The position numbers were made by a program, and so were the translations under genes. A stretch of DNA of 37,317 bases, taken from NCBI GenBank assembly GCA_005800465.1, contig SYFI01000030.1:1-37317 (forward strand), written 5' to 3'. Origin of the DNA: Actinomycetota bacterium. Its GTDB lineage: Bacteria; Actinomycetota; Thermoleophilia; Miltoncostaeales; Miltoncostaeaceae. The notes under the pieces are model-generated. The model made no database searches. It had not been told where the DNA came from and saw only the letters and a program-made list of their open reading frames with translations. Of the stretch, positions 1 through 37,317 are shown one piece after another. Each line of letters starts with the position of its first letter. Positions within the stretch are counted from its first letter, which is position 1.

Positions 1-213
1 ACCGGCGCAAAGCACATCGTGGGCCGGCACTTGGACCGTCCCCTCGGTGAGGGGAACGATGTCCCCCGCTGGCTTGATGCCCCAGTTCCGCTCGTAGATG
101 GCGGCGGCATGCCGGTCGATCTCGGAGGCGAACACGCACTCCCCACCGAGGCCGCTCATGACCTGATGGAACCCGCCAATGCCCGCGAAGAGATCAACGA
201 ATCGGAATGCCAT
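1..213 (-). CDS. C5-cytosine-specific DNA methyltransferase, N-terminal part (continues past left edge)
   Basis: Reverse-strand translation from ATG (complement of 211-213): MAFRFVDLFAGIGGFHQVMSGLGGECVFASEIDRHAAAIYERNWGIKPAGDIVPLTEGTVQVPAHDVLCAG. It contains C5-MTase motif I (DLFAGIGGF) and motif II context (ASEID). Not in the ORF track because no stop lies in the window. Confidence 0.93.
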   Translation of the reverse strand, partial: MAFRFVDLFAGIGGFHQVMSGLGGECVFASEIDRHAAAIYERNWGIKPAGDIVPLTEGTVQVPAHDVLCAG

Positions 214-299
214 TGGGGCCACGATAGCCGCCGGTCAGGACGGGGCGCTGACGCTGTCACCGCGCCGCAGTAAGGTGCGCAAAGACCCTCTCTTTCACT

Positions 300-1487
300 G
301 TGGTGGTGAGCATGGCCACGAATGCCGTTCAGGAGACCGCGGAAGCGCGGAAGAAGTTGATCATTGCCGCGTTCTCGGAGGAACTCGATCCACTGAACGA
401 ACGCTCGTCGGCTCGCGTGCTCGCCGACATGATCAAGTCTGGCGAGCCCCGGCCGATCCTTACGAGCGGCGACATCGACGGCCTCCTGTCGGCCGCGATG
501 CTGTCGTCTGTCTCGGCGCGCGTCGGCTCGACGGACGGACGGTGGGAGGTCGTTGCGATCACCCTCTCGACGCCTGAGGGTCAGGCGATCCTGACGCACC
601 CTGCGGTCGCGGCCGAGCGGCCGCCCAACATCTTCGGCGTCGATGTGTTCTCAACCGAGTTCGACAATGTGAGCAACCACATCGTCCTCTTTGGCGACCG
701 CCGCCTCTCCGTTGATCAAGTCCGGGAGGCGTTCGAGGACTGGGACGCCGCGGTTCGCGCCGCCGCCGCTAGCCCCGACCGGTTGATCGCGGACCCGAAC
801 CTCTGGGCCGAGATCTACGCCTCACGCAATGACGGCGCCTATCCACACGGCGCCCCTTACAAGTATCCGTTGGGCACTGCGCAGATCCTGCTGGCGCTCC
901 TTGAAGCGGGGGAGGTAGCGCCGCGCTTCTTTGACGGCCACTACCTGCCCTGGCTCTTGGCGAACTGCGATGGCGGTGTCGCCTCCTACACCAGCAAATA
1001 CTTCCCCAATGTGAGCCTTTGGTGGTCCTTGATGGCCGGGGCCGTAGGCCCCGGCTCGCTCACGCAGATGATCTATGAGCGTGTGCGAACCATGCTGCCC
1101 CACGACTTCTCGAACGCGGTCCATCAACTGAGCCGCGAGCAGTCAGCGCAGAGCCGGGCTCACCACTTGGACGACACATGGAACATCACGCCAAAGACCG
1201 CGGTTGCCATGGCCACGGTCTTTGACCTGATCGAACAGCTGACTGGTTGGGGCGACCCTGTTCGCGATGGCACAGCGGGCATAGTCGATTGGGTGCTCAT
1301 TCCCGAAACCGACGGCATCAAGGTTCCGCTCGCGCGCGGGAAGATGGTGGCGGAGGCGACTGCCAGCGGCATGACCCTGGCCGATGTCGCGAACTCGATC
1401 CGACAGGCGGTGAGCGGGGCGACGAACGCCAACTTCTACATGGGCGGTCAGAGCGGTGATCGCTTCAACTGGTTCGGGGGTTGGTAG
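300..1487 (+). CDS. Hypothetical protein, possible divergent DHH-family phosphoesterase; divergent from the methyltransferase
   Basis: 395-aa ORF (GTG 300 or ATG 312). Motif-like stretches ILTSGDIDGLLSAAML, IFGVDVFSTEFDNVSNHIVLFGD and LANCDGGVAS resemble the order of DHH motifs (DxDGxxS, lone D, DHH-like, DG). ORF is solid; family is tentative. Confidence 0.75.
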   Translation: MVVSMATNAVQETAEARKKLIIAAFSEELDPLNERSSARVLADMIKSGEPRPILTSGDIDGLLSAAMLSSVSARVGSTDGRWEVVAITLSTPEGQAILTHPAVAAERPPNIFGVDVFSTEFDNVSNHIVLFGDRRLSVDQVREAFEDWDAAVRAAAASPDRLIADPNLWAEIYASRNDGAYPHGAPYKYPLGTAQILLALLEAGEVAPRFFDGHYLPWLLANCDGGVASYTSKYFPNVSLWWSLMAGAVGPGSLTQMIYERVRTMLPHDFSNAVHQLSREQSAQSRAHHLDDTWNITPKTAVAMATVFDLIEQLTGWGDPVRDGTAGIVDWVLIPETDGIKVPLARGKMVAEATASGMTLADVANSIRQAVSGATNANFYMGGQSGDRFNWFGGW

Positions 1488-1520
1488 GGGGCCATGTCGG
1501 GGGGCCATCAGGAGCCCCAA

Positions 1521-1537
1521 TGCCGGTCAAACCGGCA
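1521..1537. terminator. Hairpin TGCCGGT-CAA-ACCGGCA downstream of the 395-aa ORF
   Basis: Perfect 7-bp stem with 3-nt loop; no clear T tract. Confidence 0.4.
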
Positions 1538-1621
1538 CGCCTGCCATCGAGACAAATGCCCTGCTCGCGCTAGGGTTGCCCGAGCCACTCCAAGAAGCTG
1601 GACGAAGACACCAAGACAGAG

Positions 1622-1663
1622 TTCCTAATCCTGGTGTCGGAAGTTCGAATCTTCCCGAGGGCA
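1622..1663 (+). other. 3' half of tRNA-Arg(CCU) without a 5' half (putative attachment-site remnant)
   Basis: Anticodon loop TTCCTAA, 3' anticodon stem TCCTG, variable GTGTC, T-arm GGAAG-TTCGAAT-CTTCC, acceptor CGAGGGC, discriminator A. No D-arm or matching 5' acceptor (GCCCTCG) upstream. Confidence 0.8.
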
Positions 1664-1940
1664 CTTAAGGTTGACCCCGTGTACCCCGGGGTGCAGGAGA
1701 CGGGTCGGCACACCGACGCGACAGCAAAAACCTGTACGGGTCCCGCGGGCGGTATGTGGGGTGCGGTCGGGTGGCTGTCGGCCTCCAACCGCGAGGTTCA
1801 TGAGCCCCGCCTCACTGTCGCACCGAGCGTTGTGGTCACCGGCGTGTGGGAGCTGGCGACCGGTCCAAGGTGGTTCCCGAGCAGAACTTCTGGCTGCAGG
1901 GGATGTCCACGGCGCCGCCCGCCGCGGGCTGAGAATCACC

Positions 1941-1974
1941 ACACCCTGGCGCAGATTATTTCGCGCCAGGGTGT
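1941..1974. promoter_or_regulatory. 12-bp perfect inverted repeat upstream of the toxin-antitoxin pair (operator or terminator)
   Basis: ACACCCTGGCGC-agattatttc-GCGCCAGGGTGT, 26 bp upstream of the antitoxin ATG. Confidence 0.5.
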
Positions 1975-2000
1975 TGTCTCATGCGTGATACTTTAGTGCG

Positions 2001-2237
2001 ATGGAGCGCGTGACTATCAGGGACCTGCGGAACCACGGCGGTGATGTGGTTGATCGCGTGACGGCGGGGGAGACCCTGATGGTCACCCGGGCAGGCACGC
2101 CTGTGGCCGAACTCCGGCCGCTCCGGCGCGATGCACTTGATGCCGCCACGCTCCTCGGGCGGTGGCGCAATCTGGCCCCCGTCGATCCCCAGCGGTTTCG
2201 TGCGGATGTCGACGCAGTCGTGGATCAGGCGCTGTGA
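2001..2237 (+). CDS. Phd/YefM (VapB-type) antitoxin
   Basis: MERVTIRDLRNHGGDVVDRVTAGETLMVTRAGTPVAELRPL, typical Phd/YefM N-terminus; overlaps a PIN gene. Confidence 0.9.
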   Translation: MERVTIRDLRNHGGDVVDRVTAGETLMVTRAGTPVAELRPLRRDALDAATLLGRWRNLAPVDPQRFRADVDAVVDQAL

Positions 2238-2656
2238 CATCTGGCGAGGCGGGGCTGCTGGATACCAGCGTGGTCATCGCGCTCCCCTCACTCGCCGATC
2301 CGGCCGTACTTCCCGATGAGCCGGTCATCAGCGCGGTGACCCTTGCCGAGCTCACCATCGGCCCGCTTGTGGCACGGAGCCCTGCCGAACGCGCTCGCAG
2401 GCAGGCGGTGCTGCAGCAGGCCGAAGCCGACTTCGAGCCCCTGCCCTTCGACGCTGCGGCCGCACGCGCCTTTGGGACTGTCGCGGCAGCGCTCCGGTCG
2501 TGCGGTCGAAAGCCCGCGGCCCGGGCATTCGATGCACTGATCGCGTCGGTTGCACTGGCAAATGGCCTCCCGCTCTATACGGCGAACGTCGCAGACTTTG
2601 CGGGTATCCCGGGCCTTCGGGTTGTGGGCGTGACGATCCCGTCTGGGGCGTCTTAG
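2234..2656 (+). CDS. VapC-like PIN-domain toxin
   Basis: GTG start overlaps antitoxin stop (GTGA). LLDTSVVIAL, TLAELTIG, ARAFDALIASVALANGLPLYTANVADFAGI show PIN acidic residues. Confidence 0.9.
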   Translation: MTSGEAGLLDTSVVIALPSLADPAVLPDEPVISAVTLAELTIGPLVARSPAERARRQAVLQQAEADFEPLPFDAAAARAFGTVAAALRSCGRKPAARAFDALIASVALANGLPLYTANVADFAGIPGLRVVGVTIPSGAS

Positions 2657-2701
2657 CCACGAGGGGAGCAGGGCCTGATCCGGGCCCGCACCACATCTGG
2701 T

Positions 2702-4554
2702 CTAGGCCACTCGCAGAAGCCAGTCGCGCAGGGCGCCAAAGGTGGCGTCGTGGTCGCCGAAGTCGTGGCCCACGCCATCCAGCATCCGCACCTCCACATC
2801 CGCATGGCCGTCGGCCCGCGCCCGTTCGGCAAGCCTGTCGGCATCCGCAGGCGCCACGATCACGTCGTCGCTCCCCTGCACCAGCAGTACCGGCGCGAGC
2901 ACCCGGCCCACGTGCAGATACGCCTTCGCAGCCCCGGAGTCGGGCCCGCGGCTGTGCCACCACGTGCGCGCGGTGTACACGCCCGCCGCATGAGGGCTGT
3001 CGGCGGCGAGATACATGCGGTGGATAACAAGACTGATGTCGTCCTTCAGATCGGCATCGGCGTACGGCCGGCAGATCTCCAGGAGTTCCTCGTACGACGG
3101 CGATGCCCCGCATCTGTTCATACGGGCACGACTCGACTCGGGAAGGCTCCAAGCAGTGCCGAGCCCCACCGCGCCCACGATCGGAAGACCCAGATCGTGG
3201 GCAGCGCAGTAGAGCGCAGCCGTGGCACCGAGCGAGTAGCCCGACACCAGAACGTGGTCGTAGCCCTCGCCCGCGAGCCACGTGGTGGCCGCCCGAACGT
3301 CCTCGAGCACGTCTTCCCGCACGGCCGTTCCGAAGAGCTGCGACACGTTGCCCATGCGGGTATCCATGGTGAGAATCGGTACCCCGAGCCCCGCGACCGG
3401 AGCGCGCAGAAAGCGGAGCGCGCCCACACTGAGGTTGCCCTCGTCGCCGTGCAGGTGCACGACCGCCGTGCGCCGCCCCGTCTCCTGGATCCGGGCATCG
3501 GTGGGGACGGCGTGGCGCTCGAAGATTCCGTCATGCAGGCTGCCATCGGGGCCACGCACCGTCACCAGTCGCACGTTGCCGGTCGCCCCTCTGCGCGGCG
3601 GCACTGTTGCGCGGCGCTCCTCGGGCAGGAAGCCAATCCACGCCGCGGCACGATCGGCCACCTCGGGCACCATCCCCCAGAACGTGTGGTCGGCACCGGG
3701 CACGTATTCCAGATGCACCGGAAGACCAGCGGCCCGTGCGGCCTCGGCTAGGTTCTCGCCGTCGTCACCCGGCAGCACCGTGTCATCCCCCGCCTGCATG
3801 AGCGCGACGGGCACGCCGATGTCGCGAATGCGGTCCACCGATACCGGGTTCCGCGACTCCGGCCCGCGGCACTGCCACCAGGAGCGCAGCGACCACGCCT
3901 CAGCGTCGTACGGGGAGTCGGTGGGTCCTGCCCCCCGATGGACGACGACCACATCGTCCCCACCGTCGCGGTCCACCCCGGCCCGTAGCGCCATCCGCGT
4001 CACCTCGGTGTATGTGGGCTGCGCGCGCAGGCGGGTCCACCGCGCGCGAATCGACTCCGGGAGACTCCACGGGTGGGCCAGGGTGCACAGGCCCACCACC
4101 TCTGGCGGCCGGCGCAGCGCCTGGTAGTCGGTGACGATGCTGGCACCGAGGCTGTAGCCCATGAGCACCACGCGCTCGAAGCCGATCTCCCGGGCGAGAT
4201 CCATTGCCCCCGCGAGGTCGTCGGGCGTGTTGTCAAACAGCCCCCGCCGTACACCACTCCAAAGTTGGCCATGCGCGTGTTGATCGACAGCGCCGCGTAC
4301 CCGTGGTGAGCGAGTTCGAAGGCAATGCGCCGGGGAAACCCACCCATGTAGTCGCCGAGCGACCCGTGCACCACGATCACCAAGGTGCCTGCCTGAGGCA
4401 GGGTGTCGTCACGCGGGCGCATGAGCAGGCCATCCCAGTGCTTATGGTCCGCAGTATGGATGATCACCAGCTCGGTATCTGCTTCCAGATCATCGTGCCC
4501 AAACTCCGTGTGGGGCCGCGCGCCAGAGCGCATGGCGACGGGGTCGGGGCGCAT
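2702..4554 (-). pseudogene. Tandem two-domain alpha/beta hydrolase, frameshifted in the first domain
   Basis: Upstream frame (4554 down to ~4240) ends ...SINTRMANFGVVYGGG; the other frame continues LFDNTPDDLAGAMDLAREIGFERVVLMGYSLGAS... Adding one G to the G5 run (C5 at 4241-4245 on +) joins them. Two GYSLGA nucleophile elbows. Confidence 0.85.
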
Positions 4555-4969
4555 GTCGTCGGATGGCGGTCGCAGGTCGGTCGCGGGCGCATTATTGCCG
4601 CGGCACAGTTACCGCGCCCACGTCTGCGGGGCCACGCGCGGCCCTCGGGTGAGCGACTGCACACGGGCGTGCGATACGGGGTTCGCCCGGGCAGTGGCGC
4701 GCGCAGTACGTAATGGGTTTCCGACCAGCAGATGGTCGGGTTGGAACCGAACCAACGCGCGCCGCTCGCGCGGATGACATCTATTTCGGCATGTACTCGG
4801 CGTGCATCCCGCCAATCGGAGAGGGGTGGGCTGCAAGTGGGCTCGTGGGCGAGGTGGGGGTACAGTCGTATCCATGACCGATCTCAACGAGTCTGGCCCG
4901 CAGGGAGAAGCGCCCCCGCCAACCTTCGGTGATCTCACCAAGATGCAGCGATCTTGAGCGCTCGCACGA

Positions 4970-5494
4970 ATGATGGTGCGCACCCTGCTCACCGTCGCCA
5001 TCCTCATCACCGTCTATGCGGTGATGTTGCCAAGCGACCTCGCCGATGGCAACGTCGGCGTGCGGCTTGTGGGCTCGTTGCTGGTGTTCGCGGGAGTGCT
5101 TGCCCTGCAGGTCGATGCCATCACCCGGGACCCGCTGCCCGACTTGCGAGCCGGGTCGTCCATGATCACCGCCGTCACCCTGCTCGTGCTCATGTTCGCG
5201 ATGACTTACGCCACGCTGGCCAGCGCACACCCCGAGTGGTTCTCGCAGCCCTCGGACAAGTCGTCGGCCATCTATTTCACGGTCACCAATCTGGGAACCG
5301 TGGGATTTAGCAACATCACTGCCGTCAGCCATACGGCACGGTGGGTGGTCACCGCCCAGATTGTCGTCGACCTCACTCTGGTGGTGGCGCTCGGCCGCGT
5401 GCTGTCCAGCGCAGCCCGGGCTGGGCGTGTGCGTGAGGAGCGGCTGGCGTCAGATGCCGGACGCACGACGACCGACGACCACCCTACGACCTGA
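4970..5494 (+). CDS. Two-TM potassium-channel-like membrane protein
   Basis: Hydrophobic helices flank a pore-loop-like IYFTVTNLGTVGFSNI followed by a final TM helix. Confidence 0.7.
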   Translation: MMVRTLLTVAILITVYAVMLPSDLADGNVGVRLVGSLLVFAGVLALQVDAITRDPLPDLRAGSSMITAVTLLVLMFAMTYATLASAHPEWFSQPSDKSSAIYFTVTNLGTVGFSNITAVSHTARWVVTAQIVVDLTLVVALGRVLSSAARAGRVREERLASDAGRTTTDDHPTT

Positions 5495-7976
5495 CGGTGT
5501 TGGAGAGTGCCGAGGTGCTAGTGGGGGTGATGGCCCGCACCTGAACCTTGCCACCGCGTCGCACCGATGCCCGGATGGTGCCATTCGTGTGGGCCATGCG
5601 ACCGATCAGGCGTCCATTGGCAAATACCTGGTAGCCGGTGGCACCCGGGCTCATCGTCATCCGAATTGTGAGGCCGCGGGGGGTCCGCACCACCGAGCGA
5701 AGGCGTGGGGTTGCCAAGATGTCGCGCGAATGGATCCCACCCGGGCGTCTGCTTACCGGTGGCGTGGATGGGTTACCGGGAGTGGGGCTACGTGAGTCAC
5801 CATCACCGCGGGGATTGGGAGTGGGTGTGCTCGGTGTTCCCGGGGCGCCGGGGGTACTCGGGGCACTTGGGGTACTGGGTGCCGGGATGGCCGGGACGAT
5901 CCCGGAGTTGATGTCAAGCAGGAGGTTGGGCGACTGCGGTCCGATACCGGAGATGACGTTCGTCGTGGCCCCTTCCCGGATTGCGGCAACCACGGTGGCC
6001 GGAGTGGCACCGGTGCTGCCCGAGAGCAGAAGCGCCGCGGCACCAGCCACGTGCGGCGATGCCATGGACGTCCCCGACAGCGAGCGTGATCCGGTGGTGG
6101 AGGTGTTGGAGGCCGACACGATTGCTGAACCCGGCGCGAACACATCAACGCACGATCCCCAGTTCGAATAGCTGGCCATCGCATCGTTCGCTGCTGTGGC
6201 CCCCACCGTGATGGCAGAGGGCTCCGCCGCCGGTGACGCGCCGCATGCGTCGGCATTGCTGTTACCTGCCGCGACGGCGAACGTGATGCCATCGGCAACC
6301 GCCGCCCGCACCGCGGCATTCAGCGCCTGCGAGTAGCCGCCGCCCAGGCTCATATTGGCGACAGCGGGCACGTCAGCCTGATGGTTGCTGATTGCCCAGT
6401 CAATGCCGGCAATCACGCCTGACGTACTGCCACTGCCAGCGCAGGAAAGCACTCGAACCGGAATGATGGAGACCGCTGGTGCGACGCCGAAGGTGGCTCC
6501 GCCCACGGTGCCGGCCACGTGCGTTCCGTGGCCGTTGCAGTCGGTTGCTGGATCAACGGCGGGATTGGCGGGGCTGGCGGCGTGCAATGCGTCGAATCCT
6601 GATTGCACCCGGCCACCGAAGTCCACGTGGTCGGCCTGCACGCCGGTGTCAATGATGTAGGCGGCCACCCCTCCGCCGTCGAGCGGTGCGGTGATGCGGC
6701 CGTCCAGCGGAAGCGCGCGCTGATCAATGCGGTCCTGCCCCCACGAGGTGACGGCGCGGTCCTGGGCGGCACCCGATCCCGGGGCCGCCGGAGGTGCTGA
6801 TGGGGGCGCGGGTGCCGGGGCCGACGACGCCATGGTCCACGTGAGCGTGGGCGCACCTGATGTGCCGCCCCAGCCATCAATGGCGAACAAGTACGAAGTG
6901 CCCTCAGTCACTGGAACCACGATCTGGCTCCATGTTGCGGCTCCTGCCTCCGCGTCGTCGTTCTCGGCCAAAGTGGAGAGCCCGGCGACCGTGTTCCCGG
7001 TATACGCGCCAAGCAGCGTGTCGTAGGTGCTGCCACGAGTATCGAGGGTGAGGGTGCCGGTGGCGGGAGCCGTCCAGCGGTACCAGATGGATGCGCTCGC
7101 ACCCGACCCTCCATGCGACGGCTCCCCGGTCTCGCGCGTCGCCTCCACGGTGGATCCGGTGGCGGTGCCCGAACTGCTCAACAGGGATGACGCACTCACA
7201 AACAGGTCGTTCGCCGGCGCCGCTGTGGGCACCGTGAGCGCCCAGGTCAGCGTGGCAGCGCCCCACTGTCCGCCCCATCCGTCAATGGCAATGCCGTATT
7301 TGGCACCTGCAGTGACGGCAAATGAGATGGCACTCGTGAGGCCCCCACCCGAGTCATCGTTCGCCGCCAGCAGCGTGAGCGAGTCAAGGGCGCTTCCGGA
7401 GTACGCGGCAAGCATGGTGTCGAACCCGCTCCCCAGCGTGTTCATGCGCACAGTCCCCGATGACGGAGCGGTCCATGTGAACCACACGGATGCCCGCCCG
7501 GTCGACGAGAAGTGCACGGGCTCGCCGGTCTCGCGCGTGGCCCCGTCGGTGGTGGTGGCGACACTGCCGCTGGTGCCGGTCATCGCCCGGCTGCTGGCAA
7601 AGGCGTCATTCGACGGCGCAGTTGCTGTGCTCATGGGCGGAACGGGTACGCCGGGCGATGCATCGATGCTCATTGGACGGTCGGGCTCCACCAGCAGCAC
7701 ATCGGGGTCACTGTTGAGGCGGGCGATGTCGGCCTTGTCAAGATCGGCGACAAACCCCTTGCCAATGGCCCTGAACGTGTCGCCCACGTCGTTGCCCCGG
7801 CGCTCCTCGGTGCGCACCTTGGCGGTCAGGTTCGCAGCTGGATCGATCATTATGATCTGCGGCGTCGCGGTGTCGGCCGCCGATGCCGCTGCCGTACCCA
7901 GCGCTCCCGCGATCGCGATGCCGCCGAGAAGGGCGACGAGTGCACGCGGAGTACGGAGGGTGGGGAGGGAAGACAT
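5484..7976 (-). CDS. Secreted S8 (subtilisin-like) serine protease with N-terminal prodomain and two PPC-like domains
   Basis: Signal-peptide-like N-terminus; catalytic motifs YIIDTGVQADH, GHGTHVAGTVGG, GTSMASPHVAGAAALL; two repeats with ...ATRETGEP...SxWxxWTAP... Confidence 0.93.
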   Translation of the reverse strand: MSSLPTLRTPRALVALLGGIAIAGALGTAAASAADTATPQIIMIDPAANLTAKVRTEERRGNDVGDTFRAIGKGFVADLDKADIARLNSDPDVLLVEPDRPMSIDASPGVPVPPMSTATAPSNDAFASSRAMTGTSGSVATTTDGATRETGEPVHFSSTGRASVWFTWTAPSSGTVRMNTLGSGFDTMLAAYSGSALDSLTLLAANDDSGGGLTSAISFAVTAGAKYGIAIDGWGGQWGAATLTWALTVPTAAPANDLFVSASSLLSSSGTATGSTVEATRETGEPSHGGSGASASIWYRWTAPATGTLTLDTRGSTYDTLLGAYTGNTVAGLSTLAENDDAEAGAATWSQIVVPVTEGTSYLFAIDGWGGTSGAPTLTWTMASSAPAPAPPSAPPAAPGSGAAQDRAVTSWGQDRIDQRALPLDGRITAPLDGGGVAAYIIDTGVQADHVDFGGRVQSGFDALHAASPANPAVDPATDCNGHGTHVAGTVGGATFGVAPAVSIIPVRVLSCAGSGSTSGVIAGIDWAISNHQADVPAVANMSLGGGYSQALNAAVRAAVADGITFAVAAGNSNADACGASPAAEPSAITVGATAANDAMASYSNWGSCVDVFAPGSAIVSASNTSTTGSRSLSGTSMASPHVAGAAALLLSGSTGATPATVVAAIREGATTNVISGIGPQSPNLLLDINSGIVPAIPAPSTPSAPSTPGAPGTPSTPTPNPRGDGDSRSPTPGNPSTPPVSRRPGGIHSRDILATPRLRSVVRTPRGLTIRMTMSPGATGYQVFANGRLIGRMAHTNGTIRASVRRGGKVQVRAITPTSTSALSNTVRS

Positions 7977-8077
7977 GTCGTGAGGCTACGTCCGGAAACA
8001 TTGGTTTGGGCGATCCGCACAGAAACCGCCACAACCCTTCACAGACTTCTCACAAACCGGGGAGAGCGGTACGAGGT

Positions 8078-11014
8078 CTAGCGGGGGGCGCGCACCATGT
8101 TCGACGCCTGTGATGTGCCCTGGGTAGTGACCATCTTTACCGTGATCTTCGCGCCCTTTCGCACCTTGCGCCTGATCGTGGGCGTGTGCGATGCCGTGGT
8201 CAGCACAAGCTTGCCGTTGACGAACACCCTGATCTTCGCGCCCTTGGGGGCGGTCACCACAATTCGCAGGCCCTTCTTTGTGCGCTTAAGCGACTTGATG
8301 CGGGGGACCTGCAGTGCGGTGACTCCGTTAATCGACTGGCTGTTCTTTTGGGCTGCTGGCATGGGCACCGATGAGGCCGCGGCAAACAGGAGAAGGTTCG
8401 GGGAACCGCCACCCGGGTTGCTCACGACGCCGGGAGTTGCTCCGTCGATGATCCCTTGCCTCACCTGCGCAGGAGTCGCGCCGGGCACGCCCGACAGCAG
8501 CAGGGCAGCCACCCCGGCCGCATGCGGTGCGGCCATCGATGTTCCCGACAGCACCTCGGTTGCCTTGGGATCGCTGCTCCAGGCCGACTCGATGTCCACG
8601 CCTGGGGCAAACACGGTCACGCAAGGGCCGTAGTCAGAGAACGGGGCACGGTCGTCCTGAACATCGGTTGCGCCCACCGAGATGGCGGTTGGAGCGGATG
8701 CGGGCGACATCGTGCATGCGTCGGTGTTGCTGTTTCCAGCGGCCACAGCCATGGTGATGCCATCTGCGGTGGCGGTATCAACGGCACGGTTGAGCGCCGA
8801 TGACGACGGCGTTCCCATGCTCAAGTTGGCGACGGCCGGCGTGCCGGCCACGTGGTTGCTCACCATCCAGTTGATACCCGCGATGACGTCGGACACCGAT
8901 CCGTCGCCGGTGCACCCGAGCACCCGTACGGGTACAACGCGCGCCATGGGCGCCACGCCGTAGTGCCCGCCCGCGATGCTGCCGGCCACGTGCGTGCCGT
9001 GCCCGTTGCAGTCCTCGGTGCCGCTCCCGTCGCCCACGCCATCCAGACCGCCGAGCACACGCCCACCGAACTCCTCATGACTTGCCAGCACGCCGGTGTC
9101 GATGACGTACGCGGTCACGCCGGTGCCGTCAAGTGGCACCGCATACCGGTTGTCGAGGGTTTTCCCGCGCTGGTCCAGGCGGTCAATCCCCCAGTCAAAT
9201 GCCTCGCGGTTCTGCGGCAGACCGGGCCCGGTGACAGGCGCCTGAGTTGAAGGGTCGGTGGTTCCCGGTCCGGTGGGTGCCGGGCCGGGTGCCGGGTCGG
9301 TGGGCAGCGGGGTGATGGGCATGGCGGGCGTCACTGGGGCGCTGGCGGCGGATGCGCTGCCCTGGCCCACGGCATTGGTGGCGCGCACGGTAAACGTGTA
9401 CGCCACCCCATTGGTGAGGCCGGTGATGCCGCAGGTGGTGAGCGCGGTGGTGCAGGTGGTGCGGGGGTTGCCGCCCGATGCCACTGCGGTGTAGTCGGTG
9501 ATGTCAGACCCACCGTTTGAGGTGGGTGCGACCCACAACACCGTGGCGGCACCGTCGCGCGCGATTGCGGTGACGCTCTTCGGGGCGCCAGGCGCGGTGG
9601 GCATGACGAACCCCGATGACGCACCAGACCACTGTGAGGCGCCCTGCGTATTGGTGGCCATCGCCCTGCAGGTATATGTGGCCCCCGGGGTGAGGCTCAC
9701 GATCGGTACCGACGTGTCGGTTGATGTACCGGTGCGTGTGATGCCGCCAGTACTCGACGAGCACGACACGGTGTAGGAGAGGATTGCCGATCCGCCGTCA
9801 GACACCGGGGGGGTCACCGACACGGTCACGGAGGTGCCATTGGGCGCCCCGGCACCGACAGCCAGCGGTGGATCCGGCGCCGTGATGGGTGCCACCGAAA
9901 CAAAGTTCCACCCCAGCGCCACCGATCCGGTCGCCCCATTCGCCCCATCGATGGCGATGCGGTAGGTGGTGTTGGGCGTCACGGTGAACGACATGCCTCT
10001 GCGGGTGCTGCCGAGCGGTGTGGTGTCCGTGGCCAGCACTGGGGTAAGCGCACTTACCGCGGTGCCGGTGTACGCGCCCAGCAGCGTGGCGAACGAACTG
10101 CCGGTGGTGAACAGCGACACCACACCGTGATCGAGTGCGGTCCACGAGTACCACACCGATGCGGCGCCACTGCCGCCGTGGGTCGGCTCTCCGGACTCGC
10201 GACTTGCGAAGGCAGTCGATCCCGCCACGCTGCCCTGAGACCCGGTAATGGCCGTGGCCTGGTCGAAGGTATCGTTCACGGGGGCGGTGGGCGTGAGCAG
10301 CCAGTTGAGTTTCGTGTTACCGCTGGTTCGCCGGTATCCGTCAATGACGATGCGGTATGTCGTGCCTGCGGTCACGTTGACGCTCACGGAACTGGTGAGC
10401 CCGGTACCGAAGTCGTCGTTGGCGCCACCGGGCAGCACGGTGAGTGCTCTCACGGCCGACCCCGTGTAGATGGCGAGCATCGTGTCGTAGTTACTGCCCA
10501 CGGTGGACAGCGACAACGTGCCCGTGTCGGTGGCGGTCCACGAATACCAGATGGAAGACCCGTTGTTACCCCAAACCGACAGCGGCCTGGGCTCGCCGGT
10601 CTCGCGCGTGGCGCTGCGCGTGGTGCCGGTGATGTTGCCGCTTGCCCCGGCAATGCCAGTGGCTGAGGCGAACGAATCGTTGCCCGGCGCAGCGTTGATG
10701 CTCACATGCTGGTCGGGCTCTACGCTGATAACCGACGGGTCGTTACGCAGCCGGGTGATGTCGGCTGGATCCAGGCTGGCCGCGAAGCCATCGATGGCGG
10801 CGGTGTAGACGTCGGTGACCTCGTTGCCGCGCATGGCCTCAGTGACGGCCTTCGCGTTGGCGTTGGCCGTGGGTTTGAGCACCACGATCTGCGGCGTGGG
10901 ATCGGTGGTGGCACCCGATGCCACGCCCGCCGCCAGGCCCATCGCAACGATCGCCGCTCCACCCAGAAGAAGGGCACGGGACAATCCATGAGATGAGGAG
11001 GCACCGAGACGCAT
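8078..11014 (-). CDS. Secreted S8 serine protease paralog with prodomain, two PPC-like and two FN3-like domains
   Basis: Catalytic motifs YVIDTGVLASH, GHGTHVAGSIAGG, GTSMAAPHAAGVAALL; FN3-like PDPPLAVGAGAPNGTSVTVSVTPP and APGAPKSVTAIARDGAATVLWVAP. Confidence 0.93.
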   Translation of the reverse strand: MRLGASSSHGLSRALLLGGAAIVAMGLAAGVASGATTDPTPQIVVLKPTANANAKAVTEAMRGNEVTDVYTAAIDGFAASLDPADITRLRNDPSVISVEPDQHVSINAAPGNDSFASATGIAGASGNITGTTRSATRETGEPRPLSVWGNNGSSIWYSWTATDTGTLSLSTVGSNYDTMLAIYTGSAVRALTVLPGGANDDFGTGLTSSVSVNVTAGTTYRIVIDGYRRTSGNTKLNWLLTPTAPVNDTFDQATAITGSQGSVAGSTAFASRESGEPTHGGSGAASVWYSWTALDHGVVSLFTTGSSFATLLGAYTGTAVSALTPVLATDTTPLGSTRRGMSFTVTPNTTYRIAIDGANGATGSVALGWNFVSVAPITAPDPPLAVGAGAPNGTSVTVSVTPPVSDGGSAILSYTVSCSSSTGGITRTGTSTDTSVPIVSLTPGATYTCRAMATNTQGASQWSGASSGFVMPTAPGAPKSVTAIARDGAATVLWVAPTSNGGSDITDYTAVASGGNPRTTCTTALTTCGITGLTNGVAYTFTVRATNAVGQGSASAASAPVTPAMPITPLPTDPAPGPAPTGPGTTDPSTQAPVTGPGLPQNREAFDWGIDRLDQRGKTLDNRYAVPLDGTGVTAYVIDTGVLASHEEFGGRVLGGLDGVGDGSGTEDCNGHGTHVAGSIAGGHYGVAPMARVVPVRVLGCTGDGSVSDVIAGINWMVSNHVAGTPAVANLSMGTPSSSALNRAVDTATADGITMAVAAGNSNTDACTMSPASAPTAISVGATDVQDDRAPFSDYGPCVTVFAPGVDIESAWSSDPKATEVLSGTSMAAPHAAGVAALLLSGVPGATPAQVRQGIIDGATPGVVSNPGGGSPNLLLFAAASSVPMPAAQKNSQSINGVTALQVPRIKSLKRTKKGLRIVVTAPKGAKIRVFVNGKLVLTTASHTPTIRRKVRKGAKITVKMVTTQGTSQASNMVRAPR

Positions 11015-11120
11015 GGTGCATACAGGCTAGGCGGGTTCCCTCTTCGAAAAGTCGATCTCGGGTGTATCAAGGCCACAGTTCACGTTTTTCTCACACTTTG
11101 GCGGCCGGTAGCCTCATTGC

Positions 11121-11903
11121 GTGCCTCCAGCGCCTCCCGTCATCCTGCTTCCGCCATCCGAGGGCAAGGCCCCCGGTGGCGACGGACCCATGGCTGCCAT
11201 CGATACCGGCGCCTTCCCGGAATTGGCCGGTGAGCGTGCCCGCGTGCGTGACGCCGTGCGAACCGTGCTTCGCAGCAGGGTGGCAGCAGAGAAGCTGCTC
11301 GGGGTGCGTGGTGCTCATCTCGATCGCGCCCTCGCAGAGTGGGCTGGCCTGGACACTGCCCCCACGCTGCCAGCGGCGTACCGGTACTCGGGCGTGGTGT
11401 GGGGTGCCGTGGGAGTGGACGACATGCCCGCCGCCGTACGCCGTCGTCTGATGGCCCGGGTGCTGGTTCCGTCGGGCCTGTGGGGCGTGGTGTCGGCTGC
11501 CGATCCCATCCCGGCCTATCGGCTCAAAATGGGTGCACGTGTGGCACCCATCGGGCTTCTTTCAGCCTTTTGGAAGCCGCGCGCGAGCCTGGTCGTCGCG
11601 GCCCGGGCACGCCGGGGCGCGGTCATCGATCTGCTGCCCATCGAGCACGCGGCCGCATTCGACTTCGCGCAGTTCCGGCCGGGCGCGAGGGTGCGGGTGG
11701 ACATCGTGGACGACACCCCTGGCGGCCAGCGGTCGGTGGGGCACGCGGGGAAGTCGCTGAAAGGTGCGCTGGCCCGGGCAATTGTGATCGAGGACGCCCG
11801 TACGGCAGCCGATGTGGCCGACCTTCGGGTGGAGGGCCTCGAACCCGGACGCCTGGAAGACGACGGCAGCACCGTTGTCTTCAGGCGTCGGGTCCACGGC
11901 TGA
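11121..11903 (+). CDS. yaaA: YaaA family peroxide stress protein
   Basis: PVILLPPSEGKAPGG N-terminus and GVVWGAVGVDDMPAAVRRRLMARVLVPSGLWGVVSAADPIPAYRLKMG are typical of YaaA/DUF328. Confidence 0.88.
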   Translation: MPPAPPVILLPPSEGKAPGGDGPMAAIDTGAFPELAGERARVRDAVRTVLRSRVAAEKLLGVRGAHLDRALAEWAGLDTAPTLPAAYRYSGVVWGAVGVDDMPAAVRRRLMARVLVPSGLWGVVSAADPIPAYRLKMGARVAPIGLLSAFWKPRASLVVAARARRGAVIDLLPIEHAAAFDFAQFRPGARVRVDIVDDTPGGQRSVGHAGKSLKGALARAIVIEDARTAADVADLRVEGLEPGRLEDDGSTVVFRRRVHG

Positions 11904-13013
11904 CTACTTCTTCTTCGGCGCAGCCTTTGCAGCGGGCTTGGCAGCAGGCTTCTTCGCGGTCGCCTTCGCTGCAGTCTTGGCCGGTGCCTTTGCAGCAGCG
12001 TTGACCGGCGCCTTCGCAGCCGGCTTGGCAGCAGCCTTCTTGGCAGCAGGCTTGGCCGTTGCCTTTCCAGCAGCGTTGACCGGCGCCTTCACAGCCGGCT
12101 TGGCAGCAGCCTTCTTGGCGGCAGGCTTGGCAGCAGCCGGCTTGGCAGCAGCCTTCTTGGCAGCAGCCTTGGCAGCCGGCTTGGCAGCAGCCTTGGCAGC
12201 CGGCTTGGCAGCGGGCGTCGCAGCAGCCTTCTTGGCGGCAGGCTTGGCAGCGGGCGTCGCAGCAGCCTTGACCGGGGCCTTCGCAGCCGGCTTGGGAGCG
12301 GCCTTTGCAGCCTTCTCTTCAGTGGCTTTCGCAGCAGCCTTCTGCAGGGCAGCCTTGGCCATGGTGGCCGCCGACGGTGGGGTTGACGACAGCGGCGGGC
12401 GCACGGCCGGGCGCATACCGGTGCGGCTCTGCTGGGCGGCAGCGGCACGGGCGGCGGCCGCGGCCTTCGGGTCGGCCTTGGGCGGCGGCTTGGGTGCCAC
12501 ACGCTTGCTGCTCGGCTTGTGCTTAATAACCAGCCTGCCGGCAAGGGCGTCGTCGATCAGCTGGCCGGCGCCCTCCTCGTCCACGCGGCGGGCGTACATC
12601 AGCTCACTCACCAACACGCGACGGGCGCGCTCAAGCATCTGCATCTCACCGGGCGACAGGCGGGCGTCCTGCTGACGGCGCTCGAGGTTGCGCACCACCT
12701 CCGCCAACTCCAGGATGTCGCCGCTTCGCAGCTTCTCCTGGTTGCGCTTGAACCGCTGGTTCCACTGCGCGGGCATCTCGCTGCCCTCGGCAGCGAGCAC
12801 CGACAGCACCTCAGACACCGCACGCTCATTGATAACCGGGCGCAGGCCGGCGGTCTCGGCGTTCTCGGACGGCACCATCACGATCATCGGCGGCTGCAGG
12901 ATCTCAATCGTCAAATACTCGCGCCGCTCACCACGGATCTCGTGAAACTCCTTGGCCAGAACGGTTCCCGCACCGTGGTGCGGGTAGACGACCTTGTCCC
13001 CAACCTCGAACAT
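11904..13013 (-). CDS. carD: CarD-like RNA polymerase-binding transcription factor with long Ala/Lys/Pro-rich H1-like C-terminal tail
   Basis: MFEVGDKVVYPHHGAGTVLAKEFHEIRGERREYLTIEIL... is a CarD/CdnL RNAP-interacting domain; C-terminal ~190 aa are KPAAKKAAAKPAAKAPVNAA-type repeats. Confidence 0.93.
   Translation of the reverse strand: MFEVGDKVVYPHHGAGTVLAKEFHEIRGERREYLTIEILQPPMIVMVPSENAETAGLRPVINERAVSEVLSVLAAEGSEMPAQWNQRFKRNQEKLRSGDILELAEVVRNLERRQQDARLSPGEMQMLERARRVLVSELMYARRVDEEGAGQLIDDALAGRLVIKHKPSSKRVAPKPPPKADPKAAAAARAAAAQQSRTGMRPAVRPPLSSTPPSAATMAKAALQKAAAKATEEKAAKAAPKPAAKAPVKAAATPAAKPAAKKAAATPAAKPAAKAAAKPAAKAAAKKAAAKPAAAKPAAKKAAAKPAVKAPVNAAGKATAKPAAKKAAAKPAAKAPVNAAAKAPAKTAAKATAKKPAAKPAAKAAPKKK
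11926..12350. repeat. Low-complexity tandem-like repeats encoding the H1-like tail
   Basis: Many copies of gcagcaggcttggc/gcagccttcttggc; one block starting ttgaccggcgccttc recurs at 12001 and 12076 (75 bp apart, in frame). Confidence 0.85.
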
Positions 13014-13165
13014 TCAATCTCCTCGTGCAATCAGATCGCGCCTCGGGCGGCGGACTCATTCACGCGCTCCGGTCGGACCCTCTGGGAGATCCGGTGCGCC
13101 GTCAAGTGTCCCCACATGGTACCGCCTGCCCGGGCGGCCCTTTCGATGCGGGGATCTGGTGCTGG

Positions 13166-13372
13166 CTACCAGTTGGCGGGCCAGCGCTCCAGCGAGTCCT
13201 TGTGCCGCCGCTCGCGCTCGCGTCGCGTGATCTCCTCGGGGTCAGCGGCTGCCTTCTTGGCATTCCGCAGCGCCTCGATCATGTCGTAGCGGCGTTGTTC
13301 CTTGTCCTTCGCGTCCTGCGCGGCCTTACGCTTGGCGCGGGCGAGGGTGCTGTCATGGTGAGCTCCGAACAC
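13166..13372 (-). CDS. Small basic/helical hypothetical protein (68 aa)
   Basis: MFGAHHDSTLARAKRKAAQDAKDKEQRRYDMIEALRNAKKAAADPEEITRRERERRHKDSLERWPANW; fits between convincing genes. Confidence 0.55.
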   Translation of the reverse strand: MFGAHHDSTLARAKRKAAQDAKDKEQRRYDMIEALRNAKKAAADPEEITRRERERRHKDSLERWPANW

Positions 13373-13415
13373 GACTCCGCAGAGTAGCGCGATCTGAGGA
13401 TCGTGCCTACGCTGA

Positions 13416-14240
13416 TCAACTGATTACGCCCGATCCGGCGAGAATTAGGACGATCAGCCCCAGTGCCACGCGGTACACCACGAAGATGTAGAGGCTGTGC
13501 TTGGTGAGCCATTTGAGCAGGAATGCAATGGAGGCATAGCCCACGATGAACGACACGACGGTGCCCACCAGCACCGCTCCGACACCCGCGTCCATCGACC
13601 CCGAACCGCCAAGCTCCTTGGCCAGTTCGTACAGGCCCGACAACACGATGGCAGGGATGGAGAGCAGAAATGAGAACCGGGCGGCTGCCTCGCGGTCAAA
13701 GCCCATCACGAGGCCAGCGGTGATTGTGGCGCCTGAGCGGGACACCCCGGGGATGAGCGCCAGCGCCTGGGCCAGGCCCACCACGATGGCGTCCTTGCGG
13801 GTTACCGATTCCACCGGGCGCCTCTTCGATCCCAGCGCATCGGCTGCGCCAAGCAGCAGGCCGAGCACGATGAGCGTGATGCCCATCAGGTACAGGCTGC
13901 GGGCACCGGTCTCGATCTGGTGCCGGAACAGAAATCCGATGATGCCGATAGGGATGGTGCCGATGATCAGATACCAGCCCATGCGCGCGTTCAGATCTGA
14001 GCGCAGGCGCGGGCGGGTGAGGCTCCTGAACCACGTGGTCACCACGTTCCACAGATCGCGCCGGAAGTAGATGACCACCGCAGCCATGGTGCCCAGCTGG
14101 ATGATGGCGGTGAACTCGGCGCCAGGATCGGACCAGCCGAAGAACGCTGGGACGATGCGCAGGTGGGCGGAACTGGAAATGGGAAGGAACTCGGTGAGCC
14201 CCTGCACGATTCCAAGCACGATTGACTGAAGGAGTGACAT
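13416..14240 (-). CDS. uppP: Undecaprenyl-diphosphatase (BacA/UppP)
   Basis: [25 protein letters not shown] and [35 protein letters not shown] are diagnostic BacA motifs. Confidence 0.96.
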
Positions 14241-14307
14241 CGGGACGGCACCCTACCCGGCGTGACGGGTGCACCCAGCCGCCGCCGCGGCCGCGATCAG
14301 GCCGTTA

Positions 14308-14739
14308 TCAGCCCTTGGGAATGCGCGCCAGCAACACGTCGCAGGCGGCATGCCGCGACAGGTGCAGCGCAAATGATCCGAGCAGCAGGCGCTCAATCTT
14401 GCCGCGTTCGGCTCCGGCTACCACCAGGTCAACGCCGTGCTCCTCGGCCCACAGGCACACGGCATCAGGCGGATGCCCCTGCAGCACGACCGGCTCTGCG
14501 CCCGGCACCCCGGCCACGGCCTCGGTGAGCCACTCGAGCGCGGCGCCCTGCATCACCTCGGGGTCCGGGATAAACACCCCGCCCTCCCCCATGTAGGGAG
14601 GTGGCATGGAAATGCTGGTCACATGCAGCACGGAGAGGCGTGCGCCCGTGAGCGCGGCGATGCGCGATGCCTCACCAAGGGCCCTCTGCGACCCCGGGCT
14701 GTCCTCAATTGCCACGGCGATGTGCTGGTAACTGTCCAT
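14308..14739 (-). CDS. Universal stress protein (UspA family)
   Basis: HIAVAIEDSPGSQRALGEASRIAALTGARLSVLHV and GVDLVVAGAERGKIERLLLGSFALHLSRHAACDVLLAR; start at ATG 14739. Confidence 0.9.
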   Translation of the reverse strand: MDSYQHIAVAIEDSPGSQRALGEASRIAALTGARLSVLHVTSISMPPPYMGEGGVFIPDPEVMQGAALEWLTEAVAGVPGAEPVVLQGHPPDAVCLWAEEHGVDLVVAGAERGKIERLLLGSFALHLSRHAACDVLLARIPKG

Positions 14740-14784
14740 ACGGCAATCGTAGGGTGTGCAACCGGGCGGCGGTAGGATCGGCAC

Positions 14785-15588
14785 GTGACGGATCTCGCAC
14801 CCCTTGCAGAGCGCTACGACGGACTCATCCTCGATCTGGATGGCTGCCTGTGGGTGGGTGACCGCCCCGTTGGCGGTGCCGCGGCCGCAGTGGATGCGTG
14901 GCGGGCATCTGGCCGCCCACTGGTGTTTCTCACCAACGACCCGCGGTCGGCGCCCGACGAAGTGGTGCAGCGACTGTGGGCCCATGGCGTGCGTGCATCG
15001 CTTGACGAGGTGGTGACCTCCGGCGTGGTGATGCAGGAGTACCTGGCCGAACGCTTTGCCGGTTGCACGGCGGTGGTGGTGGGAAGCCAGGCCATGGTGC
15101 GACATGTGCGGCTTGCGGGGCTTCGCGTCATCGCCGATGTGTCGCTCGTTCCGGATGCCGATGTGGTGGTGCTGGCCAGCCATCCCGGCCTTGCCGACCC
15201 CGAACTCACGTGGGCGGTGCGTGCTGCCTATGCCGGTGCCGCGGTGGTGGCGACCGGTCGCGACCCGGTCGTGCCGTCGGATGCCGGGGTGATCCCCGGA
15301 ACCGGTGGTGTGGTTGCGTATGTGGAGTACTGCTCAGGTGCCGAGGCCGTGGCGGTGGGTAAGCCGGGCGCCCATGCCTGGCGAATTGCCCGTGAGCGCC
15401 TCGGGGTGGACGGCCCGGTGCTGGCGGTGGGCGATCGGCTGGACAGCGACATCGGAGGCGCGGCGGCCGCGGGCATTGATGGTGCCCTGGTGCTCACCGG
15501 GGTGAGCGATACCGCAGATGTACAGGCATGGGATGGTGCCCAGCCAGTGGCGGTGGCCGCCGATCTGGGCGCCCTGCTTCTGGCCTAG
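14785..15588 (+). CDS. HAD-IIA family hydrolase (NagD-like)
   Basis: LILDLDGCLWVGDRPVGGA, VFLTNDPRS, VGKPGAHAWRIA, VLAVGDRLDSDIGGAAAAGIDGALVLTGVS. Confidence 0.93.
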   Translation: MTDLAPLAERYDGLILDLDGCLWVGDRPVGGAAAAVDAWRASGRPLVFLTNDPRSAPDEVVQRLWAHGVRASLDEVVTSGVVMQEYLAERFAGCTAVVVGSQAMVRHVRLAGLRVIADVSLVPDADVVVLASHPGLADPELTWAVRAAYAGAAVVATGRDPVVPSDAGVIPGTGGVVAYVEYCSGAEAVAVGKPGAHAWRIARERLGVDGPVLAVGDRLDSDIGGAAAAGIDGALVLTGVSDTADVQAWDGAQPVAVAADLGALLLA

Positions 15589-18041
15589 CTGGGTGGCTCC
15601 AGCGACGCGCTCTCTCGCACCACCCGGCGATTGACCTTTCCGGAGGCAAGATGCGGCAGCTCGTCGCGCCACTCCATTGCGGGTGCCGCATGAATACCCA
15701 GTTCGTGTGCCACGGCCGCGTGGATCTCCTTCGCCGCCGCCTCGGTGTCGGCGCCGTCCACCGCCACGGCCACCGCGACAGGCCGCATGAGCCCACGGTC
15801 GTCGTGGCGTCCCACCACCACCACCTCGGCGACCGCTGCATGCGAGAGAACCACGTTCTCCACGGCCACCGGGCTCACCCACTTGGCGTCCACTTTGAAG
15901 AGATCATCGGCACGGCCCACATGCCGGTAGATGCCCTGCTCCTCAATCACCATGTCGCCCATGCGGATCCACTCGCCCATGAGCAGGTCACGGGTGAGGT
16001 CGGCGCGGCGGAAGTAGCCGGATGTGTTGCTGTCGGACTTGATCCACAACTGACCGGCAGTGCCGCTTGGCACGGGCACGCCGTCTGCGTCGCGCAGGGA
16101 GACCTCGGCACCCGGGACGGGTCGCCCGAGGCTTCCGGGCAGGTCATCGCCCGGCCGGGTGGACAACACCACGTTCGAACACTCCGAGCAGCCGAGGCCC
16201 TCCACCACGTCGAGCGAGGGCATCACCTCGCGCAGACGCCTGAGCACCGTTGCGGGCAGGGAGTCGCCTGATGATGCCCCCATGCGCACGGTGCTGAGGC
16301 CCTCGATCTGATCCGGGTGCCGGTTGACGAACTCGGCCAGCTGCGACCAGAAGGTGGGAACGCCGGTGAGCACAGTCACTCCGTGGTCGCGGCAGGCGTG
16401 CATTACCGTGCGCACGTTCGGAGTGATGCGCGTGTGGATGACATGGGCACCACATCCGAGGGGGCGGAAGAACCCGTTGCCGAATCCGAGTGACGTGAAA
16501 CCGCGCGAGACTGCGTGACAGGTGTCGCCGGGCCCGAGCCCCAGCACCTCGGTTGCGTAGCCGTCCACCGAGGTTCGCATGTCGCGATGGGCATGGACCG
16601 CCCCCTTCGGGCGTCCGGTCGAACCCGACGAGAACACGATGTACGCCGGGTCCTCGGGGTGTACCGCGGCCACGGGCACCGGTGTGCCCTGCGCCAGATC
16701 ATCGGAGGTCATGGTGCGCCATGGGCCCTCTGGCACCGGTACCTCGGTCACCACGATCGCCGGCGCGGCGTCGTCAAGGATTCCTGCCAGCATCTCGTTG
16801 TTCCCATTCGGATCGAGGGGGATGGCCACCCCGGCTGCGGCTGCGGTGCCAAGCACGGCCTGCATCCAGTGGCGTCCATCGCGCAGCACCACGGCAACGC
16901 GCTCGCCCGCGCAGAGGCCCGCTCCGCGCAGTGCCCCGGCCCCGGCCCCAACGGCCGCCGAGAGGTCGTCGTAGGTCCACGTGCCGTCTTCGTCGGTGAC
17001 CGCCGGGGTACGTCCGCGTCCATCGCGCCGGTGGCGCTCCACCAGCAGGTCCACCAGATTTGCCTCGCGGGTCGCGCTGGGAGGAAAGGGGGTGGCCGCC
17101 AACGGTGTCGCCATGACCTCGGCAAGCGCATCAAGCGCATCGGGGGGAACCCGGTTGGGCATAACAAGGATGGCGTCGGTGGCACCGGCATCGGCAAATG
17201 CGCGCAGGCGGGATGCAATGTCATCTGGGCTCCCCACAAGGCCCTTGTGCTCAAGCCAGCGCAGGTACTTTTCAGGCTCGCTCTCGAGCGCGGTGGCCTC
17301 GGGCGTGACCCATGCGATGGCCTCTTCGGGGTCGCGCATGGGAAGCGCGTAAAGGTAGGTGGCCACCCGGAGGGGCGCCTCGATTCCAGCCGCCTCCCGC
17401 GCGGCAACGGCGATGGCCACGCGCTCTGCCAGGTCGTCCGGCTCGAGGAATGCGGCGAAGATCCCATCGGCACGCTCACCGGCGATGCGCAGCAGCCGGG
17501 GGCGGTGCGCGGCGATGAGGATGGGCGCCGTGGTGGGCCCGGGCGCGCATGGGGCATCGATGATGAGCCCGTCCACGGTCGCACCGTCGGGGTTCGCGAA
17601 CATCGCGCGCATCACGTCGAGTGCCTGCAGCAGCCCTGCAGTGCGTTCCTTCGGCGGCACGAATGGATACCCGTACGCGTCGTGTTCACCCTTGTCCGAT
17701 CCGGTACCGATACCGATCACCAGACGGCCGGCCGAGATGTGCTGCAGCACCGAGGCCATCTTGGCCCCGAGCGCCGGGGGGCGGTAGGCAGCCGACAGCA
17801 CCGCGGTGCCAAGGGTGATGCGGTGTGTGACCGCGGCGATGGCAGCGAGGCCGGTGAAGGCGTCAAACGCCGCGTCCCGGTGCAGCCGTCCCGGGGTCCA
17901 CAGGTGGTCGTTCAGCCAGACGGAGTCAAACCCCAGCGACTCGGCACGAATGGCCGCGTCGCGAAGATCAGGCCACGACGATGCGTACTGCGGCAGCCTG
18001 ACGCCCAGCCTGAGGCCGGGCCCATTGCCCAGCGGGGTCAT
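15585..18041 (-). CDS. Fusion: luciferase-like (LLM, F420/FMN-type) oxidoreductase + acyl-CoA ligase (ANL superfamily)
   Basis: N-term ~330 aa: LRLGVRLPQYASSWPDLRDAAIRAESLGFDSVWLNDHL...ISAGRLVIGIGTGSDKGEHDAYG. C-term ~480 aa: YIVFSSGSTGRPKGAVHAH, GCSECSN, GEWIRMGDM, HVGRADDLFKVDAKWVSP, HLASGKVNRR. Confidence 0.9.
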   Translation of the reverse strand: MTPLGNGPGLRLGVRLPQYASSWPDLRDAAIRAESLGFDSVWLNDHLWTPGRLHRDAAFDAFTGLAAIAAVTHRITLGTAVLSAAYRPPALGAKMASVLQHISAGRLVIGIGTGSDKGEHDAYGYPFVPPKERTAGLLQALDVMRAMFANPDGATVDGLIIDAPCAPGPTTAPILIAAHRPRLLRIAGERADGIFAAFLEPDDLAERVAIAVAAREAAGIEAPLRVATYLYALPMRDPEEAIAWVTPEATALESEPEKYLRWLEHKGLVGSPDDIASRLRAFADAGATDAILVMPNRVPPDALDALAEVMATPLAATPFPPSATREANLVDLLVERHRRDGRGRTPAVTDEDGTWTYDDLSAAVGAGAGALRGAGLCAGERVAVVLRDGRHWMQAVLGTAAAAGVAIPLDPNGNNEMLAGILDDAAPAIVVTEVPVPEGPWRTMTSDDLAQGTPVPVAAVHPEDPAYIVFSSGSTGRPKGAVHAHRDMRTSVDGYATEVLGLGPGDTCHAVSRGFTSLGFGNGFFRPLGCGAHVIHTRITPNVRTVMHACRDHGVTVLTGVPTFWSQLAEFVNRHPDQIEGLSTVRMGASSGDSLPATVLRRLREVMPSLDVVEGLGCSECSNVVLSTRPGDDLPGSLGRPVPGAEVSLRDADGVPVPSGTAGQLWIKSDSNTSGYFRRADLTRDLLMGEWIRMGDMVIEEQGIYRHVGRADDLFKVDAKWVSPVAVENVVLSHAAVAEVVVVGRHDDRGLMRPVAVAVAVDGADTEAAAKEIHAAVAHELGIHAAPAMEWRDELPHLASGKVNRRVVRESASLEPPS

Positions 18042-18637
18042 CCCCCGAGGACGAGCACCACGTCGACGTCAGGCTGCACCGTGACGGCCTCCGATTCGAT
18101 GGTGCTTCCCGCGACCAGGGCATCTTCCGACTTCGCGCCCAGATCTGCAGCAACCTGCTTGGCGGCGACGTCCTGACCGGTGCGGAAGTACGCGATGGTC
18201 GTCGGCTGCGCGGCAGCGTTGCCCTTGCCCACATTCACGTACCCGATGGCCTGCGCCTGCGACTGCGTCTTGGCAGCCAGGCCCTTGGTGGCGGTGCCGT
18301 TGAGCACCACCAACTTGATCTGGTCACGGGCCGGTGCACCGGAGATGGTGGAGCCCGTTGTACCGGTAGTCCCCGTGGTCCCTGTGGTGTCAACGGTCGC
18401 CGTAGTGCCCACGGTGTCGATGGCAGCGCTGGTGGCGGTGGTATCGGTGGGTGCAACGGTGGCGGTGGTCTCAATCGCCTGACCGACCGGCGGCAGCGTA
18501 AGGCCGCCACCGTCGCCACGGGCGAACCACCCGATGACAAAGCCGATGACGATGCACGAAACACCTAGGAGCACAGGACGTGCCCAGCCGTTGGTGCTGC
18601 CGCGAGATGAGTCGTTTGCAGCCATAACCGTCGACAC
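18038..18637 (-). CDS. Single-pass membrane protein with Thr-rich linker and LytR C-terminal-like domain
   Basis: TM helix VLLGVSCIVIGFVIGWFA, TTGTTGTTG linker, IKLVVLNGTATKGLAAKTQSQAQAIGYVNV... Confidence 0.8.
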   Translation of the reverse strand: MSTVMAANDSSRGSTNGWARPVLLGVSCIVIGFVIGWFARGDGGGLTLPPVGQAIETTATVAPTDTTATSAAIDTVGTTATVDTTGTTGTTGTTGSTISGAPARDQIKLVVLNGTATKGLAAKTQSQAQAIGYVNVGKGNAAAQPTTIAYFRTGQDVAAKQVAADLGAKSEDALVAGSTIESEAVTVQPDVDVVLVLGG

Positions 18638-18852
18638 TCTACCCCAACATCACGATGTGTGTGTCACGGAGCCCGTTGGCAGTGCTCGGCGCCGGGGGCT
18701 GCTGCTATGTTTCCAGCAGGTCGCAGGGCCATCTGGCGCCAGCAATTGTTGATCCGCGCCGATCGCCTCCGACCTCCTTGTCCGCATCGGTTCCCCCTTG
18801 GGGCCGACGCCCGTAATGCCCCACAGGCACGGGCCGAAATGTGCGAGATGGC

Positions 18853-21381
18853 ATGACTGCATCCTCAGAGACCACCGAGGTCCTCGCCCCCGCCGAGCGG
18901 CTTCTGGCTGCGCTCGCCGATCCGGCGAGCTGGTGGCCCGACGTCGTGCTGCGTGAGCACCAGATAGAGGCCCTCGACGAGCTCGCCGTGCGGCTGCGTG
19001 CAGGTGAATCGCGCACATGGGTGGATGCCCCCACTGGGTCGGGCAAGACCATCACCTTCTGCGCACTTGCCGCAGCGCTCGACGGATCAGCACTCATTCT
19101 CGTTCCCCGCCGCAACCTGGCCGAGCAGACCGCCACCGCACTGCAGACCTTCTTCCCCAGCCTCAAGTTCACGGTGGACGGGGTGGCGGGCATCGGGACC
19201 CCGGGGGTGACCATTTGTACGTATCAGGCGGCGCTCCGCCATGTAGATGAGGCCGATTGGGAGTCGGTGACTTTGCTGGTGTGCGATGAGGCCCACACCA
19301 CGCTGGGCCAGCAGACCCGCAAGATGATCGACAACGCGACCAACGCGATCGTGGTGGGATTCACCGCAACTCCGGCCACCACAACGGGCCATGTGGAGCA
19401 GGTGTTCGGTCCGGTGGCCACCACGCTCGACCGCCAGGCGGCGATCGACCGCGGAATCCTGTGCCCGCTCAGGTCGCTGCGCGTGGAGCGGGCCGTCGAC
19501 CTTTCCGACGTCACTCGCGTGCGCGGTGACTTCGACCAGGCCAGTCTGGGTCGCGCCCTCGACCGTGCGTTGTGGCACCGCGCCTGTGCCGATGTGTGGT
19601 CAGAGCACTTCCAGCCGCTGGGGCTCGCCGGCGTGGCCTACACGGCAACCGTTGCGCAGGCGCATGCCCTGGCCGACGAGATGGTCGAGCGGGGCGTGCG
19701 CGCCGCCGCGGTGTCGGGGCAGACGCAGAGCAGGGAATTGCAAAAGGTCCTCAGACAGTTCGGGGCCGGCGAAATTGACGTGCTGTGCAACGCCGACCTG
19801 CTCACCGAGGGCTGGGACGAGACCCGTGCCGCGGTGGTCATGCATCTGGCGCCCACCACGTCGGAGCGTGTGTTCGTGCAGCGCCTGGGCCGCGTGATGC
19901 GCCCGGCCCCCGAGAAGGAAGCCGTGTCGGTGGAGTTCCTGCCGGTGGGTGACCCCATGGGCGTGCAGACCAGCCACGACCTGTTTGGTGAGGGCTGGTA
20001 CAAGCCGCTCGGTCGTGTTGCCGGGCCCCCTGAGGGCGGCGAGCGGGGCAAGCTTGCACGGGCGGCCGCGGTGCTGGCCGAACAGGACGGCGGGCGTGCG
20101 AGCCTGGTGAACCCACGTGCCAGTGCCAGCGCGCTGGTGAAGGGGTTCGTCGATGGCGGCTGGCGCGAGGCTGACCCCGGCGACATCCCCATGGGCGTTA
20201 TGGAGGAGTGGGTGGAGGCCGCCGCCAACGACACCGATTGGTCTGAAGTGGCCGAGCGGGTGTCGGCCGGCTTCGACGTGCGCGGGGCGCATGCCTGGTG
20301 GGCACTGTCCGGCGTGGTGGCACGCAAGGCGCAAAACGGCGACGAGCAGCCGCTGTGGCGGGCATGGGCGCTGGCACTGCTGGTGCACCCCGAACTGCGT
20401 CAGGCACTGCCCGAAGATGCCCCACGCGCGGTGCTCGACCGCCTTCGCATGACGGCCCGCGAACGCATCCGCGCGTTGTGGTTCCACGCCGATCAGGATG
20501 GCAAGTGGGACAGCGTGGCCTCGCTCGAGCAGCAGGGGCGATCGGCCGAACGCCGCCGCCGTTGGTCGGCCCTCGACTCGGCATCGGCGTGGGCGCCCTC
20601 CTGGGCCTGGGAGGTATCTCGTGGGTTGGCTGATGTCAGCCGTCCCGGTCGTAATCAGGAGCTGCACCGCATTGCGAAGTGGGAGTCGCAGCACCTGATC
20701 GAGAACGGCGGCGACGTGGGCCTCATCGGGCTGTGGTTGCGCGCCGTGGGCGCGCCGGCCCCCGATCCCATTGCCCCACCTGACGGTGAACTGCCGCTCA
20801 AGCCGGGCGTGGCCGGACGTCTGGTGCTGGCCCTTGGCCCGGGCGACGTGCCGCAGAAGAGCGAGGACATCCGTATCGCCAGCCGTGCCGCGGGTGCCTG
20901 CGGCGGATGGGCGGCGCTTCGCGGCGCGCTGGATGCAATCGACTGGACAACGCCCGACGGCCGCCGTGCGCTGCGCGCCGCCGTGGGCACCCGCAATGCG
21001 CGTGCCCTGCAGAACCGGCGCGCGTGGAACCAACTGCGCCCCAAGTGTCCGCGCTTGCCCCCGGCCGAGGATGTGGGAATCGGCGAGCCGCCAAAGAGCG
21101 GAGGCGATGACGCCGCCGGAAAGCGCCGTCGCCGCCGTCGCCGCAAGTTGAGTACCGCCGATGTGGCCAATGGCACCTCGCCGCCCAAGGAGACGGCGAA
21201 GGAGAAGCCCGCCGCCGCCCCGGCTGCACCGCAAGGTGCATCGGCACCGGGCGATGGTGCGCCAGCTGAGGCACCGAGCTCCCCACGTAAGCGCCGCCGC
21301 CGCCATCGCAAGAAGGCCGCAGGTGCGGGCAGCGGTTCGGGCGCAGCCGATTCCACGACCGGCGCTCCCCCGGGCGAATGA
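18853..21381 (+). CDS. SF2 DEAD/DEAH-box helicase with long uncharacterised C-terminal region and Arg-rich tail
   Basis: Walker A DAPTGSGKT, DEAH, GFTATPA, FVQRLGRVMRP; tail KRRRRRRRK and SPRKRRRRHRKK. ATG 18853 chosen over GTG 18841. Confidence 0.9.
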   Translation: MTASSETTEVLAPAERLLAALADPASWWPDVVLREHQIEALDELAVRLRAGESRTWVDAPTGSGKTITFCALAAALDGSALILVPRRNLAEQTATALQTFFPSLKFTVDGVAGIGTPGVTICTYQAALRHVDEADWESVTLLVCDEAHTTLGQQTRKMIDNATNAIVVGFTATPATTTGHVEQVFGPVATTLDRQAAIDRGILCPLRSLRVERAVDLSDVTRVRGDFDQASLGRALDRALWHRACADVWSEHFQPLGLAGVAYTATVAQAHALADEMVERGVRAAAVSGQTQSRELQKVLRQFGAGEIDVLCNADLLTEGWDETRAAVVMHLAPTTSERVFVQRLGRVMRPAPEKEAVSVEFLPVGDPMGVQTSHDLFGEGWYKPLGRVAGPPEGGERGKLARAAAVLAEQDGGRASLVNPRASASALVKGFVDGGWREADPGDIPMGVMEEWVEAAANDTDWSEVAERVSAGFDVRGAHAWWALSGVVARKAQNGDEQPLWRAWALALLVHPELRQALPEDAPRAVLDRLRMTARERIRALWFHADQDGKWDSVASLEQQGRSAERRRRWSALDSASAWAPSWAWEVSRGLADVSRPGRNQELHRIAKWESQHLIENGGDVGLIGLWLRAVGAPAPDPIAPPDGELPLKPGVAGRLVLALGPGDVPQKSEDIRIASRAAGACGGWAALRGALDAIDWTTPDGRRALRAAVGTRNARALQNRRAWNQLRPKCPRLPPAEDVGIGEPPKSGGDDAAGKRRRRRRRKLSTADVANGTSPPKETAKEKPAAAPAAPQGASAPGDGAPAEAPSSPRKRRRRHRKKAAGAGSGSGAADSTTGAPPGE

Positions 21382-21644
21382 CTGACGGCTCCTCCGCTGC
21401 ACCGCCCGGGGGCGCGGGCGCCGTGGCCGATCGCCGGTGGGCCCGGGTGCGCGAGATCGCGGCCGATATCACCCGGCTGGAGGCCGCGGAGCGTGCAGAT
21501 GGCCTGAGCGATGGTGAGCTCACAGAGTTGGCCCGCTTGCGACTGGCGGCCGAACGCGCGAGCGCCCGGGCGATTCTGGCCGACGAATTGGCGGACAGCA
21601 TCGCAGTGGCCGAGCGTGTGAAGCGCGCCGCTCCGGGGGCATAG
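21378..21644 (+). CDS. Small hypothetical protein (88 aa), translationally coupled to the helicase
   Basis: ATGA overlap with helicase stop; charged helical C-terminal half. Confidence 0.55.
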   Translation: MTDGSSAAPPGGAGAVADRRWARVREIAADITRLEAAERADGLSDGELTELARLRLAAERASARAILADELADSIAVAERVKRAAPGA

Positions 21645-21799
21645 TGATGGCGCTGGTAACTGTCGGGCTCGTGCTGGGTCTGCGATCGCACCGGCAGGCG
21701 CATGGCATACCGGAACCTCGATTCTTCAGCGGATCTTAAGAACCCTTACCACGGCCTTCACATTGACGACCTACGGTGGCACCCGTGCACGATGAAGAA

Positions 21800-22750
21800 A
21801 TGACAGGCGCACTCCCGCCGCTGAGCCCCCGCCCCGCATCCGGTGACGGCCTTCCGCCGCTCGCCCCGCGGGCATCGCAGGGCGCGCAGGGACTTCCGCC
21901 GGTCGAGTCGGTTGCCCGCACCGGCGCCACGGCCTCACCCGATGCCCCGCCGCCGCCGAGATCGACGACACCGCCGAAGGCACCTGAGACGCCGCAGGCG
22001 CCACGCGAACGGGCCGTTCGCATGCGGGTGGTCACGCTGGTGGTGGTGGCCGCAGCCGCAGGTGCCATCGGCGGTGGGCTCGCCGCATCGTTCCTTGGCG
22101 GTGATGATCAGGGTGCGGCCTCTGGAGCAACCGGCAGCAGCCAGGCGGTGCCCACCGCCTCGGCCGCCGATTCGGCGATCATGCCGCTGCAGGACGCCAT
22201 CTCCAGCGTGAGGCCATCGGTGGTGCAGGTACGCACTGCGGGGGGGCAGGGCAGTGGCGTGGTCATGCAGTCGCGCGGGCTCATCATCACCAACAATCAT
22301 GTGGCCGGTGCCAAGGGCACCAAGGTGACGGTGGTAACCGCCGATAACCGCGAGGTGCCCGCCGTGGTGGTGGCGAGCGACCCCCAGCGCGATCTGGATG
22401 TACTGAGGCCGCAGGGGTCGGTGGGACCGGGTGCCGCGTTGGCGGCCGAGCCGGATGCCGGTCTGCGTGCCGGCGACACGGTGTTTGCCATCGGTAGCCC
22501 ATTTGGGCTCATGAACACGGTCACAGTCGGCGTGGTCAGTGCCGTCAACCGCCCCGGTGATTCGGGTCAGCCCATGATCCAGACCGATGCGCCCATCAAT
22601 CCCGGCAACTCCGGGGGTGGTCTGTTTGACCTCCGCGGTCGTCTGGTGGGAGTTCCCACATCAATCAACAGTCCGGTGCCCGGCAACGTGGGCATCGGCT
22701 TTGCCGTGACCTCTGCCGAGGTACAGCGGATGCTTAAGTCAGTGAAGTGA
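21800..22750 (+). CDS. Membrane-anchored HtrA/DegP-like serine protease (S1C), no PDZ domain evident
   Basis: TM helix then GVVMQSRGLIITNNHV (His), SDPQRDLDVL (Asp), DAPINPGNSGGGLFD (Ser); ends shortly after the protease domain. Confidence 0.9.
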   Translation: MTGALPPLSPRPASGDGLPPLAPRASQGAQGLPPVESVARTGATASPDAPPPPRSTTPPKAPETPQAPRERAVRMRVVTLVVVAAAAGAIGGGLAASFLGGDDQGAASGATGSSQAVPTASAADSAIMPLQDAISSVRPSVVQVRTAGGQGSGVVMQSRGLIITNNHVAGAKGTKVTVVTADNREVPAVVVASDPQRDLDVLRPQGSVGPGAALAAEPDAGLRAGDTVFAIGSPFGLMNTVTVGVVSAVNRPGDSGQPMIQTDAPINPGNSGGGLFDLRGRLVGVPTSINSPVPGNVGIGFAVTSAEVQRMLKSVK

Positions 22751-23790
22751 TGAACGATCAAGGAGCAGTGCCAGTGAACGACGATCCCATTCCCGTGCCG
22801 GACGCCGACGCATCGCCGCGCGACCGGCTTGAGGCCGTGCTCTACGAGCTGCGCCGCGTGGTGGTGGGGCAGGACGAGCTGCTTGACCGCGTGCTCGTGG
22901 CCCTGCTCGCCCGTGGCCACGTGCTGCTTGAGGGCGTGCCCGGCCTTGCCAAGACCCTCACACTCGAGACCGTGGCCAAGGTGAGCGGTGGCGACTTCCA
23001 TCGCATCCAGTTCACGCCCGACCTGGTGCCGAGTGACGTGGTGGGCGGGCAGGTGCTCACCCGTGACGGCGACTTCACCACGCGGCTGGGGCCTGTGTTC
23101 GCAAACTTCGTGCTGGCCGCCGAGATCAACCGGGCACCCGCAAAGGTGCAGAGCGCGCTCCTCGAGGTGATGGCCGAGGGCCACGCATCGATCGCCGGCG
23201 AGACGCACGCCACACCGACGCCATTCTTCGTGCTGGCCACGCAGAACCCCATTGAGAGCGAGGGCGTGTCCGCACTGCCTGAGGCGCAGCTCGACCGATT
23301 CATCTTCAAGCTGGTGGTCGACTACCCGCCAGTGGCCGATGAAGAGGAGATCGTGCGCCGCATGGCCAGCGATCCGCCGGCCGCCCGCAGGCTGCTCGAC
23401 CCCGCGCAGATCATGGAGCTTCAGGCGATCGCCGACGAGGTGTTTGTAGACCACCGGGTGCGCACCTACGCCGTGCAGCTGGTGACCGCCACGCGTAACC
23501 CGGCTGAGGCCGGGTTGCCTGACCTGGCCCCGTATCTGGAGCTGGGTGGGTCGCCACGCGCAAGCCTGTCGCTCATCCGCGGTGCCCGCGCACTCGCCGT
23601 GATGCGCGGCCGGGGGTACGTGTTGCCCGAGGACGTCGCAGCGCTCTACCACGACGCCCTGCGCCACCGCATCGTGCTCAGTTACGAGGCCCTGGCCGCA
23701 GAGGTGAAGCCGGAGCAGGTGCTCGACCGCATCCTGGCGGCAGTCGCACAGCCGAAGGTGGAGATCGGTGGCGGGCGCAACGTCGCCTGA
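22750..23790 (+). CDS. MoxR family AAA+ ATPase
   Basis: VVGQDELLDRVLVALLARGHVLLEGVPGLAKT; FANFVLAAEINRAPAKVQSALLEVMAEG; FFVLATQNPIE. Confidence 0.96.
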   Translation: MNDQGAVPVNDDPIPVPDADASPRDRLEAVLYELRRVVVGQDELLDRVLVALLARGHVLLEGVPGLAKTLTLETVAKVSGGDFHRIQFTPDLVPSDVVGGQVLTRDGDFTTRLGPVFANFVLAAEINRAPAKVQSALLEVMAEGHASIAGETHATPTPFFVLATQNPIESEGVSALPEAQLDRFIFKLVVDYPPVADEEEIVRRMASDPPAARRLLDPAQIMELQAIADEVFVDHRVRTYAVQLVTATRNPAEAGLPDLAPYLELGGSPRASLSLIRGARALAVMRGRGYVLPEDVAALYHDALRHRIVLSYEALAAEVKPEQVLDRILAAVAQPKVEIGGGRNVA

Positions 23791-23791
23791 C

Positions 23792-24694
23792 ATGACCCGA
23801 TCTGACGCCAGCGCCGAAGCACTGCTTCGTCGCGTGGACGTCAGGGTCGGTCGCCGTCTCGACGGCCTGCTGCAGGGTGAGCGCCAGGGGCGCCGCCCCG
23901 GGCCGGGTGGCGATGCGTCGCTCACCCGTGCCTACGAGCCGGGTGATGACGTGCGGTGGATCGACTGGCCGCTGACCGCGCGGTCGGTTGATGCCATGGT
24001 GCGCGTCCCTGAGCTCGAGCCGGTGCTCACCGCGTGGGCCTTGGTGGACATGTCGCCGTCAATGATGTTCGGCACGCACGGCGGCACGAAGATCGCCCAG
24101 GCCCGTGAGGTGCTGGCGGCAATGGGCGTGGTGCTGCGTCGACGTGGTGACCGTCTGGGTATTGCGGCCACCACCACCGGCGCACTCGATCTGATCCGGC
24201 CCCCACGCGGGGATCGCCGGGGTCTGGTCAACGCCGTGGCGGCTGTGGATGCGATGCAGCCCGACCTGTCGCCAGGACGCACCGACCTTGCACACGCCAT
24301 CACGCTGCTCGGCCGCGTGGCCCGCCACAGGGGCATGGTGGCCATCATCAGCGACATGCCGTGGTCGCCGGGTCTGGAGCGCGCCATCGGGGGTCTTGGC
24401 CGTCGTCACGACGTGGTGGTGGTGGAGGTCCGCGATCGCCGTGAACGCGAAATGCCCGAGGTGGGAACGATCCCGCTGCGCGACTTGGAGACCGGCCGCA
24501 CGTTATTGGTGGACACCAATGACCCGGCATTTCAGGCGCGATTTCGGGCTGCGGTTGCCGATGCCGAGACGCGCCGCAAGGGCATGATCGCCCGCACCGG
24601 GGCGCGGTACGTCGCCATTGAGCCCGGCCGCGACTGGCTGCTCGACATGGCCCGTGCGCTGTCGCAGAGATCGCGCCGGAGGCTGGCCTCGTGA
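23792..24694 (+). CDS. DUF58 domain protein
   Basis: GRRPGPGGDASLTRAYEPGDDVRWIDWPLTARS signature, immediately downstream of moxR. Confidence 0.93.
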   Translation: MTRSDASAEALLRRVDVRVGRRLDGLLQGERQGRRPGPGGDASLTRAYEPGDDVRWIDWPLTARSVDAMVRVPELEPVLTAWALVDMSPSMMFGTHGGTKIAQAREVLAAMGVVLRRRGDRLGIAATTTGALDLIRPPRGDRRGLVNAVAAVDAMQPDLSPGRTDLAHAITLLGRVARHRGMVAIISDMPWSPGLERAIGGLGRRHDVVVVEVRDRREREMPEVGTIPLRDLETGRTLLVDTNDPAFQARFRAAVADAETRRKGMIARTGARYVAIEPGRDWLLDMARALSQRSRRRLAS

Positions 24695-25629
24695 GCTTCG
24701 CGTACCCGTGGCTGCTGCTGTTGCTCGTGCCGCTTGCCGTGGGCGTGGTGTGGTGGGTGTGGCGCGACCGCAGGGGCGTGACCAGCCACGCAGCCATTCC
24801 ATTTGCCGACCTCGACCTGATAGCCATGGCCACCCCGCGCCGCCGCTCGACCCGTTGGCTGCCGGGCATGCTGTTGGTGCTGGCCATCGCCGGGTCAACC
24901 GTTGCGCTCGCCCGCCCGCAGACCATGACCAGTGTGCCCCGCGACGAGGGCAGCATCATGCTTGCCATTGACGTATCGGGGTCAATGGCAGCTGACGACA
25001 TCCAGCCATATCGCCTTCGTGCCGCGCAGGATGCCGCCGTGGCATTCGCCGACAAGGTCCCGCGACAGTTCCAGGTGGGGCTGGTGGCATTCAGCGGTCA
25101 GGCCAACGTGCTGCTGCCGCCGAGCACCGATCGCGATGCCTTCAAGCGCGCGGTGAATTCGCTGATAGCTGACGGGGCCACCGCCAGCGGTGAGGCCATT
25201 GTCAGTTCGCTTGACGCCATCCGGTCCACGCAGCCGGGTGCCACCAAGTTGCGTAGCGCGCGGATCCTGTTGCTGAGCGATGGCGCGAACACCGTGGGCA
25301 CGCTGCCCCAGGACGCAGCCCAGCAGGCCAAGGATGCCGGGGTGCCCGTGTACACCGTGGCGCTCGGCACAGCTGACGGCCAGCTGCCCGACGGCCGCCG
25401 GGTTCCGCCGGATCCCGAGTCGCTCGCCGCCGTGGCTGAGATCACCGGCGGCCAGTCATTTGAGAGCCAGGACGCCGACTCGCTGGATCAGGTGTACGGC
25501 GACCTTGGCACGTTCATCGGCACCCGCCAGGTGATGGGCGAGGCCACCTCGTGGCCCGCCGGCATCGCCGCCCTTCTGCTCATCCTCGCCGGCATCGCCG
25601 CCTGGCGCGTCAGCCCGAGGCTTCCCTGA
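24691..25629 (+). CDS. VWA-domain membrane protein (BatA-like)
   Basis: MIDAS MLAIDVSGSM, N- and C-terminal TM helices. Confidence 0.93.
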   Translation: MSFAYPWLLLLLVPLAVGVVWWVWRDRRGVTSHAAIPFADLDLIAMATPRRRSTRWLPGMLLVLAIAGSTVALARPQTMTSVPRDEGSIMLAIDVSGSMAADDIQPYRLRAAQDAAVAFADKVPRQFQVGLVAFSGQANVLLPPSTDRDAFKRAVNSLIADGATASGEAIVSSLDAIRSTQPGATKLRSARILLLSDGANTVGTLPQDAAQQAKDAGVPVYTVALGTADGQLPDGRRVPPDPESLAAVAEITGGQSFESQDADSLDQVYGDLGTFIGTRQVMGEATSWPAGIAALLLILAGIAAWRVSPRLP

Positions 25630-26618
25630 TGTTCACGTTCATCAATCCAATGTGGCTCTGGGCCCTGTTGGTGGTGCCCGCGCTCGTGGTGATCGCCGTG
25701 TTGTGGGAGCGCGACCGGTCGAAGGTGGGCCAGGCATTTGCCGACCCGTCGGTGATGGCCATCGGGTCGGACCGCCGCGCACGCACGCTGCGCCGAACCG
25801 CATTGGCGCTGGCCATCCTGGCTGCGGCCATGGGGCCAATCGCGCTTGCCCGCCCAGCGGTGGACACCACCGAGCAGAAGCACCAGGGCGCCGTGATACT
25901 TGAGATCGACACCTCGAAGAGCATGCAGAAGACCGACCTGCTGCCCAACCGGCTGGATGCCGCCAAGGTCGCAGCAAACCAGTTCCTCGACTCCGCACCG
26001 GAGGAGGTTCTGGTGGGGCTGGTGACCTTCTCGGACCGCGCCGTGGTGCAGGTGGCACCCACACTCGACCGCATCGCGGTGCGAAACGCGCTGGATCGCC
26101 TGCAGGTGAAGGAGGGCACGGCACTGGGCGATGCGGTGGCGGCCGGGCTCGGGTCGCTCTCGGGTGCGGGGGTGCTGAACCCGCTGCCGGCATCGCCCGC
26201 GCAGTCGGCCGGGCGCATCATGATCCTCACCGATGGCGCCGGAAATGTGGGTCTGTCCACCGACGACGCCATCGCCCGCGCGCAGGCGGTAAAGGTGCCG
26301 CTCTACACCGTGATGCTGGGCAACGACGCCGGCCGTCCCGATCGTCCTCCTCCGCCGCAGGTGCTGGCGGGCATGGCGACGCAGACCGGCGGCGTCTTTG
26401 CACAGACGACCTCAACGGCCGACCTCACCAAGATCTTTGAGGACCTGGGCGGAGCGCTCACGGTCGTGCCCACGGTGCGAGAACTCACCGTGCTGGCACC
26501 CCTCATTGCCTTGATTCTGCTGGCCATCGCCGGGGTGTTGATGGCGTTCTCGCGCCGCCGCCCCATCGCCACCGGACCTGGTGCCGTCATGCCGGGGCTG
26601 CCTCCGCTGGAGGGCTGA
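25629..26618 (+). CDS. VWA-domain membrane protein (BatA/BatB-like)
   Basis: MIDAS ILEIDTSKSM, RIMILTDGAGNVG; start overlaps previous stop (TGATG). Confidence 0.93.
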   Translation: MFTFINPMWLWALLVVPALVVIAVLWERDRSKVGQAFADPSVMAIGSDRRARTLRRTALALAILAAAMGPIALARPAVDTTEQKHQGAVILEIDTSKSMQKTDLLPNRLDAAKVAANQFLDSAPEEVLVGLVTFSDRAVVQVAPTLDRIAVRNALDRLQVKEGTALGDAVAAGLGSLSGAGVLNPLPASPAQSAGRIMILTDGAGNVGLSTDDAIARAQAVKVPLYTVMLGNDAGRPDRPPPPQVLAGMATQTGGVFAQTTSTADLTKIFEDLGGALTVVPTVRELTVLAPLIALILLAIAGVLMAFSRRRPIATGPGAVMPGLPPLEG

Positions 26619-26630
26619 CCGCGGGGGGCT

Positions 26631-27086
26631 ATGGCCCCTCCGTGCGTAGTGGCTGGGAAACCCCCGCGTCGGGTCGCGGCGGAACGTTCCTTGGTGGGGA
26701 TAACCCCCGTATTTGGCTCGAAATGGGCAGATCCGTGCGTGAATCCACGGGGCGGCACCATCTCGCCGCAGGCCGGTGCCGCTGCCATCGAGAAGGACAT
26801 TCAGCCTGCGCGCGCCGACACGCTTGCCCGCCTACGCGCGCTCACGCCACCACCTTCGCGCCTCGCGCACCTCAAGCACGAGGTGTTGTCCGCGTTTGCC
26901 GTATCGCTCGCCGCCGACAAGGCCACTGCTGGCCACCTCCGCGCGGGCGGCATGCCAACCAACGACCCCAACTCACCGCTGCACGTGCGTGCATCGGCAA
27001 TCAAGTCGAAGATGATGGCCGATCTTGCCGCAGCCGCGAAGCCCATTGCCATCACGGTGCCGCCGGCGCGCAACCTCTGGCCCTAG
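26631..27086 (+). CDS. Hypothetical protein; C-terminal part more convincing than N-terminus
   Basis: Longest ORF in the gap before ktrA; true start may be near GTG ~26740 (VNPRGGTISPQ...). Confidence 0.35.
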   Translation: MAPPCVVAGKPPRRVAAERSLVGITPVFGSKWADPCVNPRGGTISPQAGAAAIEKDIQPARADTLARLRALTPPPSRLAHLKHEVLSAFAVSLAADKATAGHLRAGGMPTNDPNSPLHVRASAIKSKMMADLAAAAKPIAITVPPARNLWP

Positions 27087-27093
27087 CCCAGAG

Positions 27094-27750
27094 TCAATCC
27101 AGGCGGGTGAACGCCTCGACTTTCGCGGCTTCGCCAACCACGAGAAGCTCATCGTCGACCTCGATGACCGTCTCTGCGGCAGCCGGCGTGTAGTCACCAC
27201 CCGGTTTCTTCACGCACACAACGGTGACGTCGTGGCGGCTGCGGATACCAGCCTCCCCAAGACTCTTTCCGGACACGCTCGGTGGCACCATCGTCTCGCC
27301 CATGGCGAAGCGGGGATCAAGCATGACGAAGTCAAGGGCCCGCCCCACGAGGGCGTGGGCCACGCGGTTTCCCATGTCGCGCTCCGGGTAGATGACGCGG
27401 TGCACGCCGATGCGTTCGAGGATGGCCCCGTGGCGGCTTGTCACCGCCTTGGCCCAGACCCGTGGCACGCCGATCTCGAGTATCACCGACGTGGCGAGGA
27501 TGCTCGCCTCGATGTCACTCCCCACCGCGATGAGCGCGGTCCCCACGTCCTCGGCGCCGATCTGGCGTATGGCGTCGATATCGGCGCCGTTTGCCTGCAC
27601 CGCCTGCCCGATGAGGTTCATGTGGTGCTGCACGCGGGCGTCGCTGGCATCCACACCGATGACCTCCTGCCCGAGCGCCACGAGGCCCTCTGCCGCGGCC
27701 GACCCGAACCGGCCGAGTCCGATCACCATGAAATCTGCGCGCTTAGCCAA
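27094..27750 (-). CDS. ktrA: TrkA/KtrA-type potassium uptake regulatory protein
   Basis: ADFMVIGLGRFGSAAAEGLVALGQEVIGVDAS (NAD Rossmann) and TrkA-C region; TTG 27750 overlaps ktrB end. Confidence 0.93.
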   Translation of the reverse strand: MAKRADFMVIGLGRFGSAAAEGLVALGQEVIGVDASDARVQHHMNLIGQAVQANGADIDAIRQIGAEDVGTALIAVGSDIEASILATSVILEIGVPRVWAKAVTSRHGAILERIGVHRVIYPERDMGNRVAHALVGRALDFVMLDPRFAMGETMVPPSVSGKSLGEAGIRSRHDVTVVCVKKPGGDYTPAAAETVIEVDDELLVVGEAAKVEAFTRLD

Positions 27751-29089
27751 CGATGGGCCTTTCCTCGGGGTAGTGGTACGACGTGCTGCGCTCGCGCAGC
27801 ACCAGTGACGCGCCCAGCACCTGGGGGCCAAGGCGTCCCAGGATCATCAGCACGATCAGGATGGCATCCCCGGCAACCGGAAGCGACGAGGTGATGCCCG
27901 TGGACAGCCCCGTGGTCGAGAGCGCTGAGGTGACCTCGAACAGCGACTGCTCAAGGCCGAATTCGGTGAGCGACACCATCAGCAGCGTGCCGAGCGCGAT
28001 GAGGCTGGTGAACACCACCGTCACGGCGAGCGCCACACGGATTGCTGCACCCGGAAGCCTGCGGCCGAGTAACTGCACCTCGCGATCGCCACGCAGCGAC
28101 GCGATGGTGGCGATGGCGAGCACCAGCATGGTCGTGACTTTGATGCCGCCTGAGGTCGACACGCTGCCTGCGCCGATGAGCATGAGGAAGTCGGTAACCA
28201 TGAGCGACTCGGGCTTCATCTGCGCATAGTCCACGCTGTTGAACCCGGCAGTGCGGGGCGAGATTCCCTGGAACCCGCCGTTCAGGATCTTGTCGCCCAC
28301 GCCCATTGGTCCGAGCGTTCCCGGGTTGCCCCACTCAAACAGCAGCACCAGGCCGATGCTGAGCACCAGAAGTACCGCGGTGCCGATGAGCGTGAGGCGT
28401 GTGTGCAGGCTGAACCGGTGCACGCGGTCGTGTATGCGCTGGCGCCGGATGATCTCGCTCCACACCGGCAGCCCCAGACCGCCCGCGATGATGGCCACTG
28501 ACAGCGCCCCGAGGATGACCCAGTCGTCGGAGAACGACATGAAGTTGTCCTGAAACAGGGCGAAGCCGGCGTTGTTGAACGCGGTGACCGAGTGGAACAG
28601 CCCGTACCAGAGCGCCCGCCCAAACCCCTCACCCAGTGACAGGAACCGCAGAAATAGCACCAGCGCGACCAACGACTCGATGATGGCGGTGAGAATGGCC
28701 ACACCGATCAGGATTCTGCGCACCTCGCCGGGCGCGATGAGCCCTTGCTCTGCCTGCGCCGCCTGACGTCGTCTCAGGCCGAGGCGTCCGCTGATGATGA
28801 GCACGAGGATGGCCGTGAAGGTCATCACCCCTAGGCCACCCAGTTGGCACAGCACGAGGATGACCGCCTCGCCGAAGCCGCTCCAGTAGCTGGCGGTATC
28901 GACCACTGATAACCCGGTAACGGTGACGGCGCTGGTGGCCGTGAAAAAGGCGTCGCCGATGGCCGCCGGCCCCGGGGCCGAGGTGCTGATGGGCAGCATC
29001 AGCAGGAGTGTTCCCCCCGCGATGAACGCGAGAAACGCCAGTGCAACCGATTGCGCCGGGCGAAGGCGGGCAAGCGGACGGCTGCTCAT
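27743..29089 (-). CDS. ktrB: TrkH/KtrB-type potassium transporter
   Basis: AVTVTGLSVVDTASYWS, FHSVTAFNNAGFAL, GISPRTAGFNSVDYAQM, GAGSVSTSGGIKVTT pore-loop motifs. Confidence 0.95.
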   Translation of the reverse strand: MSSRPLARLRPAQSVALAFLAFIAGGTLLLMLPISTSAPGPAAIGDAFFTATSAVTVTGLSVVDTASYWSGFGEAVILVLCQLGGLGVMTFTAILVLIISGRLGLRRRQAAQAEQGLIAPGEVRRILIGVAILTAIIESLVALVLFLRFLSLGEGFGRALWYGLFHSVTAFNNAGFALFQDNFMSFSDDWVILGALSVAIIAGGLGLPVWSEIIRRQRIHDRVHRFSLHTRLTLIGTAVLLVLSIGLVLLFEWGNPGTLGPMGVGDKILNGGFQGISPRTAGFNSVDYAQMKPESLMVTDFLMLIGAGSVSTSGGIKVTTMLVLAIATIASLRGDREVQLLGRRLPGAAIRVALAVTVVFTSLIALGTLLMVSLTEFGLEQSLFEVTSALSTTGLSTGITSSLPVAGDAILIVLMILGRLGPQVLGASLVLRERSTSYHYPEERPIVG

Positions 29090-29192
29090 GCGTCCAGTGC
29101 CAGAGCGAGCGGCAGGAGCCCAGTGCGCGTGCGTGTGGTGTCGGGGGCTGTCGGTGTCGTCACGGGCGCAACTTTAGGCGTACCATCGCGCG

Positions 29193-30293
29193 GTGGGCCA
29201 CCTCGCCTCCCTCATGCACAAGGGTCATGCCATTGACCGCAAGGCGCTCAAGCACCTTCTCGGGCGCGTGGTCGTGTACGTGCTCATGCTCATCATCGTG
29301 CTGGCCATTATCAAGTTGGTGCCACGCATCTGGAAAGACGTCAGCGAGGGCAACCCGCTGTATGTGGCGCTTGCGATCCCATTCGAGATTCTCTCCATCG
29401 CCGGCTACGTGCTGCTGTTCTGGGCCGTGTACGGGGCCGCCGCGAAGCGCAAGGATCAGGGCGCCGATACCGCCCGCCCGCTGGGGCTGAAGAAGAGCAT
29501 GCAGCTCACCACCAGCCGCCTGGCGCTCGGCGACACGCTGCCGGGCGGCGGCGCCACTGGGTTCGCTGTGCAGTTCTGGGCACTCAGCCGCGCGGGATTC
29601 AACGCCGCGCAGATCTCGCGCACCACCACCGCATTTCTGGTGCTGAGTAACACCGTCATGACGGTGATGATCTTCGTTCTCGGCATTCTCATCGGCGCGG
29701 GGATCACGCAGGGGCACCTGCACCCGGCCATCACCTGGATTTCGGCCGGCGTGGCGCTGGCGGTCATGATCACGCTGCTGCTGTTCGCGAGGAAGGGCCG
29801 CGACTTCGTGCCGCCCGACCCTGCCGATGAGAAGCCGATCACGGGCCGTTTTGCCAAGACGCGAACCCTCATGCGTCAGGTGGCCGACCGCTTTCCCCCT
29901 GGCGCCAATGACGCCATGCACATCATCCGCCGCCCCTGGGCCATCGTCGGAATGCTGGCCAACCCGGGCTTTGACTTCTGCGCCTTTTATCTGGGAATCG
30001 CGTCGGTGGGTGATCCACTGCCCTTGTCGATCATGCTCATGGCGTACTTCATCGGCCAGGTGGGCTCGCTCATCCCGTTGCCCGGTGGCATCGGGGGCGT
30101 GCAGGGGCTGGTCATTGGGGTGCTGGTGGCGGGCGGCGCCGATGCGAGTGCGGCGACGGCTGGCGTGCTGGTGTGGACCGGCGTGGCACTGGGCACACAG
30201 ATCGTGTGGGGCATGTGGCAGTACATCGGTCTGCGGAAGTCCATCAAGCAGTGGCAGGCAGAGGGCGACACCCCGCCCGCGGCACCCGCCTAA
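29193..30293 (+). CDS. Lysylphosphatidylglycerol synthase TM-region-like (UPF0104) integral membrane protein
   Basis: Multiple TM helices; VQFWALSRAGFNAAQISRTTTAFLVLS and LIPLPGGIGGVQGLVIGVLVAGG motifs. Confidence 0.85.
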   Translation: MGHLASLMHKGHAIDRKALKHLLGRVVVYVLMLIIVLAIIKLVPRIWKDVSEGNPLYVALAIPFEILSIAGYVLLFWAVYGAAAKRKDQGADTARPLGLKKSMQLTTSRLALGDTLPGGGATGFAVQFWALSRAGFNAAQISRTTTAFLVLSNTVMTVMIFVLGILIGAGITQGHLHPAITWISAGVALAVMITLLLFARKGRDFVPPDPADEKPITGRFAKTRTLMRQVADRFPPGANDAMHIIRRPWAIVGMLANPGFDFCAFYLGIASVGDPLPLSIMLMAYFIGQVGSLIPLPGGIGGVQGLVIGVLVAGGADASAATAGVLVWTGVALGTQIVWGMWQYIGLRKSIKQWQAEGDTPPAAPA

Positions 30294-30305
30294 CTGGAGA
30301 CCCCG

Positions 30306-30338
30306 CAGGTGTCGTGTGTGCCCAACACGACGCACCTG
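30306..30338. terminator. Imperfect hairpin after the UPF0104 gene
   Basis: CAGGTGtCGTGT...ACACGaCgCACCTG inverted repeat 13 nt after the stop. Confidence 0.45.
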
Positions 30339-30669
30339 TGCTCATTTGTAACGGGGTCTGACCCCACCCGGGGTCAGACCCCCAATGCGCACCCCGGCGT
30401 GCACTCGGCCGTGGCAAAGCGTGCACATTTGTAACGGTGACTGACCCCATCCAGGAGCGGATTCCACTTGGGATCTGGCGCACTGCTGGGGCGTTCGTAG
30501 GGCGTGCACATTCGTCACGGTGACTGACCCCACCCGGGGTCCGACCCCAGGGGTCAACCGTTGCGTGCACCTACGTGTGCGGAAGCGCGCACATTTGTGA
30601 CGGCGACTGACCCCACCCGGGGTCTGACCCCGGGCATGCCGGGGGTGCACGCTTCGGCCTTCCCAGGTC
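30338..30669. repeat. Four degenerate palindromic repeat units at exact 83-bp spacing
   Basis: Units begin at 30338, 30421, 30504, 30587: GTGCWCATTTGTAACGGNGNCTGACCCCACCCGGGGTCNGACCCC-like; unit 1 contains GGGGTCTGACCCC-accc-GGGGTCAGACCCC. Confidence 0.9.
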
Positions 30670-30711
30670 CATTACGCAGTGGCAGTCAGAGGACGTCGCC
30701 CCGCCCGTGGC
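30669..30711 (+). repeat. Decayed partial copy of the 3' end of the UPF0104 gene (matches 30241-30283)
   Basis: CCATTACGCAGTGGCAGTCAGAGGACGTCGCCCCGCCCGTGGC vs CCATCAAGCAGTGGCAGGCAGAGGGCGACACCCCGCCCGCGGC; 36 of 43 identical by hand count. Confidence 0.8.
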
Positions 30712-30765
30712 GTCAACGATTTCAGCGTCTGTGGTGGGGCCCGAACTGAGGACGGTGGGGCGGTG

Positions 30766-32204
30766 CTAGCGGGCGCCCACGCCTGAGGGCGGGGTTTTGA
30801 TGGTCTTGGGGGCTAGCAGCGCGATGAGGCCACCGAGGAACAGCACTCCGGCACCCACCAGCACTGCGGGGTTGAGGCCATCCACAAGTGCCTGGGCGCT
30901 GCTGTACGCCCCCGCCCCGGTGAAGATGGCCGTCATCACCGCGATGCCCAGCGCACCACCTACCTCGCGCACGGTGTTGTTGGCGCCCGATGCCTTGCCG
31001 ATGTCCTGCTCGGGTACGGACTCGATGAGCATGTTCGAGACCGGTGCGAACACCAGCGCCATGCCGAACCCGGCGAGCAGGAAGCCGCCCACCAAACCGC
31101 CGTATGAGATGTCGGGCGTGATGATGAGCCCCATTCACAGGAACCCGGCGGTCATGATGAACAAGCCCGATGCCATGAGCGGTCGTGACCCGATGCGGTC
31201 GCTGTACGCGCCGGCAAGTGGTGCGATGAACATGGGCATGATCGTCCACGGCAGGACCTTCAGACCTGCATCAAATGCGCCGTCGCCCTGCACCGTCTGA
31301 AGGAACTGCGCGAGAAAGAACACCGCCCCGAACGTGCCGAAGTACAGGCACACCGAGACGGAGTTGGCAACGGCAAAGCCGCGGATGCGAAACAGGCGAA
31401 GCGGCAGCATGGGGCACTTCGCGCGCGTTTCCCACCACAGGAAGAGCGCGAGAAACACCACTCCCCCGATGAACGTGGTGAGGATCTGCGGCGACCCCCA
31501 CCCGACCCCGGGGCCGCGCACGATCCCGTACGCCAGCCCAAACAGGCCGACGGCCACCAGCACCAGGCTCCCCAGGTCCAGGTGGCGGTCGGGGCCATAC
31601 GACTCCCGCAGCTTCCACAGCGCGATGGGGGCGAGGATGAGGCCGATGGGCACGTTCACCCAGAAGATCCAGGGCCACGACAGGGCGTCCACCAGGCCGC
31701 CACCAAGAAGAGGCCCGGCGGCAACGGCAAGCCCACTGATTCCCGACCAGATGCCAATGGCCAGCCCCCGCTTGCCGGGAGGGAAGGCGTCGGCCAGCAG
31801 GGTGAGCGACAGGGTTATTACCGGAGCGGCACCCAGCCCCTGTATCACGCGGAAGAAGATGAGCCAGTTGATGTCGGGGCCAGCGCACAGCCGGCGGATG
31901 CCACCGCGAAGATGGTGATGCCGATGGCGAACACACGCCGACGTCCGAAGCAGTCGCCAGGCGCTGCGCCCGTGAGCAGCAGGGCTGCGAATGCCAGCGT
32001 GTACGCGTTGATCACCCAGCCGAGCGTGGTCACCGAGGCGTCAAGGTCACGACGCATGGTCGGCAGCGCGGTGGTCACCACCAGGTTGTCGAGCACCAAC
32101 ATGACAAGGGCGAGGCCGGTGATGACAAGCGCCCAGATCTGGGCGCTCTTGGATCCGGCATTTGGGGGGTCGATGGCGTGCGGGTGTCTCGTCTTTACGG
32201 CCAA
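30766..32204 (-). pseudogene. MFS (DHA2/EmrB-QacA-like) multidrug transporter, disrupted by a frameshift and an in-frame TGA
   Basis: Three consecutive ORFs (31845-32204, 31135-31848, 30766-31134) form one MFS protein. TGA at 31135-31137 replaces a codon between ...TAGFL and MGLIITPDISY; -1 shift at ~31875-31879 separates ...GCALAP from DINWLIFFRVIQGLGAA. Confidence 0.88.
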
Positions 32205-32323
32205 TCTAGGTGTCGCCGTGGGTGTACCGTTGTCGGATCTGCATCCGCCCCGATGCTGTTTTGATGCGCCCGCAATTAACAGATCGGCGACCGCCGGTGA
32301 GATCTTATTTTGGGAGGAACCCC

Positions 32324-32503
32324 ATGGCCGACGGTGTCAGCATTCAGATCAAGGACGGTGGCCCCGCCGTCATCAGCGGTGAGTTCACCGTCACGGGTGC
32401 AGACGGCAACGTGATTGAGGGGCTCAACCCCGTGATTGCCATCTGCCGCTGTGGCAGGAGCCAGAACCAGCCGTTCTGCGACGGATCGCACTCGCAGGGC
32501 TGA
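32324..32503 (+). CDS. CDGSH iron-sulfur domain protein
   Basis: VIAICRCGRSQNQPFCDGSHSQG; RBS GGGAGG upstream. Confidence 0.94.
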   Translation: MADGVSIQIKDGGPAVISGEFTVTGADGNVIEGLNPVIAICRCGRSQNQPFCDGSHSQG

Positions 32504-32525
32504 CTACGTGCCTGAATGAGTGTGT

Positions 32526-32551
32526 GAAGGGCCCGGGGATCCGGGCCCTTC
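32526..32551. terminator. Rho-independent-like bidirectional hairpin
   Basis: GAAGGGCCCGG-GGAT-CCGGGCCCTTC, perfect 11-bp stem followed by gcgTTT, between convergent genes. Confidence 0.85.
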
Positions 32552-32557
32552 GCGTTT

Positions 32558-32779
32558 CTAGGCTGAGTGCGTGAGCGAGGCGAGCGAGGCGAGCGAGGTG
32601 AGGCCCTCAGCGGCCACCATGGCCATACCGATCTCGTCCGGGTCGCTCACGGCGATCTCCTCGTGCAGCACCGCACGGGCCAAGGAGAGTGCTGCATCGA
32701 TCGCCCGGAGGTGATCGGCGGTGAGCTGCACGACGAGAGCCTCGTCATGGTCGCGCTGGATGGGTTTCATGATCGTCAT
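32558..32779 (-). CDS. Small hypothetical protein (73 aa)
   Basis: MTIMKPIQRDHDEALVVQLTADHLRAIDAALSLARAVLHEEIAVSDPDEIGMAMVAAEGLTSLASLASLTHSA; start reassigned to ATG 32779. Confidence 0.6.
   Translation of the reverse strand: MTIMKPIQRDHDEALVVQLTADHLRAIDAALSLARAVLHEEIAVSDPDEIGMAMVAAEGLTSLASLASLTHSA
32573..32599. repeat. Three 9-bp tandem repeats (GAGCGAGGC/T)
   Basis: gagcgaggcgagcgaggcgagcgaggt, encoding the (SLA)n C-terminus on the minus strand. Confidence 0.85.
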
Positions 32780-32885
32780 GTACCGAATGATTGCGCGGCC
32801 TCCTGCCGTTGTCAGGGGGGGATCGGTGTCACTGTGACGTCGGCTTGACATGTCCGAATCGGCACGAATCCCGTAAGGTCGGAGC

Positions 32886-33842
32886 ATGAGCATCCGACGC
32901 GAATTCGGCAGCACGGGGCTTCAGGTTTCTCCCCTGTGCCTTGGTGGCAATGTGTTCGGCTGGACGTGCGATGAGCAGGCCTCGTTCGGCGTCCTCGATG
33001 CCTACGTGGAGGCCGGGGGCAACTTCATCGACACCGCCGCGGTGTACTCCACTTGGGTACCCGGCAACGTGGGTGGTGAGTCGGAGGCCATCATCGGCCG
33101 CTGGTTGAAGGCGCGCGGTAATCGTGCCGACCTGGTTATCGCCACGAAGGTGGGGTACCCCGGCGACCCGCACATGCGCGCCGGACTCGACCGCGCGAAC
33201 ATCCGTGAGGGCATTGAGAGGTCGCTCGATCGTCTGGGCATCGAGCAGGTCGACCTGTTTTACGCCCACAAGGACGACCCGGCAACGCCGCTCGACGAGA
33301 CCATGGGTGTGCTCAGCGAGCTGGTGGACGAGGGTCTGGTGCGCACGCTGGCAGCCAGCAACTACTCCGCCGGGCGCCTGGCGGAGGCAATCGACGTGAG
33401 CGACACGCACGCACTCGCGCACTTTGAGGGATATCAGCCGCACTTCAATCTTCTGGAGCGCGCCGAGCTGGAGGGCGACGCCGAGGACGTGTGCGTGCGC
33501 GAGGGTCTGGGCGTGGCGCCGTACTTCACGCTGGCCCGTGGGTTTCTCACCGGCAAGTACCGGCAGGGGCAGGATCTTCCCGCCACCCCTCGTGCCGGGG
33601 GCATTAAGAACGAGTACCTCAACGACCGCGGGTGGGCACTGCTTGCCGTGCTCAACGAGGTCGCGGCCGCGCAAGGAGCCACCCCGGCTCAGGTATCGCT
33701 TGCATGGGTCATGAAGCGCCCCAGCATCAGTTGCGCCATCGCCAGCGCAACGTCGCCCGCTCAGGTGGCCGAGATCATGGGCGCCGTGGGGCTCGAGCTC
33801 ACCGATGCTGAGTGGGCAAAGCTGGACGCCGCAGGGCGATGA
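32886..33842 (+). CDS. Aldo/keto reductase
   Basis: REFGSTGLQVSPLCLGGNVFGW, NFIDTAAVYS, RLGIEQVDLFYAHKDDP, ALAHFEGYQPHFNLLER. Confidence 0.95.
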   Translation: MSIRREFGSTGLQVSPLCLGGNVFGWTCDEQASFGVLDAYVEAGGNFIDTAAVYSTWVPGNVGGESEAIIGRWLKARGNRADLVIATKVGYPGDPHMRAGLDRANIREGIERSLDRLGIEQVDLFYAHKDDPATPLDETMGVLSELVDEGLVRTLAASNYSAGRLAEAIDVSDTHALAHFEGYQPHFNLLERAELEGDAEDVCVREGLGVAPYFTLARGFLTGKYRQGQDLPATPRAGGIKNEYLNDRGWALLAVLNEVAAAQGATPAQVSLAWVMKRPSISCAIASATSPAQVAEIMGAVGLELTDAEWAKLDAAGR

Positions 33843-34495
33843 GCACCGGGTCGGCTGAGACGCAGGAGCAGGCACCTCTCACCGTGCAGGTGTGGAGCGA
33901 CTACATATGTCCGTTCTGCCACATCGGTCGCGAGCGGGTCACGTATCTGGAGCGCGAATACGGCGCAGAGGTGCAGTGGCTTCCCTTTGATCTGCATCCC
34001 GAGTACCCCGACGAGGGGATCCTGCGCGTGTCGCTGGTGGCCACCTACGGGCAGGAGGCCATTGACCGGGTGGCGGCATTGGCCGAGGCGTCGGGGCTCC
34101 CACATAACCCCAACCCGGATGTCGTTCCGCGCAGCCGCAATGCGCTTGAACTCGCTGAGTGGTCGCGCGGGTTTGGCCACGATGCACACCAGCGCATGCA
34201 TGAGGCCTTGATGGATGCCTACTGGCGTGACGGCCGCGACATCGGCGATTGGGCGGTACTCGAGGATGTGGCACACAGCGTGGGGCTCGACGGAATGGTG
34301 GGTCGGCAGTCGGTGCAGCACGGGGCATTTGGCCCGGTTGTCGACGATTCCACCACTTGGGCACACTCGGCCGGCATCACCGGTGTTCCTGCGATGGTGC
34401 TGAATGGCAGACTCCTGGTGCGCGGTGTCGTGCCGCATGAGGAACTCGACGATGCCGTGCGCGCAGTTTGCGATGCCGATCCGGTCGAGGGTTGA
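33839..34495 (+). CDS. DsbA family oxidoreductase (FrnE-like)
   Basis: VQVWSDYICPFCHIGRERV (CPFC active site), GITGVPAMVLNGRLLVRG (cis-Pro loop); ATGA overlap with the aldo/keto reductase. Confidence 0.93.
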   Translation: MSTGSAETQEQAPLTVQVWSDYICPFCHIGRERVTYLEREYGAEVQWLPFDLHPEYPDEGILRVSLVATYGQEAIDRVAALAEASGLPHNPNPDVVPRSRNALELAEWSRGFGHDAHQRMHEALMDAYWRDGRDIGDWAVLEDVAHSVGLDGMVGRQSVQHGAFGPVVDDSTTWAHSAGITGVPAMVLNGRLLVRGVVPHEELDDAVRAVCDADPVEG

Positions 34496-34699
34496 GACCC
34501 CTCCACAGACCGCTCTACAAGGGGCATCCGGGCCCTCTGAACCTTTCAACGGAGGCCATGTGGTCGCGCCGCTCGAGGCTCGTGGCAGCCGATGCAACCG
34601 GTGGGGCGTTGACGGGGCCTTCGCGGTCATGTACCAATCCCCATCCTTCCGCGCAGGGTGCCTTCCGGCATACCTCGCGCGGTAGTGCATTTCGTATAT

Positions 34700-34715
34700 G
34701 AATATTCGTCCGACA
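34700..34715 (+). promoter_or_regulatory. AT-rich candidate promoter upstream of pntAA
   Basis: TATATGAATATTCG, an AT-rich island in otherwise GC-rich sequence ~110 bp before the ATG. Confidence 0.3.
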
Positions 34716-34815
34716 CCCACCTCGAAGATGCCCTCCGGCGGAGTCACCGCCGAGCATCCCCCGGTGGCGCGCGCCTAGCGGCGCGGGCCCGGGAACGGTA
34801 GATCCGGAGACGTTG

Positions 34816-36060
34816 ATGGCCGATACCGACACGCCGCGCATTGTGGTGGGAATTCCCAGGGAAGAGCGCGCGGGCGAAACCCGCGTGGCGCTCAGCCCCA
34901 CGGCGCTTCCCCAGCTGACCAAGGCCGGGTTCGACATCGTGATCGAGTCGGGAGCAGGCGACGCCGCCGGCTATCCCGACTCGACCTTCGCCGAACGAGG
35001 TGCCCGGATCGGTTCACGCGACGACGTTTTTGCGGCCGACATCGTGGTGCAGGTAAACGTGATGGGCGCAGATGCCGCGAGCGCCGACCTGGCGCGGTTG
35101 CGCGAGGGGCTGATCGTGGTGGGTGCCGTGGCACCGTTCGCCCGTCCGAAGTTGGTGAAGGCCGTCGCCGACACGGGGGCGGTGCTGTACGCGCTGGAGA
35201 TGGTGCCCCGCACCACCCGCGCGCAGTCGATGGACATCCTCTCCTCGCAGGCTGCCGTGGCCGGATACAAGGCCGTGCTGATGGCGGCCAATGAGCTTCC
35301 CAAGATGTTCCCGCTTCTCACCACTGCCGCTGGCACCATCGCGCCAGCCAAGGTATTTATCGTTGGAGCCGGTGTGGCCGGCTTGGGCGCCATCGCCACC
35401 GCGCGCCGCCTGGGTGCGTTGGTGGAGGCCTACGACGTGCGCCCGGCTGCCCGCGAGGAGGTGCAGTCGCTCGGGGCCCGGTTTGTCGAGTTGCCCCTTG
35501 AGACCGACCAGAAGGAGGGCTCGGGCGGTTATGCCACGCAGCTCTCCGATGAGGCCATCAAGAAGCAGCAGGAGCTGATGGCTAAGACTGTGGCGGCAAG
35601 CGATGTCATCATCACGACCGCGCAGGTGCAGGGCACCACGGCGCCGCAGATCATCACCACCGAGATGATCAAGGGAATGGGCGCCGGGTCGGTCATCGTC
35701 GACCTGGCCGCCGAGCAGGGCGGCAACTGTGAGCCCACCGTTGCCGGCGAGACCGTTGACATTGACGGCGTGATGGTGATTGGCGTGGTGAACCTGCCCG
35801 GCGAGATCCCGGTACATGCCAGTCAGCTGTTTGGCAAGAACGTGGCCAACTTCCTCGGCCTGATGGTGGTGGATGGCGCGATCGATCTGGATGTGGATGA
35901 CGACGTCATCCAGCAGAGCGTTGTCACCCGTGGTGGCGATGTGGTCAACAATCGCGTGCGTGAGGCCCTGAGCCTTGTGCCGCTTCCCGAGCTCGAGCCG
36001 CCGGCCCCTGAGCCTGCGCCCGATGCCGAGTCCGAGTCCCCTGAGGAGGCTGCCAAGTGA
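34816..36060 (+). CDS. pntAA: NAD(P) transhydrogenase subunit alpha part 1
   Basis: VVGIPREERAGETRVALSPTALPQLTKAGFDIVIESGAG; VFIVGAGVAGLGAIATARRLGALVEAYDVRPAAREEVQSLGARFVELPLE. Confidence 0.96.
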   Translation: MADTDTPRIVVGIPREERAGETRVALSPTALPQLTKAGFDIVIESGAGDAAGYPDSTFAERGARIGSRDDVFAADIVVQVNVMGADAASADLARLREGLIVVGAVAPFARPKLVKAVADTGAVLYALEMVPRTTRAQSMDILSSQAAVAGYKAVLMAANELPKMFPLLTTAAGTIAPAKVFIVGAGVAGLGAIATARRLGALVEAYDVRPAAREEVQSLGARFVELPLETDQKEGSGGYATQLSDEAIKKQQELMAKTVAASDVIITTAQVQGTTAPQIITTEMIKGMGAGSVIVDLAAEQGGNCEPTVAGETVDIDGVMVIGVVNLPGEIPVHASQLFGKNVANFLGLMVVDGAIDLDVDDDVIQQSVVTRGGDVVNNRVREALSLVPLPELEPPAPEPAPDAESESPEEAAK

Positions 36061-36389
36061 ACGTCAGTACCGAGTTCATCATCACGGGGCTTTTCGTCTT
36101 CGCCCTTGCCGGTTTCCTCGGCTTCGAGACGATCCGCCGGGTCCCGCGCCTGCTCCACACGCCCCTGATGGCGCTTACCAACGCGCTGTCGGCGATCTCC
36201 CTAGTGGGTTCATTGGTGGTGCTGGGTCGCCAGTACTCCACCTACGCCACCATCCTGGGGTTCATCGCCGTGGTGGCTTCCACCATCAACGTGGTCGGTG
36301 GCTTCCTCATTACGGACAAGATGCTGCGCATGTTCAAGACGCGTCAGCAGAAGCCCAAGAAGGTCGCTGAGGCGGAGGTCGGTTCGTGA
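36057..36389 (+). CDS. pntAB: NAD(P) transhydrogenase subunit alpha part 2 (membrane)
   Basis: 110 aa, three TM helices, THPLMSxxNA-like HTPLMALTNALSAI, between pntAA and pntB. Confidence 0.94.
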   Translation: MNVSTEFIITGLFVFALAGFLGFETIRRVPRLLHTPLMALTNALSAISLVGSLVVLGRQYSTYATILGFIAVVASTINVVGGFLITDKMLRMFKTRQQKPKKVAEAEVGS

Positions 36390-37317
36390 CTGATGCCGTG
36401 CATTACTTCCTTGACCCGAGCAGCACACGCGCGGTGATCATCGGGCTGCTGTACCTGGCCGGTGCCATCGGCTTTGTGCTGTCGCTCAAGTGGATGTCCG
36501 ACGCGAAGACCTCGCGCAAGGGCATTTTCGCGGGCGAGATGGGATTCCTCCTGGCGGTGATCGGCACGCTGGTCATGCCGGGAATCACCAGCACCGGATA
36601 CATCTACATCGCCATCGCGCTGCTCATCGGTGCGGCCATCGGAGTGCCGCTGGGCCTGCTCGTTCCCATGACCGCCATGCCCCAGCGCATCGCGCTGTCG
36701 CACGCCTTTGGCGCCCTCGCCGCCGGCCTGGTGGGAATCGTGGAGTTCTACAACTACACGCCCGAGATCAGCGGCTTTGTGATGGCCGTGCTGGGAATCG
36801 AAATCGTGCTGGGGTGTCTGGTGTTCACGGGCTCGCTCATGGCGGCCGGAAAGCTGCAGGAGATCCTGCCGCAGCGGCCGTTCGTGTACCCGGGACAGAT
36901 CTTCGTCAACTTCGGCGTGCTGGGTGTGGCCATCGGCTTTATCGTCGCCCTGGTCATCAACCCAGGCCTTACGTGGGCCATCCCGATCATCATCGTGTGT
37001 GGCCTGGTCTTCGGTGTGTTCCTCATCATCCCCATCGGCGGCGCGGATATGCCCACCGTCATCGCGCTGCTCAATGCGTACGCCGGTATTTCGGCTGCAC
37101 TCCTCGGATTTGTGCTCTCAAACAACCTGCTGATTGTCGCGGGTGCGCTCGACGGCATGTCGGGCCTCATTCTGGCCATCGTCATGTGCCGCGCCATGAA
37201 CCGCTCATTCAGCAATGTGCTGTTCGGTGCCTTTGGGCAGATTGAGGAGGCTACGGGCGAGCACGGTGAGATGGGGTCCATCCGCACCGCGTCATACGAC
37301 GAAGCCGGCGATATCCT
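36386..37317 (+). CDS. pntB: NAD(P) transhydrogenase subunit beta, N-terminal part (continues past right edge)
   Basis: GTG start overlapping pntAB stop; open frame to the window end: MTDAVHYFLDPSSTRAVIIGLLYLAGAIGFVLSLKWMSDAKTSRKG...GGADMPTVIALLNAYAGISAALLGF. Not in ORF track because it lacks a stop. Confidence 0.95.
   Translation, partial: MTDAVHYFLDPSSTRAVIIGLLYLAGAIGFVLSLKWMSDAKTSRKGIFAGEMGFLLAVIGTLVMPGITSTGYIYIAIALLIGAAIGVPLGLLVPMTAMPQRIALSHAFGALAAGLVGIVEFYNYTPEISGFVMAVLGIEIVLGCLVFTGSLMAAGKLQEILPQRPFVYPGQIFVNFGVLGVAIGFIVALVINPGLTWAIPIIIVCGLVFGVFLIIPIGGADMPTVIALLNAYAGISAALLGFVLSNNLLIVAGALDGMSGLILAIVMCRAMNRSFSNVLFGAFGQIEEATGEHGEMGSIRTASYDEAGDI

Follow-up and report, generated by a model that had tools for sequence, protein, structure and literature searches.

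An orphan tRNA-Arg(CCU) 3' half at the probable distal end of a genomic island in a Thermoleophilia genome

Results

Organization of the window

We analyzed a window of 37,317 nt, which corresponds to an entire contig (C9) of a metagenome-assembled genome (1.47 Mb, 165 contigs, 67% complete) of an aquatic bacterium from a poorly known Thermoleophilia lineage. The named relatives of one window gene carried labels that were mostly Thermoleophilia, Miltoncostaeales or actinobacteria. The window was compared with a set of 61 genomes, of which 20, including the genome under study, belong to the same genus; G003 and G004 were the closest relatives.

At its left end, the window carries the N-terminal part of a C5 cytosine DNA methyltransferase gene on the minus strand, cut by the contig end (1-213; PF00145, E = 6.5e-17 over 71 residues), and a divergent plus-strand ORF of 390 aa (315-1487). 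This ORF had no match in Pfam, NCBIfam, PHROG, PADLOC or the PDB and no convincing relative in viral contigs, genome contigs or 399 genomes of the class, and AlphaFold2 modelling from the single sequence was of no help (pLDDT 36.7). Its motif and the methyltransferase neighbour raised the idea of a DHH-like protein or a restriction enzyme, which found no support; from the gene arrangement, a restriction-modification pair is a reasonable guess. Positions 1-1605 had no match in the 19 other genomes of the genus and, within the relatives' tRNA-Arg loci, nothing in 1-1621 matched beyond the tRNA itself. This absence agrees with a preliminary description of the sequence, which took the left-hand DNA for mobile-element cargo, and we assign 1-1621 to the right end of a putative integrated island, inside which the contig starts.

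Immediately to the right, on the plus strand, bases 1622-1663 correspond to a tRNA-Arg(CCU) 3' half running from the anticodon loop to the discriminator. It consists of the anticodon loop TTCCTAA, the stem strand TCCTG, the variable loop GTGTC, a T arm (GGAAG/TTCGAAT/CTTCC), the acceptor strand CGAGGGC and the discriminator A, so that every part listed in the preliminary description is present. Its statement that no 5' half lies upstream also holds, since positions 1604-1621 form none and a short ACAG at 1616-1619 is the sole match. The span originally given to the element (1604-1663) is too long: 1622-1663 is the orphan element proper and 1604-1621 is island DNA. ARAGORN found zero tRNAs in the whole window, and an Rfam scan of the window gave no matches, as expected for half a tRNA. 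The fragment is terminal, reaching the 3' end of the tRNA gene, and it breaks at a known crossover subsite, the anticodon loop.

Alignment to the G003 flank identified positions 1664-1932 (+) as native flank, with about 50 bp of conserved tRNA spacer followed by the 3' end of a decayed gene. This gene is intact directly after the tRNA in G003 and G004, and about 1.2-1.3 kb of it is deleted here. The first intact chromosomal genes to the right of the boundary, both on the plus strand, encode a Phd/YefM antitoxin (2001-2240; PF02604, just below cut-off) and a PIN toxin (2237-2656; PF01850), and they are 91-92% identical in G003 and G004. Further right, two adjacent large minus-strand genes (5484-7976 and 8078-11014) have translations that resemble secreted subtilisin-type proteases. 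Several other members of the genus have similar DNA downstream of tRNA-Arg, at distances that vary, and this scattered protease-like DNA is consistent with the tRNA-Arg 3' flank being a variable spot.

An intact tRNA-Arg(CCU) gene on a second contig

A search of the genome with the fragment gave one second place, C47:462-509(-), with a score far above chance (E = 1.6e-13). It belongs to an intact tRNA-Arg(CCT) gene, i.e. tRNA-Arg(CCU), at C47:462-534 (-). An intact copy had been expected outside the window and it does exist there, with a 3' half that matches the fragment at 40 of 42 bases and is not an exact repeat. The two differing bases together make up one T-stem pair, which is G-C in the fragment (GGAAG/CTTCC) and C-G in the C47 gene (GCAAG/CTTGC). 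The C47 tRNA matches that of G005, a more distant genome, at every base, and differs from those of G003 and G004. Beyond the island end, C47 is 92-94% identical to G003/G004 and about 70-78% to G005, and C9 shows the same distances; C47 is thus of the same lineage as C9 and not a stray contig.

On the 3' side of the intact tRNA, only 461 bases precede the end of C47, and a comparison of this stretch with the other 19 genus members gave nothing longer than matches of 25-43 bp. In place of the native flank, it carries just inside the boundary a 93-aa gene of the excisionase HTH family (HTH_17; TIGR01764, E = 3.6e-13). No relatives of this gene were found in viral contigs. The start of the next ORF overlaps the excisionase stop, and 22 bases of it are present before the contig breaks. 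An own-genome search found no contigs overlapping the ends of C9 or C47, leaving the two island ends on separate contigs.

Both junctions are flanked by a short repeat. Two tandem exact copies of GGGGGCCAT, 13 bp apart, lie at 1486-1508 (+), and a matching pair with 14-bp spacing lies at C47:423-446 (-). No further exact copy occurs in the 49 kb of C9 and C47, and all four have the same orientation relative to the tRNA. When 3000 random segment pairs were sampled, 7 shared as many 10-mers; since the motif had been noticed before the test, this counts as supporting evidence only. The pairs are likely arm-type binding sites of the integrase.

The empty site in related genomes

The intact tRNA-Arg genes of G003 and G004 contain exactly the 42 bases of the fragment (42/42), and the downstream window genes, at 90-92% identity, follow them without any left-hand window DNA between. 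Homology to their tRNA flanks begins at the fragment and is continuous from base 1736 at about 90.7-92%. G004 also carries the gene upstream of the C47 tRNA, and a further small insertion separates its tRNA from the flank. The proposed comparison with relatives lacking the island thus gave an uninterrupted site, with both flanks joined through one tRNA. With left-hand DNA foreign to the genus and right-hand DNA that follows an intact tRNA in G003 and G004, the initial reading of an integration boundary was borne out.

We also observed a degenerate second tRNA copy in G004 (L046, G004:C13, 9131-9203(-)), 1 kb downstream of the intact tRNA-Arg and called tRNA-Lys CTT by ARAGORN. It is followed by the same TTGACGATTGAC flank, which suggests a local duplication or an older insertion.

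Reconstruction of the integration

When the first 31 bases of the C47 tRNA were joined to the window from 1622 onward, the resulting 73-base tRNA was recognised by ARAGORN and identical to those of G003/G004 (73/73). For the reciprocal junction, attP, in which the window sequence ending at 1621 is followed by the C47 tRNA 3' half, ARAGORN found no tRNA; what precedes 1622 bears no relation to any tRNA 5' half. Taken together, the 42/42 identity to the relatives, the shared downstream genes and the 73/73 join point to the fragment as the displaced original end of the tRNA gene and not a copy of the resident end, and to the intact C47 gene as a hybrid whose 3' half would be island-derived. The notion of a duplicated 3' end therefore needs correcting: an orphan fragment does lie at the distal end of the island, and it is the displaced original, which differs from the resident end by a compensated T-stem pair. 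The preliminary description would also have counted a different 3' sequence in the intact gene against an insertion; two bases do differ, and the relatives' tRNAs account for the difference.

TTCCTAATCCTGGTGTCG, at 1622-1639 (+), is identical in attL (on C47) and attR and holds the crossover, the first mismatch to the right being at position 1640. The first seven nucleotides of this stretch (1622-1628) are the anticodon loop, where the crossover probably fell. Three crossover subsites have been described, and about half of the islands in the Islander database (PMC4383910) use the anticodon-loop one; the 7-bp loop with its stem resembles the overlap region and core organisation of the lambda attB (review, PMC8371274).

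Overall, we consider with high confidence that a genomic island entered tRNA-Arg(CCU) through site-specific recombination by a tyrosine recombinase and that 1622-1663 marks its distal end, attR. In the scenario that we propose, the attP of the island would have borne a tRNA 3' half (TTCCTAA...CGAGGGCA), and the crossover would have occurred within the anticodon loop or directly next to it. Through integration, the host 5' half would have acquired the attP 3' half, which made the intact C47 tRNA beside the excisionase end of the island (attL), while the native 3' half of the host would have been moved to the far end, now at 1622-1663 (attR). The integrase gene would follow the excisionase gene, in the assembly gap, and the island may have come from a host with the C-G version of the T-stem pair in its tRNA.

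Search for the integrase

No integrase match was obtained on C9 or C47, both of which break off within the island, and for this reason the island integrase was not recovered. Four integrase-type matches were found in the genome, all away from these two contigs. As candidates for the island's integrase we rejected a XerC/XerD-like tandem pair amid housekeeping genes on C33, a match among housekeeping genes on C39 and a C-terminal fragment near a tRNA-Val on C163. In G004:C2, an HTH gene comparable to that of C47 is followed by a tyrosine integrase, an arrangement that favours an integrase identity for the cut ORF of C47 without proving it. On C163 (L040, G000:C163), the tRNA-Val(GAC) gene lies at 1522-1595 and the tyrosine-integrase fragment at 2414-2848, 0.8 kb downstream, and this pair may be what is left of a second island in the genome.

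Other islands and fragments at tRNA-Arg(CCU)

A complete island at tRNA-Arg(CCU) was found on one contig in G034, of the same family (L055:1597-13664, 12 kb). Its intact tRNA-Arg(CCU) lies at L055:1597-1669, a tyrosine integrase starts at 1734, 65 bp downstream (PF00589, 1.2e-25; PHROG 1), and a 3' fragment at L055:13623-13664 starts at the same TTCCTAA. Similar tRNA-Arg 3' fragments are also present in G025 and G029, so that tRNA-Arg(CCU) is a recurrent target in the family.

In G025 (L058, G025:C96), two such fragments lie 6.2 kb apart on the minus strand (5993-6032 and 12193-12232), with an ORF between them in which an integrase-like N-terminus is fused to a Mutator-family transposase; a tandem island broken by a transposon is possible. 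Orphan tRNA-Arg(CCU) 5' halves that end at or just past the anticodon loop were observed in L057 (G009:C48, 9849-9890, +) and L041 (G037:C53, 3279-3242, -). The latter lies 3 kb upstream of the intact tRNA, and the interval holds apparent genes for a thiamine-pyrophosphate enzyme and a short-chain dehydrogenase, with no evident integrase. This layout could reflect a rarer 5'-fragment type of island or a rearrangement.

Discussion

We considered whether the fragment could be a decayed tandem duplicate of tRNA-Arg that has lost its 5' half without any mobile element. The degenerate second tRNA copy in G004 indicates that local tRNA duplication does happen at this locus. However, the 42 bases of the fragment show no decay and the break falls exactly at the anticodon loop. 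Moreover, the DNA on the left is foreign to the genus and that on the right is the flank found downstream of the tRNA in the relatives, and the resident tRNA has an excisionase gene in place of its native 3' flank. We regard such a duplication as exceedingly improbable. It is also very improbable that C47 derives from another strain or species in the bin, with the tRNA difference and the split as artefacts of assembly or binning. Bins of metagenome-assembled genomes can mix strains, and the C47 tRNA does match G005 and not G003/G004; the rest of the contig, however, stands at the same distances from these genomes as C9, and the reported contamination is 0.03%. Whatever the origin of C47, the window alone joins foreign DNA to a native tRNA 3' half.

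Insertion of an island into a tRNA gene with replacement of its 3' half is a well-known route, of which this is an unusually clean case. The displaced half keeps the ancestral allele and shows that integration changed the host tRNA-Arg gene by one compensated T-stem pair. The analysis defines the island boundary exactly, with independent checks, in a Thermoleophilia lineage about which little is known, and it divides contig C9 into island DNA (1-1621) and native chromosome (1622 onward). The island is of the ordinary tRNA-targeted kind, and the compensated 3'-half replacement is an uncommon detail. A small, non-exhaustive search of the literature found the general principle and no paper centred on compensated replacement, and we claim no novelty. 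A broader proposal is that islands at tRNA-Arg(CCU) swap the host 3' half for a compensated allele from another lineage and so spread part of the tRNA diversity of the genus, as opposed to mutation in place; we hold it to be rather unlikely.

Genomic islands targeting tRNA genes are catalogued in the Islander database (PMC4383910), with the sublocation scheme of Williams 2002. As in those islands, the tRNA gene is split here, an intact tRNA would be regenerated by island DNA and the displaced 3' fragment lies at the far end; the crossover maps to the anticodon-loop subsite A, an intact tDNA of the same isoacceptor is present in the same genome and the interval DNA is foreign to the lineage. 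In contrast to them, no integrase was recovered, the interval spans an assembly gap and one compensated T-stem pair distinguishes the regenerated half from the displaced one. The HTH_17/excisionase-family gene just inside the tRNA end, with the next ORF overlapping its stop, resembles excisionase-integrase modules, although this next ORF, of putative integrase identity, has 22 bases only, unlike in full modules. The G034 island shares with this one the tRNA, the TTCCTAA crossover position and the distal 3' fragment. In G034, a tyrosine integrase directly follows the intact tRNA. The G034 island differs in being complete on one contig and in its cargo, which includes a second integrase and a Schlafen/AlbA_2-domain protein, and its fragment and intact 3' halves are identical, unlike the two halves described here.
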